Assembly: GCF_014904745.1 (NCBI RefSeq)
Contig: NZ_JACZCS010000008.1
Span: forward strand, 1-64,000
Reading direction: 5' to 3'
DNA length: 64,000 nucleotides
From: Oricola nitratireducens
GTDB lineage: Bacteria > Pseudomonadota > Alphaproteobacteria > Rhizobiales > Rhizobiaceae
Shown one piece after another: positions 1 through 64,000 of the stretch (positions within the stretch are counted from its first letter, which is position 1; the number at the start of each line of letters is the position of its first letter). A model generated the notes under the pieces. The model searched no databases. It was given only the letters and a program-made list of their open reading frames with translations, and was not told the DNA's origin. Both the position numbers and the translations under genes were made by a program.

Positions 1-657
1 GCGGCCGACAAGCAGGCGGAAGGAGCGATCCGCGCGCTGATCGAACAGGAGTATCCGGAGCACGGGATCATCGGCGAGGAGTTCGGCGCGGTGCGCCAGA
101 ACGCGTCGCATGTGTGGATCATCGATCCGATCGACGGGACGCGGGCCTTCATCTCCGGGCTTCCGGTCTGGGGCACGCTGGTCGGGCTGAAGGTCGACGG
201 CGCGGCGCGCGCCGGCTTCATGTCGCAGCCCTATACGGGCGAATTCTTCGTCGCCGACGGCGAAAAGAGCCAGCTGATGCGCGACGGGCATTCGCCGGTC
301 ACGCTTTCGACCCGCAAGCACCATTCGGTGGCGGAGGCGACGCTGTTCACGACGACACCGGCGCTTTTCGGCACCGGGTCGATGCGCGAGGCCTGGGATC
401 GGCTGGAATCCAAGGTACGGCTGTCGCGCTACGGCTGCGATTGCTACGCCTTCGCGATGCTGGCGGCCGGATTCACCGACATCGTCATCGACCCGGGCCT
501 GAAGACCTACGACATCGCGGCGCTGATCCCGCTGATCGAGCAGGCCGGCGGCGTGGTGACGACCATGGACGGCGGCACCGCCATCAATGGCGGCGACGTC
601 GTCGCGGCGGCGACGCCCGAGCTGCACGCCGCGACGCTGGACATCATGAACCGCTAG
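1..657 (+). CDS. hisN: Inositol-monophosphatase-family phosphatase, HisN-like histidinol-phosphatase (5' truncated)
   Basis: The reading frame is open from the first base, so the N-terminus lies outside the window; 218 codons remain. It shows the metal-binding signatures of the IMPase fold: a GEE motif near codon 26, DPIDGT following WII, and a distal Asp in KTYDIAALIP. The AALIPLIEQAGG form of the last motif is typical of HisN-type histidinol-phosphatases rather than SuhB, so removal of phosphate from histidinol phosphate (histidine synthesis) is the likely role. This is inference from motif flavour; another sugar phosphatase is possible. It ends 3 bases before the convergent hydrolase gene, with no terminator between them. 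Confidence 0.8.
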   Translation, partial: AADKQAEGAIRALIEQEYPEHGIIGEEFGAVRQNASHVWIIDPIDGTRAFISGLPVWGTLVGLKVDGAARAGFMSQPYTGEFFVADGEKSQLMRDGHSPVTLSTRKHHSVAEATLFTTTPALFGTGSMREAWDRLESKVRLSRYGCDCYAFAMLAAGFTDIVIDPGLKTYDIAALIPLIEQAGGVVTTMDGGTAINGGDVVAAATPELHAATLDIMNR

Positions 658-660
658 AAA

Positions 661-1608
661 TCAGTCACCGCTTCCCGGAATGAAGGCCTCGACGGCGGCG
701 AGAAGCTGCTCGCGATAGACATCGGCCTCCTGCATCAATTCATGGCGCGCGCCGTCTATCGTCAGCAGCGACGCGGAGCGCAGATTGGCCGCCAGGGATT
801 CAATCGCCGCGTTCGACACGATGCGCTCCTCGCCGGCCATGAAGACCAGGATCGGGATCACGGTCTGGGCCATATGCGCGGGATCCCTGACGCGGTCGAT
901 GGCCTTGAAGACGGCGGTCATCCATGTCGCCGAGGGGCCGCCGAGCGCCAGCTCGGGGTGGCGAATGGGGATGGAGATGTTGCGCGCGTAGCGGTGGGCG
1001 CCCGTGGTCAGGGGATTGATCTCGAAGGGCTTGCGCATCCGTTCGGCCGACCCGCCGGAGACGTAGAGATTGCCGAGGCCGAGAAAGGCCATCGATTTCG
1101 TGACCGCGCGCATCGCCGAATGGCGGAAGTTGGAAACCGGCAGGCCGAGAAACGGAGCCGACAGCACGATGCGCCGGATCCGGTTGACCATGGCGGGCGC
1201 CGTGTAGAGCGCGACGAGCGCGCCGGTCGAATGGGCCAGCATGAAGAAGGGCGGCCGGCAGTCCGGCAGCACGACGTGCTCGAAGACCGTTTCCAGATCG
1301 ATGGCGTACTGGTCGAAGGAATCGACATAGCCGGCATCGGTGCGCTCGAAGAAGCGGTCGGAGCCGCCCTGGCCGCGCCAGTCGAAGGTCGCGACGTCGA
1401 AGCCGAGCCGGCCGAGATCGGCGATGGTCTCGAAATATTTCTCGATCGTCTCGTTGCGCCCCTGCAGGAGAAGAATCGTGCCCTTGGAAGGCTGATGTTC
1501 CGAGCGGAACAGCGCATAGCGGATCGAAAACCCGTCGGGCGTTTCGATGAAGCCGTCGGAATGGATGTCCGGAGCGGGATTGGTATCGGAAAACCGGAGT
1601 GTGGTCAT
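661..1608 (-). CDS. Alpha/beta hydrolase, lysophospholipase (PldB/monoacylglycerol lipase) type
   Basis: A 315-residue serine hydrolase of the lysophospholipase/Hydrolase_4 type. The nucleophile elbow is AHSTG (Ser near residue 127), an early LQGRNE segment holds the oxyanion region, and GARHELMQE near the end carries the catalytic His. The acid position reads AGEERIV, with Glu where Asp is usual, which may still work. No signal peptide is evident, so it is probably cytoplasmic or membrane associated and acts on lysophospholipids or monoacylglycerols. The ATG at 1608 (MTTLRFSDTN) was chosen over an upstream start that would add 22 low-complexity residues. Confidence 0.8.
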   Translation of the reverse strand: MTTLRFSDTNPAPDIHSDGFIETPDGFSIRYALFRSEHQPSKGTILLLQGRNETIEKYFETIADLGRLGFDVATFDWRGQGGSDRFFERTDAGYVDSFDQYAIDLETVFEHVVLPDCRPPFFMLAHSTGALVALYTAPAMVNRIRRIVLSAPFLGLPVSNFRHSAMRAVTKSMAFLGLGNLYVSGGSAERMRKPFEINPLTTGAHRYARNISIPIRHPELALGGPSATWMTAVFKAIDRVRDPAHMAQTVIPILVFMAGEERIVSNAAIESLAANLRSASLLTIDGARHELMQEADVYREQLLAAVEAFIPGSGD

Positions 1609-1758
1609 GGCTGGCGAAGGTCTGCCTGCGGAAGCGGTCGCACAAGGTCTAGGGTTCGTCCGCTCAAACGTCAAAGAAAAACCGGGGGCGCCGCGAAGGC
1701 ACCCCCGGCAAATGACCGGACAGGAAGGGACGATACAGTCCGGCCAAGCCCTGTCCGG

Positions 1759-2175
1759 TCAGTAGATGCCGAACGAATAGGTGAAGCTGCCGTTCGAGCC
1801 CTGGAAGCGGACGCCGGGCTGGTGGCCATGGCGGTGCAGCGGCTGGCGCGACAGGATGCGCGCGGTGCGACCGTCGACGACGAGCCGGACCGGGCCGCGG
1901 TAGCCGCGGGCATGGACGACATAGTCTCCGCGGATCCGGCGAACGTCACGGATGTGCCGGAAACCGCGGTGGCGCAGCGAGCGGACGATCACATGCCGCG
2001 GCAGGACGCGGTGATGGCCGCGATGGGCGCCGGGACCGCGATAATGGACGAGTTCGACCGGTGCGGCCGTGGCGGCGCCGGTAGCCGGTGCGGCGGCAGG
2101 CATGGCGGAAGCAGCGCCGAATGCGCCGATGGACAGGAACGTGGCGAGGGCGGTGGTGGTGAGAGCGTTCTTCAT
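1759..2175 (-). CDS. Small secreted basic protein of unknown function
   Basis: 138 residues. The first 24 form a clear Sec signal peptide (MKNALTTTALATFLSIGAFG, then AASA). The mature part is rich in Arg, His and Gly, with repeated RG/RH dipeptides, and ends in an aromatic SFGIY tail. I do not recognise a named domain. Small Arg/His-rich periplasmic proteins like this are common in Rhizobiales. A good ribosome site (GAGGAGA on the minus strand near 2185) precedes the ATG. The gene stands alone between a hydrolase and hsp20, and no function is assigned. Confidence 0.7.
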   Translation of the reverse strand: MKNALTTTALATFLSIGAFGAASAMPAAAPATGAATAAPVELVHYRGPGAHRGHHRVLPRHVIVRSLRHRGFRHIRDVRRIRGDYVVHARGYRGPVRLVVDGRTARILSRQPLHRHGHQPGVRFQGSNGSFTYSFGIY

Positions 2176-2461
2176 GGTCAGTCTCCTCTTTCGGGTTCGT
2201 GCCGGGGCGTCCGGCGGTTCGTTTCCCTGATCGTGGAGACAATTTGCCCGATGCCGGCTGAACGGAACCGGAAGGGCCCGTTCATCCGGCGTTCATGCCG
2301 CAAAAGGGCGCTTTGGCGGTGGTCTTGAACCGCTCTTCGGCAATCACCAAATAGGTTCTGCGGACGCCCCAACGGGTCCGCTGGCATCACCGGGTTGCGC
2401 CTATGAAGGGCAATCGAACATGCCAAACGCAAACCAGTCGCTCACGAATGGAGGACATCCA

Positions 2462-2929
2462 ATGCGTCACGTCGATTATTCGCCCCTGTTCCGTTCCACC
2501 GTCGGTTTCGACCGTCTTTTTTCGATGCTGGACACGCTTGCCCAGCCGGAAAACAACGGCCAGACCTATCCGCCCTACAATATCGAGCGGACTGGTGAGA
2601 ACGCCTACCGCATCACCATGGCCGTCGCCGGTTTCTCCGAAGACGACCTGACGATCGAAGCCCGCTCGAACGTGCTGAGCGTCGCCGGCGCCAAGCCGGA
2701 GGAAAGCACCGAAGAGAAGCGCGAATTCCTGCATCGCGGCATCGCGTCGCGGGCTTTCGAACGTCGCTTCCAGCTTGCCGACTATGTCGAAGTAAAGGCC
2801 GCCGAACTGAAGAACGGCCTGCTGCATATCGACCTGCAGCGCGAAATCCCCGAAGCGATGAAGCCGCGCAAGATCGATATCAAGAACGGCAAGGACGCCA
2901 AGCAGATCGAGGCCAAATCGGTCAACTGA
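2462..2929 (+). CDS. Small heat-shock protein, Hsp20/alpha-crystallin family
   Basis: 155 residues. It begins MRHVDYSPLFRSTVGFDRLF, the usual start of proteobacterial IbpA-type proteins, followed by an alpha-crystallin domain (about residues 38-130) with the AGFSEDDLTIE strand and the GLLHIDLQREIPE end. It is an ATP-independent holdase that keeps unfolding proteins soluble for refolding by DnaK/ClpB. The start at 2462 follows a strong GGAGG (2450-2454) 7 bases upstream; the in-frame start at 2420 lies before that site and was rejected. A CTTGAA at 2324-2329 could be a heat-shock -35, but no convincing -10 was found. A strong terminator follows at 2974-3000. Confidence 0.95.
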   Translation: MRHVDYSPLFRSTVGFDRLFSMLDTLAQPENNGQTYPPYNIERTGENAYRITMAVAGFSEDDLTIEARSNVLSVAGAKPEESTEEKREFLHRGIASRAFERRFQLADYVEVKAAELKNGLLHIDLQREIPEAMKPRKIDIKNGKDAKQIEAKSVN

Positions 2930-2973
2930 TCCCGCCGCGCGCCGGTTTCTCCCGGCCGGAAAGCGCGAGGATG

Positions 2974-3000
2974 AAAGGCGGGGGAGACCCCGCCTTTTTT
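2974..3000 (+). terminator. Rho-independent terminator after hsp20
   Basis: A 7-bp GC stem (GGCGGGG/CCCCGCC with a short GAGA-type loop), extended by A-T pairs, runs into six T residues at 2995-3000. It ends hsp20 transcription. With a weaker T tract it can also serve the opposing doxX operon. Confidence 0.85.
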
Positions 3001-3026
3001 CGTTTCAGGATTTTCCGGACGCGATG

Positions 3027-3635
3027 TCAGCGGAAACGACGGCCGAGAAGGTGGTCGAGCGACAGTTTTCCCGGACCGTTCACGACGATCATCAACAGGA
3101 CGAAGATCCACAGCATGCGCTGGTCGAAGATGATCGCGTCGGGAAACCGGTCGAACATCGATCCGATGAACTTTCCTTCCAGACCCAGATAGGTGACGTC
3201 GACATAGCTCTGCACGACGATGAAGACGATCATGCCGAGCGCCGCGACGCGGCTGAAAAGGCCGACGACGATCAGCAGCGGCAGCAGGATCTCGGACCAG
3301 GTGCCGAGAAGGACGATGACGTGCCAGGGGAAGAACGGCAGGGCCGTTTCGGAGTAACCGTATTGCTCGAATATCGGCGGCAGGATCGAGGCATAGGCGC
3401 CGGTCGAGGGATGCAGGAAGCCGAACAGGCCGTCGCCGAGCTTGTTCCAGCCGGAATTCAGGTAATAAAGCAGCAACAGGCTGGCGAAGACGAAGCGGGC
3501 GGCAAAGCCGTTGAACCATCCCGAAAGAAGGCGTTCCAGCCCCGAAAAAACCGCCTCATGAAGCCGGACGATCGCGCCGAGCGGCGCGGGAAGAGCGTGT
3601 CCCCGGATGTGTTTCATGTCTGCCGTGTCAGCCAT
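3027..3635 (-). CDS. DoxX-family membrane protein, last gene of the bufferin-type operon
   Basis: 202 residues with about four hydrophobic segments: around residue 45-65 (VFASLLLLYYLNSGWNKLGD), one near 105 (WHVIVLLGTWSEILLPLLIV), one near 130 (ALGMIVFIVVQSYVDV) and one near 175. The GTWSEILLPLLIVVGLFSR segment is typical of DoxX. DoxX relatives accompany DUF2282-DUF692-DUF2063 genes in many proteobacteria, where their role is not settled. It lies 19 bases downstream of the DUF2063 gene on the same strand, so co-transcription is likely. ATG 3635 is used; an ATG at 3617 (MKHIRGH) is an alternative. Confidence 0.85.
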   Translation of the reverse strand: MADTADMKHIRGHALPAPLGAIVRLHEAVFSGLERLLSGWFNGFAARFVFASLLLLYYLNSGWNKLGDGLFGFLHPSTGAYASILPPIFEQYGYSETALPFFPWHVIVLLGTWSEILLPLLIVVGLFSRVAALGMIVFIVVQSYVDVTYLGLEGKFIGSMFDRFPDAIIFDQRMLWIFVLLMIVVNGPGKLSLDHLLGRRFR

Positions 3636-3654
3636 GGCGATCTCCCCGTCCTCG

Positions 3655-4437
3655 TTATTGCGCCGTTTCGGCGGCGATGAATGCGCCGGTGGACAAGATC
3701 CCGCCGATCGCCTCGTTTATGTCGAATGTTTCCGCGGCCTCCATGCCGGCCTCCGCGGCCTCGCCGAGCGTTCCGCCGGACAGGAGGCGTTCAAAGAAGG
3801 CGTCGTGGCCGTCGGGCAGGGCGGTGACCATAATCTCCGTGCCGGGCCTGGTCACGAGCACGCTTTGGGCGCGCGCGGCATCGATCCGGCCGACCGTGTC
3901 CTGGCTGCGGTTGGCGTCGAAGATGTCGAAGACCGCGAAACCCGAGCGCACGAGCGCGGCGGCGGGGTGCGGCCGGAACGTCACGTCGGCGAGACAAGCG
4001 GGATCGATCGCGGCCAGCGCCTGCGGCGCCAGCGGCTCCAGATCGGCGGCGTGATAGGCCGTCAGCCAGGCGCGCTCGACCCGCGCGACATCGGCGAGAT
4101 AGGGCATGCGCGCAGCGTGTTCGAAATCCGCGACGAACGCCGGAAATTCATGGCCGTAGAGAAACAGGAGCGGCGAGACCGGCGGATGGGCGCGCACGAA
4201 TTCACGCGCCATGTCGCGGAAGAAGGATTCGCCGGTGATGCGCTGCACCGCCGGAAAGGTATCCGCCAGGGCGTTGATCAGGCTGACCGTGACATTGTTG
4301 CGATAGACATTGAACCGCTTGTCGGCCTGTTTGCCGTGCGGTCCGGTGACGGTTTGCGGCCTGGCGCGCGCCGGGTCGAGAATGGCGGCGCGGAACCCGA
4401 CGGCGTCGAGGTCATGGATGTCGTCAGCCGACGGCAT
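3655..4437 (-). CDS. bufC: BufC-like DUF2063 protein, putative peptide-binding partner of the DUF692 enzyme
   Basis: 260 residues. The N-terminus holds the DUF2063 DNA-binding-like domain (about residues 8-100), with [20 protein letters not shown] and [20 protein letters not shown], both hallmarks of the family; the rest is an alpha/beta C-terminal region. In bufferin and related systems the DUF2063 protein partners the multinuclear iron oxidase and helps deliver the precursor peptide (established for relatives, inferred here). Its first 14 bases overlap the end of bufB, indicating translational coupling. Confidence 0.85.
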
Positions 4438-5374
4438 GGCTGATTTTCCCGTGGCTCTTGCCCATCATGAAGGAATGCGCGGCTTCGTCGAGAATCCGGT
4501 CGGCGGCGGCGGCCTCGGAACGCAAAACCGGCCATTCCGGCAGATCGGAATCCCATTCGATCAGCGTCGGGATCGGGCCGGCCTGCCTGACGACGATGGC
4601 GTAGAGATCCCAGACCGCATCGGCGACCGGGGCATCGTGGCTGTCGATCAGCAGGGGCTCGCCCTCGTCGTCTTCCTGCACGGCGTGGCCGGCGAGATGG
4701 ATCTCGCCGACATGTTCCATCGGATAGTCCATCAGGTAGGAGAGCGGCGAAAAGCCGTGATTGGTGGCGGAGACGAAGACGTTGTTGACGTCGAGAAGCA
4801 GACCGCAGCCGGTGCGGTGCACGATCTCGCGGATGAAGTCGGTTTCGCTCATGGTCGAATTCTCGAAGACGACATAGGTCGAGGGGTTTTCGAGCAGCAT
4901 CTGCCGGCCGATGACTTCCTGCATGCGGTCGATGTGATCGCAGACATGGGCAAGCGTCTCGTCGGTGTAGGGCAGCGGAAGAAGGTCGTTCATGAAGACG
5001 TCGTCATGGGTCGACCAGGCCAGATGTTCGGATACGAGCCCCGGTTCGTAGCGGTCGACCAGCGCCTTGAAGCGGGCCAGATGGTCTTCGCTGAGCGGTT
5101 GCGGACCGCCGATCGACATGCAGACTCCGTGCAGCGACAGCGGGAAATCGCGGCGAACACGCTCCAGCGCGCGATGCGGAAAGCCGCCGTCGCCCATGTA
5201 GTTTTCGGCATGTACCTCGAGGAAACCGACCGGATCCGGGTCGTCCAGGATGGCGTCGAGATGGGTATGCTTGAACCCGACCCCGGCCGAAGCCGGGATA
5301 CGGGCGGTTCGCGCTGCAAACCGGGACGTGCCGGCGGCCGGGGCCGGGTCTTGCGAAAGGCGGGTCCTGTTCAT
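4424..5374 (-). CDS. bufB: BufB-like DUF692 multinuclear non-haem iron oxidase (MNIO)
   Basis: 316 residues, the usual MNIO/TIM-barrel size. Candidate metal ligands are visible in the family-specific order: EVHAENY (near 53-59), [52 protein letters not shown] and [11 protein letters not shown]. Such enzymes oxidise Cys residues of ribosomally made peptides; in bufferins they form 5-thiooxazoles that bind copper. The ATG at 5374 has a GGAGA site about 9 bases upstream; the longer frame to 5509 would run into bufA1. It lies 34 bases after bufA1, overlaps bufC, and is the enzyme core of the locus. Confidence 0.9.
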
Positions 5375-5408
5375 GGCAGTATCTCCGATTTGCAGCGTTT
5401 TCAGGCGA

Positions 5409-5738
5409 TCAGGCCGGCCGGTCGCGGTCGAGAGGCTCGGTCGAGCCGTGGCGGCCGCCCGGAACCATGATGTTGGCGCAGGTGCCGCCGGGGACGAAGA
5501 CCCAGGCATTACCCTGGAAGTCGACCGTCGACGTGCCCTGGCAGGTCGTGCCCGGGCCGGCGGCGCAATCGTTCAGTCCGGCGAGCGCGACGCCGTAGCA
5601 TTTCTCCTTGCCGGCATCCATTGCCGCCTTGCCTTCTTCCTGCGTCAGCGGCCCGGCATGGGCCATCGACGCCATGGCGGTTGCGACTGCGCCAGCGAGA
5701 ATGGCGCTGCTAAGTGCTGTCTTGGTTGTCTTGGACAT
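5409..5738 (-). CDS. bufA1: DUF2282 bufferin-like precursor peptide, second copy
   Basis: 109 residues. A Sec signal peptide (residues 1-28, ending MAHA) is followed by a mature part with exactly four Cys at 47, 58, 66 and 87, in the contexts [22 protein letters not shown] and GGTCANI. This is the DUF2282/BufA1 pattern, in which the central Cys residues are substrates of the DUF692 enzyme. The product should be an exported copper-chelating peptide. It ends EPLDRDRPA, identical to the other copy. An AGAGGAG site precedes the ATG. It is transcribed after bufA2 and before bufB. Copper binding is inferred from family knowledge. Confidence 0.88.
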
Positions 5739-5794
5739 GTGAAGCTCCTCTGTACTTCGGGTGCCGGGCTTTCGGCCGTCCGGCGAGGCCGGGT

Positions 5795-5859
5795 GCCGCC
5801 GGAAACCCGGCGGCGGGGAAGGCGGAAATATCCGCCTCCATTTCGCCTCGCGGCGAAAT
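5795..5859 (-). repeat. Three successive hairpins between the two precursor genes
   Basis: Three perfect inverted repeats sit head to tail in the 138-base gap: GCCGCCGG/CCGGCGGC (5795-5814, AAAC loop), AGGCGGA/TCCGCCT (5820-5837, AATA loop) and ATTTCGCC/GGCGAAAT (5840-5859, TCGC loop). None is followed by a T tract on the minus strand, so they look like mRNA stabilising or processing structures setting precursor-to-enzyme ratios rather than a full terminator. That role is inference. Confidence 0.7.
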
Positions 5860-5876
5860 TCGGGAAACCGCCGCGG

Positions 5877-6185
5877 TCAGGCCGGACGGTCGCGATCGAG
5901 CGGCTCGAGCGAACCCATGCGGCCGCCCGGCAATTCCATCGATTCACAGGTGCCATCCTCGACGTATTTCCAGGAGTTGCCCTGGTAATCCATCGTCGAC
6001 GTGCCCTGGCAGGTCGTGCCCGGACCGGCGGCGCAGTCGTTCTGGCCGGCCATCGCGACGCCGTAACATTTCACGTTGGCGGCGGCGGCGTCGGTCGCGG
6101 TGACGAGCTGCGCCCCCGAAATGGCGGCTGCGACGGCGCCGGCGAGAATTGCGCCGCTGAAAGCGGACTTGGTTGCTTTGGACAT
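5877..6185 (-). CDS. bufA2: DUF2282 bufferin-like precursor peptide, first (promoter-proximal) copy
   Basis: 102 residues. It has a signal peptide (about residues 1-35; [20 protein letters not shown]) and four Cys at 40, 51, 59 and 80 with the same spacing as the sister peptide (11, 8 and 21 residues between successive Cys). The shared core includes [22 protein letters not shown] and the EPLDRDRPA tail. Differences cluster in the leader end and before the last Cys ([11 protein letters not shown]). An AGAGGAG ribosome site lies about 7 bases upstream. As the first gene of the operon it should be the most abundant product, which suits a metal-buffering peptide. Confidence 0.88.
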
Positions 6186-6330
6186 ATGTGACTCCTCTGA
6201 AGGTCGTTGGCCGGGCTTTTCAGCCGCCCGGTGACCGCAGGAGTCGCAGAGGCGTCAATAAAACGGAAATCAACGCGGCGTTATCGGCCGTCACTTCACC
6301 GTGAGGAAAAGTTGAGCGGCGATTTTTTCC

Positions 6331-7383
6331 TTATGCGCCAAGAGTTTCGGCGAAGCGCTCGATATCGGCCTCTTCCGTCGCAAAGCTCGTGACCATGCGC
6401 ACGATCGTTTCCGAGGCGGCGAGACCGAGATTCATTCCCGCCGGCTCCGGCCAGTCGTAGAAGCGGACACCGGCTTCCTGCAGGCGCTCGAACTCGGTTT
6501 TCGCGAGCACGGCGAAGACCTCGTTTGCCTGCGGCGCCCAGGCAAGGCGGGCCTTGTCGCTCGCGGCGATCGCGCCGGCCAGCGCCTTGGCCATGGCGTT
6601 GGAACGGGCGGCCATGTCGAGCCAGAGGCCGTTTTCGAAATAGCCGAGAAACTGCGCGGCGGCGAAACGCGACTTGGAGAACAATTGCCCGGAGCGCTTG
6701 CGCAGATAGGCCATGTCGCGCGCCATGGCGGGATCGAAGAAGACGAGCGCCTCGGCGCACCAGCAGCCGTTCTTGGTGCCGCCGAAGGACACGATATCGA
6801 CGCCCTGGCGCCAGGTCATGTCGGCGGGCGAGCAGCCGAGCGAGACCAGCGCATTGGCGAAACGCGCGCCGTCCATGTGCAGCGGCAGGCCATGGTCGCG
6901 GCACACGGCGGCAATCGCGGCGATCTCGCCGGGGTCGTAGACGGTGCCGATTTCCGTCGCCTGCGTGATCGACACCGCCATGGCGCGGCCGATGTTGACG
7001 TTGCCCGGCGAAAACGGCTCGACCGCGTGGCGCAGGGTTTCGGCCGAGAACTGGCCGTTCCCGCCTTGCACCGGGCGGATGCGCACGCCGCTTGCCAGAA
7101 ACTCCGGCGCGCCACCCTCGTCCTCGCGGATATGGGCGTCGGGATGGGCGAAGGCGACGCCGCCGGTACGGTTGACGGCGGCAAGCGCCAGCGAATTGGC
7201 TGCCGTGCCCGTCGGCAGGAACCAGACCGAGACCTCGTGCTCGAAGATATCCGCGAACCGCTGCTCGGCCTCCCGGTCGATATCGCCGGTCCCGTAGGCG
7301 GCGTTGAAGCCGCCGGCGTGCCTTGCGAGGGATGCCGAGATTTCGGGATGGGCGCCGGCCCAGTTGTCGGAGGCGAAGAACAT
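6331..7383 (-). CDS. ltaE: Low-specificity L-threonine aldolase
   Basis: 350 residues of the fold-type I PLP aldolase family. It starts MFFASDNWAGAHPEI, a typical start of alphaproteobacterial threonine aldolases. PLP-binding features are PTGTAANSLAL (phosphate contact), HMDGARFANAL (Asp contacting the pyridine N) and SFGGTKNGCW, whose Lys forms the Schiff base. The enzyme cleaves threonine or allo-threonine to glycine and acetaldehyde in the cytoplasm. ATG 7383 is preferred over an upstream start that adds 29 unrelated residues. It is monocistronic: 145 bases separate its stop from the buf operon. Confidence 0.9.
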   Translation of the reverse strand: MFFASDNWAGAHPEISASLARHAGGFNAAYGTGDIDREAEQRFADIFEHEVSVWFLPTGTAANSLALAAVNRTGGVAFAHPDAHIREDEGGAPEFLASGVRIRPVQGGNGQFSAETLRHAVEPFSPGNVNIGRAMAVSITQATEIGTVYDPGEIAAIAAVCRDHGLPLHMDGARFANALVSLGCSPADMTWRQGVDIVSFGGTKNGCWCAEALVFFDPAMARDMAYLRKRSGQLFSKSRFAAAQFLGYFENGLWLDMAARSNAMAKALAGAIAASDKARLAWAPQANEVFAVLAKTEFERLQEAGVRFYDWPEPAGMNLGLAASETIVRMVTSFATEEADIERFAETLGA

Positions 7384-7784
7384 GTCGGTTTCCCTTATTG
7401 CCTGGCCGCGGGGATCGCTCAGACTACCAATTGCGAAAGGAAGTAACCCGATTCGCCGCTCTGGCGACATTTTCGATCATTTCCGAGGCGATTTTTTTGC
7501 ATTTGCATCTTGAGAAAAGTCCCGGTATCTGTCATACGAATATGACAGTAATGCTGTCCTATTTTGCATTGAGGGTCAAACGGTGTGGAAATCGCCGTTC
7601 GATCCGTATACGCGTCTGCAGGCGCAGGGCACCGATCCGATCCTGACGAGCGGTATTCCGACCTCACCGGCAGCAAGGCCGGCGAAGCGTCGGAGCGACG
7701 GTCCAGGGCGGGTGTCAGCCATGGCCCGAAATGCTAGATAGGACGACTGAAACGCGCGCTTGCGCCGAGACGGAGGATTGAGCG
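7384..7784. other. Intergenic region between ltaE and gltB
   Basis: About 400 bases carrying the divergent promoters of ltaE and gltB. It contains the palindrome at 7530-7547. A 52-codon GTG frame at 7583-7741 has no ribosome site and no recognisable product, so it was not called. No RNA gene or mobile element is visible. Confidence 0.6.
7530..7547. promoter_or_regulatory. Palindromic candidate operator upstream of gltB
   Basis: TGTCATA-CGAA-TATGACA is a perfect 7-bp inverted repeat with a 4-base centre, 238 bases before gltB. A weak TTGAGA at 7510-7515 lies upstream, so the palindrome could overlap a promoter. The binding protein is unknown; an Lrp/MarR/GntR-type dimer would suit the geometry. 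Confidence 0.4.
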
Positions 7785-12506
<4,722 letters not shown>

Positions 12507-12510
12507 GCGG

Positions 12511-12834
12511 ATGATCGTTTCGACCACCAACACGATCGAGGGCCGCCGGATCGTGGAATACAAGGGTGTCGTCACCGGGGAAGCGATCCTCGGCGCGAAC
12601 ATCTTCCGCGATTTCTTCGCCGGCATCCGCGACATCGTCGGCGGACGCTCCGGCGCCTACGAGAAATCGTTGCGCGAGGCGCGCCAGATCGCGCTGCGCG
12701 AAATGGAAGAGGAAGCGGCCCGGTTGGGCGGCAACTCCGTCATCGGGGTGGACCTCGATTATGAAAACATCTCGGCCGGTAGCGGCTCGATGCTGATGGT
12801 CTCGGCATCGGGCACGGCGGTCGTCATTGAATAG
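12511..12834 (+). CDS. YbjQ/UPF0145-family (heavy-metal-binding domain) protein
   Basis: 107 residues covering the whole YbjQ fold: [20 protein letters not shown] at the start, [28 protein letters not shown] in the middle, and the [15 protein letters not shown] and SGTAVVIE strands at the end. Family members form pentameric rings; the function is unknown and the heavy-metal label is historical. No Cys is present. It begins 4 bases after gltB stops and ends 14 bases before gltD, so it is clearly co-transcribed with the glutamate synthase genes, which is an unusual place for it. Confidence 0.9.
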
Positions 12835-12848
12835 TTCCGGGAATTGAC

Positions 12849-14303
12849 ATGGGCAAGGTAACGGGTTTCCTCGAAATCGACCGGCACACGCCGAAATATC
12901 AGCCGGCGTCGGACCGCATTCGCCATTTCAAGGAATTCACGCTTCCGCTGGAAGACGGCGAAGTGGTCAAGCAGGCGGCGCGCTGCATGGATTGCGGCAT
13001 TCCGTTCTGTCACGGGCCGACGGGCTGTCCGGTCAACAACCAGATCCCGGACTGGAACGATCTGGTCTACAATGGCGACTGGGACTCGGCGATCCGCAAC
13101 CTGCATTCGACCAACAACTTCCCGGAGATTACCGGCCGTATCTGCCCGGCACCGTGCGAGGAAGCCTGCACGCTGAACCTCGAAGACATTCCCGTCGCCA
13201 TCAAGACGGTGGAGCAGGCGATCGCCGACAAGGCCTATGAGAGCGGCTTTGTGGTGCCACAGCCGGCGGTCACGAAGACCGGCAGACGAGTCGCCGTCAT
13301 CGGCTCGGGTCCGGCGGGGCTTGCCGCCGCGCAACAGCTCGGACGCGCCGGCCACGAGGTGCATGTGTTCGAGCGCGAAAGCCGCGTCGGCGGGCTGATG
13401 CGCTACGGCATTCCCGACTTCAAGATGGAAAAGCACTATATCGACGCGCGCGCCAAGCAGATGGAAGGCGAGGGCGTGACATTCCATGTCAACGTCAATG
13501 TCGGCGTCGACAAGACGGTTGCGGAGCTGGCCGCGGAATTCGACGCGATCATCTATTGCGGCGGTTCGGAAAAGCCGCGCGACGCGGGCATTCCGGGCGA
13601 CGATTTTTCCGGCGTCCATCCGGCGATGAACTATCTCGTGCAGCAGAACAAGCGCGTGGCGGGCGAGAATATCGCCTCGGTCGCCTGGCCGTCGGATCCG
13701 ATCCTCGCCAATGGCAAGCATGTCGTCGTGGTCGGCGGCGGCGATACCGCGTCGGACTGCATTGGCACGGCGTTCCGGCAAGGCGCGGTGAAGGTCACGC
13801 AGCTCGACATCCGGCCGCAGCCGCCGGAAAAGGAAGACAAGCTCGCGGTCTGGCCGTACTGGGCGACCAAGATGCGCACCTCGTCGAGCCAGGCGGAAGG
13901 CGCGCAGCGCGAATTCCAGGTCGCGACGCTGGAATTCATCGGCGAGAACGGCCAACTGACGCATGTGAAATGTTGCGAGGTCGACGACAGGCGCAAGCCG
14001 ATCGCCGGGACGGAGTTCTTCATCCGCGCCGATCTCGCCTTTATCGCGATCGGCTTTTCCGGCCCGCTGGACACCGGCGTGATCGGCGAACTCGGCGACA
14101 CGCTGAAGATCGACACCGACCGGCGCGGCGGCACCTCGGTCAATGCAGACGAGACCGACTACAAGACCACGGTCGACAAGTTTTTCGCCGCTGGCGATGC
14201 GCGGCGCGGCCAGTCGCTGGTCGTCTGGGCGATCCGCGAGGGACGCCAGGCGGCGCGGTCCGTCGACGAGTTCCTGATGGGCGAGACGACGCTGCCACGC
14301 TGA
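12849..14303 (+). CDS. gltD: Glutamate synthase small subunit
   Basis: 484 residues. Two N-terminal cysteine clusters (C46, C49, C54, C60 and C99, C103, C107) bind 4Fe-4S centres. An FAD site follows (VAVIGSGPAGLAAAQQLG, near 150) and an NADPH site (VVVVGGGDTASDCIG, near 295). It passes electrons from NADPH through FAD and Fe-S to the FMN of GltB. The C-terminal AAGDARRGQSLVVWAIREG is the classical end of this flavoprotein family. It is the last gene of the operon. Confidence 0.97.
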   Translation: MGKVTGFLEIDRHTPKYQPASDRIRHFKEFTLPLEDGEVVKQAARCMDCGIPFCHGPTGCPVNNQIPDWNDLVYNGDWDSAIRNLHSTNNFPEITGRICPAPCEEACTLNLEDIPVAIKTVEQAIADKAYESGFVVPQPAVTKTGRRVAVIGSGPAGLAAAQQLGRAGHEVHVFERESRVGGLMRYGIPDFKMEKHYIDARAKQMEGEGVTFHVNVNVGVDKTVAELAAEFDAIIYCGGSEKPRDAGIPGDDFSGVHPAMNYLVQQNKRVAGENIASVAWPSDPILANGKHVVVVGGGDTASDCIGTAFRQGAVKVTQLDIRPQPPEKEDKLAVWPYWATKMRTSSSQAEGAQREFQVATLEFIGENGQLTHVKCCEVDDRRKPIAGTEFFIRADLAFIAIGFSGPLDTGVIGELGDTLKIDTDRRGGTSVNADETDYKTTVDKFFAAGDARRGQSLVVWAIREGRQAARSVDEFLMGETTLPR

Positions 14304-14391
14304 CGCCGCGTCACGGCTTGAGCCAAATCAAGGCGGGTTATCCGATTCGGGCGGATATTCTCTTCGTTGAATATGACGAAGGGGGTTTTCC

Positions 14392-14592
14392 ATGTTCACG
14401 TTGTTTCTTGCCGCCTATCTCCTGACCGCGCCGACGCTGATGGGGATCATCGTGATCGGGCTGCTCACCGCCGGCATGTCCTCGGCGAATTACATCATCA
14501 TGGCCGCTGTGGTCGGCGCCGTCGTCGCCGTTCCGGTGGCGTGGCTGCTGTCGCGCAAACTCGAACATCTCTTCGACGCGCGACGCGGATAA
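14392..14592 (+). CDS. Small two-helix membrane protein, unknown function
   Basis: 66 residues forming two hydrophobic helices (about 2-27 and 32-54) and a short basic tail KLEHLFDARRG. Similar small proteins are widespread in Rhizobiales and are sometimes mislabelled CTP synthetase; nothing here supports an enzyme. The gene is monocistronic, 88 bases after gltD and 126 bases before gapR. Confidence 0.65.
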   Translation: MFTLFLAAYLLTAPTLMGIIVIGLLTAGMSSANYIIMAAVVGAVVAVPVAWLLSRKLEHLFDARRG

Positions 14593-14718
14593 TCCACAGT
14601 CCGGGACGTTTTCCCGCCAGGTGCGAAAGCGTTGTGCATCGCGCACCGGCACGGTTGACCCGGTCTTGCGGATGCGGCATCGGTGGATGAACATTTCCAT
14701 CGATTCAGGAGCCTGCCC

Positions 14719-14985
14719 ATGTCCGACGTGAATGGCGTCGCCCGCGACCAGTTGCGTGCATTCATCGAGCGTATCGAGCGTCTCGAGGAAGAAAAGAAGA
14801 CCATCGCCGACGACATCAAGGATGTCTATGCCGAGGCGAAGGGCACCGGTTTCGACACCAAGGTGCTGCGCAAGGTGGTGAGCATCCGCAAGCAGGACCA
14901 GAACGAGCGCATGGAGCAGGAAGCCGTGCTCGATCTCTACCTGCACGCGCTCGGCATGGCGCCCGCGCCGGAAGAAGAGGGCTGA
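14719..14985 (+). CDS. gapR: GapR-like DUF2312 nucleoid-associated protein
   Basis: 88 residues, almost entirely helical. The conserved core [20 protein letters not shown] followed by [20 protein letters not shown] is the DUF2312 signature. In Caulobacter this protein (GapR) clamps overtwisted DNA ahead of polymerases and supports replication and segregation; the same role is inferred here. The ATG at 14719 ([10 protein letters not shown]) follows a CAGGAG ribosome site. The longer frame from 14683 lacks one. Confidence 0.92.
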
Positions 14986-15077
14986 CGCCGGTTCTGCGGC
15001 GGCATCAGGGTAACCAAACCCAAATTGCCGTTTCCGGCGATGGCCGGTAGGGTCTTCCTGTCGCACAGGAGACCGCA

Positions 15078-16490
15078 TTGGACGACATTCATCACGGCTT
15101 CCCGCTGGTCGACATCGCCATCGTCATCGTGATCGCGGTGCTGGCCGGCCTTGGGCTCATGCGCCTGAAGCAGCCGCCGCTGGTCGGCTTCATCCTGGCC
15201 GGCGTCATCATGGGGCCGACCGGCTTCGGGCTGATCAGCAACAATGACAACGTCACCGCGCTCGCCGAAATGGGCGTGCTGGTGCTGCTGTTCTTCATCG
15301 GCACCGAATTGTCGCTGAAGGCCTTCGTGGCGACGCTGAAACCGGCGGTCATCGTGGCCGCGGGCCAGCTCGCCGCGGCGATGCTGATCGGTTTCGCGAT
15401 TGCGTGGCTGACCGACGCGACCGTCGCCGAGGGCACGATCCTCGGCTTCATCATCGCGCTGTCGAGCACGGTCGTGGCGATGAAGATGCTCGACGACATG
15501 GGCGCGTTGCGTCGCATGCCGGGCCGGATCACGGTTGGCGTGCTGATCGCCCAGGACATCGCGGTCGTGCCGATGCTGATCCTGGTCTCTTCCTTCGGGG
15601 GCGCCGAAACCAGTGCGCTCGGGCTGTTGGCGAAGATCGCCGTCGCCGTCGGATTGCTCGGCGCGCTGCTGTGGTGGCTGGGGCGGAGCCCGAAAATCAA
15701 GGCGCCGTTCGACGAGCAGGTGGGCGATAATGTCGAATTGCTGGCGCTCGGCTCGCTTGCCGCGTGCTTCGGCGCGGCGGCGATATCCGGCACGATCGGC
15801 CTGTCGCCCGCCTATGGCGCCTTTGTGGCGGGCCTGGTGATCGGGAACTCGACCCTGCGCAACAAGGTCATCCCGGTGATCGAGCCGATCCAGAGCGTGC
15901 TGCTGGTCGTGTTCTTCCTGTCGATCGGCCTGCTGATCGACCTGACCTATATCCGCGAACATTTCGGCGTGGTGCTCGCGGCGTCGCTCTTCGTCGTCGC
16001 GATGAAGACGATACTCAACGTGTTCCTGCTGCGGATCGCGGGCTTCGACCGCGAGACGGCGCTGGTCGGCGGCCTGTCGATGGCGCAGATCGGCGAATTC
16101 TCCTTCGTGCTCGCCGCCGCCGGTTTCACCGCCGGCGCCCTCGGCTACGACATCTACCGCCTGTCGATCGCCGTTACCGCGATCACGCTGCTGTTCTCGC
16201 CGGCCTGGATGGCGCTGATGCACCGGGTCGAGGAAATCGCGATGGAGAACTATTCCTCCTATCGCGAGGCGCTGGCCGAGGCCTATCACGACGAGATCGA
16301 GAACGTCGAAGAGGGGCTGTGGTGGGTGAAGGTCCGCTACCGGGCCGGGCGGATCGCGCGGCGCAAACGCCGCGAAAAGAAAACCGAACTGAAGAAAGCG
16401 AAGGCGGCCGAGGCCGCACAGAAGGAGCTCGTTGCAAGCGGGGAGCCTGCAACCGGGACGGAGGAATCCACGGGTCAACCGCCCGGCTGA
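15078..16490 (+). CDS. CPA2-family monovalent cation:proton antiporter (KefB/Ybal-like, no RCK domain)
   Basis: 470 residues with about 12 hydrophobic segments. The core GRITVGVLIAQDIAVVPMLI contains the transport Asp motif of CPA2 antiporters, and the PPLVGFILAGVIMGPTGFGL loop is characteristic. No TrkA-N nucleotide-binding domain follows; instead there is a charged C-terminal tail of about 85 residues rich in Arg, Lys, Glu and Ala. It probably exchanges K+ or Na+ for H+ across the inner membrane. It starts at a TTG (15078) with an AGGAGA site, a moderate-expression signal. Confidence 0.88.
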   Translation: MDDIHHGFPLVDIAIVIVIAVLAGLGLMRLKQPPLVGFILAGVIMGPTGFGLISNNDNVTALAEMGVLVLLFFIGTELSLKAFVATLKPAVIVAAGQLAAAMLIGFAIAWLTDATVAEGTILGFIIALSSTVVAMKMLDDMGALRRMPGRITVGVLIAQDIAVVPMLILVSSFGGAETSALGLLAKIAVAVGLLGALLWWLGRSPKIKAPFDEQVGDNVELLALGSLAACFGAAAISGTIGLSPAYGAFVAGLVIGNSTLRNKVIPVIEPIQSVLLVVFFLSIGLLIDLTYIREHFGVVLAASLFVVAMKTILNVFLLRIAGFDRETALVGGLSMAQIGEFSFVLAAAGFTAGALGYDIYRLSIAVTAITLLFSPAWMALMHRVEEIAMENYSSYREALAEAYHDEIENVEEGLWWVKVRYRAGRIARRKRREKKTELKKAKAAEAAQKELVASGEPATGTEESTGQPPG

Positions 16491-16524
16491 CATTCCGGCG
16501 CGACCAAATCGACGTGTCTTGCGG

Positions 16525-18321
16525 TCAGTTGGTCAGCGGGATCTGAAGCGTCAGGGGCTGGCCGTCGCCGCCGCTGCCGCCGGAGAATTTCGCCACCGCG
16601 AGGAATGTCACCGCCTTGCCGGAGAACCGGCGCGGATCGGGCGTGGGGAATTTCCGGAAGCCTTCGATATAGACCTCGGTCGGCGCTTCGCGCAGCGCGT
16701 TCCGGATGAAGATGGGACGCTCGGAAGCGCGACCATGGTCGGTGACCGACAATTGCGCGGTCATCCAGGACCCGAAGCGCGAGGGATTGATCTCGTCGAC
16801 CGGAACAATATCGGCGCCGGGCGTTTGGTCACGCTGTGTCGAGGCGGTTGCCAATGCCGGCCGCGGCGATTTTTCGGTTGTCGCAACGCCGGTATCGTAG
16901 CTGGCGATGACGCGCGGATCTTCCTCCGCCGGCAGGGAGGCGAGTTGCACATCGCCGTTGTGCGCGGGGCGCGGGCCGGGCGTCGGCGGCGCATAGGCGG
17001 CGGCCAAGGGCGCCGGGACCTGATCCCGGATCTGATCCCGGATCGACGGTTCTTCGAGCGATGCGACAGCGATTTCGGGCTGCGGCTCGGGCCGCGGGGC
17101 CGGGCTCGGCAGCGGAATACGCATCGCCTGTTTCGCGGGCGCTGCGGCGCGGGAGGCGGATGCGATCAGGGCCTCGACCGTCGGGGCCCGCTCGGACGGC
17201 GCGCGCGCCGCCGCGTTCAATGCGGCTTCGATCTCGGCCGCCGAGCGGCGTGCGGTCAGCGGCGTGCGATCGGCGGAGGCGAGCAGAACCGGCGGTCTGG
17301 AATCCGGCAGCGGGATATCCGCCGGCGGGACGGGGGCAGTCTGCGGCGAAGCGGATGCGATCAGCTCCTGCTGCGGCTGGCCGGCCGGAACGAGAGCCTC
17401 GGGGCGGGGCGCGAATTGCGGCAGCGGCGTCTCGCGCGGCGCCAGCGCGGCAATCAGCGTGCCCGGCGTTTCTACCGGCTCCACCGGTTCGGGCTGCGGC
17501 TGCGGCTCGCTGCGGATGACGCTTGTTGCCCGCGCGACCGGCGCGGCCGCCTCGACATTGTCCTCTTCCTCGTCGGCGCCGCCGCCAAACAGATTGGCCA
17601 GCAATCCGCCGCTCTTCTTGCCGCTGCGGCCGGTTTCGAGGGACGCGATCGCCGTTGCCTGGCCCTTCTTCTTGCGCGCCTGGTAAGAGGCAAGCGCCTG
17701 CTGATAACCGGGAAGCGGCTTGCCGTCCGGCGGCAGGTGCAACGTCTTGCCGTCCGGGAAAATACGCACGAGCTGATCGCGGCTCATACGCGGCCAGGCG
17801 CGCACGTTTCCGGTATCGAAATGGACGAAGGGCGACCCGGACTTCGGATAGTAGCCGACGCCGCCGCCCTGCAGCTTGAAACCGATCTCCCGAAGCCTGG
17901 AGAGCTTGACGCCGGGGATGAAGAAATCCATCGCCTTGCCGAGCATGTGCTGGCTTTTCTTGGCCTGTCCGCCGCGGGTCCGGCGCAACATCTCGTTGGT
18001 GGCCGGCGACCGGTAGCCCGAAACGACGTGAATGTAATCCCTGGAGCCGGACATCTGGTAGGCTTCCCAGATGATGTCGAAGAGCTGCGGGTCCATCTTG
18101 GTCGGCTCGTTGCGCCGCCAGTCGCGCAGGAAGCGGTTGAGCTTGTTCAGGCCGCTCGGGATGTATTTCCCGTCCTTCTTGAAGGTGATTTCGGCGCGTT
18201 CGCCGGTGTGGATGAAATAGAGTTTCAGCGTCCGGGTTTCGGCGGATGCGGATGCCATCGCCGCAAAAGACACGGACATCACGACGCAGGAGAACGCGAT
18301 CATGCGCACTGCCGTGTGCAT
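16525..18321 (-). CDS. DUF882 (YcbK/peptidase M15-like) exported protein with long Pro/Ala-rich extension
   Basis: 598 residues. A signal peptide (about 1-28) is followed by the DUF882 domain (about 30-190) with VVSGYRSPATNEMLRR, SQHMLGKAMDFFIPG and FVHFDTGNVRAWP; the His/Asp residues resemble the zinc site of M15 D,D-peptidases such as YcbK/MepK. Residues about 200-480 are low complexity, Pro/Ala/Glu rich. The last 110 residues form a compact segment ending LTLQIPLTN. It probably acts on peptidoglycan in the periplasm, with the linker spanning the envelope (inference). ATG 18321 was chosen over an upstream TTG at 18369. Confidence 0.8.
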   Translation of the reverse strand: MHTAVRMIAFSCVVMSVSFAAMASASAETRTLKLYFIHTGERAEITFKKDGKYIPSGLNKLNRFLRDWRRNEPTKMDPQLFDIIWEAYQMSGSRDYIHVVSGYRSPATNEMLRRTRGGQAKKSQHMLGKAMDFFIPGVKLSRLREIGFKLQGGGVGYYPKSGSPFVHFDTGNVRAWPRMSRDQLVRIFPDGKTLHLPPDGKPLPGYQQALASYQARKKKGQATAIASLETGRSGKKSGGLLANLFGGGADEEEDNVEAAAPVARATSVIRSEPQPQPEPVEPVETPGTLIAALAPRETPLPQFAPRPEALVPAGQPQQELIASASPQTAPVPPADIPLPDSRPPVLLASADRTPLTARRSAAEIEAALNAAARAPSERAPTVEALIASASRAAAPAKQAMRIPLPSPAPRPEPQPEIAVASLEEPSIRDQIRDQVPAPLAAAYAPPTPGPRPAHNGDVQLASLPAEEDPRVIASYDTGVATTEKSPRPALATASTQRDQTPGADIVPVDEINPSRFGSWMTAQLSVTDHGRASERPIFIRNALREAPTEVYIEGFRKFPTPDPRRFSGKAVTFLAVAKFSGGSGGDGQPLTLQIPLTN

Positions 18322-18658
18322 GGCCTCATGGCAGATGCCAGTCGCCCCTCTTGTCGTTCCGAATATCAATACGCACCAACCTGTGAAGACAGAGCCGTTA
18401 CGGAAGCTAGCGGAAACATGGTTAACCGCATGTTATCGAGGTGATCGCACCGTAGTCCTGCAGTATCCAGATTGAATGCGCGAGATTGGCAGACGTGCAC
18501 AAGACTATCCCCGGTCTTCCCCTTTCGCCATGGGTGATGGCCGGGAAATGCGGTGATAGGATGGCAAGAAATCGCAGTTTTCGGAACGCCAAACGCCCTT
18601 GGTTACCAAACGCATAAGCGTTTTGGCTTGAGCGGCGCGTCAGGCCGTGCGGGCGCCG
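18322..18658. other. Intergenic region between the DUF882 gene and the response regulator
   Basis: About 337 bases. It carries the promoter side of the DUF882 gene, including one TTAACC half-site near 18422, and on the far side the likely terminator of the regulator at 18608-18623. No small gene could be supported. Confidence 0.5.
18608..18623 (-). terminator. Candidate terminator hairpin after the response regulator
   Basis: AAACGC-ATAA-GCGTTT forms a short perfect stem in a CCAAA/TTTTGG context just past the regulator stop on the minus strand. It lacks a long T tract, so the terminator call is tentative. Confidence 0.4.
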
Positions 18659-20176
<1,518 letters not shown>

Positions 20177-20328
20177 CGCTTGAACAGCTTCGAACCTTTT
20201 GTATGTTTCATGCGAGGGGAGAAATCCCCGGCATCTCTGTGCGCCAAGTTGGCACATATTCATGAAATGCGGGCTAAGGCGGTCCGTACAAATTTAACGA
20301 TTGCAAGGCCTTAGGGCTGGCGACCGCA

Positions 20329-22197
20329 ATGAGGCATATGAAAATGGCACATGTTCCGCTTCCCAATCCGGCCGGTGTCCCGATGCGCTCCGCGGGGCAA
20401 GCCGGCGCCGTGGTCGAGGATTCGCCCTTCGGCGAGCTTCCGGAATGGAATCTTTCCGATCTCTATCCGGGGCTGGACGCCCCCGAACTGAAGAGCGACC
20501 TGGAAAAAGCCGAACGCGGAGCAGTCGCCTTCGCCGAGGAATGGAAGGGCAAGCTCTCGGTCGCCGCCGCCAATGGCAGCCTCGGCAGGGCGGTCGCGCA
20601 GTATGAAGGTTTCGAGGAACTGCTCGGCCGCATCATGGCCTATGCCAGCCTCGTCTATGCCGGCGAGACGGCCGATCCGGTCAAGGCGAAGTTCTACGGC
20701 GACATGCAGCAGCGCCTTACTGACATCAGTTCCGACCTGCTGTTCTTCGCGCTCGAACTGAACCGGCTCGAGGACGAGGAAATCGAGCGCGCGCTCGCCG
20801 CCGACACGGAGCTGGCGCATTACCGGCCCTGGATCGCGGATCTGCGGATGGAGAAGCCATACCAGCTCGAGGATCGCGTCGAACAGCTGTTCCACGAAAA
20901 GTCGCTGACCGGGCGCGGCGCGTTCAACCGTCTCTTCGACGAGACGATGACGGCGCTGCGCTTCGAGGTCGATGGCAAGGAACTGCCGATCGAGCCGACG
21001 CTGAACCTTCTGCAGGACCATGTGCGGGCGAACCGCGAAAAGGGTTTCCGCGCGCTTGCGAAAACCTTCTCGGCGCATCTGCCGACCTTCACGCTGATCA
21101 CCAACACGCTGGCCAAGGACAAGGAAATCTCCGACCGCTGGCGCGGATTCGAGGATATCGCCGACAGCCGGCATCTCGCCAACCGCGTCGAGCGACCGGT
21201 GGTCGACGCGCTGACGGCGGCCGTACGCGAGGCCTATCCGCGCATCTCGCATCGCTACTACGCGATGAAGGCGCGCTGGCTCGGCCTCGACGTGCTGGAG
21301 CCGTGGGACCGAAACGCGCCGCTGCCGGAAACGCCGCAGGCGGCGATCGGCTGGGTGGAAGCGCAGGAAACCGTGCTGTCGGCCTATGGCGCGTTCTCGC
21401 CGGAGATGGCCGACATCGCGCGCCAGTTCTTCGAGAAATCATGGATCGACGCGCCCGCCCGGCCAGGCAAGGCGCCGGGCGCCTTCGCGCATCCGACCGT
21501 GCCGTCGGCGCATCCCTATGTGCTGCTCAACTACATGGGCAAGCCGCGCGACGTGATGACGCTGGCGCATGAGCTCGGCCATGGCGTGCACCAGGTGCTG
21601 GCCGGCGAGCAGGGCGCGCTGATGGCGCAGACGCCGCTGACACTGGCCGAAACGGCGTCGGTCTTCGGCGAGATGCTGACCTTCCGCTCGATGCTGGAAC
21701 GCACGCATGAGCGCCGCGAGCGCAAGGCGATGCTGGCGCAGAAGGCGGAGGACATGATCAACACCGTGATCCGCCAGATCGCCTTCTACACGTTCGAGCG
21801 CAAGGTTCACACCGAGCGCAGGAACGGCGAACTGACGTCGGAGCAGATCGGCGAATTGTGGATGAGCGTCCAGGGCGAAAGCCTCGGGCCGGCGGTGCGG
21901 CTGGAGACCGGCTACGAGACCTTCTGGGCCTATATCCCGCATTTCATCCATTCGCCGTTCTACGTCTACGCCTATGCCTTCGGCGATTGCCTGGTGAACT
22001 CGCTCTACGCCGTCTACCAGGACGCCGAATCCGGCTTCCAGGCGAAATATTTCGACATGCTCAGGGCCGGCGGTTCCAAGCACCATTCCGAACTGCTGGC
22101 GCCGTTCGGCCTCGACGCGTCCGATCCCGCCTTCTGGAGCAAGGGTCTCAGCGTGATCGAGGGGATTATCGACGAATTGGAGGCGATGGACGCGTGA
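20329..22197 (+). CDS. pepF: Oligoendopeptidase F, M3B family
   Basis: 622 residues, the typical length. The zinc-binding helix HELGH is at 414-418 within TLAHELGHGVHQVL, and the third ligand Glu is expected in TLAETASVFGEML. Late conserved segments ETGYETFWAYIPHFIHSPFYV shape the substrate channel. It hydrolyses oligopeptides in the cytoplasm. Three in-frame ATGs (20329, 20338, 20344) cluster at the start; a GAGG at 20331-20334 would best serve 20344, so the true N-terminus could be up to five residues shorter. Confidence 0.93.
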   Translation: MRHMKMAHVPLPNPAGVPMRSAGQAGAVVEDSPFGELPEWNLSDLYPGLDAPELKSDLEKAERGAVAFAEEWKGKLSVAAANGSLGRAVAQYEGFEELLGRIMAYASLVYAGETADPVKAKFYGDMQQRLTDISSDLLFFALELNRLEDEEIERALAADTELAHYRPWIADLRMEKPYQLEDRVEQLFHEKSLTGRGAFNRLFDETMTALRFEVDGKELPIEPTLNLLQDHVRANREKGFRALAKTFSAHLPTFTLITNTLAKDKEISDRWRGFEDIADSRHLANRVERPVVDALTAAVREAYPRISHRYYAMKARWLGLDVLEPWDRNAPLPETPQAAIGWVEAQETVLSAYGAFSPEMADIARQFFEKSWIDAPARPGKAPGAFAHPTVPSAHPYVLLNYMGKPRDVMTLAHELGHGVHQVLAGEQGALMAQTPLTLAETASVFGEMLTFRSMLERTHERRERKAMLAQKAEDMINTVIRQIAFYTFERKVHTERRNGELTSEQIGELWMSVQGESLGPAVRLETGYETFWAYIPHFIHSPFYVYAYAFGDCLVNSLYAVYQDAESGFQAKYFDMLRAGGSKHHSELLAPFGLDASDPAFWSKGLSVIEGIIDELEAMDA

Positions 22198-22207
22198 GAC
22201 GCATGCG

Positions 22208-23074
22208 ATGACCGCAATTCCGCGCGCCCTCTCCATCGGGCTTTCGCCGCTCGCCGATCCCGCCCGCTGGCTGGAGCCGGACGACCGGCTCGCCGCCCAG
22301 CTCGGCGAAAAGGAACGGCTGATCGCGACCTATCCGAAGCAGGTCTTCATGGCCGAACCGGACACGCTCGACGCGCAGCGCGAGATCGATGCGCTGCTGC
22401 GGGCGCATCTCGTTGCGGCCTTTCCGCAGACATACCGCGCCGGGGGCGATGCCGTCATCGTCGCCGGACGGCGGGTGGAGCGGACCTCGGGCGACGACCG
22501 GGTCCTGCAAAATACGGCGCGTCTGGTCGCCGACGATCTCGTGATCATGCGCAAGCGCGCCGACGGCTGGACGCTTGCCGCCGCGTCGCTATGTTTTCCG
22601 ACCTTCTGGAATCTGGCCGAGAAATTCGCACGGCCGATCACGGCGATCCATGCACCCGTGCCGGGCTTTTCGGAGGGAACGCGCAACGCCGTGCTGGTCG
22701 AGCGCATCTTCGACAAGCTGCAGGTGGGACAGCAGGTGCAACGGTCGAACTGGTCGGTGCACAATGACGGCGAGCTGCACCACATCGAGCCGCACGGCAT
22801 TCCGATCAACTGCTCGGACGCGGCTACGATGGCGAGACTGTTCCTGCGGCGCGAATACCAGACGCTGACCAAGCTCCCCGCCAGTGGCGACATCCTGTTC
22901 ACGATCCGGGTGCATACCGATCCGCTGGAGGACATCGAGAGCGTGCCCGGCCGATGCGCGGCGCTGGCCGACCGGCTGATGGAACTCGATGCCGAGGGGC
23001 TCGCCTACAAGGGGCTGACTGCGGGACGCGACCGGCTGGTCGGCTATCTCCGGCACGCCGCCGAGGTGGCCTGA
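22208..23074 (+). CDS. DUF3445 family, haem-dependent oxidative N-demethylase-like protein
   Basis: 288 residues matching the DUF3445 family throughout: LGLSPL-like start (SIGLSPLADPARWLE), ADDLVIMRK, SLCFPTFWNLAEKFARPITA, HAPVPGFSE and QRSNWSVHNDGELH. Characterised relatives are haem enzymes with a PAS-like fold that demethylate small amines such as dimethylamine; the substrate here is unknown. It follows pepF by 10 bases, so it is probably in the same transcript, without an obvious pathway link. Confidence 0.85.
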   Translation: MTAIPRALSIGLSPLADPARWLEPDDRLAAQLGEKERLIATYPKQVFMAEPDTLDAQREIDALLRAHLVAAFPQTYRAGGDAVIVAGRRVERTSGDDRVLQNTARLVADDLVIMRKRADGWTLAAASLCFPTFWNLAEKFARPITAIHAPVPGFSEGTRNAVLVERIFDKLQVGQQVQRSNWSVHNDGELHHIEPHGIPINCSDAATMARLFLRREYQTLTKLPASGDILFTIRVHTDPLEDIESVPGRCAALADRLMELDAEGLAYKGLTAGRDRLVGYLRHAAEVA

Positions 23075-23186
23075 ACCGACTGCCGGACGAAAAAGCGCCC
23101 GACCGGCGCTTGACGGATCGCGCGCCGCCGATTTAACGGGCAATGCGGGCGAAGAGCGCCCGTTCACTTCCCTCTGGCCGGATTGC

Positions 23187-24353
23187 GTGTACCCGATGGG
23201 CAGCCGCCCCGCTCCCTATGTCTTCTTCGGGAACGATTTCGACTCCAGCACGATGCTGTTCGATGCGCCGCGCGACATCGTGACGGCGCGGAACGGGCCG
23301 GAACTGAGAGACGCCTTCGCGGTCCTCGAACGCGCGCGCCGGGACGGCTATTGGTCCGCCGGATTCGTCGCCTACGAGGCGGGGTCCCATTTCGACGAGG
23401 CGCTTGCGCCGCGCGCGCACGGCAGGGCGATGCGGACACCGCTCCTGTGCTTCGGCCTCTTCGACGGTCCCAAGACCGATCCCGTCGGCGCACGGGACTC
23501 GGGCGACGAAGGCGTCTTCCTTTCCGGACTGCGCTCTGACTGGGACCTCGATACCTATGCGGAGAAATTCGCGGTGCTGCACGGCCATCTTCGGGCGGGC
23601 AATTGCTACCAGGCGAATCTGACATTTCCGATCCGCGGCGAATGGCGGGGCGATGTCCTCGACGCCTTTCACGGGCTGGCGGCGCGGCAGCCTGCGCGGT
23701 ATGGCGCCTGCGTCAATCTCTGCGATCCCTGTCTGGTCTCCCGGTCGCCGGAACTGTTCTTCAAGGTCGATCGCGACGGCTGGATCGAGACCCAGCCGAT
23801 GAAAGGCACGGCGCCGCGGCGGACCGATCCCCGCGCCGACGCGGAGGAAATCCGCAAGCTGAGGGAGGATGCGAAAACGCAGGCCGAGAACCGCATGATC
23901 GTCGACCTGCTGCGCAACGACATCTCGCGGATCTCCGAGGTCGGCACGCTCGACGTGCCGGCGCTGTTCGAGGTCGAGACCTACCCGACCCTGCACCAGA
24001 TGATCAGCCGGGTGCGGGCGAAGCTCCTTCCGGAGACCTCGATCCACGATATTTTCTCGGCGCTGTTTCCCTGCGGATCGATCACCGGTGCGCCGAAGAT
24101 CGCGGCGATGGAGATCCTCGACGACCTGGAAACCGCGCCGCGCGAAGCCTATTGCGGAGCCATCGGCTATATCGCGCCGGGAGGCGAGATGCGCTTCAAT
24201 GTTGCCATCCGCACCATCTCGCTTTTTGCGGACGGCGAGGCCGTCTTCAATGTCGGCGGCGGGATCGTCTTCGATTCGGTCGCGGAGGCGGAATATGAGG
24301 AAGCGTTGCTGAAGGCGCGTTTCGCTGCGGGGGACAGATGGATTTCGCGTTGA
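23187..24353 (+). CDS. pabB: Aminodeoxychorismate synthase component I
   Basis: 388 residues, a compact PabB lacking an extended N-terminal domain. Chorismate-binding motifs are present: QPMKGTAPRR (the Lys of the PIKGT motif), ENRMIVDLLRNDI, PCGSITGAPKIAAMEIL and FNVGGGIVFDS. It converts chorismate with ammonia to 4-amino-4-deoxychorismate on the way to p-aminobenzoate and folate. GTG 23187 is the longest start; ATG 23196 is equally plausible because neither has a strong ribosome site. It overlaps the next gene by 16 bases. Confidence 0.92.
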   Translation: MYPMGSRPAPYVFFGNDFDSSTMLFDAPRDIVTARNGPELRDAFAVLERARRDGYWSAGFVAYEAGSHFDEALAPRAHGRAMRTPLLCFGLFDGPKTDPVGARDSGDEGVFLSGLRSDWDLDTYAEKFAVLHGHLRAGNCYQANLTFPIRGEWRGDVLDAFHGLAARQPARYGACVNLCDPCLVSRSPELFFKVDRDGWIETQPMKGTAPRRTDPRADAEEIRKLREDAKTQAENRMIVDLLRNDISRISEVGTLDVPALFEVETYPTLHQMISRVRAKLLPETSIHDIFSALFPCGSITGAPKIAAMEILDDLETAPREAYCGAIGYIAPGGEMRFNVAIRTISLFADGEAVFNVGGGIVFDSVAEAEYEEALLKARFAAGDRWISR

Positions 24354-24964
24354 TCGAAACCCTGAGACGGGAGCCCGGCGAAGGCTTTATCCGGGGAGAC
24401 CTGCATCTCGACCGGATGGAAGCGTCGGCGGCGGCGCTCGGCTTTGCCTTCGACAGGGCTCGCGTGCTTTTCGAAATGGAGAAGGTCGCGACAGGCGAAA
24501 CGCCGCTTCGCGTGCGCCTGGAACTGGCGCGGAACGGCGACGTGACGGTTGCCGCCGCGCCGTTCGATCCGCAACCTCCCGACACGACGTGGTGGGTTGC
24601 GATCGCGTCGGCGCGGCTGGATTCGCGGGACGCGCTGCTGCGCCACAAGACGACGCGGCGCGACACCTACGCCGCCGCGCGGGCGGAGTTTTCCGGCGCC
24701 GAAGCCGACGAGGTCATTCTGCTCAACGAGGACGGCGCGGCGTGCGAAGGCACGATCACGAACATCTTCGCGCGGTTCGAGCCGAATCGGCCGCTCCTGA
24801 CGCCGCCGGTTTCCTGCGGGCTGCTGCCGGGCGTGCTCAGGAGGACGCTGCTGGAGAGGGGAGCGGCGAGGGAAGCGACGTTGACGCCCGGCGATCTCGC
24901 CGGGGTGTCGGAGCTTTTCTGCGGGAATTCGCTGCGGGGACTGATCCCCGCAGCGCTGATCTGA
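24338..24964 (+). CDS. pabC: Class IV aminotransferase, probable 4-amino-4-deoxychorismate lyase
   Basis: 208 residues, short for the family but complete in motifs: LIETLRREPGEGF at the start, LRHKTTRRDTYAAAR with the PLP-binding Lys, ADEVILLNEDGAACEGTITNIF, and GLLPGVLRRTLLERG. With pabB directly upstream and overlapping, the natural role is cleavage of aminodeoxychorismate to p-aminobenzoate plus pyruvate. It stops 3 bases from the convergent ilvD stop. Confidence 0.88.
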   Translation: MDFALIETLRREPGEGFIRGDLHLDRMEASAAALGFAFDRARVLFEMEKVATGETPLRVRLELARNGDVTVAAAPFDPQPPDTTWWVAIASARLDSRDALLRHKTTRRDTYAAARAEFSGAEADEVILLNEDGAACEGTITNIFARFEPNRPLLTPPVSCGLLPGVLRRTLLERGAAREATLTPGDLAGVSELFCGNSLRGLIPAALI

Positions 24965-24967
24965 GCC

Positions 24968-26803
24968 TTATTCCGGCAGGATGCGCACCGCGCCCTTGTC
25001 GGCGGAGGCGGCGAAGGCCGCATAGGCCTTCAGCGCGGTCGAGACATTGCGCTTGCGCGGGCCGGAAGGTTTCCAGCCGGCGGCATCCTGTTCGGCGCGG
25101 CGCTTTGCCAGTTCGGCATCGTCCACGGCAAGGTTGATCGTGCGGTTCGGGATGTCGATCTCGATCCTGTCGCCGGCCCTGACGAGGCCGATGGCGCCGC
25201 CATTGGCCGCCTCGGGCGAGGCGTGGCCGATGGAGAGACCCGAGGTCCCGCCGGAGAAACGGCCGTCGGTGATCAGCGCGCAGTCCTTTCCGAGGCCCTT
25301 CGACTTCAGATAGCTGGTCGGATAGAGCATTTCCTGCATGCCCGGTCCGCCCTTGGGGCCCTCGTAGCGGATGACGACGACGTCGCCGGCCTTGACCTCG
25401 TTGCCGAGGATGCCCTTGACCGCCGCGTCCTGGCTTTCGAAAACCACAGCCGGGCCGGAGAATTTCAGGATCGACTCGTCGACGCCGGCGGTCTTCACGA
25501 TGCAGCCGTCGAGCGCGATGTTGCCATAGAGCACGGCAAGGCCGCCATCCTTCGAGAACGGATTCTCGACCGAGCGGATGACACCCTTTTCGCTGTCGGT
25601 GTCGAGTTCGCCCCAGCGTGACGACTGGCTGAAGGCGACCTGGGTCGGCACGCCGCCGGGCGCGGCCTTGAAGAATTCGCGCACCGATTCCGAGTTGGTG
25701 CGGGTGATGTCCCACCGGTCGATGGCGTCGCCCAAGGTGGCTGCGTGCACGGTCGGGCAATCGCGATGGATCAGGCCGCCGCGCTCGAGCTCACCGAGAA
25801 TGCGCATGATACCGCCCGCGCGGTGGACGTCCTCCATGTGCACGTCGCTCTTGGCGGGCGCCACCTTCGAGAGGCACGGCACCCGGCGCGACAGCCGGTC
25901 GATGTCGTCCAGGGTGAAATCGATTTCGCCCTCATATGCGGCCGCGAGGATATGCAGCACCGTGTTGGTCGAACCGCCCATGGCGATGTCGAGCGACATG
26001 GCGTTCTCGAACGCTTCCTTCGAGGCGACATTGCGCGGCAGGACGCTTTCGTCCTCCTGCTCGTAGTAGCGCCGCGCCAGATCGACGATCTGGTGTCCGG
26101 CCTCGACGAAGAGGCGCTTGCGGTCGGAATGGGTGGCCAGCGTCGAGCCGTTACCGGGCAGGGACAGGCCGAGCGCCTCGGTCAGGCAGTTCATCGAGTT
26201 GGCCGTGAACATGCCGGAGCAGGAACCGCAGGTCGGGCAGGCGGACCGCTCGATCGCCTGCACTTCCGCATCCGTGACCTTGTCGTCGGCGGCGGCGACC
26301 ATGGCGTCGATCAGGTCGAGCGCCTGGGTCTTGCCGTTCAGAACCACCTTGCCGGCCTCCATCGGACCGCCGGACACGAAGATCGCCGGGATGTTGAGGC
26401 GCAACGCGGCATTCAGCATGCCGGGCGTGATCTTGTCGCAGTTGGAGATGCAGACCATGGCGTCGGCGCAGTGCGCGTTGACCATGTATTCGACCGAGTC
26501 GGCGATGATCTCGCGTGACGGCAGCGAATAGAGCATGCCGTCATGGCCCATGGCGATGCCATCATCGACCGCGATGGTGTTGAATTCCTTGGCGACGCCG
26601 CCGGCGGCCTCGATCTCGCGGGCCACCAGCTGGCCCATGTCCTTCAGGTGAACATGGCCCGGCACGAACTGGGTGAAGGAATTGACCACCGCGATGATCG
26701 GCTTGCCGAAATCGCCGTCCTTCATGCCGGTGGCGCGCCAGAGGCCACGGGCGCCGGCCATGTTGCGGCCATGAGTGGTGGTGCGGGAACGATAGGCGGG
26801 CAT
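24968..26803 (-). CDS. ilvD: Dihydroxy-acid dehydratase
   Basis: 611 residues, the usual size. It starts [20 protein letters not shown], the standard N-terminus. Fe-S cysteines lie in [11 protein letters not shown] and [15 protein letters not shown]. It dehydrates dihydroxy-isovalerate and dihydroxy-methylvalerate in valine, leucine and isoleucine synthesis. ATG 26803 has AGGA about 8 bases upstream and was preferred to an ATG 7 codons earlier. Confidence 0.97.
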
Positions 26804-26992
26804 GTCGAAATCCTGTTCTTGCAATTCCTCGTGCGGGGCAAATAGCGCGGATTTGCCGCGACAGAAAGGGATTCATTGCGCAATCCGCGGCGCAACGGCA
26901 CATTGCCGGGTGCGTTTTTCCTTTATTGTGACAGTCGCGTGTGATTTAGCGGCACCCATCGACAGGGTCAGAGTACGGGGAGCCTATCCGAA

Positions 26993-28444
26993 ATGGCGAA
27001 AGAGAAATGGCCGGTATACGGCGAAATCACCGGTCCAATCGTGATGATCGGTTTCGGCTCGATCGGCCGTGGCACGCTGCCGCTCATCGAGCGGCATTTC
27101 TCCTATGACAAGGACCGGTTCATCGTCATCGAACCGCGCGGCGACGAAACCCTGAACGGACTGATGGAAGAACACGGGCTCCGGCATGTCCAGGCGGCGT
27201 TGACCGAGGAAAACTACAAGGACATCCTGAAGCCGCTTCTCACCGAAGGCGGCGGTCAGGGGTTCTGCGTCAACCTCTCCGTCGACACGTCCTCGCTCGA
27301 CATCATGAAATACTGCCGCGAACTCGGCGCGCTCTATATCGACACCGTCGTCGAGCCGTGGCTCGGCTTCTATTTCGACGAGAAGGCCGACAATTCGACG
27401 CGCACCAACTACGCGCTGCGCGAAACCGTGCGCAAGGAGAAGTGCAAGCATCCGGGCGGCACGACCGCGGTCTCGTGCTGCGGCGCCAATCCGGGCATGG
27501 TCTCCTGGTTCGTCAAGCAGGCATTGGTCAATCTTGCGCGCGATATCGGCCTCGACTTCACCGAGCCGAAAACGGACGACCGCGAGGGCTGGGCGAAGCT
27601 GATGAAGAAGGCCGGGGTCAAGGGCATCCACATCGCCGAGCGCGACACGCAGCGTTCCAAGACGCCGAAGGAGCCGGACGAGTTTTCCAACACCTGGTCG
27701 GTGGAGGGCTTCATCGCCGAGGGACTGCAGCCGGCCGAACTCGGCTGGGGCACGCATGAGGACTGGAAGCCGAAAAACGCGCACAAGCACAAGAAGGGCT
27801 GCAAGGCCGCGATCTGGCTCGACCAGCCGGGCGCGTCGACCCGGGTGCGGACATGGTGCCCGACGCCCGGCGCCCAGTACGGCTTCCTCGTCACCCACAA
27901 CGAGGCAATCTCGATCTCGGATTTCTTCACGGCGCATAACCGGAAGGGCGAGGTGACCTTCCGTCCGACCTGCCACTACGCCTATCACCCGTGTAACAAC
28001 GCCGTCTTGTCGCTGCACGAGATGTTCGGCCAGGCCGGAAAACCGCAGTCGCAGTTCAACGTCATGGACGAGAACGAACTCTATGACGGCATCGACGAAC
28101 TGGGCGTGCTGCTCTACGGCCACAAGAAGAATGCCTACTGGTACGGATCGCAGCTCTCGGTGGAGGAAACCCGCAAGCTCGCGCCGTATCAGAACGCGAC
28201 CGGCTTGCAGGTGACGTCGGCCGTGCTCGCCGGCATGGTGTGGGCACTCGAAAATCCCGAGGCCGGCATCGTCGAAACCGACGAGATGGACTACAAGCGC
28301 TGCCTGGAAGTGCAGACGCCCTATCTCGGGCCGGTCAAGGGTTACTACACGGACTGGACGCCGCTTTCGGACCGGCCGGGGCTGTTTCCCGAAGATGTCG
28401 ACAAAGGCGATCCGTGGCAGTTCCGCAACGTACTTGTGCATTGA
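26993..28444 (+). CDS. hss: Homospermidine synthase
   Basis: 483 residues. It begins with an NAD-binding Rossmann motif (VMIGFGSIGRGTLPLIERHF), then VIEPRGDE, YIDTVVEPW and TAVSCCGANPGMVSWFVKQA, all typical of bacterial homospermidine synthase (saccharopine-dehydrogenase-like). It makes sym-homospermidine from putrescine, the characteristic polyamine of many rhizobia and relatives. GGGGAG lies about 10 bases before the ATG. The gene is monocistronic between ilvD (divergent) and a lipoprotein gene. Confidence 0.95.
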   Translation: MAKEKWPVYGEITGPIVMIGFGSIGRGTLPLIERHFSYDKDRFIVIEPRGDETLNGLMEEHGLRHVQAALTEENYKDILKPLLTEGGGQGFCVNLSVDTSSLDIMKYCRELGALYIDTVVEPWLGFYFDEKADNSTRTNYALRETVRKEKCKHPGGTTAVSCCGANPGMVSWFVKQALVNLARDIGLDFTEPKTDDREGWAKLMKKAGVKGIHIAERDTQRSKTPKEPDEFSNTWSVEGFIAEGLQPAELGWGTHEDWKPKNAHKHKKGCKAAIWLDQPGASTRVRTWCPTPGAQYGFLVTHNEAISISDFFTAHNRKGEVTFRPTCHYAYHPCNNAVLSLHEMFGQAGKPQSQFNVMDENELYDGIDELGVLLYGHKKNAYWYGSQLSVEETRKLAPYQNATGLQVTSAVLAGMVWALENPEAGIVETDEMDYKRCLEVQTPYLGPVKGYYTDWTPLSDRPGLFPEDVDKGDPWQFRNVLVH

Positions 28445-28562
28445 CGGAACAAACGCGGAGATGGCGCGTTGAAAGGCAATATGACTTCAACCTATTCAGA
28501 AAGTGTCGTAAATTGGCACAGCTGATATTCGCTCAAACTTATTCTTGCCCAGGGGTAACCGC

Positions 28563-28958
28563 ATGACTTTCCGTTCAAACGCCAAAATCGCCGCGCTCGG
28601 CGCCAGCTTCGTCGCGCTCGCAGCGCTGGGCGGATGCGTCATGGATGCACCCGGGCCGGGATATAACTATTCCGCGCGTTCGGGCGCCGTCGAAGGCAAC
28701 TGGAGCGATACCGGAGGCGTCGCCACATCGAGTTTCACGAACGGCGTCTTCACCACATTCGCCAACGACACGGGCAACCGGCTCGCCGAGGGCAGCTATC
28801 GCTATGTCGATTCGCGCAGCATCGAGATCGATTTCACCTCGCTGGTGCGCCAGCAGCAGGTGCGCGCGAACTGCATCGTCGTCAATCCGAGCCAGATGAA
28901 CTGCACCAACGACGCCGGTTCGCAGTTCACGCTGGTGCGCCGCGGCGCCATCGGCTGA
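28563..28958 (+). CDS. Omp10-like outer membrane lipoprotein
   Basis: 131 residues. It is a lipoprotein: signal peptide with lipobox LGGC and lipidated Cys25. The mature part contains VEGNWSDTGGVATSSFTNGVF and SFTNGVFTTFANDTGNRLAE, resembling the Brucella Omp10 lipoprotein and its rhizobial relatives, which form a small beta-structured domain. Two further Cys (RANCIVV and QMNCTND) may form a disulfide. An AGGGG site precedes the ATG at 28563. Confidence 0.82.
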   Translation: MTFRSNAKIAALGASFVALAALGGCVMDAPGPGYNYSARSGAVEGNWSDTGGVATSSFTNGVFTTFANDTGNRLAEGSYRYVDSRSIEIDFTSLVRQQQVRANCIVVNPSQMNCTNDAGSQFTLVRRGAIG

Positions 28959-29153
28959 CGCGCCCTTCCGGGCAACATCCTGCCGTTTCTCCAAGGCTTT
29001 GGCGTTTCGTTGTGAAAGCGCCTTGCCAAGCGCCGCGCACAATGGAAACATCGTCGCAGCGGCCGCTTTCGCATGTTCGTCACGCGACAATGCGATGAGC
29101 GGGCCATGCGGCGTTCCACGACCCCGGCGCGCCGGTCAATGAGGGAGAACACA

Positions 29154-31118
29154 ATGAAACGATTGCTGAAACTCGCCGCTTTGAGCGTGTCGGTTCTTGC
29201 GGTCGGCACGGCAACCGCCAGCGCCGACTACACGCTGAACATCCTGCACATGAACGACTTCCACTCGCGCATCGAATCGATCAACAAATACGATTCGACC
29301 TGCGGCGCGGAGGACGAGACCGAAGGCAAATGCTTCGGCGGCGTCGCCCGGATGGTCACCGCCGTGGCGGATGCCCGCAAGCGGCTCGACGGCCAGAACG
29401 TGCTGTTCCTGAACGCCGGCGACAACTTCCAGGGATCGCTTTTCTACACGACCTACAAGGGCGCGGCCGAAGCCGAGTTCCTCAACAAGATGGCCGTCGA
29501 CGTGATGACCGTGGGCAACCACGAGTTCGACGACGGCGAACCGGGTCTCGCCACGTTCCTCGACAAGGTCGAATTCCCGGTCGTGTCGGCCAATATTCTC
29601 GCCAGCTACAAGTCGGCGCTCGGCGACCGCATCAAGCCCTATGTGATCCTGGAGCGCGGCGGCGAAAAGATCGGCATCGTCGGCGCGGTGGCCAATGACA
29701 CCGACGAATTGTCGTCGCCGGGCGAAAACGTGGTGATCGCCGAAGACGTCGCCTCGATCACCGCCGCGGTCAACGACCTCGTCGGCCAGGGCATCAACAA
29801 GATCATTGCGCTGACCCATGTCGGCTATCCGCGCGACCTCGAAGCCATCGCCAAGATCCCGGGCGTCGACGTGGTCGTCGGCGGTCACAGCCACACGCTG
29901 CTGTCGAACACCGACGAAAAGGCACTCGGGCCCTATCCGACCTGGGTCGACAATCCGGTCGGCTACAAGGTGCCGGTCGTCCAGGCCTACGCCTATTCGA
30001 AATATCTCGGCGATGTCGTGGTGACTTTCTCCGATATCGGCCTGGTCAAGGAAGCCTCGGGCGATCCGATCCTGCTCGACGCATCGGTGACGCCCGACGA
30101 GGCGACGCTGGCGCGCGTCAAGGAACTGGGCGCTCCGATCGAGGAACTGAAGAACAAGGTGATCGGCGAGACCGCCGACGCGATCGAGGGCAGCCGCGAA
30201 GTCTGCCGCGCGATGGAATGCTCGATGGGCAATCTCGTCGCCGACGCGATGCTCGACCGGACGAAGGACCAGGGCATCCAGATCGCGATCCAGAACGGCG
30301 GCGGTTTGCGCGCCTCCATCGACGCCGGCGAGGTGACGATGGGCGAAGTGCTGACGGTGCTGCCGTTCCAGAACACGGTGGCGACGTTCCAGTTGAAGGG
30401 GGCCGACGTCGTCGCGGCGCTCGAAAACGGCGTCAGCCAGATCGCCGACGGGGCAGGCCGCTTCCCGCAGGTCGCAGGCCTGAAATTCACCTTCGACGAG
30501 AATGCGGAACCCGGCTCGCGGGTTTCCAACGTCATGGTCGCGGACGGCAGCGGCGGCTTCGCGCCGATCGATCCGGATGCCACCTACGGCGTCGTTTCCA
30601 ACAACTTCATGCGCGCGGGCGGCGACGGCTATTCCGTCTTCAAGACCGAGGGCATGAAAGCCTATGACTTCGGTCCGGGGCTCGAAGAGGTGGTCGCGAC
30701 CTATATCGCCGACCACAGCCCGTACAAGCCCTATACGGACGGCCGCATCCAGTCCGCCGCCATGGAGGAAAAGCCCGCCATGGAAGAGAAACCGGCGATG
30801 GAAGAAAAGCCCGCTATGGAAGAAAAGCCGGCCATGGAGCCCGAGGTGAAGATCGAGGTGCCACAGACCGGGCTTTCCGCCGGTTCGCTTTCCACGGAAG
30901 GGCCGATGGTGCCCGCGCCCGAAGGCATGGAAATGAAAAAGGCCGATGGCGAGATGATGGAAGCCAGGAAGCACGTCATCGTTTCCGGCGACAACTTCTG
31001 GAATCTCGCCAAGAAATATTACGGCGATGCGACGATGTGGAGGAAGATCGACGAAGCCAATCCGGGCATGCGCAAGCGCGGCCTGAAAATCGGAACCGAA
31101 CTGACCATTCCGAACTGA
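29154..31118 (+). CDS. Periplasmic 5'-nucleotidase/UshA-type phosphohydrolase fused to LysM
   Basis: 654 residues. A signal peptide (1-23) leads into a calcineurin-like phosphatase domain with the metal motifs ILHMNDFHSR, NAGDNFQG, TVGNHEFDDG and GGHSHT, then the 5'-nucleotidase C-terminal domain with NGGGLRASIDAGEVT. A linker holds four copies of a six-residue MEEKPA repeat. A C-terminal LysM (about 607-654, ending TELTIPN) should anchor it to peptidoglycan. The likely role is hydrolysis of nucleotides or sugar nucleotides in the periplasm. The LysM fusion is uncommon. GGGAG precedes ATG 29154. Confidence 0.9.
   Translation: MKRLLKLAALSVSVLAVGTATASADYTLNILHMNDFHSRIESINKYDSTCGAEDETEGKCFGGVARMVTAVADARKRLDGQNVLFLNAGDNFQGSLFYTTYKGAAEAEFLNKMAVDVMTVGNHEFDDGEPGLATFLDKVEFPVVSANILASYKSALGDRIKPYVILERGGEKIGIVGAVANDTDELSSPGENVVIAEDVASITAAVNDLVGQGINKIIALTHVGYPRDLEAIAKIPGVDVVVGGHSHTLLSNTDEKALGPYPTWVDNPVGYKVPVVQAYAYSKYLGDVVVTFSDIGLVKEASGDPILLDASVTPDEATLARVKELGAPIEELKNKVIGETADAIEGSREVCRAMECSMGNLVADAMLDRTKDQGIQIAIQNGGGLRASIDAGEVTMGEVLTVLPFQNTVATFQLKGADVVAALENGVSQIADGAGRFPQVAGLKFTFDENAEPGSRVSNVMVADGSGGFAPIDPDATYGVVSNNFMRAGGDGYSVFKTEGMKAYDFGPGLEEVVATYIADHSPYKPYTDGRIQSAAMEEKPAMEEKPAMEEKPAMEEKPAMEPEVKIEVPQTGLSAGSLSTEGPMVPAPEGMEMKKADGEMMEARKHVIVSGDNFWNLAKKYYGDATMWRKIDEANPGMRKRGLKIGTELTIPN
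30762..30833 (+). repeat. In-frame 18-bp tandem repeat, four units (MEEKPA)
   Basis: Four successive 18-base units within the nucleotidase-LysM gene each encode MEEKPA and differ at synonymous positions. They form a charged, flexible linker whose copy number could vary between strains. Confidence 0.9.
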
Positions 31119-31141
31119 GGACGGCATTTTCGAAACCACGA

Positions 31142-31170
31142 GGGCGCGGGCAACAACCCGCGCCCTTTTT
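31142..31170 (+). terminator. Rho-independent terminator after the nucleotidase gene
   Basis: A 9-bp GC stem GGGCGCGGG/CCCGCGCCC with a 6-base loop is followed by TTTTT at 31166-31170. It separates the nucleotidase transcript from hemH. Confidence 0.9.
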
Positions 31171-31255
31171 CGTTCCGGCGGAGGGCAATGCGTCGCCATC
31201 CGGCATTGAATTTGCGGCGTTTGCGGCTAGGTTCCACCGCCAAAGGAACGAGACG

Positions 31256-32320
31256 ATGAACATCACGACCAAGATCGACCGCGACGAGGCGAGGGCGGTG
31301 GGACCGCTGCCGCCGGACCACCCGCCGGTGAAGATCCAGAAGATCGGCGTCCTGCTGGTCAATCTCGGCACGCCGGACGCGACCGACACCAAGTCGATGC
31401 GGCGCTATCTGAAGGAGTTCCTGACCGACAAGCGGGTGATCGAGTGGCCGAAGCCGGTCTGGTATCCGATCCTGTTCGGCATCGTGCTCAGAACCCGTCC
31501 GGGCAAGGTCGGCAAGGCCTATGAGACGATCTGGAACAAGGAGCTCGACGAGAGCTATCTGCGCACCTACACGCGGTCGCAGGCCGAAAAGCTGGGCGCG
31601 GCGCTTGAAGGACATCCCGAGGTGATCACCGACTGGGGGATGCGCTACGGTAATCCGTCGATCGATTCCCGCATCACGGCGCTGCGCGAGCAGGGCTGCG
31701 ACCGCATTCTCGTCTTCCCGCTCTACCCGCAATATTCGGCGGCGACGACGGCAACCGTGAACGACAAGGTGTTCGAATCGCTGATGGCGACGCGGTTCAT
31801 GCCGGCGGTGCGCACGGTTCCGGCCTATCACGACGAGCCGGTCTATATCGAGGCGCTGGCGCGCTCCATCGAGCAGCATCTGGCGACGATCGATTTCGAG
31901 CCGGAGAAGGTCATCGCGTCCTATCACGGCATTCCGCAGAGCTATTTCAAGCGCGGCGACCCGTATCATTGCCATTGCCAGAAGACGTCGCGCCTGCTCG
32001 AGCAGCGGCTCGGCTGGGAAAAGGGGCGATTGCTGACCTGCTTCCAGTCGCGGTTCGGGCCGGAGGAATGGCTGCAGCCCTATACGGACAAGACGATAGA
32101 GGAACTGGCGAAGGACGGCGTGAAATCGCTTGCCGTGTTCAATCCCGGTTTCGTGTCGGATTGCCTGGAGACGCTGGAGGAGATCGCCGTCGAAGGCGGC
32201 GAGATCTTCCACGAACATGGCGGCAAGAACTTCACCCACATCCCGTGCCTGAACGATTCCGACGAGGGCATGGCGGTGATCGAGGCGATGGTGCGGCGGG
32301 AACTGCAGGGCTGGATTTAG
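31256..32320 (+). CDS. hemH: Ferrochelatase
   Basis: 354 residues. Family motifs: GVLLVNLGTPD, YPQYSAATTATVND, VIASYHGIPQSYFKRGDPYH (with the catalytic His and metal region) and FNPGFVSDCLETLEEI. It inserts Fe2+ into protoporphyrin IX at the membrane, the last step of haem synthesis. ATG 31256 has an AGGA about 8 bases upstream; the ORF extending to 31037 would run through the preceding terminator and was rejected. Confidence 0.96.
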   Translation: MNITTKIDRDEARAVGPLPPDHPPVKIQKIGVLLVNLGTPDATDTKSMRRYLKEFLTDKRVIEWPKPVWYPILFGIVLRTRPGKVGKAYETIWNKELDESYLRTYTRSQAEKLGAALEGHPEVITDWGMRYGNPSIDSRITALREQGCDRILVFPLYPQYSAATTATVNDKVFESLMATRFMPAVRTVPAYHDEPVYIEALARSIEQHLATIDFEPEKVIASYHGIPQSYFKRGDPYHCHCQKTSRLLEQRLGWEKGRLLTCFQSRFGPEEWLQPYTDKTIEELAKDGVKSLAVFNPGFVSDCLETLEEIAVEGGEIFHEHGGKNFTHIPCLNDSDEGMAVIEAMVRRELQGWI

Positions 32321-32415
32321 GCGTCCGCATTCAAGCCGATATCGTAATCACCGGTTTACGTCCCCATATTAAAGACAAGATGACGTAATGCCGCTTGCGG
32401 CGTCTGGAGGGCTTG

Positions 32416-33411
32416 ATGTTCGGTGGTCTCGATATTGCCATTGCGGTTTTTGCCGCGCTTGTTGTCATCCTGCTGTTTGCGGCGATCAAGACCGTGCCGC
32501 AGGGATTTGCCTATACGGTCGAGCGGTTCGGGAAATATACCCGTACGCTGGATCCCGGTCTCAACATCATCGTTCCGTTCTTCGACCGCATCGGTTCGAA
32601 GATGAACATGATGGAACAGGTGCTCGATGTTCCGACACAGGTCGTGATCACGCGCGACAACGCGTCCGTCGAGGCGGATGGCGTCTGCTTCTACCAGGTG
32701 ATGAACGCGCCGAAGGCGGCCTATCAGGTCTCCGGACTCGAAAACGCCATCCTCAACCTGACGATGACCAATATCCGCTCCGTGATGGGCTCGATGGATC
32801 TCGACGAATTGCTGTCGAACCGCGACGCGATCAACACGCGGCTGTTGCGCGTCGTCGACGAGGCCGGCAGTCCGTGGGGCATCAAGATCACCCGTATCGA
32901 GATCAAGGACATCAATCCGCCATCCGACCTGATCGAATCAATGGGCCGGCAGATGAAGGCCGAACGCGACAAGCGCGCCGAGATTCTCGAGGCCGAAGGC
33001 GCGCGGCAGGCGCAGATCCTGCGCGCCGAAGGCATGAAGCAGGCGGCGATCCTGCAGGCGGAAGGCGAGCGCGAAGCGGCCTATCGCGAGGCGGAGGCGC
33101 GCGAACGTCTCGCCGAAGCCGAAGCCAACGCGACGCGCTCGGTCTCCGAGGCGATCGCCGACGGCTCGACCCAGGCGATCAACTATTTCGTCGCGCAGAA
33201 ATATACCGAGGCGTTGCAGGCGATCGGCTCCGCGCCGAACCAGAAGATAGTGCTGATGCCGATGGAAGCCGCGTCGCTGATCGGATCGCTCGGCGGGATC
33301 GGCGCGATCGCCAGGGAAGTGTTCGGCGACAATGCGGAACCGGCAACCCAGAGCCGCAGCCGCACGGTGCCCGCCACGCGCCAGCCGCCGCCCGTGGGCG
33401 ACCGGTCGTAA
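32416..33411 (+). CDS. SPFH/band 7 membrane protein, QmcA-like stomatin
   Basis: 331 residues. One N-terminal membrane helix (about 3-25) precedes an SPFH domain with [20 protein letters not shown], then a coiled-coil rich in Glu/Ala repeats ([20 protein letters not shown]) and a short proline-rich tail. Such proteins oligomerise into microdomain scaffolds and work with NfeD proteins, as the next gene confirms. ATG 32416 has GGAGGG 4 bases upstream; an ATG at 32395 would add 7 residues. Confidence 0.93.
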
Positions 33412-33427
33412 GGCGCGGAGAGCGGAC

Positions 33428-33892
33428 ATGATCCTCGATCTTCTACACGAATTCGGCGGCTGGAGCTGGATCATTCTCGGGCTGATCCTGCTCGGGCTGG
33501 AAATCCTCGCGCCCGGCATCTTCTTCCTGTGGCTCGGGGCCGCCGCCCTCGTCGTCGGGGCGATCTCGCTCGTCGTCTGGGGACTTGGCGCCGAACTCTG
33601 GGTCTGGCAGGTGCAGGTGCTCGCCTTCCTGATCCTGTCCGTCGTTCTCGCCTATTCCGGACGCTCGTGGCTTTCGCGCAACGAGGGACCGAGCGACGAA
33701 CCGCTGCTCAACGACCGCGTGGGGCAGCTTGTCGGCCAGACGGCGACGCTGGAGCAGCCGATCGTCAACGGCGTCGGCCATGTGCGGCTCGGCGATACGC
33801 TGTGGCGCGTGAAGGGGCCGGACATGCCGGCCGGCACGAAAGTCCGGATTTCGGGCGGCAATTCGGACCGGCTCGACGTCGAGGGCGTCTGA
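33428..33892 (+). CDS. NfeD-family membrane protein
   Basis: 154 residues. Two or three N-terminal helices (WSWIILGLILLGLEILAPGI and following) precede a soluble OB-fold domain (about 85-154) with VGQTATLEQPIVNGVGHV and VKGPDMPAGTKV, matching short NfeD1b partners of stomatins. The start lies 16 bases after the SPFH gene, so the pair is a two-gene operon that probably forms a membrane quality-control assembly. Confidence 0.92.
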   Translation: MILDLLHEFGGWSWIILGLILLGLEILAPGIFFLWLGAAALVVGAISLVVWGLGAELWVWQVQVLAFLILSVVLAYSGRSWLSRNEGPSDEPLLNDRVGQLVGQTATLEQPIVNGVGHVRLGDTLWRVKGPDMPAGTKVRISGGNSDRLDVEGV

Positions 33893-33898
33893 ACGCCG

Positions 33899-34894
33899 TC
33901 AGGCCGCGCCGACTCGCAGCAAGTCATGCAGGTGAACGATGCCGACCGGCTTGCCGGCGTCGACCACCATCAGGGCGGTAATCGACGAAGTGTTGACGAT
34001 GGTCAGCGCGGAAGCGACCAGCATATCGCCGGTAATTGTCTTGGGATTCGTCGTCATGACGTCGTCGACGCTCATCGACAGGAGGTCGGAATCGATGTGA
34101 CGGCGCAAGTCGCCGTCCGTGATGATACCGCGAAGCTTTCCGCCACCATCTATGACGCCGACGCAACCGAAACCCTTTTCCGAGATGCGCATGATCGCTT
34201 CTCGCATGCTCGTACCGACGGCCACCAGCGGCAAGCGGTCCCCGGTATGCATGATCTCGCTGACATGCATGAGGCTCGCCCCGAGCTTGCCGCCCGGATG
34301 GAAGGTGCGGAAATCCGACGCGCTGAAACCGCGGCTTTCCAGGAGCGCGACGGCAAGCGCGTCGCTGAGCGCGAGCTGCATCAGCGTCGAGGTCGTCGGC
34401 GCCAGACCGTGCGGGCAGGCTTCCTCGGCCTTCGGCAGGGTGAGGACGATGTCGGCCTCGCGCGCCAGCGTGGAACTCGCGCCGGCGGTGATCGCGATCA
34501 GCGGGATTTCGAAGCGGCGCGAATAACGCAGGATGCCGCTCAGTTCCTGGGTTTCGCCCGACCAGGACATGGCGACGATCGCGTCGTCGCGGGCGATCAT
34601 GCCGAGATCGCCGTGATTGGCTTCGGCGGGATGGACGAAGAAGGCCGGCGTTCCGGTCGAGGCCAGCGTCGCGGCCATTTTCGACCCGATATGACCGCTC
34701 TTGCCGACGCCGGTGACGATCACCCTGCCGGTGATTTTCCGGATGACGCCGATCGCCTGCATGAACGGTTCGCCAAGGCCGTTGCCGATCGCCGACGCAA
34801 GGGCTTCCAGCCCCTTCTGTTCGAAGGAGAGCGTCTTCAGGGCGGACACGACCGGCTCGGCCAAAGGCTCCATTTTATGCGCTTTGCTGTTCAT
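33899..34894 (-). CDS. kpsF: D-arabinose 5-phosphate isomerase, KpsF/GutQ family
   Basis: 331 residues. SIS domain (about 45-180) with GVGKSGHIGSKMAATLAST, AEANHGDLGM and MSWSGETQEL, followed by two CBS domains (MHTGDRLPLVAVGTSM and DVMTTNPKTITGD). It converts ribulose 5-phosphate to arabinose 5-phosphate, precursor of KDO in lipopolysaccharide. It is convergent with nfeD (6 bases between stops) and divergent from the beta-barrel gene, so it has its own promoter within 34895-35049. Confidence 0.94.
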   Translation of the reverse strand: MNSKAHKMEPLAEPVVSALKTLSFEQKGLEALASAIGNGLGEPFMQAIGVIRKITGRVIVTGVGKSGHIGSKMAATLASTGTPAFFVHPAEANHGDLGMIARDDAIVAMSWSGETQELSGILRYSRRFEIPLIAITAGASSTLAREADIVLTLPKAEEACPHGLAPTTSTLMQLALSDALAVALLESRGFSASDFRTFHPGGKLGASLMHVSEIMHTGDRLPLVAVGTSMREAIMRISEKGFGCVGVIDGGGKLRGIITDGDLRRHIDSDLLSMSVDDVMTTNPKTITGDMLVASALTIVNTSSITALMVVDAGKPVGIVHLHDLLRVGAA

Positions 34895-35049
34895 TGCCGA
34901 CCGCTACTCCACTGCCGCCGTTTTGTCCATGAACTATGCTGCCGCAGGCCGGCGCGGCCGGCCGAATACGCACAGTTTCCCTCTTTTCCTAAGCATTCAT
35001 TAACCGTGGCTGTTTAGGTTTCGGTAAGGAAAAAACGAGGTGACAGGCC

Positions 35050-36663
35050 GTGCCGACGGTCCCTATCAGGACGCATCCGATCCGGCGATGGCGCCGGGCG
35101 CGCGCCGCGCTGCTTTGCGGCGTGGCGATGGCTGTCGCGCAGGTCCTGCCGGCGGATGCACAGACGCTTGGCGCGCTGCGCGGCGATGTCGGCGACCCGG
35201 CCTTGACGGCGACCGACGGCACCGTCACGGGGACAGCCGGGCAGGGCATTTCGTCGCCGACCTACCAGACACTCGATACGGGCGCAGCCGCGGACGGAAC
35301 GACCGCAGCGTCTACGGACGGGACCGACGATCTCGATTTCGGCACGACGGCTTCGACAACCGCCGTTCCGGCGGCAAAGCCGGTCCCGCAAAGCGAAATC
35401 CCCGAGCCGGCAACGCGCGTGCTTCCCGCGCAGCGCATCGGCCCGGTCCAGGGCCAGGGCGTGGCGCCGGAGGACGATCCGTTCGCCGCGACCGGCGTCC
35501 GGCTCGGTAGCTTCATCCTGCGTCCGACGGTGGAACTGGGGCTGACGGGGAAGCGCGAAACCACGACGTCCGAAAGTGGCGCGCCGCCCGTCGTCAGCGA
35601 ATATACTTCGAACTCGCTGCTTGCTGATTCCTCGCTGCGGCTGCAGCTCGATTCCGACTGGGCGCGGCATGCGCTGAACGTGACCGCCTACGGACGGCTG
35701 CAGCGCACCGTCCAGAACGGCAACGACCTGACGCCCGAACTGGCGATCGACGGCACGGGCCGGTTCGATATCGGCCGCGACACGACGCTGACCGGTTCGC
35801 TCGGCTACAACTACGATCTCGACGACGCGCAGTCGGCCGCCTATCTCGCGGCGACGGACCCGGCGCTGGTTCCCGCCGTGACTGGCACCAACGATCCGGT
35901 GACGCAGACCTTCGACGGATCGCTGGCGCTGCGGCACGATTTCGGCAAGCTCTACGGGCAGACGGAGATCGCGGCGACCCGCGAACTCTACGGCGCGGCC
36001 GATCTGAGCAACGGCACGAGCGTTTCGCAGAGCGATCTCGACAACACCGTCTATGACGGAAAGCTGCGCGCCGGTTTCGAGCTTTCGCCGGCATTGGCGC
36101 CCTTCGTCGAGGCTTCCTACGGCATTCGCCGCATGGACAGCATTCCCGACAGCGGCGGCCTCGACCGCAATGCGACGCGCTACGGTCTGAAAGTCGGAAC
36201 CGCGATCGATCTCGGCGAGAAACTGAACGGCGAAATCGCCGCCGGCTACATCCGCGAAGACATCGCCGACCCGGCGCTGGAAGATCTCGCCGGCCTTGCG
36301 GTCGACGCGTCTTTGAACTGGTCGCCGCGCCGCGAGACCGATGTCAGCCTCGGGCTGTCCACGTCGACGGAAACGAGTGGCACGGCCGGCGCAAGCGGAG
36401 CGCTGCTTTACGCGGCGGACCTCGGCGTGACGCATCGGATACGCGCCAATCTGACAGCGGAGGCGGGACTTGGCGCCGATTATCGCGACTCGCATGGCGA
36501 GGCGGACGAGTTCACGCTCTCGGCAAGCGCGGCGCTAACCTACTGGTTCAACCGGTTCGCCGGTTTGACGACGCGGATCGGCCACGAGCAGACAATGAGT
36601 ACGGAGCCGACGAACCGCTCGAAAAAGACAACCGCATTCATCGGTCTGCGGTTGCAACGCTGA
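35050..36663 (+). CDS. Outer membrane beta-barrel protein (BBP2-type)
   Basis: 537 residues. A basic N-region and signal peptide end at ADA (about 37). Residues 40-150 are a Thr/Ala/Asp-rich disordered stretch. From about 165 on, alternating hydrophobic strands such as NVTAYGRLQRTVQNGND and VSLGLSTSTET end in the aromatic FIGLRLQR, an outer-membrane insertion signature. It resembles the putative beta-barrel porin 2 family; substrate and role are unknown. Start is GTG 35050. Confidence 0.75.
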   Translation: MPTVPIRTHPIRRWRRARAALLCGVAMAVAQVLPADAQTLGALRGDVGDPALTATDGTVTGTAGQGISSPTYQTLDTGAAADGTTAASTDGTDDLDFGTTASTTAVPAAKPVPQSEIPEPATRVLPAQRIGPVQGQGVAPEDDPFAATGVRLGSFILRPTVELGLTGKRETTTSESGAPPVVSEYTSNSLLADSSLRLQLDSDWARHALNVTAYGRLQRTVQNGNDLTPELAIDGTGRFDIGRDTTLTGSLGYNYDLDDAQSAAYLAATDPALVPAVTGTNDPVTQTFDGSLALRHDFGKLYGQTEIAATRELYGAADLSNGTSVSQSDLDNTVYDGKLRAGFELSPALAPFVEASYGIRRMDSIPDSGGLDRNATRYGLKVGTAIDLGEKLNGEIAAGYIREDIADPALEDLAGLAVDASLNWSPRRETDVSLGLSTSTETSGTAGASGALLYAADLGVTHRIRANLTAEAGLGADYRDSHGEADEFTLSASAALTYWFNRFAGLTTRIGHEQTMSTEPTNRSKKTTAFIGLRLQR

Positions 36664-36780
36664 CCGGCGAATGCCGAAATTATGCCACCTAGTCGGGCAA
36701 TCCTGACCGCCAAGATCAGAACCCGGCCGGCCGAAATGGCACCCGATTTCGTGCAGCGCCTGAGAAAGGAAGTTTCATCC

Positions 36781-38001
36781 ATGGATCACAAACCCTGTCA
36801 CCGGTTCGCAGGGCTGATCATATCCGCAGCGGTCCTGCTCAGCCCGCTCATGACCTCGTCCGCGCAGGCGGACGCCGCATTCCAGCGCTGGATCGGCGAT
36901 TTTCGCCGCACGGCTGTCGCCAACGGGGTCAAGGCTTCGATCTATGACAACGCGTTCGCCGGCATCACGGCGCCCGATCCCGAAGTCCTGCAAAAGGCGC
37001 GTTTCCAGCCGGAATTCCAGGACGAGGCGTGGCAATATATTGACGGGCGCGTGCATGAGCGCTCGGTCGCGACCGGGCGCGAGATGGGGCGCAAGTACAA
37101 GCGTCTGCTCGACGCCATCGAACGCAAGACCGGGGTGGATCGCAACATCATCCTGGCAATCTGGTCGATGGAATCCGACTATGGCGAGTTCCTGAAACGG
37201 GAGGACCGGCTGCACTACGTGCCGCAGGCGCTGGCGACGCTCGCCTATGCCGACCGCAAGCGCGCGAAATATGCGCGCGGACAGTTGATCGCGGCGCTCA
37301 AGATCCTGCAGCGCGGCGACGTGTCGCGCAACGGGCTCGTCGGTTCCTGGGCCGGCGCCATGGGGCACACGCAATTCATACCGACGAGCTATCTCGCCTT
37401 TGCCGTCGACGGTGACGGCGACGGCCGCCGCGACATCTGGAACTCGGTCCCGGATGCCTTGTGGACCGCCGCCAATCTGCTGAAGCGCAACGGCTGGCAG
37501 GCCGGCGAGACATGGGGCTACGAGGTCACCCTTCCGCCGGGCCGAAAATTCCCGGGCGGATCGATGTCGCTGGCGAAATGGCAGGGCATCGGGGTGACGC
37601 GCGCCAACGGCAAACCGTTCCCGCGGCCGGGCCAGTCGGCCGTGCTCAAGGTGCTGCAGGGTCGCGACGGGCCGGCGTTCCTGATGGTGAAGAACTTTTT
37701 CGTCATCAAGCGTTACAACAACGCCGACAAATATGCGCTGGCGGTCGGACTTCTCGCCGACCAGATCGCCGGATTTCCGCCGCCGCAAAAGGACTGGACA
37801 CGGCCGTTCACGAAGCTCAACATTTCCGAAAGCGAGGAATTGCAGCAGCGTCTCAAGCGTGCCGGTTTCTATGACGGCGAGGTTGACGGCAAGATCGGCC
37901 CGGCATCGCGCACGGCGATCCTCTCGTTCCAGGCCCGCTACGGCCTGCAACAGGATGGTTATGCGTCGATGGAACTGTTAAAGGTGCTGCGGCGCAACTG
38001 A
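36781..38001 (+). CDS. Lytic murein transglycosylase (MltB/SLT_2) with peptidoglycan-binding domain
   Basis: 406 residues. A signal peptide (1-31) is followed by an SLT_2 domain with catalytic Glu131 (IWSMESDYGEF), SWAGAMGHTQFIPTSYLAFAV and DGDGRRDIWNSVPDALW. A PG_binding_1 domain closes the protein (EELQQRLKRAGFYDGEVDGK). It cleaves glycan strands to 1,6-anhydro-muramyl ends in the periplasm. No lipobox is present, so it is soluble rather than anchored. AGGAAG lies about 8 bases before ATG 36781. Confidence 0.94.
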   Translation: MDHKPCHRFAGLIISAAVLLSPLMTSSAQADAAFQRWIGDFRRTAVANGVKASIYDNAFAGITAPDPEVLQKARFQPEFQDEAWQYIDGRVHERSVATGREMGRKYKRLLDAIERKTGVDRNIILAIWSMESDYGEFLKREDRLHYVPQALATLAYADRKRAKYARGQLIAALKILQRGDVSRNGLVGSWAGAMGHTQFIPTSYLAFAVDGDGDGRRDIWNSVPDALWTAANLLKRNGWQAGETWGYEVTLPPGRKFPGGSMSLAKWQGIGVTRANGKPFPRPGQSAVLKVLQGRDGPAFLMVKNFFVIKRYNNADKYALAVGLLADQIAGFPPPQKDWTRPFTKLNISESEELQQRLKRAGFYDGEVDGKIGPASRTAILSFQARYGLQQDGYASMELLKVLRRN

Positions 38002-38052
38002 CGAGGCGCGCGACAGCCGGAAGGCGAGCTGCGGCGCCGGGGATTACGGGTT

Positions 38053-39273
38053 TTGGCGTATCTGTTTCGCATCTTTCGATTGTTCGTGACGCTGGCGCTC
38101 GCCACCGTCTTCGTGCAGGGCGTCGCCGATCTCGCGCGGCTGCCCGGCCTTGCAACGGCGGCGGCGCATGCGCAGGAACAGCAGCGCCAGCGCACCTTGC
38201 TCGATCTTCTGTTCCGCGGCGGCGGGTCCCGGCCGCAGATCCAGGAAGTGCCTCCCCAAAGTCGGGCGAAACGGCCGAGTGTCTCCTCTCCGCGCAAAAG
38301 CCGGAGCAGTTCCAGCAGCCGCGTCGAACCGGCGAGCGCACCGCCGCAAGATACCGTCGAGAAACTCGAAACCGCCCGCGTCATCCTCGTGGTGGGCGAT
38401 TTCATCGCCGGCGGGCTTGCGCAGGGGCTGGAAGAGGCCTTCGCCGACGTGCCGACGATCAAGGTCGTGTCGCGCGCAAACGGTTCATCGGGTTTCGTCC
38501 GCGATGATTTCTACGACTGGCCGGCGTCCATCGGGCCGATCCTCGAGGAGGAGAAGCCGGCGCTGGTCATCATGATGATCGGCTCGAACGACCGGCAGGC
38601 GATGCGCGTCGACGGACACTCGGAGAAGGTGCGCACGGAAGCGTGGGACAAGGAATATGTCGCCCGCGTCAACCGTTTCGCGGCGGCGGTCAGGGCAAGC
38701 GGCGTCCCGTTCATCTGGGTCGGCGGGCCGCCGTTCCGCTTCAAGTCCATGTCGGCGGACATTCTCGCCTTCAACGAATTCTACCGCACGGCGGTCGAGG
38801 CGGTCGGCGGCTCCTTCGTCGATATCTGGGACGGGTTCGTCGACCAGGACGGCGCATTCGTGCAGACCGGTTCGGACATCAACGGGCAGACCGTGCGGCT
38901 GCGCAATTCCGACGGGATCAACTTCACCAAGGAGGGCAAGCGCAAGCTCGCCTTCTATGTCGAGCGGCAAATTCGGCAGATGTTCGGGGATGCGACCGCT
39001 CCGTTGCTCACGGTGCTGGCGCCGGAGAGCTATTCGACGATGCGGCTGCCGCCGCTTCAGGGCGAGAGCGAATTCGTGCGTTTCGATCCGATTCCGCTTT
39101 CCGACCCGGACCTGGACGGCGGGACGGCGCTGCTTGGCGACATCAACGCGCCGGTGGCGCGGCCGTCCAACAATCCCCTGCAGGCGAAGACCTTGCGCCA
39201 GCAGCTGGTCCAGGACGGTGTGCCGCCGCCGCCGAAGCCCGGCCGGGCAAACGATTTCGACTGGCCGGGTTGA
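38053..39273 (+). CDS. DUF459 SGNH-hydrolase-like periplasmic protein, likely catalytically altered
   Basis: 406 residues with a signal anchor (about 5-40), a Ser/Arg-rich linker (60-95) and a DUF459 SGNH domain (about 108-310). The block I motif reads VVGDFIAGGL, with Phe117 where SGNH enzymes have the nucleophile Ser; block III GSND (177-180) is intact; block V reads DGINFTKEG, with Asn290 where the catalytic His is expected. It is probably a non-catalytic binding protein, or uses other residues. DUF459 proteins sit near envelope genes, as here behind the transglycosylase. It starts at TTG 38053. Confidence 0.75.
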   Translation: MAYLFRIFRLFVTLALATVFVQGVADLARLPGLATAAAHAQEQQRQRTLLDLLFRGGGSRPQIQEVPPQSRAKRPSVSSPRKSRSSSSSRVEPASAPPQDTVEKLETARVILVVGDFIAGGLAQGLEEAFADVPTIKVVSRANGSSGFVRDDFYDWPASIGPILEEEKPALVIMMIGSNDRQAMRVDGHSEKVRTEAWDKEYVARVNRFAAAVRASGVPFIWVGGPPFRFKSMSADILAFNEFYRTAVEAVGGSFVDIWDGFVDQDGAFVQTGSDINGQTVRLRNSDGINFTKEGKRKLAFYVERQIRQMFGDATAPLLTVLAPESYSTMRLPPLQGESEFVRFDPIPLSDPDLDGGTALLGDINAPVARPSNNPLQAKTLRQQLVQDGVPPPPKPGRANDFDWPG

Positions 39274-39285
39274 ACGGCGCGGCGC

Positions 39286-39594
39286 TCAGCCGTGTTTCGG
39301 CGCCACCTCGGCGAAGCGCGCCTTCTTTTCCTCGCTGGCCTCGGTCTGGTATTTTGCGCGCCATTCCTCGTAAGGCATGCCGTAGATGATCTCGCGCGAT
39401 TCCTCCTTGCTGATCGCCAGGCCGTCGGCTTCGGCGGCCTCGCGGTACCAGTTCGACAGACAGTTGCGGCAAAAGCCGGCGAGGTTCATCAGGTCGATGT
39501 TCTGGACGTCGGTGCGTTCGCGCAGATGCGAAACGAGGCGACGGAAAGCGGCAGCTTCCAACTCGGTCTGCTTGTCCGGCGAAATATCTGTCAT
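39286..39594 (-). CDS. DUF1244 family protein
   Basis: 102 residues, nearly all DUF1244: AFRRLVSHLRERTDVQNIDL, then MNLAGFCRNCLSNWYREAA and EIIYGMPYEEWRAKYQ. The FCRNCL Cys pair is conserved in the family and could bind metal, but no function is established. ATG 39594 has GGAGA about 8 bases upstream; the ORF extending to 39729 was rejected. It is convergent with the DUF459 gene and divergent from the DUF1036-pyk operon. Confidence 0.9.
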   Translation of the reverse strand: MTDISPDKQTELEAAAFRRLVSHLRERTDVQNIDLMNLAGFCRNCLSNWYREAAEADGLAISKEESREIIYGMPYEEWRAKYQTEASEEKKARFAEVAPKHG

Positions 39595-39779
39595 CGGGAA
39601 TTCTCCATGTCTCGGCGGTCCTTTCCATATCGGCGCCGCCGCCGGGCGTTCAAGCCTTCGCACGCCGAGGCACGCAAAACGGTGGTGTGTTGCACCTTTG
39701 CATTGACATAAAGTGTTGCCATGCGACAAACGTCCAAGGGAATAGCGATTTGTTCTGCGTCACATCAATGTCATCCGGA

Positions 39780-40283
39780 ATGCCGATAAACCGCCTCGAT
39801 AAATCGATTTGCATGCGGTTATTCGCGATGCTTTTCATCCTGGCCGGTTCGGCGCTTGTCGCCGTGCCGCGGGCGCATGCCGATTTTCGCGTGTGCAATG
39901 CAACACAGGATCTCGTCGGCGTCGCCATCGGCTACCGGGCGCGCGCCGGCTGGATCACGGAAGGGTGGTGGGCCATCGAAGGCTCGACCTGCAAGACCCT
40001 GATCGAAGGGCCGCTGGAGTCGCGCTATTATTATCTGTACGCCGAGGACGGCGTACGCGGGGGGCGCTGGGACGGGCCGATCAGCATGTGCATCGCAGAA
40101 CTGCAGTTCAAGATCACCGGCGTGAACGACTGTTACGCGCGCGGCTTCCAGAAGGCGGGTTTCCGCGAATACGACACGGGAAACCAGACGAACTGGATGG
40201 TCCAGCTGGTCGATGAACCGGATCCGGCGGCGGGGACCATTCCCCAGACTCCGCTGATCACGCAGCAAGGAGATGGTCAGTGA
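39780..40283 (+). CDS. DUF1036 exported protein upstream of pyruvate kinase
   Basis: 167 residues from the ATG chosen. A signal peptide ends at PRAHA, after which DFRVCNATQDLVGVAIGYRA and WWAIEGSTCKTLIEGPLESR mark DUF1036, a small periplasmic domain of unknown function. Four mature Cys may form disulfides. The start is uncertain: ATGs at 39768, 39780 and 39813 lack ribosome sites, and a TTG at 39750 has AAGGG upstream. The stop TGA overlaps the GTG of pyk, so the two genes are translationally coupled, an odd pairing of an exported protein with a glycolytic enzyme. Confidence 0.82.
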   Translation: MPINRLDKSICMRLFAMLFILAGSALVAVPRAHADFRVCNATQDLVGVAIGYRARAGWITEGWWAIEGSTCKTLIEGPLESRYYYLYAEDGVRGGRWDGPISMCIAELQFKITGVNDCYARGFQKAGFREYDTGNQTNWMVQLVDEPDPAAGTIPQTPLITQQGDGQ

Positions 40284-41716
40284 AGCGCGGCCGAAAAGTC
40301 AAGATTCTGGCCACGCTCGGCCCTTCCTCGTCGACGGAGGAGATGATCGCCAAGCTGCACAACGCAGGCGCCGACGCCTTCCGCATCAATATGAGCCATG
40401 CCAGCCACGAGCTGATGCGCGAACTCGTCAAGCGCATCCGCACGGTTGAAAAGCAGGTCGGCCGGCCGATCGGCATTCTCACCGACCTGCAGGGGCCGAA
40501 GCTGCGGGTGGGCGCCTTTGCCGGGGAATCGGTCGAACTCGAGCCGGGACAGACCTTCACGCTCGACAACCGCGACGAACCGGGGGACAAGACGCGCGTC
40601 TATCTGCCGCATCCGGAAATCCTGGAAGCCGTGCAGCCGGGCCACCGCCTGCTGATCGACGACGGCAGGCTGCAGCTCGTCGCCGAAAAATGCGACGGCA
40701 CCTCGATCGTCTGCAAGGTCGTCTCGGGCACGAAGATCTCCACCAAGAAGGGCGTCAGCCTGCCGGATACGACGCTTGGCGTCGGTGCGCTGACCGAGAA
40801 GGACCGGTCCGATCTCGATGCCGTCCTGAAAGAGGAAATCGACTGGGTGGCGCTGTCCTTCATCCAGCGGCCGGAGGATCTCGCCGAAGTGCGCAAGATC
40901 GCCCGCGGGCGCGTCGGGTTGCTGTCGAAGATCGAGAAACCGCAGGCCGTCGAGCGTCTCGACGAGATCATCGAATTGTCGGACGCGATCATGGTGGCGC
41001 GCGGCGACCTCGGCGTCGAAATGCCGCTGGAAGCTGTTCCGGGCATCCAGAAGCAGATCACGCGCGCGGCGCGCAAGGCCGGCAAGCCGGTGGTCGTGGC
41101 GACGCAGATGCTGGAATCGATGATCACCGCGCCGGTGCCGACCCGCGCCGAGGTTTCCGATGTCGCGACCGCCGTCTTCGAGGGCGCCGACGCCGTCATG
41201 CTGTCGGCGGAATCGGCCGCCGGCGACTATCCCGTCGAGGCGGTCGAGACGATGTCGCGGATCGCGGAGAAAGTCGAAAAGGACCCTCTCTTCCCGGGGA
41301 TCCTGAACGCGCAGCGCCCGGATGCGGAGGCGACCGGATCGGACGCGATCTCGGCGGCGGCGCGGCAGATCGCCCACACGCTGAAACTGTCGGCGGTCGT
41401 CTGTTACACGGCTTCGGGCACGACGGGGCTGCGCGCCTCGCGCGAGCGTCCGGACACGCCGGTCATCGCGCTGTCGCCGGTGATCGAGACGGCGCGCCGG
41501 CTGGCTCTGGTGTGGGGACTGCATTGCGTGGTGACGGAAGACGCCGTCGATCTCGACGACATGGTCGACCGTGCCTGCCGGATTGCGTTTCGCGAGGACT
41601 TCGCCAAGCCGGGCGACCGGATCATCATCACCGCCGGCGTCCCGCTGCGCACGCCCGGCGCGACCAACATGCTGCGTATCGCCTATATCGGTTCGGACGG
41701 TCTGTCGGGTATCTGA
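40280..41716 (+). CDS. pyk: Pyruvate kinase
   Basis: 478 residues. Motifs: KILATLGPSS, RINMSHASHE, LTDLQGPKLRVG, LSKIEKPQAVERLDEIIELS, MVARGDLGVEMPLE and VATQMLESM. It converts phosphoenolpyruvate and ADP to pyruvate and ATP. GTG 40280 overlaps the DUF1036 stop (GTGA) and has AGGAGAT 6 bases before it. Its last 34 bases overlap the tail of the convergent hydrolase gene. Confidence 0.97.
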   Translation: MKRGRKVKILATLGPSSSTEEMIAKLHNAGADAFRINMSHASHELMRELVKRIRTVEKQVGRPIGILTDLQGPKLRVGAFAGESVELEPGQTFTLDNRDEPGDKTRVYLPHPEILEAVQPGHRLLIDDGRLQLVAEKCDGTSIVCKVVSGTKISTKKGVSLPDTTLGVGALTEKDRSDLDAVLKEEIDWVALSFIQRPEDLAEVRKIARGRVGLLSKIEKPQAVERLDEIIELSDAIMVARGDLGVEMPLEAVPGIQKQITRAARKAGKPVVVATQMLESMITAPVPTRAEVSDVATAVFEGADAVMLSAESAAGDYPVEAVETMSRIAEKVEKDPLFPGILNAQRPDAEATGSDAISAAARQIAHTLKLSAVVCYTASGTTGLRASRERPDTPVIALSPVIETARRLALVWGLHCVVTEDAVDLDDMVDRACRIAFREDFAKPGDRIIITAGVPLRTPGATNMLRIAYIGSDGLSGI

Positions 41717-42765
41717 CCGGGCGGAGAGATGTCTCCGAGCGACCGTTCGACCGGACCGTAGTGGTCGGAGGCGATCTTCGCCTCGAGCTTGCGTGCCTCG
41801 GCCTGGAGATCGCGCGGCTTGCCGGCCAGTTTCTCGATCGCCGCGACCGCGAGGCCGGTTGCGACATAATCCGGCTTGTGGCCGAGATTGCGGACCCAGA
41901 CCAGTTCGGCGTTTTCGAGATCGCGCTTCAGCCCGAGCGAGTGAACGCGCGGCAGCACGATCGTGTCCTTGTCGCCGGTGATGATCACGGCGGGTGACTT
42001 GATCTGCGGATAGAGCGGCGCCGTGCGGGTGACATAGTCGAACAGGCGGGTGACATCGACGGCGTTGGCGCGAAAGTGAAACGGCCGCAGGACCAGCGCC
42101 ACGCCGGTTCGCTTGATGTAATTGTCGACGGGCCTGTTCGGCGCGAAGACGCCAGCCGTTCCCTGCTCGATCTGGGTCAGGCCGAAGGGCAGCACGAAGG
42201 TCTCGGTGAACAGCCGCCCGATCACCGGCACGACCGTCAGGTTGTAATACCAGCTGATGCCGCCCGGCCAAGGATGGCTGACGGCGGAGAGGAACACGGT
42301 TCCCGCGGTTTTTTCGGGATGGTTGAGCGCGAACGAGACCGCGATCGCGCCGCCGAAGGAGTGACCGACGATGATGGCTTTCGCGATGCCGAGTTCGTCC
42401 ATCAGCGCCGCGATTGTCGCCGCCTGACCGTCGGGCAAATCGTTTGTCCCGGGGCCGCGCGACGACCAGCCGTGTCCGGGCCGGTCGACGAAGAGCAGGT
42501 CGGCGCGCCCGGCGAGAGAATCGCGGAAGGCGATAATCTGGTCGGCGAGATTGCCGCTTGCGCCATGCAGAAAGACGACCGGCGGCAGATCGGCTCCGTC
42601 GTCCGCCTTTTCCAGGACGTAGTGCATCCGCGTGCCGTTCGCGGTCGCGAATTCACCGGTTGGCGGGTGGTTGCGCTCAATGTTGCGGACGCCGATGCGG
42701 GTCGCCGCGGCCAGCACGAGGGCAATCGCGGCAATGGACAGCAGCGCCACAGAGACGAGATTCAT
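41683..42765 (-). CDS. Membrane-anchored alpha/beta hydrolase
   Basis: 360 residues. An N-terminal hydrophobic anchor (about 4-24) precedes an alpha/beta hydrolase domain with VVFLHGASGNLADQ, DRPGHGWSSR, nucleophile motif VGHSFGGAIAV, ITGDKDTIV (acid) and LGHKPD (His). It probably sits on the periplasmic face of the inner membrane; substrate unknown. The C-terminal coding end overlaps the pyk end on the other strand. Confidence 0.85.
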   Translation of the reverse strand: MNLVSVALLSIAAIALVLAAATRIGVRNIERNHPPTGEFATANGTRMHYVLEKADDGADLPPVVFLHGASGNLADQIIAFRDSLAGRADLLFVDRPGHGWSSRGPGTNDLPDGQAATIAALMDELGIAKAIIVGHSFGGAIAVSFALNHPEKTAGTVFLSAVSHPWPGGISWYYNLTVVPVIGRLFTETFVLPFGLTQIEQGTAGVFAPNRPVDNYIKRTGVALVLRPFHFRANAVDVTRLFDYVTRTAPLYPQIKSPAVIITGDKDTIVLPRVHSLGLKRDLENAELVWVRNLGHKPDYVATGLAVAAIEKLAGKPRDLQAEARKLEAKIASDHYGPVERSLGDISPPGQIPDRPSEPI

Positions 42766-42796
42766 GTGCAGGCGGCTTTCGTGTCGGGGTGCCGGA

Positions 42797-43453
42797 TCAG
42801 ACAGGATCAGCGGCGAGTTCGTCAGACAGGCGGATAACCGCCTGTTGTGCCGATTCCATGGCAGGATAGACGTCGAGCGCGCGCTCCCAGGCCTTGAGCG
42901 CGGCTTCCTTCTTGCCGGTCCGCTCCAGGATCGTCGCCATGCCGGCGAGCGCGCCGAAATGGCGGGGTTCCAGTTCCAGTGCCTTCTCGATATCGGTCAT
43001 CGCCTTGGCGAAATTGTCCATCGCGTAGTGAACCGTCGCGCGGCGGTTCCAGCCTTCGGCGAAATCCGGGGCGCGGGTTACGACCTGATCGAGGAAGTCG
43101 AGCGCGACGTTGTATTTCTTTTCCTCGAAGGCGGTGTTTGCCCAGCCCAGCATTAGATCGACCGTGGCGCTGCCCGAGCGGAACCACTCCGACCAGATGC
43201 TGTCGGCCAGCGTCCGGGCGTAGCGCGGATCGCGCGCCTTCTTCAGTTTGTCGAACAGATCGTCGAGCCGGGTCTTTTCCGGCGCGGCCGCCAGCGGCAC
43301 GTCGTCATAGACAGGCGGCGGCGCAACGAGGTTTTCCTCGGGGACGGGGAGCGGCTCCCCGGTGCCGGGCTCGTCAAATTCCTGCGCATGGCCGGCAGGC
43401 GCGCCAATGGCGAGAATCGCGGAGAGGGTCAGAAAGCGCAAAAACGTTCGCAT
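42797..43453 (-). CDS. Exported TPR-repeat protein
   Basis: 218 residues with a signal peptide (1-23, ending GHAQ), a Pro/Glu-rich stretch, then about three TPR units (VDLMLGWANTAFEEKKYNVA, AEGWNRRATVHYAMDNFAKA, PRHFGALAGMATILERTGKK). It is a probable periplasmic scaffold. ATG 43453 (MRTFLRFLTLS) was chosen because the signal peptide starts there. It lies 31 bases upstream of the hydrolase gene on the same strand, so the two are probably co-transcribed. Confidence 0.82.
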   Translation of the reverse strand: MRTFLRFLTLSAILAIGAPAGHAQEFDEPGTGEPLPVPEENLVAPPPVYDDVPLAAAPEKTRLDDLFDKLKKARDPRYARTLADSIWSEWFRSGSATVDLMLGWANTAFEEKKYNVALDFLDQVVTRAPDFAEGWNRRATVHYAMDNFAKAMTDIEKALELEPRHFGALAGMATILERTGKKEAALKAWERALDVYPAMESAQQAVIRLSDELAADPV

Positions 43454-43536
43454 GCGGACAAGGTATTGACCGCAACGCAAACGTCAAATGCAAAATCGTG
43501 TGATACGCCTGCGGCGCGCTCGCGCCGCGACAACAA

Positions 43537-43662
43537 TCAGCCCTGACGCGCCTTGAAGCGGGGGTTCTGCTTGTTGATGATGTAAACGCGACCCTTGCGG
43601 CGAACGAGCCGGTTGTTGCGGTTACGGGTCTTCAGCGCCTTGAGCGAGTTCTTGATCTTCAT
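43537..43662 (-). CDS. rpmJ: 50S ribosomal protein L36, zinc-free form
   Basis: 41 residues, [20 protein letters not shown] then [21 protein letters not shown]. It is the cysteine-free L36 variant common in alphaproteobacteria: the zinc-ribbon Cys/His ligands are absent. It is monocistronic, downstream of purK on the same strand. Confidence 0.95.
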
Positions 43663-43760
43663 TTTATCGCCTATGGTGGCCCGTCCGGGCTCAAATAAAA
43701 ACGCGCCTTCAGGCGCGCAAATCCAGTGGGGCGGTGGATAACCGTAAATTCGCCCCGATG

Positions 43761-44843
43761 TCAACCGATCCGGGGGCGAATGCGCGTGAAATGGCCCATT
43801 TTGCGGCCCGGGCGGCTTTCGGACTTGCCGTAGTCGTGGACGAGCACGTCCGCCTCGCCGGCCAGCACGGTAATGCGGGCGATGTCGTCTCCGATCAGGT
43901 TTTCCATTACGCAATCGCTGTGACGGGCACCGTCGCCGAGTGACCAGCCCGCAATCGCACGGACATGCTGCTCGAACTGCGAAACCGTGCAGGCCGCTTC
44001 CGTCCAGTGGCCGGAATTGTGGACGCGCGGGGCGAATTCGTTGGCGCGCAGGCTGCCGTCGTCCATGACGAAAAATTCCAGGCCGAGTGTCCCGACATAG
44101 GAAAGCGCACCGGCGAGCTTCGCTGCCGCGTCCTTCGCGGCGCTGCCGACGGATGCGGTCATTCCGCATGGAACGGTCGAGGTGGCGAGAATGCCGTTCT
44201 CGTGCACGTTGCGGGGCGGATCGAAACAGACGACGGTTCCATCCACGGCCCGCGTGGCGATCACCGAGATCTCAGCCACGAAGGGCGCGAATTCCTCCAG
44301 AATGGCTGGCACGTTGCCGAGCTCGTTCAGCGCCTCTTCCGGCGAGGGGTCGGTGGCGTCGCCGCGAAAGCGGACCTGACCCTTGCCGTCATAGCCGAAG
44401 CGCCTCGTCTTCAGGATACCGCGTCCGCCGAACTCGGCGAGTGCATCGGCGAGGCTCGCGGCGTCCGCGATATCGCGAAACGCCACGGTGCGGATGCCGT
44501 TGTCGTTGAGAAAGCGCTTTTCGACGAGCCGGTCCTGGGCGATTTCGAGCGCCAGCGCGCCGGGGCGGAGAAGGCCGGCTTCCTGCAGCGGGCGCACCGC
44601 ATCGGACGCGATGTTTTCGAATTCGTAGGTGACGACATCGCAGCGCGCCGCCAGATCGGCAAGCGCAGCGGCATCGTCGTAGGCGGCAACGATCTGTTCG
44701 TTGCAGAGCTGGGCCGCCGGGCAGTCCCGCTGCGGTTCGAGGACGCAGGTGCGAAACCCGAGGCGGGCAGCGGCCATGGCGAGCATGCGGCCGAGCTGGC
44801 CGCCGCCGATAATGCCGATCGTCGCGCCGCGATCGAGGCTCAT
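43761..44843 (-). CDS. purK: 5-(carboxyamino)imidazole ribonucleotide synthase
   Basis: 360 residues, ATP-grasp fold. [20 protein letters not shown] starts the pre-ATP-grasp domain; [12 protein letters not shown] binds [30 protein letters not shown] and ASQFEQH-like ([14 protein letters not shown]) motifs follow. It carboxylates AIR using ATP and bicarbonate. ATG 44843 overlaps the purE stop (ATGA), so translation is coupled. Confidence 0.96.
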
Positions 44844-45331
44844 TGCGCGTCGTCCGACGGCCGGTCGGCGACAGCCGCCGTGCGAGCCGCGCGCCATTCG
44901 TCCAGACGTTTTGCGAGCACCTCGTCGCCAAGCGCGAGGATGGCGGCCGCCATCAGTCCGGCATTGGTCGCGCCGGCATTGCCGATGGCAAGTGTGCCGA
45001 CCGGGATGCCGGCCGGCATCTGGACGATGGAGAGGAGCGAATCCTCGCCGGACAGCGCCTTCGACTGGACCGGAACGCCGAGAACGGGCAGCGGGGTGAG
45101 CGCCGCGGTCATGCCCGGCAGATGTGCCGCGCCGCCGGCGCCGGCGATGATGACCTGGAAGCCCTCCGCCTTCGCTGACTTCGCGAATTCATACATGCGG
45201 TCGGGGGTGCGGTGCGCGGAGACGATTCGCGCCTCGTGCGAAACGCCGAGCTCGTCGAGGATCCCGGCGGCGTGGCGCATGGTCGGCCAATCGGACTGGC
45301 TGCCCATGATGATGGCGACTTTTGCAGGCAT
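44840..45331 (-). CDS. purE: 5-(carboxyamino)imidazole ribonucleotide mutase
   Basis: 163 residues. Class I PurE motifs: [62 protein letters not shown] and [10 protein letters not shown]. It converts N5-CAIR to CAIR in purine synthesis, directly after PurK, whose gene it overlaps by 4 bases. Confidence 0.97.
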
Positions 45332-45367
45332 GGCGGTGTTCCGGTGTCGGTATCTGTGGCGGGGCGT

Positions 45368-45571
45368 TCAGGCGATGATGTCGGGGATGATCTGGTCTTC
45401 CAGCTTCTGCAGCGTGTCCTTGATCGCCAGTTTCTTTTTCTTCATGCGCTGGATCTGCATCACGTTGCAGCCGACGGTGATCATGGCGTCGATGGCTGTA
45501 TCGTAGTCGGCGTGCTCCTGCTTGAGCCGCGCATAGGCAAGCCGCAAATCGGCCTGGTCCTGGTCAGACAT
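45368..45571 (-). CDS. DUF465 (YdcH-type) small protein
   Basis: 67 residues forming two helices, with the basic IQRMKKKKLAIKDTLQKLED core of DUF465. The function of the family is unknown. It is 36 bases upstream of purE on the same strand, and divergent from a second DUF465 gene 184 bases away. Confidence 0.85.
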   Translation of the reverse strand: MSDQDQADLRLAYARLKQEHADYDTAIDAMITVGCNVMQIQRMKKKKLAIKDTLQKLEDQIIPDIIA

Positions 45572-45755
45572 GCCCTGTCCTTTTTGTTTTCGTTCGGCCT
45601 TTTCAAGGGGCGGTTCGCGAAGGTCGCAATTGCTATCCTCTTTGCAACAATTCTCTACCTATTTCCACACCTGCGTATTCGACAGAAAGCGCATTTCGTG
45701 CGACCATATCAAGTCCGGCCGGGATTGGCCGAACAAACTGGAAGGAGGCATACTC

Positions 45756-45932
45756 ATGTCGGTGGAAGCTCACCTTGAATCCCTTTTGCGCAAACATGGT
45801 GTTCTGGAAACGGAAATCTCCCAAATCATGTCGCGACCTGTGCCCGATCAAGCCGAGCTGACGCAATTGAAGCGTGAGAAGTTACGCCTGAAAGAGGAAA
45901 TCGAACGCCTCCGCTCCGAGACGCGGCACTGA
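45756..45932 (+). CDS. DUF465 (YdcH-type) small protein, second copy
   Basis: 58 residues: MSVEAHLESLLRKHGVLETE, then a Pro-turn and LKREKLRLKEEIERL, the usual two-helix hairpin of YdcH proteins. The start at 45756 is set by a strong AAGGAGG 7 bases upstream; the ORF continues open to 45570 but without a ribosome site. Two diverged DUF465 genes flank a common promoter region. Confidence 0.9.
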   Translation: MSVEAHLESLLRKHGVLETEISQIMSRPVPDQAELTQLKREKLRLKEEIERLRSETRH

Positions 45933-45954
45933 AGCGTTCAAAAGGACCGGCGCA

Positions 45955-46221
45955 TCAGCCGCCGGTCCAGAACTGATCCAGCCAGAGGGTAAGCGGCATG
46001 AATGCCGCTTCGTTGAGAGAATATATCCGTCGCGTCCCCTCGGTCTTAACCGAGACAAGATTTGCGTCGAGAAGTATCTTCATGTGCTGGGATACGGCAG
46101 GCCGCGAGACCGGGAGATTCTCGGCAAGATCGCCGACCGTTCGAGAGCTCCGGCGCAATTCCTCGAGGATGAAGCGCCGATGCGGGTCCGCGATCGCAAA
46201 AAATGAGTCTCCGATGCTCAT
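45955..46221 (-). CDS. ArsR-family winged-helix repressor without cysteines
   Basis: 88 residues, a minimal ArsR fold: FAIADPHRRFILEELRRSSR, recognition helix SRPAVSQHMKILLDANLVSV, wing EGTRRIYSLNE. The protein has no Cys at all, so it cannot sense metals or persulfides through thiols as many ArsR proteins do. It follows a TauE exporter by 31 bases on the same strand and may control it; inducer unknown. Confidence 0.88.
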   Translation of the reverse strand: MSIGDSFFAIADPHRRFILEELRRSSRTVGDLAENLPVSRPAVSQHMKILLDANLVSVKTEGTRRIYSLNEAAFMPLTLWLDQFWTGG

Positions 46222-46252
46222 TTACTATGCGTAAAATCGCGCTTACGCGCCG

Positions 46253-47023
46253 TCAAGCGGCAAAACTGATTATTCCGTCGTATACAAGCTTCAATCCAAC
46301 CAGAAATACCATCGTATACATGAATGGATAAAATATCGTCCTGTTCATGCGCCTGACCACCCATGCGCCGGCAATCGTGGCGATCGGCGCGATCGGCATG
46401 AGCACCAGTGATGTCGACAGATTCGCGGCGTCAAACTGGCCGAGCGCGAAATAGGGCACCAGCTTGATCGCGTTCACGACCGCGAAGAAAATCACCGACG
46501 TGCCGACATAGAGTTTCGGGTCCTGGCCGAGTGGCAGGGTGTAGACCTGATAAGGCGGGCCGCCGGCATGGGAAACGAAGCTTGTGAAGCCGGCAAGCGT
46601 GCCCCAGAAGCTGCCCTTTGCCACATTGTGCGGTTTCGGTTCTTCCGGCGCGGTGCGCAGACGCTGCCGGACATAGTCGGCGGCGAACAGCAGCGCGATG
46701 ACGCCGACGAGCAGGCGGACCTGCGGCACGGTCACCCAGGCGGCGGTGAACCAGCCGATCCCGATTCCCAAAATGCCGGCGGGCAGCATGATCTTCAGCG
46801 TGCGCAGGTCGTAATTGCCGCGCCATGTCCAAAGGCTGACTATGTCCATGACGATCAGGATCGGCAGCATGATCGCGGCCGCTTTGACGGGCGAGGTAAC
46901 AAGGGCCATCATCGGCACGCCGATCAAGGCCATGGCGCCGCCAAGCCCGCCCTTCGACAGGCCGACGAAAATGACCGCGGGAATGGCGGCCAGATAAAAC
47001 AGGGGATCGGAAATGAAAATCAT
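46253..47023 (-). CDS. TauE/SafE-family (sulfite/organosulfonate) exporter
   Basis: 256 residues with about eight hydrophobic helices. VGLSKGGLGGAMALIGVPMM and GFTSFVSHAGGPPYQVYTLP are the paired repeats of TauE/SafE proteins. It probably exports a small sulfur anion; specificity cannot be read from sequence. ATG 47023 (MIFISDPLFYL) is preferred over an upstream start giving a charged leader. It is the first gene of a two-gene unit with the ArsR gene. Confidence 0.88.
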   Translation of the reverse strand: MIFISDPLFYLAAIPAVIFVGLSKGGLGGAMALIGVPMMALVTSPVKAAAIMLPILIVMDIVSLWTWRGNYDLRTLKIMLPAGILGIGIGWFTAAWVTVPQVRLLVGVIALLFAADYVRQRLRTAPEEPKPHNVAKGSFWGTLAGFTSFVSHAGGPPYQVYTLPLGQDPKLYVGTSVIFFAVVNAIKLVPYFALGQFDAANLSTSLVLMPIAPIATIAGAWVVRRMNRTIFYPFMYTMVFLVGLKLVYDGIISFAA

Positions 47024-47166
47024 GCGGGATCCGGGTTTCGGAAGGCGTTCTCGCTCATGCACAGCGAAAGTCAACGAGGGAATGCAGGCATCGGGCGGGC
47101 GGGGTTGTCGTAAAACCGTCGTTTTTACAGTTGAAGCGCGGACGCCGTAACCATAGTAAGCCGGTC

Positions 47167-47823
47167 ATGACACATTCCATAACAAATCGTTGCAGGCTCG
47201 TCCTGATTGCCCCGGACGGATCGTCCGGGCCCGAATTCGCCGCCCGGCTCGAGGCGGCGCTGACCGGCGGCGATGTCGCATCGGTGATCCTTCCCGCCTA
47301 CGGAATGGACGCGTCGTCTTACCAAAGGCATCTGGAGGCGTGCATTCCGGTCGTCCAGGCACACGGCGCCGCGGCGATCGCGGTCAACGACACGCAGGCA
47401 TTCGGCCGGTCCGGCGCCGACGGACTACACGTCGATACCGGCGTCGAGGCCCTCGCCGAGGCAGTGGAGAAATCGCGCGGCCAGCAAATCGTGGGAACCG
47501 GCGGGGCCGAGACGCGCCACCGGGCACTGGATCTCGGCGAAGTGCGGCCGGACTACATGTTTTTCGGCCGGTTCGGCCAGGACACGCATCCGGGACCTCA
47601 TCGCAAGAACCTGGCACTGGCCGAATGGTGGGCCAGCATGATCGAGATTCCCTGCATCGTGATGGGCGGTGCGTCGCTTGCCACACTCGGGGAGGCGGCC
47701 GCGACCGACGCGGAGTTCGTCGCGCTTTCGCGCGCGGTCTTCGGTGAAGGCATCGATCCCGCCGCGGCGGTCACGCAGGCAAACGAAATCCTCGAAGATT
47801 ACGCGTTTTCGGGAAAAGGATGA
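47167..47823 (+). CDS. Thiamine-phosphate-synthase-like (ThiE/TenI fold) protein
   Basis: 218 residues, TIM barrel of the ThiE type: AIAVNDTQAFGRSGADGLHV, YMFFGRFGQDTHPG, IPCIVMGGASLATLGEA and AEFVALSRAVF follow the family order. The classical VNDR and GVHLGQ motifs read VNDT and GLHVDTG, so it may not make thiamine phosphate; a diverged paralogue is likely. Its stop overlaps the start of the next gene (ATGA). Confidence 0.75.
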   Translation: MTHSITNRCRLVLIAPDGSSGPEFAARLEAALTGGDVASVILPAYGMDASSYQRHLEACIPVVQAHGAAAIAVNDTQAFGRSGADGLHVDTGVEALAEAVEKSRGQQIVGTGGAETRHRALDLGEVRPDYMFFGRFGQDTHPGPHRKNLALAEWWASMIEIPCIVMGGASLATLGEAAATDAEFVALSRAVFGEGIDPAAAVTQANEILEDYAFSGKG

Positions 47824-48863
47824 CGGCCGGCCGGACATACCGCGCCGGGACGGTTGTGTCGGCGGCGCTCGCGGCGATGCTGGTATGCGCTCCCGCGACG
47901 GGTATTGCCGCGCAAATGCCGGCGGATGCGGGCACCGCTGCCGGCGAAGCGTCGAATACGACCGGCGCACGCCCCGCGACGGACAACGGGCCCGTTCCGG
48001 ATGAAACCAGCGTCGCGCCATCGCGGTTCGGGGAACGGCCGCCGGACGAGGCCTTCGGCGCCTATCAGCGCGGGCTCTACCTGACGGCGCGCAATCTCGC
48101 GCTGCCGCGCGCCGAAAAGGGCGACGCGGCGGCGCAGACCCTTCTTGCCGAGATCTATGCCCGCGGTCTCGGCGTGCCGCGCGACCGGAGCAAGGCCGCG
48201 GACTGGTACATGAAGGCGGCGAAACAGGGCGTGCCGGAAGCGCAGCTGCAATATGCGCTGATCCTTTTGCAGGGCAAACCGGACGAGGCGCAAAAGGAAC
48301 AGGCGCGCAGCCTGATGAAGGCGGCCGCCGATGCCGGCAACGGCAATGCCGAGTTCAATTACGCGCAACTGCTGATCGACGAGCGGCCGGGCAGCCAGAA
48401 CATCAAGGAAGCCTATCCCTATTTCCTGAGCGCGGCGCAAAAGGGCATCGCCGACGCGCAATATGCCGTCAGCCAGTATCTCGCCAACGGGACCGGTGGC
48501 ATCACCCAGGACTATGCCGAAGCGCGCAAGTGGCTGACGAAGGCGGCGCGCCAGAACTACGACACGGCGCAGTTCGAACTCGGCAACTGGTACCTGCATG
48601 GCGTCGGCGGGAAACGTGACCTCGAAAAGGCGTTCGCCTGGACGCTGCGCGCCGCCAGGGCCGGCAATGTCGCGGCACAGGCAGGTGTCGCCAAGCTCTA
48701 CTGGGGCGCGCTCGGCACGGACCCCAACGAGGCGGAAGCGGCGGCCTGGTATATCGTCGCGCGGCGCGCGGGCCTGCGCGACCGGGCGCTGGACGATTTC
48801 TGGGAAGGGCTGACCCAGGAGGAACAGCGGGCCGCCCTCGACCGGGCCAACCAGCTGCGCTGA
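47820..48863 (+). CDS. Exported Sel1-repeat (TPR-like) protein
   Basis: 347 residues. A signal peptide (about 1-31) and a low-complexity stretch to about 75 precede six or so Sel1 repeats (AAQTLLAEIYARGLGVPRD, AEARKWLTKAARQNYDTAQF, AQAGVAKLYWGALGTDPNEA). It is a periplasmic adaptor of the kind that organises envelope or signalling complexes. It is translationally coupled to the ThiE-like gene by an ATGA overlap, an unexplained pairing. Confidence 0.88.
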   Translation: MTAGRTYRAGTVVSAALAAMLVCAPATGIAAQMPADAGTAAGEASNTTGARPATDNGPVPDETSVAPSRFGERPPDEAFGAYQRGLYLTARNLALPRAEKGDAAAQTLLAEIYARGLGVPRDRSKAADWYMKAAKQGVPEAQLQYALILLQGKPDEAQKEQARSLMKAAADAGNGNAEFNYAQLLIDERPGSQNIKEAYPYFLSAAQKGIADAQYAVSQYLANGTGGITQDYAEARKWLTKAARQNYDTAQFELGNWYLHGVGGKRDLEKAFAWTLRAARAGNVAAQAGVAKLYWGALGTDPNEAEAAAWYIVARRAGLRDRALDDFWEGLTQEEQRAALDRANQLR

Positions 48864-48940
48864 AACGGCCGGGATCGCGCGTTCCCGCGCGTGCCGCTTG
48901 AAAGATCGACGCAATTGTGGTCTTGAACCGCCCAATCTCA

Positions 48941-48960
48941 GGCCCGTCTGGTTTCGGGCC
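48941..48960 (+). promoter_or_regulatory. Hairpin in the efp leader
   Basis: GGCCCG-TCTGGTTT-CGGGCC forms a 6-bp GC stem 18 bases before the efp start codon, leaving no obvious Shine-Dalgarno free outside it. It may modulate efp translation or be a residual terminator of the upstream operon; no T tract follows. Confidence 0.45.
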
Positions 48961-48978
48961 CAAAATCGGTGAACTCAG

Positions 48979-49542
48979 ATGAAAATCAACGGTAACGAAA
49001 TCAGGCCGGGCAATGTGGTCGAGCACAATGGCGGTCTTTGGGTCGCGGTGAAGTGCAATGCGGTGAAGCCGGGCAAGGGCGGCGCCTTCAATCAGGTGGA
49101 ACTGAAGAACCTGATCGACGGCACGAAGCTGAACGAACGCTTCCGCGCCAGTGAAACCGTCGAGCGCGTCCGCCTCGAACAAAAGGACTTCCAGTTCCTC
49201 TACGAGCAGGACAATGCTCTGGTGTTCATGGATACGGAAACCTACGAGCAGCTGGAACTGCAAAAGGAATTCGTCGGCGACCGCGCCGCGTTCCTGCAGG
49301 ACGGCATGATGGTGACCGTGGAAATGCACGAGGAACGGCCGATCGGCATCAAGCTGCCCGACCAGGTCGTGCTCGAAATCGCGGAAGCCGATCCGGTGGT
49401 CAAGGGCCAGACGGCGGCGTCGTCCTACAAGCCGGCCGTGCTCGAAAACGGCGTGCGCATCCTGGTGCCGCCCTTCATCGCGTCCGGCGAAAAGGTCCTC
49501 GTCGATACCAACGAAATCGCCTATCTGCGCCGCGCCGACTGA
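48979..49542 (+). CDS. efp: Elongation factor P
   Basis: 187 residues covering three beta-barrel domains. The tip loop [11 protein letters not shown] carries the modifiable Lys33 (PGKG type, as in EpmA-modified or unmodified EF-P). It relieves ribosome stalling at polyproline, relevant to several proline-rich proteins in this window. Ends [13 protein letters not shown]. No genes for its modification are nearby. Confidence 0.96.
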
Positions 49543-49581
49543 CCGGCGGCGTTACCCGGAAAAGCAGAGGAAAGACAATCA

Positions 49582-50382
49582 ATGGCGCGCTCCGCACTCA
49601 TGAACGTGATGGTCCAGGCCGTTATGAAGGCCGGCCGTGGCCTGTCGCGCGATTTCGGCGAGGTGCAGAACCTGCAGGTCTCGGTCAAGGGGCCGGGCGA
49701 CTTCGTCAGCCAGGCGGACATGCGCGCCGAGCAGACGCTGCGGGCGGAACTGGAACGCGCCCGCCCGGATTACGGCTTCCTGATGGAAGAAAGCGGCGAG
49801 GTGGCCGGCAAGGACGCCCAGCACCGCTGGATCATCGACCCGCTCGACGGAACGACGAATTTCCTGCACGGCTTTCCGCATTTCGCGGTCTCGCTGGCGC
49901 TGGAACGGCAGGGCCAGCTTGTCGCCGGCGTCATCTTCAATCCGGCGACGGACGAGCTCTACACCGCCGAAAAGGGTGGCGGCGCGTTTCTCAATGACCG
50001 CCGCTTGCGCGTGGCCGCGCGCAAGAGCCTGTCGGACAGCATTGTCGGCTGCGGCATCCCGCATCTCGGCCGTGGCGACCATGGCCGTTTCCTTGTGCAG
50101 TTGCGCAATGTGATGTCCGATTCCGTCGGCATCAGGCGTACCGGCGCGGCGGCGCTCGACCTTGCCTATGTCGCCGCCGGACGCCTCGATGGTTTCTGGG
50201 AGGAAGCGCTTTCGCCCTGGGACATGGCCGCCGGGATCGTTCTTATCCGCGAGGCGGGCGGCTTCGTTACGGATTTGGCCGGCGGCACCGACATGTTCGG
50301 GCGCGGCGACATAGTCGCCGGCAACGAGGCGATCCAGAAGGCGCTGATTTCGACGATCAGCAAGCCGCTGGCAAAAAGCTGA
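49582..50382 (+). CDS. suhB: Inositol-1-monophosphatase
   Basis: 266 residues, complete IMPase: DFVSQADMRAEQTLR, EESGEV, metal motif WIIDPLDGTTNFLHG, and SPWDMAAGIVLIREAGG (WDxxAG). It dephosphorylates myo-inositol phosphate; in several bacteria SuhB also assists ribosome maturation through NusA. It is 39 bases after efp with an AGAGGAAAG site, so it may be in the efp operon. The left-edge HisN is a paralogue. Confidence 0.94.
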   Translation: MARSALMNVMVQAVMKAGRGLSRDFGEVQNLQVSVKGPGDFVSQADMRAEQTLRAELERARPDYGFLMEESGEVAGKDAQHRWIIDPLDGTTNFLHGFPHFAVSLALERQGQLVAGVIFNPATDELYTAEKGGGAFLNDRRLRVAARKSLSDSIVGCGIPHLGRGDHGRFLVQLRNVMSDSVGIRRTGAAALDLAYVAAGRLDGFWEEALSPWDMAAGIVLIREAGGFVTDLAGGTDMFGRGDIVAGNEAIQKALISTISKPLAKS

Positions 50383-50483
50383 GCACGCGGCGCCGAAGCG
50401 TCGATCGGTTCTTTTATTTCTGCCATGTTTTTCGCTAAGGTCGCCGCATCCGAAAGGACAATCGCGGGCAAAGGAAATACGGA

Positions 50484-51518
50484 ATGACGATGGGCGAAAC
50501 TGAACAGACGAGCGCGCCGACGCCGGCGCATGGCCGTTTCGATCCCTACCGCCTTTCGAATCCGCAGGTCTTCCTCCTTTCGATGATCATCTTCCTGGTC
50601 ATCGTCGGTTTCGTGGCGGCGATCCTCTATCGCCAGGTCTCGACGGCCTTCGTGACGAATCCCGGTCTGAACGGGCTCATCCTCGGCGTTCTCGCCGTCG
50701 GGATCATCCTGGTGTTCCTGCAGGTGATCGGACTTTTCCGCGAAGTGCGCTGGGTCAACACGTTCCGCTCCGGCGACACGCTGATGGCGGCGCGGCGCGA
50801 GCCGGTGCTGCTGGCGCCGATGCGCTCGCTTTTATCCCGCCAGCAGGCGGTGACGCTGTCGACGCTGTCGACGCGCTCGATCCTCGATTCGATCGCGACA
50901 CGGCTCGACGAGTCACGCGATACCTCGCGCTACCTGATCGGCCTTCTCGTCTTCCTTGGCCTTCTCGGCACCTTCTGGGGCCTGTTGCAGACCATCGGCT
51001 CGATCGGCTCGACGATCCAGTCGCTGGAACCGGGATCGGGCGACGTCAACGACATCCTCGAGACGCTGAAAGCCGGGTTGAGCTCGCCGCTGGACGGCAT
51101 GGGCACGGCGTTTTCGTCGTCTCTCTTCGGGCTTTCCGGATCACTGGTGCTCGGTTTCCTCGACCTGCAGGCCGGCCGCGCGCAGAACCGTTTCTACACC
51201 GAACTGGAAAACTGGCTCGCGTCAGTGACAGATCCCAATTCCGGCCTGGCGCAAGTGGCGGCGGGCGGCGACGGACAGGACATGAAGACCGTCGCCGAGG
51301 CGCTGAAAACCATGCAGGGCGGCACCGGCGGCAGCCAGCGGGCGACTGCGGCGATGGCCAATCTCGCCGAGGGAATCCAGGGGCTGGTGCGCAACATGCG
51401 CTCCGAGCAGCAGATGATGCGTGACTGGGTCGAATCCCAGGCCGAAGAACAGAAAGCCATGCGCAAGACCCTCGACAAGCTCACCGCTTCGATCGAGAAG
51501 AACGACAGGAGCAAATAG
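50484..51518 (+). CDS. MotA/TolQ/ExbB-like inner membrane channel protein
   Basis: 344 residues. Helices at about 30-50 and 65-85 are followed by a cytoplasmic segment and two more helices at about 150-175 and 210-230 (LIGLLVFLGLLGTFWGLLQT and PLDGMGTAFSSSLFGLSGSL), the MotA/ExbB proton-channel signature. A Met/Gln-rich C-terminal helix follows. It pairs with the MotB-like gene 2 bases downstream and is far from flagellar genes. The likely role is a proton-driven envelope motor of unknown output. Confidence 0.85.
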   Translation: MTMGETEQTSAPTPAHGRFDPYRLSNPQVFLLSMIIFLVIVGFVAAILYRQVSTAFVTNPGLNGLILGVLAVGIILVFLQVIGLFREVRWVNTFRSGDTLMAARREPVLLAPMRSLLSRQQAVTLSTLSTRSILDSIATRLDESRDTSRYLIGLLVFLGLLGTFWGLLQTIGSIGSTIQSLEPGSGDVNDILETLKAGLSSPLDGMGTAFSSSLFGLSGSLVLGFLDLQAGRAQNRFYTELENWLASVTDPNSGLAQVAAGGDGQDMKTVAEALKTMQGGTGGSQRATAAMANLAEGIQGLVRNMRSEQQMMRDWVESQAEEQKAMRKTLDKLTASIEKNDRSK

Positions 51519-51520
51519 CG

Positions 51521-52549
51521 GTGGCGCTTGCCCGGAACCGCCGCCATGACAGGCGTGTGGACTATTGGCCCGGTTTCGTCGATGCCCTGTCGACGCTGCT
51601 CCTGGCGATCATGTTCCTGCTGTCGGTCTTCGTCTTGGCGCAGTTCCTGCTCAGCCAGGAAATCTCCGGCAAGGACGCCGTTCTCAACCGGCTCAATTCG
51701 CAGATCAACGAGCTGACGCAACTGCTGTCGCTGGAACGAAGCAACCGCCAGGACGCCGAGGACCAGCTGGTCGCGCTGCAGGCTTCGCTTGCGACGGCCG
51801 AGCAGGAGCGCTCGCGGCTCGAAAGCATGCTGGCGGCCGGCAGCGGAGCTTCGGACGCCGCCGAGGCGCGGATCGGCGAATTGTCGCAAACGCTCGACAA
51901 CGAGCGCCAGATCAGCCAGCGCGCGCTCAGCCAGGTCGAGCTGCTCAACCGGCAGATCTCGGCGTTGCGCAAGCAGATCGCGGTGCTCGAGGACGCGCTG
52001 GACGCGTCCGAGGCGCGCGACCGCGAATCGAACACCAAAATCGCCGATCTCGGGCGGCGTCTGAACATCGCGCTCGCTCAGCGGGTGCAGGAACTGAACC
52101 GCTACCGCTCGGATTTCTTCGGGCGGCTGCGCGAGATCCTGTCCGACCGCGAAAACATCCGCATCGTCGGTGACCGTTTCGTGTTCCAGTCCGAGGTGCT
52201 GTTCGGCTCCGGCTCGGCGGATATCAATCCGGCGGGCGCGGAAGAGATGAAGAAGCTCGCCTCCGCGATCATCGACCTGCAGCGCGAGATTCCCGAGGAG
52301 ATCAACTGGGTGCTGCGCGTCGACGGCCACACCGACAATGTGCCGATCTCCGGCGGGCGCTTCAAGGACAACTGGGACCTTTCGGCCGCGCGCGCCATCT
52401 CGGTGGTGAAGTTCCTGATCGGACAGGGCGTGTCGCCGCAAAGGCTGGTGGCCGCCGGTTTCGGCGAATATCAGCCGCTCGATCCGGCCGACACCGACGA
52501 GGCGCGGGCGCGCAACCGCCGCATCGAGCTCAAGCTGACCGAGCGCTGA
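51521..52549 (+). CDS. MotB/OmpA-like peptidoglycan-binding stator partner
   Basis: 342 residues. A single N-terminal helix with Asp21 (YWPGFVDALSTLLLAIMFLL), placed like the proton-carrying Asp of MotB, leads into a coiled coil (about 55-190) rich in Gln/Leu/Glu heptads, then an OmpA domain (about 205-342) with DGHTDNVPISGG and ARNRRIELKL. GTG start 51521 with AGGAG 9 bases upstream. It probably forms a stator with the preceding gene and grips peptidoglycan. Confidence 0.87.
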   Translation: MALARNRRHDRRVDYWPGFVDALSTLLLAIMFLLSVFVLAQFLLSQEISGKDAVLNRLNSQINELTQLLSLERSNRQDAEDQLVALQASLATAEQERSRLESMLAAGSGASDAAEARIGELSQTLDNERQISQRALSQVELLNRQISALRKQIAVLEDALDASEARDRESNTKIADLGRRLNIALAQRVQELNRYRSDFFGRLREILSDRENIRIVGDRFVFQSEVLFGSGSADINPAGAEEMKKLASAIIDLQREIPEEINWVLRVDGHTDNVPISGGRFKDNWDLSAARAISVVKFLIGQGVSPQRLVAAGFGEYQPLDPADTDEARARNRRIELKLTER

Positions 52550-52609
52550 CCGGCTTCTTACGCCGCGTTTTCGGACGGCGAAGCTGATTTCGCTTTGTTG
52601 GGAAAACCT

Positions 52610-54415
<1,806 letters not shown>

Positions 54416-54477
54416 GTTTTTTCCATCCCGTTTTCTGTTCCGGTGCGATTCGGGCCGTTTTGTGTTTTGCGCCGGTC

Positions 54478-54506
54478 TTGAGCTTCAGGCGAGGGTGATG
54501 TATAGG
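54478..54506 (+). promoter_or_regulatory. Candidate housekeeping promoter of rpmE
   Basis: TTGAGC (54478-54483) and TATAGG (54501-54506) are separated by exactly 17 bases, about 120 bases before rpmE. Spacing and both hexamers fit a vegetative sigma-70-type promoter. Confidence 0.6.
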
Positions 54507-54623
54507 CTGCGCATCTTTTTGGGAAGCCGTGGCCAAATGGCGCACGGCTTTCGTGATTTCGGACACGCGGGACGAAGGCGGACATGCCGGCCTATCACCC
54601 GCCCGCAAGGCAGGACAGAGAAC

Positions 54624-54845
54624 ATGAAGGCTGATATCCATCCCGAATACCACATGATCAAGGTCGTCATGACCGACGGCACCGAATACATGACCCGGTC
54701 GACCTGGGGCGCCGAAGGCGAGACCATGAATCTCGACATCGACTCCAAGTCGCATCCGGCATGGACCGGCGGCCAGCAGAACCTGCTCGACCGCGGCGGC
54801 CGCGTTTCGAAGTTCAAGAAGCGTTACGAAGGCCTCGGCGTCTGA
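54624..54845 (+). CDS. rpmE: 50S ribosomal protein L31, zinc-free form
   Basis: 73 residues: [40 protein letters not shown]. The Cys ligands of zinc-type L31 are absent, as in many alphaproteobacteria. It is monocistronic, with its own promoter and a strong terminator. Confidence 0.96.
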
Positions 54846-54869
54846 TCGCACGCAACTCTTCGCTGAATC

Positions 54870-54901
54870 AAAAAGCCCGGACGATGCGTCCGGGCTTTTT
54901 T
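54870..54901. terminator. Bidirectional Rho-independent terminator between rpmE and rcdA
   Basis: A 13-bp stem (AAAAGCCCGGACG/CGTCCGGGCTTTT, ATG loop) is flanked by A on the left and T6 on the right, so it can terminate rpmE on the plus strand and rcdA on the minus strand. Confidence 0.92.
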
Positions 54902-54922
54902 GTTGCGCGAGCACGGCCCTGA

Positions 54923-55450
54923 TCAGCGGGCTGCGAATGCCGTGCGCAGAAGTTCGAGCTGCGAGCCGACCGGATTATCCTTGGCGGCCGGCAGGGCGGG
55001 GGTCTCTTCGGGCTCGCCGAACAGATCCTGATCGAGGCGGTAGACATAGGACTGCAGCCGTAGCGAGCGGTTCACCAAAAGCTTGAAGGCATCGGGAAGC
55101 TCGTTCCAGCCGGCCGCGGTCAGCTTGGCGGACGTCGTGTCGAGGCGGATCTTCTTCTTTTCCGACATCATCTGCTCGCGGCTCATCTCGCCGGAATTGA
55201 GCGCGCGCTGGAGCAGCAGCCAGGAGGCGATCTGCATCAGCCGCGTGGTCAGACGCATCGATTCCGCGGCATAGAGGGTGGCGGACACGCGGCTGAGGCG
55301 CTTGGCCTCGGCGCGGCCTTCGCCGTCGAGATAGGCCGCCGTTTCCTCAACGAGGCCCATGCCGTCGGCATAGAGCTTCTTGAATGCGGTGGACGACGCT
55401 TTGCGTTCGATGAAACTGATGGTGTTTGATCGTTTGATCAACTCAGACAT
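54923..55450 (-). CDS. rcdA: RcdA, regulator of CtrA degradation (DUF1465)
   Basis: 175 residues of DUF1465: KKLYADGMGLVEETAAYLDG, ESMRLTTRLMQIASWLLLQR and LVNRSLRLQSYVYRLDQDLF. The Caulobacter RcdA protein belongs to this family; it is a ClpXP adaptor hub that promotes timed proteolysis of the cell-cycle regulator CtrA, and the rhizobial counterpart is important for division. The C-terminal tail is disordered, as in relatives. The promoter region contains a perfect CtrA box (55565-55579), which fits feedback control of CtrA turnover. Confidence 0.85.
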   Translation of the reverse strand: MSELIKRSNTISFIERKASSTAFKKLYADGMGLVEETAAYLDGEGRAEAKRLSRVSATLYAAESMRLTTRLMQIASWLLLQRALNSGEMSREQMMSEKKKIRLDTTSAKLTAAGWNELPDAFKLLVNRSLRLQSYVYRLDQDLFGEPEETPALPAAKDNPVGSQLELLRTAFAAR

Positions 55451-55564
55451 ACCGGGGACCCTGCCTAAACGCTGCGCCGTTTGTTGTTGCTGGTGATGTA
55501 TGCGCTGAGGCGCTGCAGCACACTGGCATATTGGAGATGTTAACAGTTCAGCGCAAGAACATGC

Positions 55565-55580
55565 TTAATGCAAGGTTAAC
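55565..55580. promoter_or_regulatory. CtrA-binding box, TTAA-N7-TTAAC, in the rcdA promoter
   Basis: TTAATGCAAGGTTAAC matches the full CtrA consensus TTAA-N7-TTAAC exactly. It lies about 115 bases upstream of the rcdA start codon, within the segment between the terminator and the gene. Confidence 0.72.
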
Positions 55581-55624
55581 GGCCGGGATGGCCTGTGCCG
55601 GGATGGGGCAGCCGGAATGCGGAC

Positions 55625-55652
55625 AAAAAAAAGAGCCGCAAAAAGCAGCTCT
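55625..55652 (-). terminator. Rho-independent terminator on the minus strand upstream of rcdA
   Basis: Read on the minus strand, AGAGCTGC and GCGGCTCT pair (one G-U) around a T-rich loop and run into eight T residues. It ends transcription coming from 55653 or beyond, either from the DUF1192 gene or from a small RNA. Confidence 0.85.
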
Positions 55653-55720
55653 CAGGAGTTAAACAGGGAGGCGTCAAACAAAGCAACGGTGTCACTTCGT
55701 ATGAGTCCGGAAAATCCGAA
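55625..55720 (-). ncRNA. Candidate small RNA ending at the minus-strand terminator
   Basis: A CtrA box (55746-55761) lies 90-130 bases upstream of a strong terminator with no ORF between, and 40 bases beyond the DUF1192 stop. A transcript of about 100 nt would contain a small CGGA/TCCG stem and an exposed CCTCCC anti-Shine-Dalgarno-like segment near 55670. The 5' end is estimated from the box position only. It could instead be the 3' UTR of the DUF1192 mRNA. Confidence 0.35.
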
Positions 55721-55745
55721 CAAACACAGTAAACACCTGTAAAGC

Positions 55746-55761
55746 TTAATGGCGGGTTAAC
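55746..55761. promoter_or_regulatory. Second CtrA-binding box, TTAA-N7-TTAAC
   Basis: TTAATGGCGGGTTAAC is a second exact match to the CtrA consensus, nearly identical to the first box 181 bases away, and lies just downstream of the DUF1192 stop. Confidence 0.7.
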
Positions 55762-55803
55762 GGAATTCCAAAATCATGCCGTTTTGACCAAAATCGGCAC
55801 AAA

Positions 55804-55989
55804 TCAGCGCTTGAAGAACGCTTCCGCGGCATTGCGGCTGGCCGATTTCGACGCCATTTCCGCCTCGATACGGGCGATTTCCTGCTTCAGGACGTTAACG
55901 GTCTCCTGCAGTTCGCCGGCGGAGAGAAGCGACAGGTCCTGACCGATCTCGAAGGGCTTTTTCTTTTTCGGCAGATCTTCGTCCATCAT
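55804..55989 (-). CDS. DUF1192 small coiled-coil protein
   Basis: 61 residues: a KKKKPFEIGQDLSLLSAGEL start followed by a Glu/Ile/Ala coiled coil (LQETVNVLKQEIARIEAEMA), the DUF1192 pattern. Function unknown. A GGAGGAG ribosome site abuts the start; two adjacent ATGs (55989 and 55986) are possible. It is divergent from the quinone oxidoreductase gene. Confidence 0.88.
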   Translation of the reverse strand: MMDEDLPKKKKPFEIGQDLSLLSAGELQETVNVLKQEIARIEAEMASKSASRNAAEAFFKR

Positions 55990-56072
55990 CTCCTCCTGCG
56001 TGGTTGCCGCCCCGGATCGCTGACCCTACAGTCCGCGCGAACGGAAGAAAAGACAGGCGACGGAACCAGTCC

Positions 56073-57062
56073 ATGAGCATGATGAAAGCGATCGAAATCA
56101 GCGAACCGGGCGGCCCGCGCGCCTTGCAAGCGACCGAACGGCCGGTGCCGCAGCCGGGCGAGGGCGAAATCCTGGTGCGGATCAAATGCGCCGGGGTGAA
56201 CCGGCCGGACGTCCTGCAGCGCACCGGCGGTTATCCGCCGCCGCCCGGCGCGTCGGACATCCCGGGGCTGGAAATCTCCGGCACGGTCGAGGCGTTCGGG
56301 CCGGGCGCGTCGAAATTCGGACAGGGTGACGCGGTCTGCGCGCTGGTGCCGGGTGGCGGCTATGCCGAATTCGCGACCGTGCACGAGACGAACGCCCTGC
56401 CGGTGCCGTCGGGCTTCACCTTCGCCGAGGCCGCGGCCGTGCCGGAAACCTATTTCACCGTCTGGCACAACGTGTTCCAGCGCGGCGGGCTGCAACCGGG
56501 CGAGACGCTTCTCGTGCATGGCGGCACGTCGGGCATCGGCACGACGGCGATCCAGCTTGCCAAGGCGTTCGGCGCAACCGTCATCACGACGGCGGGCAGC
56601 GCCGACAAATGCGCGGCCTGCACGAAACTCGGCGCCGACCGGGCGGTCAATTACCGCGAGGAGGATTTCGTCGAGGCGGTGAAGGAGACGACCGGCGGCA
56701 AGGGCGCCGACGTGATCCTCGACATGGTCGGCGGCGACTACATCACCCGCAACTACCAGGCGGCGGCGGTCGAGGGGCGGATCGTCCAGATCGCGTTTCT
56801 CGGCGGGGCAAAGGCGGAGGCCAATTTCTCGCTGCTGATGGTCAAGCGGCTGGTGCATACCGGCTCGACGCTGCGCGCGCGGACGGTGGAGTTCAAGGCG
56901 GGACTCGCGGCCGAACTGCAAGAACATGTCTGGCCGCTTTTCGCCGAGCGCAAGGTGCAGCCGGTGATGGACATGATCTATCCGCTCAGCGAAGCCTGGC
57001 GGGCGCATGAGCGCATGGAAGCCGGCAGCCATATCGGCAAGATCGTGCTGGATGTGGGGTGA
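56073..57062 (+). CDS. NAD(P)H:quinone oxidoreductase, zinc-free medium-chain dehydrogenase family
   Basis: 329 residues of the QOR/PIG3 type. GVNRPDVLQRTGGYPPPPGA marks the catalytic domain without zinc ligands; LLVHGGTSGIGTTAIQLAKA binds NADPH; VQIAFLGGAKAE and KLVHTGSTLR-like (KRLVHTGSTLRAR) motifs follow. It reduces quinones using NADPH in the cytoplasm. ATG 56073 (MSMMKAIEISEP) was chosen; the frame open from 56004 lacks family similarity. Confidence 0.9.
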   Translation: MSMMKAIEISEPGGPRALQATERPVPQPGEGEILVRIKCAGVNRPDVLQRTGGYPPPPGASDIPGLEISGTVEAFGPGASKFGQGDAVCALVPGGGYAEFATVHETNALPVPSGFTFAEAAAVPETYFTVWHNVFQRGGLQPGETLLVHGGTSGIGTTAIQLAKAFGATVITTAGSADKCAACTKLGADRAVNYREEDFVEAVKETTGGKGADVILDMVGGDYITRNYQAAAVEGRIVQIAFLGGAKAEANFSLLMVKRLVHTGSTLRARTVEFKAGLAAELQEHVWPLFAERKVQPVMDMIYPLSEAWRAHERMEAGSHIGKIVLDVG

Positions 57063-57173
57063 GGCGCGGCGGGACCCTCCGATGTCGGCGCCGTCCCCCC
57101 TCTGTCCGCGCGGCATTGCTCCCGCGCTTCAATTTCCAAGCCGGATTTACGGGCATGCGCTGTCTTCCGCGCC

Positions 57174-57434
57174 TCACGACGAATCCTCGCGCTGCGCGTC
57201 ATGCGCCAGCGCGTGGCATTCTCGCAGGACATCGTCGACCTCGACGATCAGGCGGGCCTCGAAGCAGACGAAGTCGAGGATGTAGCCTTCAAGGGGCACC
57301 TGCCGCCTGAACTTGAAGCCTTCGAGCTGACTGCCGCGCAAGGCTTGCCAGAGCAGGTTTTCCGCGTTGGTCGCGTCGGCGCGCATGGATTTTGCGTGTC
57401 TGCGGTGAGCTGTCGGCGGTTCCCTGTGAGGCAT
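57174..57434 (-). pseudogene. Truncated DUF559 endonuclease-like gene
   Basis: 86 codons. The N-terminal two-thirds is good DUF559: MRADATNAENLLWQALRGSQ, KFRRQVPLEGYILDFVCFEA, RLIVEVD. Family proteins then continue with a D-QH segment and a GYRVLRFWN-type end; here the frame drifts (DVLRECHALAHDAQRED) and stops about 25 residues early, with no continuation in other frames. Probably a dead remnant of a mobile endonuclease-like gene. A short but functional variant cannot be excluded. Confidence 0.7.
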
Positions 57435-57530
57435 CGGCGCTTTTGCCCCTCTCTTGTGATTTCCAAGGACTTAGCAAGCTAAGCCCGGGAAACATCGCCC
57501 TTCGCTTGCGCTTCGGGCGTTCGTCGCTCC

Positions 57531-57568
57531 AATCGACAAATCGTTGTCGATTAGCCGGCCGCGCCGGC
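57531..57568. repeat. Palindromic repeat cluster, possibly a RIME-like intergenic element
   Basis: AATCGACAA-ATCG-TTGTCGATT (57531-57552) is a perfect 9-bp inverted repeat, followed at once by GCCGGC-CGC-GCCGGC (57554-57568), with a looser CGCCC/GGGCG pair just before. Such paired palindromes resemble rhizobial intergenic mosaic elements. Copy number cannot be judged from one window. Confidence 0.5.
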
Positions 57569-57863
57569 CGCGTCTCACCCCGCCGCAAGGGGGGAGATAG
57601 GTGGCCGCCATCGCCGAGCCCGGCCATGGCGAACAGCAGGTCCACGATGCGCGAAAGCGCGGCGCGGTTGCGGGTAATCGCCATCGGCCAGTTTACCATG
57701 TTTTTCCTATGCCCTTTCGTTGAACCGCGACAAAAGGGTAAGTCAAAAGCGAGGATGGTGGACAAGTTTGCCGCATTTTGGTCATGGCGATTGTTATTGA
57801 TCTGCCGCAATGCGGATGCGGGCAATCTTTGATTTACCATACGCTGATAATTTGAAGATCACG

Positions 57864-57915
57864 GGGACCGAGGGTCCCGACGAGAGCCGTATCCTGGATG
57901 GGGATCAGGCTCTTG
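57864..57915. promoter_or_regulatory. Two adjacent hairpins upstream of the Tlde1-type gene
   Basis: GGGACC-GAG-GGTCCC (57864-57878) and a longer imperfect stem (AGAGCC/GGCTCT with inner ATCC/GGAT, 57881-57915) lie side by side 160-215 bases before the gene. They may be leader RNA structure; no T tract follows. Confidence 0.35.
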
Positions 57916-58078
57916 TACTTGAATCCGATTGGCGCGTGCCTTATTCGTCACGGGCATAATTTGGCCTTCGTCAGCCATTTGCCAATCGCCGCTCCGTAAT
58001 GTCGGGGACGGAATCCGCATTTGGGGATGCATTTTGAGGGATGAGACTTGTAAAACGGGGACGTCGCGCGCTCGTGGT

Positions 58079-59269
58079 ATGTCGAGGCGCCTTTCCCTTT
58101 CGGTAAGTGTTGCGGCAATCGCCGGCCTCGCAGGTTCGCTGGCGGTGGCGCCGCTTGTGGCCGGTGGCGTCGCGCAACTGTCCGCCGGCTTCGTCGCCGT
58201 GCCGGCCTCCGTGCATGCATCCGTGTCCGAAACCGCGGGCGCGCGCCGGTTCGAGCCGCGCGCCAACGACAGGCATACGCAACTGGCGGAAGACAATCTC
58301 CGGGAGCGTCTCGATCTTGCTTTCCAGGCCTCCGCGCGTGGAGACCGGACCGGCGCGCACCCGGTGGCGCCGCATTTCGCCGATCTGGATCCGCGGCGTC
58401 TTTCGGCGCCGCCCGCGACCGAAACACGGCCGCCGGCCGTCGAACATTACGCCTGGATTTCCGGCGATACCGATCCCGTTTCGCCGGCCGGCCTCGACCA
58501 GAGATTCGCGTCGGCGCCATCGCCCGCCGCCCTGGCCGCGGTCTCGACGACATTCGCGATTGCCGAGGCGCGCACGGACGACTCGATGAGCGTTCCCCTG
58601 CCGGAGCCGAAACCGCGGATCGCCACCGCATCCGGCGAAGCAAATGACGAACCGGCTTCCGTCGCCATCGCCATGGCGGCCCCCTTGCCGGAACGGCGTC
58701 CGAAGCATTCCGGCGGCGCGCGGAAAAGCCAGCCCAGCGCGGCGCTCGCCTATGCGAGCCCGGACGTGCAGACCGAGGAGGAGAAACCGGACGGCTTGTT
58801 CGGCCGGCTGTTCGGCCAGCGCGGCAATGCGAATCTTCCCGGCCCCGGCAGCAAGGTCGCCGTCTACGATATCGGCGCGGCGACCGTTTACATGCCGAAC
58901 GGCGACAAGCTGGAGGCGCATTCCGGCCTCGCGAAAATGAAGGACAATCCGCGCTACGTCGCCGAGAAAAACCGCGGCCCGACGCCGCCCAATCTCTACG
59001 ATCTGAGGATGCGCGAAAGCCGCTTCCACGGCGTCGAGGCCATCCGCCTGCTGCCGGCCGACGGAAAGAAGAAATTCAACCGCGACGGGCTGCTCGCCCA
59101 CACCTACATGTACATAGCCAACGGCGGCATGGACAAATCCCAATCCAATGGTTGCGTGGTCTTCAAGGATTACGACCGGTTCCTGAAAGCCTTCAAGCGC
59201 GGCGAGATCGAACACCTGATCGTCGTGCCGCATCTGAAAGAAGTGCCGACCTACATGGCTGCGCTGTAG
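58079..59269 (+). CDS. Exported DUF2778/Tlde1-domain L,D-transpeptidase-like protein
   Basis: 396 residues. A signal sequence (about 5-45) and a 190-residue Pro/Ala-rich region precede a DUF2778 (Tlde1) domain at about 262-390: VYDIGAATVYMPNGDKLEAH, RGPTPPNLYDLRMRESRFHG, and His341 to Cys359 in HTYMYIANGGMD-SNGCV, the L,D-transpeptidase-type active site. It probably modifies peptidoglycan tetrapeptides in the periplasm. Some family members are type VI secretion toxins, but no secretion or immunity gene is near, so a housekeeping cell-wall role is more likely. ATG 58079 is chosen without a clear ribosome site. Confidence 0.8.
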   Translation: MSRRLSLSVSVAAIAGLAGSLAVAPLVAGGVAQLSAGFVAVPASVHASVSETAGARRFEPRANDRHTQLAEDNLRERLDLAFQASARGDRTGAHPVAPHFADLDPRRLSAPPATETRPPAVEHYAWISGDTDPVSPAGLDQRFASAPSPAALAAVSTTFAIAEARTDDSMSVPLPEPKPRIATASGEANDEPASVAIAMAAPLPERRPKHSGGARKSQPSAALAYASPDVQTEEEKPDGLFGRLFGQRGNANLPGPGSKVAVYDIGAATVYMPNGDKLEAHSGLAKMKDNPRYVAEKNRGPTPPNLYDLRMRESRFHGVEAIRLLPADGKKKFNRDGLLAHTYMYIANGGMDKSQSNGCVVFKDYDRFLKAFKRGEIEHLIVVPHLKEVPTYMAAL

Positions 59270-59330
59270 GGGACGTCAAGAAGAGCTCGGCGCCTCCGCC
59301 CGCTCTATTACTTCCCTCGCAAGCACGAAA

Positions 59331-59358
59331 AAAGCCGGGGCGTTGCCGCCCCGGCTTT
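59331..59358. terminator. Bidirectional terminator after the Tlde1-type gene
   Basis: A 12-bp stem AAAGCCGGGGCG/CGCCCCGGCTTT with a 4-base loop. The minus-strand side has the better T tract (six T), while the plus side reads TTTCGTTTTCC. Confidence 0.85.
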
Positions 59359-59402
59359 CGTTTTCCGTCCTGCGTTTTCCGTCCGGGGAACCGGAAGACA
59401 AG

Positions 59403-59534
59403 TCAGTCGACTTGCATCCCTTCCATTGCGCCGAGGCGCATGAAGACCGTTTCGCCGTTGGAGTCGTCGACGCCGTCATTGTCGGTGACCGCGAAGGCAT
59501 TGCCGGCGGCGTCGATGGTGAAGTCCTCGACCTT
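59403..59534 (-). pseudogene. C-terminal remnant of a phytase-like esterase
   Basis: About 43 codons read KVEDFTIDAAGNAFAVTDND, then GVDDSNGETVFMRLGAMEGM and a stop. This is the ending of esterase-like phytase-family proteins (VEG-ID-GN-Y-VTDNDGVDDSSGET). No upstream part of the gene remains in any frame; the trcR promoter occupies that place. A terminator just beyond it fits its former 3' end. Confidence 0.65.
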
Positions 59535-59597
59535 GTCGACGAAAAAGACATGACAGGGCCGCGAAGAAATGATGACGGAACGCCGCCTCACATCCGG

Positions 59598-59626
59598 TTG
59601 CACGAGGCGGCCTGACGCGCTATAGA
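59598..59626 (+). promoter_or_regulatory. Candidate promoter of trcR
   Basis: TTGCAC (59598-59603) and TATAGA (59621-59626) are 17 bases apart, about 75 bases before the trcR start codon: a strong vegetative-type promoter by alphaproteobacterial standards. Confidence 0.68.
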
Positions 59627-59702
59627 GCGCGCATTCTCCGGAAATTGTGGTTCGACACCACGCCCGCGGTACCGGCCCGGGCGAACAGGAAAGGTTTTTC
59701 CA

Positions 59703-60419
59703 ATGGCCAACACGCTTCTGATGCCCAAAGCGACCGCCGTCTGGCTGGTCGACAACACCGCCTTGTCGTTCGAGCAGATCGCGCAGTTCTGCAAGCTGCA
59801 TACGCTCGAGGTGAAGGCGATTGCCGACGGCGAATCGGCACAGGGCATCAAGGGCCTCGACCCGATCAATACCGGCCAGCTGACGCGCGAGGAAATCGCC
59901 AAGGCGGAATCGGATCCGAATCACGCGCTGAAACTCGCGACGTCGAAATACACGGTGCCGGAACTGCGCAAGAAGGGCCCGCGTTACACGCCGGTCTCCA
60001 AGCGCCAGGACCGCCCGAACGCGATCCTGTGGCTGGTGCGCAACCATCCGGAACTGAAGGACGCGCAGATCTCGCGCCTCGTCGGCACGACCAAGAACAC
60101 GATCGAGCAGATCCGCAACCGCACGCACTGGAACTCGGCCAATTTGCAGCCGGTCGATCCCGTCGCGCTCGGGCTGTGCTCGCAGATCGATCTCGATTTC
60201 GAGGTCCAGAAGGCGGCGAAGAATCGTCCGCCGGAAATGCAGGAACAGGACAATAGCCTGCTGCCGGCTTCCGAGACCGAGAACCTGCCCGTCGACGACC
60301 TCCTGTCGCGTCCGCCGACCCCGAAGGAAGAGGAAGAGCTGGACGCCAATGCCGTCTTCGCGCGGCTGAGCTCGCTGAAGGGGCCGGAAACCGAGGACGA
60401 CAACGACGACGGTGAATAG
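59703..60419 (+). CDS. trcR: Cell-cycle transcriptional regulator TrcR (DUF1013)
   Basis: 238 residues. MANTLLMPKATAVWLVDNTA then LSFEQIAQFCKLHTLEVKAI at the start and LVGTTKNTIEQIRNRTHWNS in the middle are the two helix-turn-helix-like DUF1013 signatures; an acidic tail follows. The family is essential or cell-cycle linked in several alphaproteobacteria and is named TrcR in current annotation. It contacts DNA or RNA polymerase as a conserved regulator (family knowledge). A purine-rich CAGGAAAGG site precedes the ATG. Confidence 0.9.
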   Translation: MANTLLMPKATAVWLVDNTALSFEQIAQFCKLHTLEVKAIADGESAQGIKGLDPINTGQLTREEIAKAESDPNHALKLATSKYTVPELRKKGPRYTPVSKRQDRPNAILWLVRNHPELKDAQISRLVGTTKNTIEQIRNRTHWNSANLQPVDPVALGLCSQIDLDFEVQKAAKNRPPEMQEQDNSLLPASETENLPVDDLLSRPPTPKEEEELDANAVFARLSSLKGPETEDDNDDGE

Positions 60420-60443
60420 ACGCCGTATCGTTTCACTGATTTG

Positions 60444-60469
60444 AAGGCCCGCCGCGCGCGGGCCTTTTT
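60444..60469 (+). terminator. Rho-independent terminator after trcR
   Basis: AAGGCCCGC-CGCGC-GCGGGCCTT forms a 9-bp stem followed by TTTTTGTTTTT. Confidence 0.92.
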
Positions 60470-60473
60470 GTTT

Positions 60474-61187
60474 TTACGAGCCGTAATTGAACCCGGACGG
60501 CAGGTCCCCGCGGTCCTCCATCTGGCGGTAGAAGTCGCGGATGGTCTTGCCGCGTTCGGCCCGGAAGGTGTCGGCAAGCGTCTCGATCTCGCAGACGCGG
60601 TCGATGCGGAACATGCGGAAATCGTCGCGCAGCAGGCACCAGCCGACGCAGGTCCAGCGGCCGCCCCAGAACCACAGGCCGAGCGGCCTGACGGAGCGGC
60701 TCGAGGGCTGGCCTTCGGCGTCGACATAATCGAAGCGGATGACGTTGCGGGTTTCGGCGGCGCGCTCGATGACGTCGAGCTTCTCGCGGTCCTCGTCGCG
60801 CATCAGGTAGGTCGGCGCGTGGATTTCGGTGGAGCGCAGGCGGGCGCGCTCGGCGTCCGGGAGGATCGCCTCGATCTTGATCAGCGCTTCCTCGGCGGCG
60901 CGGGCAAGCGTCGCGCCGCCCCAGGCCTTGACGAGGCGGGCGCCGGCGACGAGGGCGACGATCTCGTCGCGCGAAAACATCAGCGGCGGAAGATCGAACC
61001 CCTCGCGCATGATGTAGCCGACGCCCGCCTCGCCGTCGATCGGGACCCCGGTCGACTGCAGGTCGGCGATGTCGCGATAGATCGTGCGCTCGGAGACTTC
61101 GAGGATATCGGCCAGCTTGCGCGCCGTGACGAGCCGGCCGCCGCGCAGATGCTGGACGATCTGGAACAGGCGGTCGGCGCGTCGCAT
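60474..61187 (-). CDS. YafY-type HTH/WYL-domain transcriptional regulator
   Basis: 237 residues. An N-terminal HTH_11 domain (LADILEVSERTIYRDIADLQ) and a WYL domain (VIRFDYVDAEGQPSSRSVRP, LGLWFWGGRWTCVGWCLLRD). WYL regulators sense small ligands or nucleic acids and usually repress. It is the third gene of a minus-strand operon with the DJ-1/PfpI gene (4 bases away) and a VOC gene. A hairpin at 62223-62250 upstream of the operon could be its operator. Confidence 0.9.
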   Translation of the reverse strand: MRRADRLFQIVQHLRGGRLVTARKLADILEVSERTIYRDIADLQSTGVPIDGEAGVGYIMREGFDLPPLMFSRDEIVALVAGARLVKAWGGATLARAAEEALIKIEAILPDAERARLRSTEIHAPTYLMRDEDREKLDVIERAAETRNVIRFDYVDAEGQPSSRSVRPLGLWFWGGRWTCVGWCLLRDDFRMFRIDRVCEIETLADTFRAERGKTIRDFYRQMEDRGDLPSGFNYGS

Positions 61188-61191
61188 CGGA

Positions 61192-61785
61192 TCAGCCCGC
61201 TCCCTGTTCGTATTCGCGCGCGAACATGGCGCGCATCCCGGCGACCTGCTCTCCGGCTTCCGGCATCATCGCCGCCAGCATGGCGCAGGCGAAGGTGCCG
61301 GGCGCGGAGCCCGGGGCGGACACGACCGGCCCGTCGGCGATCGCGTGCGGGACGTCCCGGTAGCCACCGGAGCCGTCATAGCCGCCCGTCGCCTTCAACA
61401 GCCAGTCGCGGCCGTTGCTGGTGTGCGCGCGGCCCTCGAACAGGCCGGCGCGGGCGAGCGGGACAGTGCCGGCGCAAATACCGCCGACAATCGCGCCCGC
61501 CGCGAGATGCGTGTGCAGGGCGTTGCCTATGTCGGGCGCGGCGTCGGAGGACCAGACTTCGGAGCCGATGACAGCGAGCGCATCGAGCGATCCGGCATCC
61601 TCCTTTTCGAACGCCGCGCCGTCGGCGAAGCGCAGACCGGCGATCGAAGTGACCGCCGATCCGCCGGGCGTCAGGAAACGGACGCCGATGCCGAACCATT
61701 CGCACGCGCTGGCGGCGAGAAGCGGGTATTCCCAATCGGCGAAGCCCTCGATCAGGAGCACGCCAAGCGTTTTCGGATTCGGCAT
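61192..61785 (-). CDS. DJ-1/PfpI-family protein
   Basis: 197 residues of the class I glutamine amidotransferase-like fold. The nucleophile elbow GGICAGTVPLARAG carries Cys104, and Glu13 early on (LLIEGFADWEY) sits where DJ-1 proteins place their acidic partner. Relatives are glyoxalases, chaperones or isonitrile hydratases; the PLLAASACEW start and VGGICAGT motif resemble the stress-type proteins. Between a VOC glyoxalase-fold gene and a regulator, a detoxification role is plausible but unproven. Confidence 0.85.
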   Translation of the reverse strand: MPNPKTLGVLLIEGFADWEYPLLAASACEWFGIGVRFLTPGGSAVTSIAGLRFADGAAFEKEDAGSLDALAVIGSEVWSSDAAPDIGNALHTHLAAGAIVGGICAGTVPLARAGLFEGRAHTSNGRDWLLKATGGYDGSGGYRDVPHAIADGPVVSAPGSAPGTFACAMLAAMMPEAGEQVAGMRAMFAREYEQGAG

Positions 61786-61797
61786 CGTGGCGGCTCC

Positions 61798-62175
61798 TTA
61801 TTGAGCGTATTTGAAGAGGCCGATGGAATTGCCGTCCGGATCGGTCGCGTAGAAAAAGCTTCCCGACGGGATGTCGATCGCCGGCGAGATCACCTGGCCG
61901 CCCGCCGCCCTGACCCGGCCCATCGCGTCTTCGAGGGAGCCGTCGACGGCGAGGTGGACCGTGTTGCCGGCGCCGGCCTCGGCCGGCTTGCCCGGATAAA
62001 GATGGCCATGGACGCCGGTGGCGGAGCCGCCGGAGAACATCACCATCGGATTGGGACCCTCGTCAATGCGATTCATCGAGATCGACAGGACTTCCTCGTA
62101 GAAGCGCCTGGCGGCATCGAGATCGGTAACCGGGATCTCAAACCAGACGGCGGTGTTTTTCGGTTGTTCGGACAT
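61798..62175 (-). CDS. VOC-superfamily (glyoxalase/bleomycin-resistance fold) protein
   Basis: 125 residues, one pair of beta-alpha-beta-beta-beta modules: VWFEIPVTDLDAARRFYEEV, GHLYPGKPAEAGAGNTVHLA and GSFFYATDPDGNSIGLFKYA. Metal ligands and substrate are not certain. ATG 62175 has an AGGAAG site 8 bases upstream; the frame to 62220 would run into the hairpin and was rejected. It is the first gene of the VOC-DJ-1-YafY operon. Confidence 0.9.
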   Translation of the reverse strand: MSEQPKNTAVWFEIPVTDLDAARRFYEEVLSISMNRIDEGPNPMVMFSGGSATGVHGHLYPGKPAEAGAGNTVHLAVDGSLEDAMGRVRAAGGQVISPAIDIPSGSFFYATDPDGNSIGLFKYAQ

Positions 62176-62222
62176 GGCGGTCTTCCTTGCTGGAATTGAT
62201 TGACAACCGAAGTCTCGCACAG

Positions 62223-62250
62223 CCCTCCTGACACCATTCTGTCAGGAGGG
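62223..62250. promoter_or_regulatory. 11-bp perfect inverted repeat, candidate operator of the VOC operon
   Basis: CCCTCCTGACA-CCATTC-TGTCAGGAGGG lies between the SDR stop and the VOC gene. No T tract follows on either strand, so a protein-binding site (for example for the YafY-type product) is more likely than a terminator; it could still stabilise the SDR mRNA end. Confidence 0.5.
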
Positions 62251-62251
62251 T

Positions 62252-63043
62252 CTAGTCCTCGTCGGGAACGGCGACCGTGTAGTTCAGCGCCAGCCGGCCG
62301 CCATCGGCATAGATCGTCTGGCCGGTGACGTAGCTGGCGTCGTTCGAGGCGAGGAAGGACACGACGGAAGCGATTTCCGAGGTCTCGCCGATCCTGAGCA
62401 GCGGCGTGCGCGACAGGATGCGGTTGCGGGCCTCCGGATCGTCGTTCACCGAGGCGAGCATTTCCGTCATGATCGAGCCGGGGCCGACGGCGTTGACGCG
62501 GATGCCATAAGGGGCGAGCGACATCGCCATCACCTTGGTGAGCTGGTTCACGCCGCCCTTGGAGACGCAATAGGGCACCTGGTTGGGAATCGCGACCGCG
62601 CCGTTGATCGACGACATGTTGACGATCGCGCCCGCCGGTCCGCCATTCCTGACCTTCTCGACCATCAGCCGGGCGGCGGCCTGGCCGCACAGGAAGGCGC
62701 CCTTGATGTTGACGCGCATGACGCGGTCGAAATCCTCCTCGGAAATGTCGAGGAAATCGTCACCATGGACGATGCCGGCATTGTTGACGAGGACGTCGAT
62801 GTCGCCGAAGGCGTCCATCGTCGAGGCCATCAGATTGTGGACGGAGAGCCGGTCGCCGACATCTGTGCCGATGAAGCGGACCTCGCCAAGCGACGCCAGT
62901 TCCTTCTCGGCGGTCGCGCCCTTCCTTTCGTCGATATCGGCGAGCGCGACGCGCGCGCCGTCCTGCAGCAGGCGCTTCGCGATCGCGTATCCGATACCCT
63001 GCGCGCCGCCGGTGACGATTGCGTTCTTGCCGTCCAGTGCCAT
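62252..63043 (-). CDS. Short-chain dehydrogenase/reductase
   Basis: 263 residues of a classical SDR. NAD(P) motif TGGAQGIG (11-18), acidic residue DIDER after the second strand (favouring NAD), NNAG at 87-90, and catalytic Ser144/145, Tyr158 and Lys162 (YCVSK). Resembles sugar-alcohol or 3-ketoacyl-type oxidoreductases; substrate unknown. It lies 62 bases from the Tad-type gene and ends at the inverted repeat, so it is probably monocistronic. Confidence 0.92.
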   Translation of the reverse strand: MALDGKNAIVTGGAQGIGYAIAKRLLQDGARVALADIDERKGATAEKELASLGEVRFIGTDVGDRLSVHNLMASTMDAFGDIDVLVNNAGIVHGDDFLDISEEDFDRVMRVNIKGAFLCGQAAARLMVEKVRNGGPAGAIVNMSSINGAVAIPNQVPYCVSKGGVNQLTKVMAMSLAPYGIRVNAVGPGSIMTEMLASVNDDPEARNRILSRTPLLRIGETSEIASVVSFLASNDASYVTGQTIYADGGRLALNYTVAVPDED

Positions 63044-63105
63044 GTCAGCTCTCCCTTCGAGTTGTCGGGGAGTGCTAGGCCCTGCACGCGGCGGGCGTCA
63101 AGCCG

Positions 63106-63831
63106 TCACAGACCGTAGTTGGACCCGTCCGAGCATTTGTCGGTCATCGGATCGGAGGCGCTCGAATCGAGTCCCAGCGAGGTCACGTAACGCAACGGGA
63201 AAAACCGCACGACGTCGAACTGGGTGTGGGTGACCGTGTTGTCGGCGGGGTTGAAGTCGAAGACGCCGAGATAGTTGATCGCCGGCGCGACCCAGAGCCG
63301 GCCCGCGATCTGGACATAGGTCTGGCCGGCGATGCGCAGTCCGTCGGGAATGTCGATCAGTTCGCCCGGCTTGACTTCGCTTTCGGTATCCATGTCCTCG
63401 GGCGTGCGGAAATACTCCCAGCGCACCCGGCCTCTGAGGTCGCCGGTGACCGTTTCCGTGGCCGGGTCCTGCACCGTGACGACGCGGATGACATAGCGGA
63501 AGTCGAGCGCGCCGTCGCGGGTGAAGTCGTTGCCGGTCGGGCGCGGACGGCGGGCCCAGTTGCCGGCGGCGTAGGACGAGTAGACAAGCTCCGCGACCTT
63601 GTCGAGGCGCGAGCAGGTCATGTCCCTGGTCTGCGAAGCCATGACGTCGCCGACGGAATAGTAGTGCTTCGTGCCGCGCTTGATCTGGGTGTAGATCGTC
63701 GCCGCGTCCCAGCTGAGGAACCCGAGCATGATGAAGATCGGCAGGACGAACGCCATTTCCACGGCGATTGCCGCGCGGGTGTTTTTCCGGAAGGCGCGGA
63801 ACGTGTCTCGAAAGAAGGCGATCGTCTGCAT
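63106..63831 (-). CDS. TadE/TadG-like Flp-pilus pseudopilin
   Basis: 241 residues. A basic start with KNTRAAIAVEMAFVLPIFIM is the TadE-like segment: a short charged leader, Glu after the cleavage region, and a hydrophobic helix. The remaining 190 residues form a periplasmic domain with two Cys (DMTCSRLD and DKCSDGS). It is probably a minor pseudopilin of a Tad/Flp secretion system. ATG 63831 has GGAG 8 bases upstream; a GTG two codons earlier is less likely. It begins 13 bases after the next gene upstream stops. Confidence 0.85.
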   Translation of the reverse strand: MQTIAFFRDTFRAFRKNTRAAIAVEMAFVLPIFIMLGFLSWDAATIYTQIKRGTKHYYSVGDVMASQTRDMTCSRLDKVAELVYSSYAAGNWARRPRPTGNDFTRDGALDFRYVIRVVTVQDPATETVTGDLRGRVRWEYFRTPEDMDTESEVKPGELIDIPDGLRIAGQTYVQIAGRLWVAPAINYLGVFDFNPADNTVTHTQFDVVRFFPLRYVTSLGLDSSASDPMTDKCSDGSNYGL

Positions 63832-63844
63832 GGTCACCGCTCCG

Positions 63845-64000
63845 TCAGTAGGGTTCGGTCATGAATGTCAGGCCCGCTTTCGCCGTGATGGCGTCGTCGC
63901 CGAAGATGACGCTCGTCAGGAAAAGCTTGGGAACCTCGATACGCGCCTCGACACGCATCAGCACGCCCGAAGCGCCGGCATCGACCGTGTTAGTGACGTC
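63845..64000 (-). CDS. TadE-like pilus assembly protein, C-terminal part only
   Basis: The last 51 codons of a gene running off the right edge, reading in from 64000 to a TGA at 63845. The end reads VLMRVEARIEVPKLFLTSVI then FGDDAITAKAGLTFMTEPY, as in TadE-like pseudopilins, which often carry a VEA-I-VP-FL pattern. It is 13 bases upstream of the TadG-like gene on the same strand, so both belong to one Tad-pilus operon. Confidence 0.8.
   Translation of the reverse strand, partial: DVTNTVDAGASGVLMRVEARIEVPKLFLTSVIFGDDAITAKAGLTFMTEPY

Follow-up and report, generated by a model that had tools for sequence, protein, structure and literature searches.

The DNA stretch analysed here (the window) comprises 64,000 nt, positions 1-64,000 of contig NZ_JACZCS010000008.1 in assembly GCF_014904745.1 of the marine bacterium Oricola nitratireducens (Hyphomicrobiales). 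It carries a buf operon of five genes, all encoded on the minus strand and spanning positions 6185-3027. The first two, bufA-1 (5877..6185) and bufA-2 (5409..5738), encode DUF2282 precursors of 102 and 109 AA with a short and a long linker, respectively, and the gap between them (5739..5876, minus strand) is strongly structured, with predicted hairpins (z −4.8). They are followed by bufB (4424..5374), encoding a 316-AA MNIO maturase with an N-terminal extension of approximately 25 residues that contains an RFA motif, by bufC (3655..4437) for the 260-AA DUF2063 partner protein, and by doxX (3027..3635) for a 202-AA DoxX-family membrane protein. The five co-directional genes proposed in the earlier note are borne out by these coordinates and by Pfam, as is its claim of a bufB/bufC overlap, which amounts to 14 nt.

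The Pfam search named in that note as a check placed all its families above cut-off: DUF2282 (PF10048) with 83.9 and 80.8 bits for the two precursors (cut-off 22.4), the MNIO model MbnB_TglH_ChrH, claimed as DUF692, with 360.4 bits for BufB (cut-off 25), and DUF2063 (PF09836) with 88.9 bits for BufC (cut-off 27.2); DoxX (PF07681) scored 27.5 bits (cut-off 23.6). Among NCBIfam models, BufB matched NF050167 with 389.7 bits (cut-off 310), BufC and DoxX matched solely HvfC/HvfX models below cut-off, and BufA-1 matched solely BufA2, with 26.8 bits under a cut-off of 60; BufA-2 gave no match to NCBIfam or to PDB sequences. The O. nitratireducens genome contains one MNIO gene and two DUF2282 genes. 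As judged by eye, both precursors start with a signal sequence, and each has the four Cys noted earlier, a pattern matched by 189 of 194 precursor homologues from the fetched loci. The C-terminal tail of the precursors is conserved in 114 of the 194. In an alignment of 159 BufB sequences many His, Glu and Asp positions are invariant, and the solved relatives 3bww and 8hci as well as MbnB could be aligned with BufB.

At the level of families and operon layout, the operon is thus a new addition to the Buf1 bufferins already described in the literature. Its type case, CC3254-CC3257 of Caulobacter vibrioides, has the same precursor/MNIO/DUF2063/DoxX order, a signal sequence and four Cys in the available text of PMC12452194 and PMC3511200. 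Captophorins (fontiphorin, oxazolin, gonophorin) likewise depend on an MNIO with a partner (PME1) and are described in the portion of PMC13097082 at hand as 5-thiooxazole copper peptides, but their precursors consist of EGKCG repeats, unlike the DUF2282-type precursors of Oricola. By analogy with such relatives, the window operon may serve in copper handling and its Cys residues may be converted to thiooxazoles.

Upstream of bufA-1 we found a promoter block (6265..6304, minus strand) composed of TCAC-N6-GTGA (6304-6291), ATAACG (6284-6279) and TTGATTTCC (6273-6265). The 250 nt preceding bufA-1 contain no GTAAC-N16/17-CGAA (ECF16) box, and a sigma-70 scan gave no promoter-like site. The bufA promoter is of a second class (class B) with a TTGATTTCC core, not of the sigmaF/ECF16 type, and is common to 57 of 160 non-redundant related operons. 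NrsF above cut-off was lacking in the genomes of all 43 surveyed class B loci (two of them, L077 in G099 and L202 in G163, have sub-cut-off hits and were scored as without NrsF) and present for all 30 loci with an ECF16 box. A search for NrsF was negative in the O. nitratireducens genome and in G058 and G146, the two other Oricola genomes that the family survey included. The absence of an adjacent ECF sigma gene, as noted earlier, fits with this promoter class and with the negative genome-wide search, which covered NrsF rather than every ECF sigma gene. In Sinorhizobium meliloti, the four-gene RpoE7 (ECF16) operon SMb20530-SMb20527 encodes DUF692 and DUF2063 proteins and was likened to CC3254-CC3257 by its authors; in the available text of PMC6180224 it is driven by an ECF16 box (GTAAC...CGAA), an element missing from the window operon. 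A regulon search with N6 spacing was discarded, as it gave 12 hits vs. 1 in the reversed control yet missed the bufA site, the spacing being wrong. With N5 spacing there were 6 sites (bufA as the sole exact one and five others) vs. 4 in the control, and therefore no regulon was found. Inspection of the 16 largest neighbour clusters brought up no regulator that class B loci share.

An inverted repeat flanks the bufB start. Its first arm (5385..5397, minus strand) lies in the bufA-2/bufB gap, where its end adjoins, and in part overlaps, the ribosome-binding site of bufB, and the second (5312..5324, minus strand), complementary to the first, lies within bufB codons 17-21. The predicted helix has 12 Watson-Crick pairs and one G-U pair; the arms are 60 nt apart, and the start codon is enclosed in the loop. 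The repeat is present in all six Oricola genomes. In the 67 loci scored as hairpin-bearing, 8-31 nt (median 17) separate the precursor stop codon from the helix base downstream, the stem measures 7-15 bp (median 11), arm 2 starts between +26 and +69, and arm 1 ends between −15 and −1. Arm sequences vary by lineage with complementarity kept. The hairpin is concentrated within one clade of a BufB tree of 72 of the 161 non-redundant loci; 24 of the loci in this tree were hand-named, many of them hairpin-bearing, and the others drawn at random. The hairpin occurs under both promoter classes (class B 28/56, class A 34/70) and at 4/20 loci with neither. Rfam gave no match up to E 1 at positions 2400-7800 of the window and, at gathering threshold, just tRNA and mmgR, distant from bufB, in ten other loci.

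The computations showed the hairpin to be conserved, covarying and specific to bufB starts. BufB hits came from 190 loci; 11 of these, both other tandem loci (L034 and L035) among them, lacked a nearby precursor or a usable start and were dropped, and the remaining 179 gave 161 non-redundant ones. We regarded as suitable the 97 loci with a short gap and a long N-terminal extension, limits that were set after a first look at the chimera-test data. Among these, the threshold of at least 96 of 100 shuffles beaten was reached by 67 bufB starts for leader shuffles and by 46 for synonymous-codon shuffles (approximately 5 expected in each case), so that 30 of the 97 failed the leader test; of the remaining 64 loci, 7 and 4 passed, respectively. 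The window hairpin was matched by none of 100 leader shuffles and none of 100 synonymous-codon shuffles. With a fixed 90-nt coding part, 69/97 bufB starts passed the leader test vs. 2/90 for bufA, 1/90 for bufC, 2/92 for doxX and 5/188 for other long ORF starts. When each leader-bufB pair was compared with chimeras made with other loci, the native pair ranked first of 61 at 16 of 161 loci (2.6 expected). In an outside group, 9 of 94 loci passed (1 of 95 dropped), which is near the chance level of approximately 5.

We favour, with a probability of about 0.6, the reading that this is a Buf1 operon in which the conserved bufB hairpin exerts cis control over maturase synthesis. The two exported precursors would be modified at their Cys by BufB and its partner BufC and, as in relatives, would bind excess copper in the periplasm. 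In the cell, the bufB 5′ leader may pair with codons 17-21 and enclose the start codon, which would keep bufB initiation low or, alternatively, make it dependent on ribosomes arriving at the precursor stop codon 34 nt upstream; the outcome would be much peptide and little enzyme. The hairpin probably limits or couples maturase translation, and its conservation suggests a built-in control of the amount of enzyme per peptide. Counting against this reading are the 30 failures among the suitable loci and the near-chance outcome in the outside group.

The state of the ribosome-binding site also counts against it and bears on a different role, in which the hairpin serves mRNA stability or processing by blocking exonucleases or being cut by RNase III just after bufA, so that the bufA segment outlives bufBC. 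In the window this site lies mostly just outside the helix and is not strongly closed, with a predicted unpaired probability of 0.55 vs. 0.45 in synonymous versions. Across the 67 hairpin loci the mean was 0.19 in the native sequence and 0.30 in synonymous ones (0.34 for bufA and 0.38 for bufC), and in just 18 of the 67 was the native closure matched by no more than 1 of 20 synonymous versions. The distance of the helix base from the precursor stop and the stem length would also suit a stability element. In the Rhodobacter puf operon, an intercistronic stoichiometry hairpin lies likewise between a small abundant product and the downstream genes of one operon, where segments differ in stability; in Oricola, by contrast, arm 2 is within coding sequence and the start codon is in the loop. 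For an element of this kind there is no need to extend into the leader and coding part of bufB, and the hairpin accompanies short gaps and long N-terminal extensions (67/97 vs. 7/64, in a test that required an arm in bufB and left other gap hairpins uncounted). We regard a stability role as rather unlikely.

That no RNA structure has been selected, arm 2 being kept as the protein motif RFP/RFA and the leader arm resembling its complement by chance or through purine-rich ribosome sites, is a reading to which we give very little credence. Arm 2 does often code for the R-F-P/A motif of BufB, the arms barely vary in a 28-row set (two-sided change in 1 of 10 pairs), and no common pairs emerged when a mixed MAFFT alignment of 48 rows was folded with RNAalifold. 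Folding of the window region itself has only a moderate advantage over shuffles (z −2.2; 3 of 200 equally good), which counts against the favoured reading. However, even large changes leave the non-coding leader arm matched to arm 2. Among 11 aligned rows from Oricola and its kin, 94.4% of helix cells pair vs. 25-43% in slid controls, and two-sided changes occur in 6 of 13 pairs (11 cells), counts that lean towards structure because the one-register alignment sets were chosen after the stems had been seen. Four of five measures were reached by 0 or 1 of 500 shuffles and the fifth, further pair types, by 51 of 500. A covariance model built from these rows found, among 56 loci picked by hand, the bufB starts of lineages not in the model (L143, E 5e-5; L127, E 4e-4). 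The shuffle and other-gene controls are independent of the alignment choice, and the excess over synonymous shuffles and chimeras, together with near-chance results at the bufA, bufC and doxX starts of these operons, also argues against a protein motif as the sole cause. Inverted repeats can serve as operators, but an operator role, with a dimeric regulator bound to the DNA, is less credible still: the window arms are 60 nt apart, arm positions vary widely over the 67 loci, and arms diverge with complementarity kept, which a fixed DNA-binding protein does not require.

As judged from precursor sequences, the tandem did not arise by local duplication, and its second copy belongs to a mostly ECF16-linked precursor lineage. 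In the BufA tree (54 rows hand-picked out of 194; short proteins, 109 columns kept), BufA-1 groups with its orthologs, the precursors of five other Oricola genomes, and BufA-2 falls among 24 rows that form a supported clade (100/99) and of which 18 are class A. This tree is better evidence than the linker pattern, which is crude and calls several long linkers 'short'. Plain duplication within the Oricola operon is very improbable: the copies are 62% identical and share a C-terminal EPLDRDRPA, but they lie in separate clades, BufA-2 shares 75% identity with the class A precursor of L123, and the AU test rejects a single clade of all Oricola precursors (p 5.6e-5).

In comparison with CC3254-CC3257, the Oricola operon differs in its two precursors of different lineages, the absence of NrsF hits in the genome, the class B promoter and the bufB leader hairpin. 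The earlier note considered the organism-specific form unstudied. This does not hold for the tandem layout, as 'BGCs with tandem precursor genes' are reported among bufferins in general in the available text of PMC12452194; of the mixed-lineage origin, the second promoter class and the bufB hairpin, which lay beyond the note's view, the literature searched gave no account (the few texts naming both MNIO and hairpin use 'hairpin' once each). On balance, though with somewhat less confidence than in cis control as such, we lean towards an Rfam-unmatched cis RNA hairpin that sets the maturase:precursor ratio in Hyphomicrobiales, combined in Oricola with a second, sigmaF-independent promoter class and one maturase pair for two precursor lineages.

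The precursor/maturase balance received no treatment in the literature on bufferins that we consulted, and a covarying, specific RNA element at the maturase start would open it to simple reporter tests. Judging by the promoter split, many bufferin operons in this group appear to lie outside the control of the sigmaF system known from Caulobacter. Finally, a question left open in the Discussion of PMC12452194, as far as its available text goes, is whether a single BufBC pair can act on precursors from two lineages, and for this the mixed tandem offers a natural test.

The five genes lie on the minus strand of the window (6185-3027) in the order bufA-1, bufA-2, bufB, bufC and doxX, all co-directional and with a 14-nt overlap between bufB and bufC, which bears out the layout proposed in the earlier note. 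That note had suggested a check with DUF2282, DUF692 and DUF2063 models, and the Pfam search backed its precursors, MNIO enzyme and partner: both precursors were assigned to DUF2282, the enzyme to MbnB_TglH_ChrH and the partner to DUF2063. The DoxX match of doxX was weaker than those of the other genes, at a score over the cut-off. NCBIfam named the enzyme BufB (389.7 bits vs. a cut-off of 310); for bufA-1, bufA-2, bufC and doxX its matches were under cut-off or absent. Alignment of 159 BufB proteins revealed many invariant His, Glu and Asp positions. The closest named relatives are Oricola (BufB identity 82-91%), and the genome itself carries one MNIO gene and two DUF2282 genes.

In the available text of Antoine et al. 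2025 (PMC12452194), the Buf1 core consists of precursor, MNIO, DUF2063 and DoxX, sigma and NrsF genes are present in some operons, and the existence of tandem precursor genes is already stated. Gadgil et al. 2026 (PMC13097082, available text) grouped these peptides together as thiooxazole copper metallophores. Because the Buf1 core and tandem precursors are already published, the window operon itself is a further case of a known operon type. The tandem layout that the note took to be unstudied is thus in print; its statement on a missing adjacent ECF sigma gene fits the genome, in which no gene for NrsF, the anti-sigma protein of the sigmaF/ECF16 system, was found.

Among the 199 genomes of the family survey DUF2282 was found in 104, and adjacent pairs in only four (G000, G058, G084 and G100). 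Two of six Oricola genomes, G058 being one of the genus, have two precursor copies, and all six have one MNIO gene each. The window copies share 62% identity. Precursors of the five other Oricola genomes match bufA-1 at 84-91% identity; bufA-2 is 83% identical to its G058 counterpart and otherwise closest to precursors from ECF16-box operons (75% to locus L123). In a tree of 54 hand-picked rows, bufA-2 fell in a supported clade (100/99) in which 18 of 24 rows have the sigmaF/ECF16 box (class A, below), and a single clade of all Oricola precursors was rejected (AU test, p = 5.6e-5). The window BufB clusters with the other Oricola (support 99), and this group is joined, less firmly (support 88), by Roseitalea and its kin. 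From these trees, identities and the BufB grouping we therefore infer that the pair is of mixed origin, through gene capture or old duplication and loss. The tandem precursors of L034 and L035 (from G084 and G100, two other genera) are of a different kind from those of Oricola, with CAAGxHDC spacing in one copy and CAAGxGTTC in the other. Both window precursors also carry a C-terminal tail, LPxxRxGSxxxLxRDxP (5877-5933 and 5409-5465), which extends past the Pfam domain, matches 114 of 194 precursors and may play a part in recognition or in the fold.

The sequence preceding bufA was compared across 160 non-redundant regions, which gave two promoter classes, with 25 regions in neither. Class A, GTAAC-N16/17-CGAA, was found in 78 regions vs. 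a mean of 0.3 in shuffles; it agrees with the Caulobacter sigmaF box (PMC3511200, available text) and with the published promoter of the RpoE7 operon in S. meliloti (PMC6180224, available text). At 57 of the 78 loci the box is preceded by a TCACGAA-TCGTG-like palindrome (up to 2 mismatches) whose start lies 25 or 26 nt upstream of it, which suggests a second regulator in addition to the sigma factor. Class B, with the core TTGATTTCC or a near variant, accounts for 57 regions, including 6/6 Oricola genomes; the exact core occurs in 49 (median 89 nt before the start; zero in shuffles), and in the genome of the window the exact block stands at bufA alone. The 60 nt preceding the core include TCAC-N6-GTGA (up to 1 mismatch) in 46/57 regions vs. 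22/1140 shuffled stretches, and ATAAC or TAACG stands immediately upstream in 25/57.

Of the 93 non-redundant loci covered by the family survey, every class A locus (30/30) came from a genome whose NrsF match exceeded the cut-off, and every class B locus (43/43) from a genome lacking such a match, a sub-cut-off match being seen for two of the 43. These counts are non-independent events because class B loci mostly occupy one chromosomal place. Where neither box was present (20 loci), the genome had NrsF in 13 cases and lacked it in 7. Genes near class B loci, with Pfam names obtained for four neighbors, include a glutamate-synthase gene (45/57, identified by eye) and threonine-aldolase-like (40), hsp20 (42) and hydrolase (45) genes, each 0/78 in class A loci. 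An Rfam scan placed the small RNA mmgR (RF00519) several kilobases off the operon in 4 of 10 scanned loci (L041 11727-11807, L144 9416-9493, L049 222-296 and L112 10666-10742).

The bufA-2/bufB gap contains GCTGCAAATCGG (5396-5385), complementary to CCGGTTTGCAGC (5324-5313) within bufB, so that a hairpin enclosing the start codon can form, with a helix of 13 pairs once an outer C-G pair is added. The same element is present in the five other Oricola genomes, in one of which (L219) it is altered on both sides. In each of 161 non-redundant loci, the 22 nt preceding bufB were paired with the gene's early codons and the best uninterrupted stem was given a score; 97 loci were suitable, with a gap no longer than 50 nt and an N-terminal extension no shorter than 45 nt, and 64 were not. 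The stem outdid 96 or more of 100 leader shuffles at 67/97 suitable loci vs. 7/64 others, and as many synonymous-codon shuffles at 46/97 vs. 4/64. Compared by start, the leader test was passed by bufB at 69/97, bufA 2/90, bufC 1/90 and doxX 2/92, and by 5/188 other long ORFs preceded by a ribosome site in the same operons. The arms vary by lineage and stay complementary (AGGGGAGGCAAA/TTTGCCTCCCTT, GATCCGGAAAC/GTTTCCGGATC, GAGCGGGACG/CGTCCCGCTC). In an 11-row alignment 94.4% of helix cells pair, and 6 of 13 pairs have two-sided changes. A covariance model built on these rows and searched in 56 loci detected bufB starts outside its building lineages, the best being L143 (5e-5) and L127 (4e-4), followed by weak matches, some away from bufB.

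On the BufB tree the hairpin falls mainly in a single region: as counted by us on the printed tree, it is present in 37/48 rows of a clade with support 99 vs. 5/24 elsewhere, in a sample hand-enriched for hairpin loci; the clade contains four Burkholderiaceae loci, three with the hairpin. Among 94 further loci, about 78 from other orders, 9 passed the test where about 5 were expected. A mixed alignment gave no consensus pairs and a 28-row set little covariation. The window region folds only moderately better than shuffles (z -2.2), and its bufB ribosome site lies mostly outside the helix (predicted unpaired 0.55). Across 67 hairpin loci, in contrast, the site is more closed at bufB (predicted unpaired 0.19) than at bufA (0.34) or bufC (0.38) or in synonymous versions (0.30). 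The bufA-1/bufA-2 gap is itself strongly structured (z -4.8) and might add to the separation of bufA-1.

We found no description of the bufB hairpin in the largely non-subscription literature covered on bufferins, MNIO, sigF-NrsF and RiPP translational coupling, and it may be described elsewhere; word searches for hairpin or stem-loop in the available text of PMC12452194, PMC13097082, PMC6180224 and PMC3511200 gave no account of it either. The main rival explanation is that the hairpin acts in mRNA stability or processing. On the simplest reading it would be a translational attenuator or coupling device at bufB, and such a device would hold the maturase low relative to its precursor.
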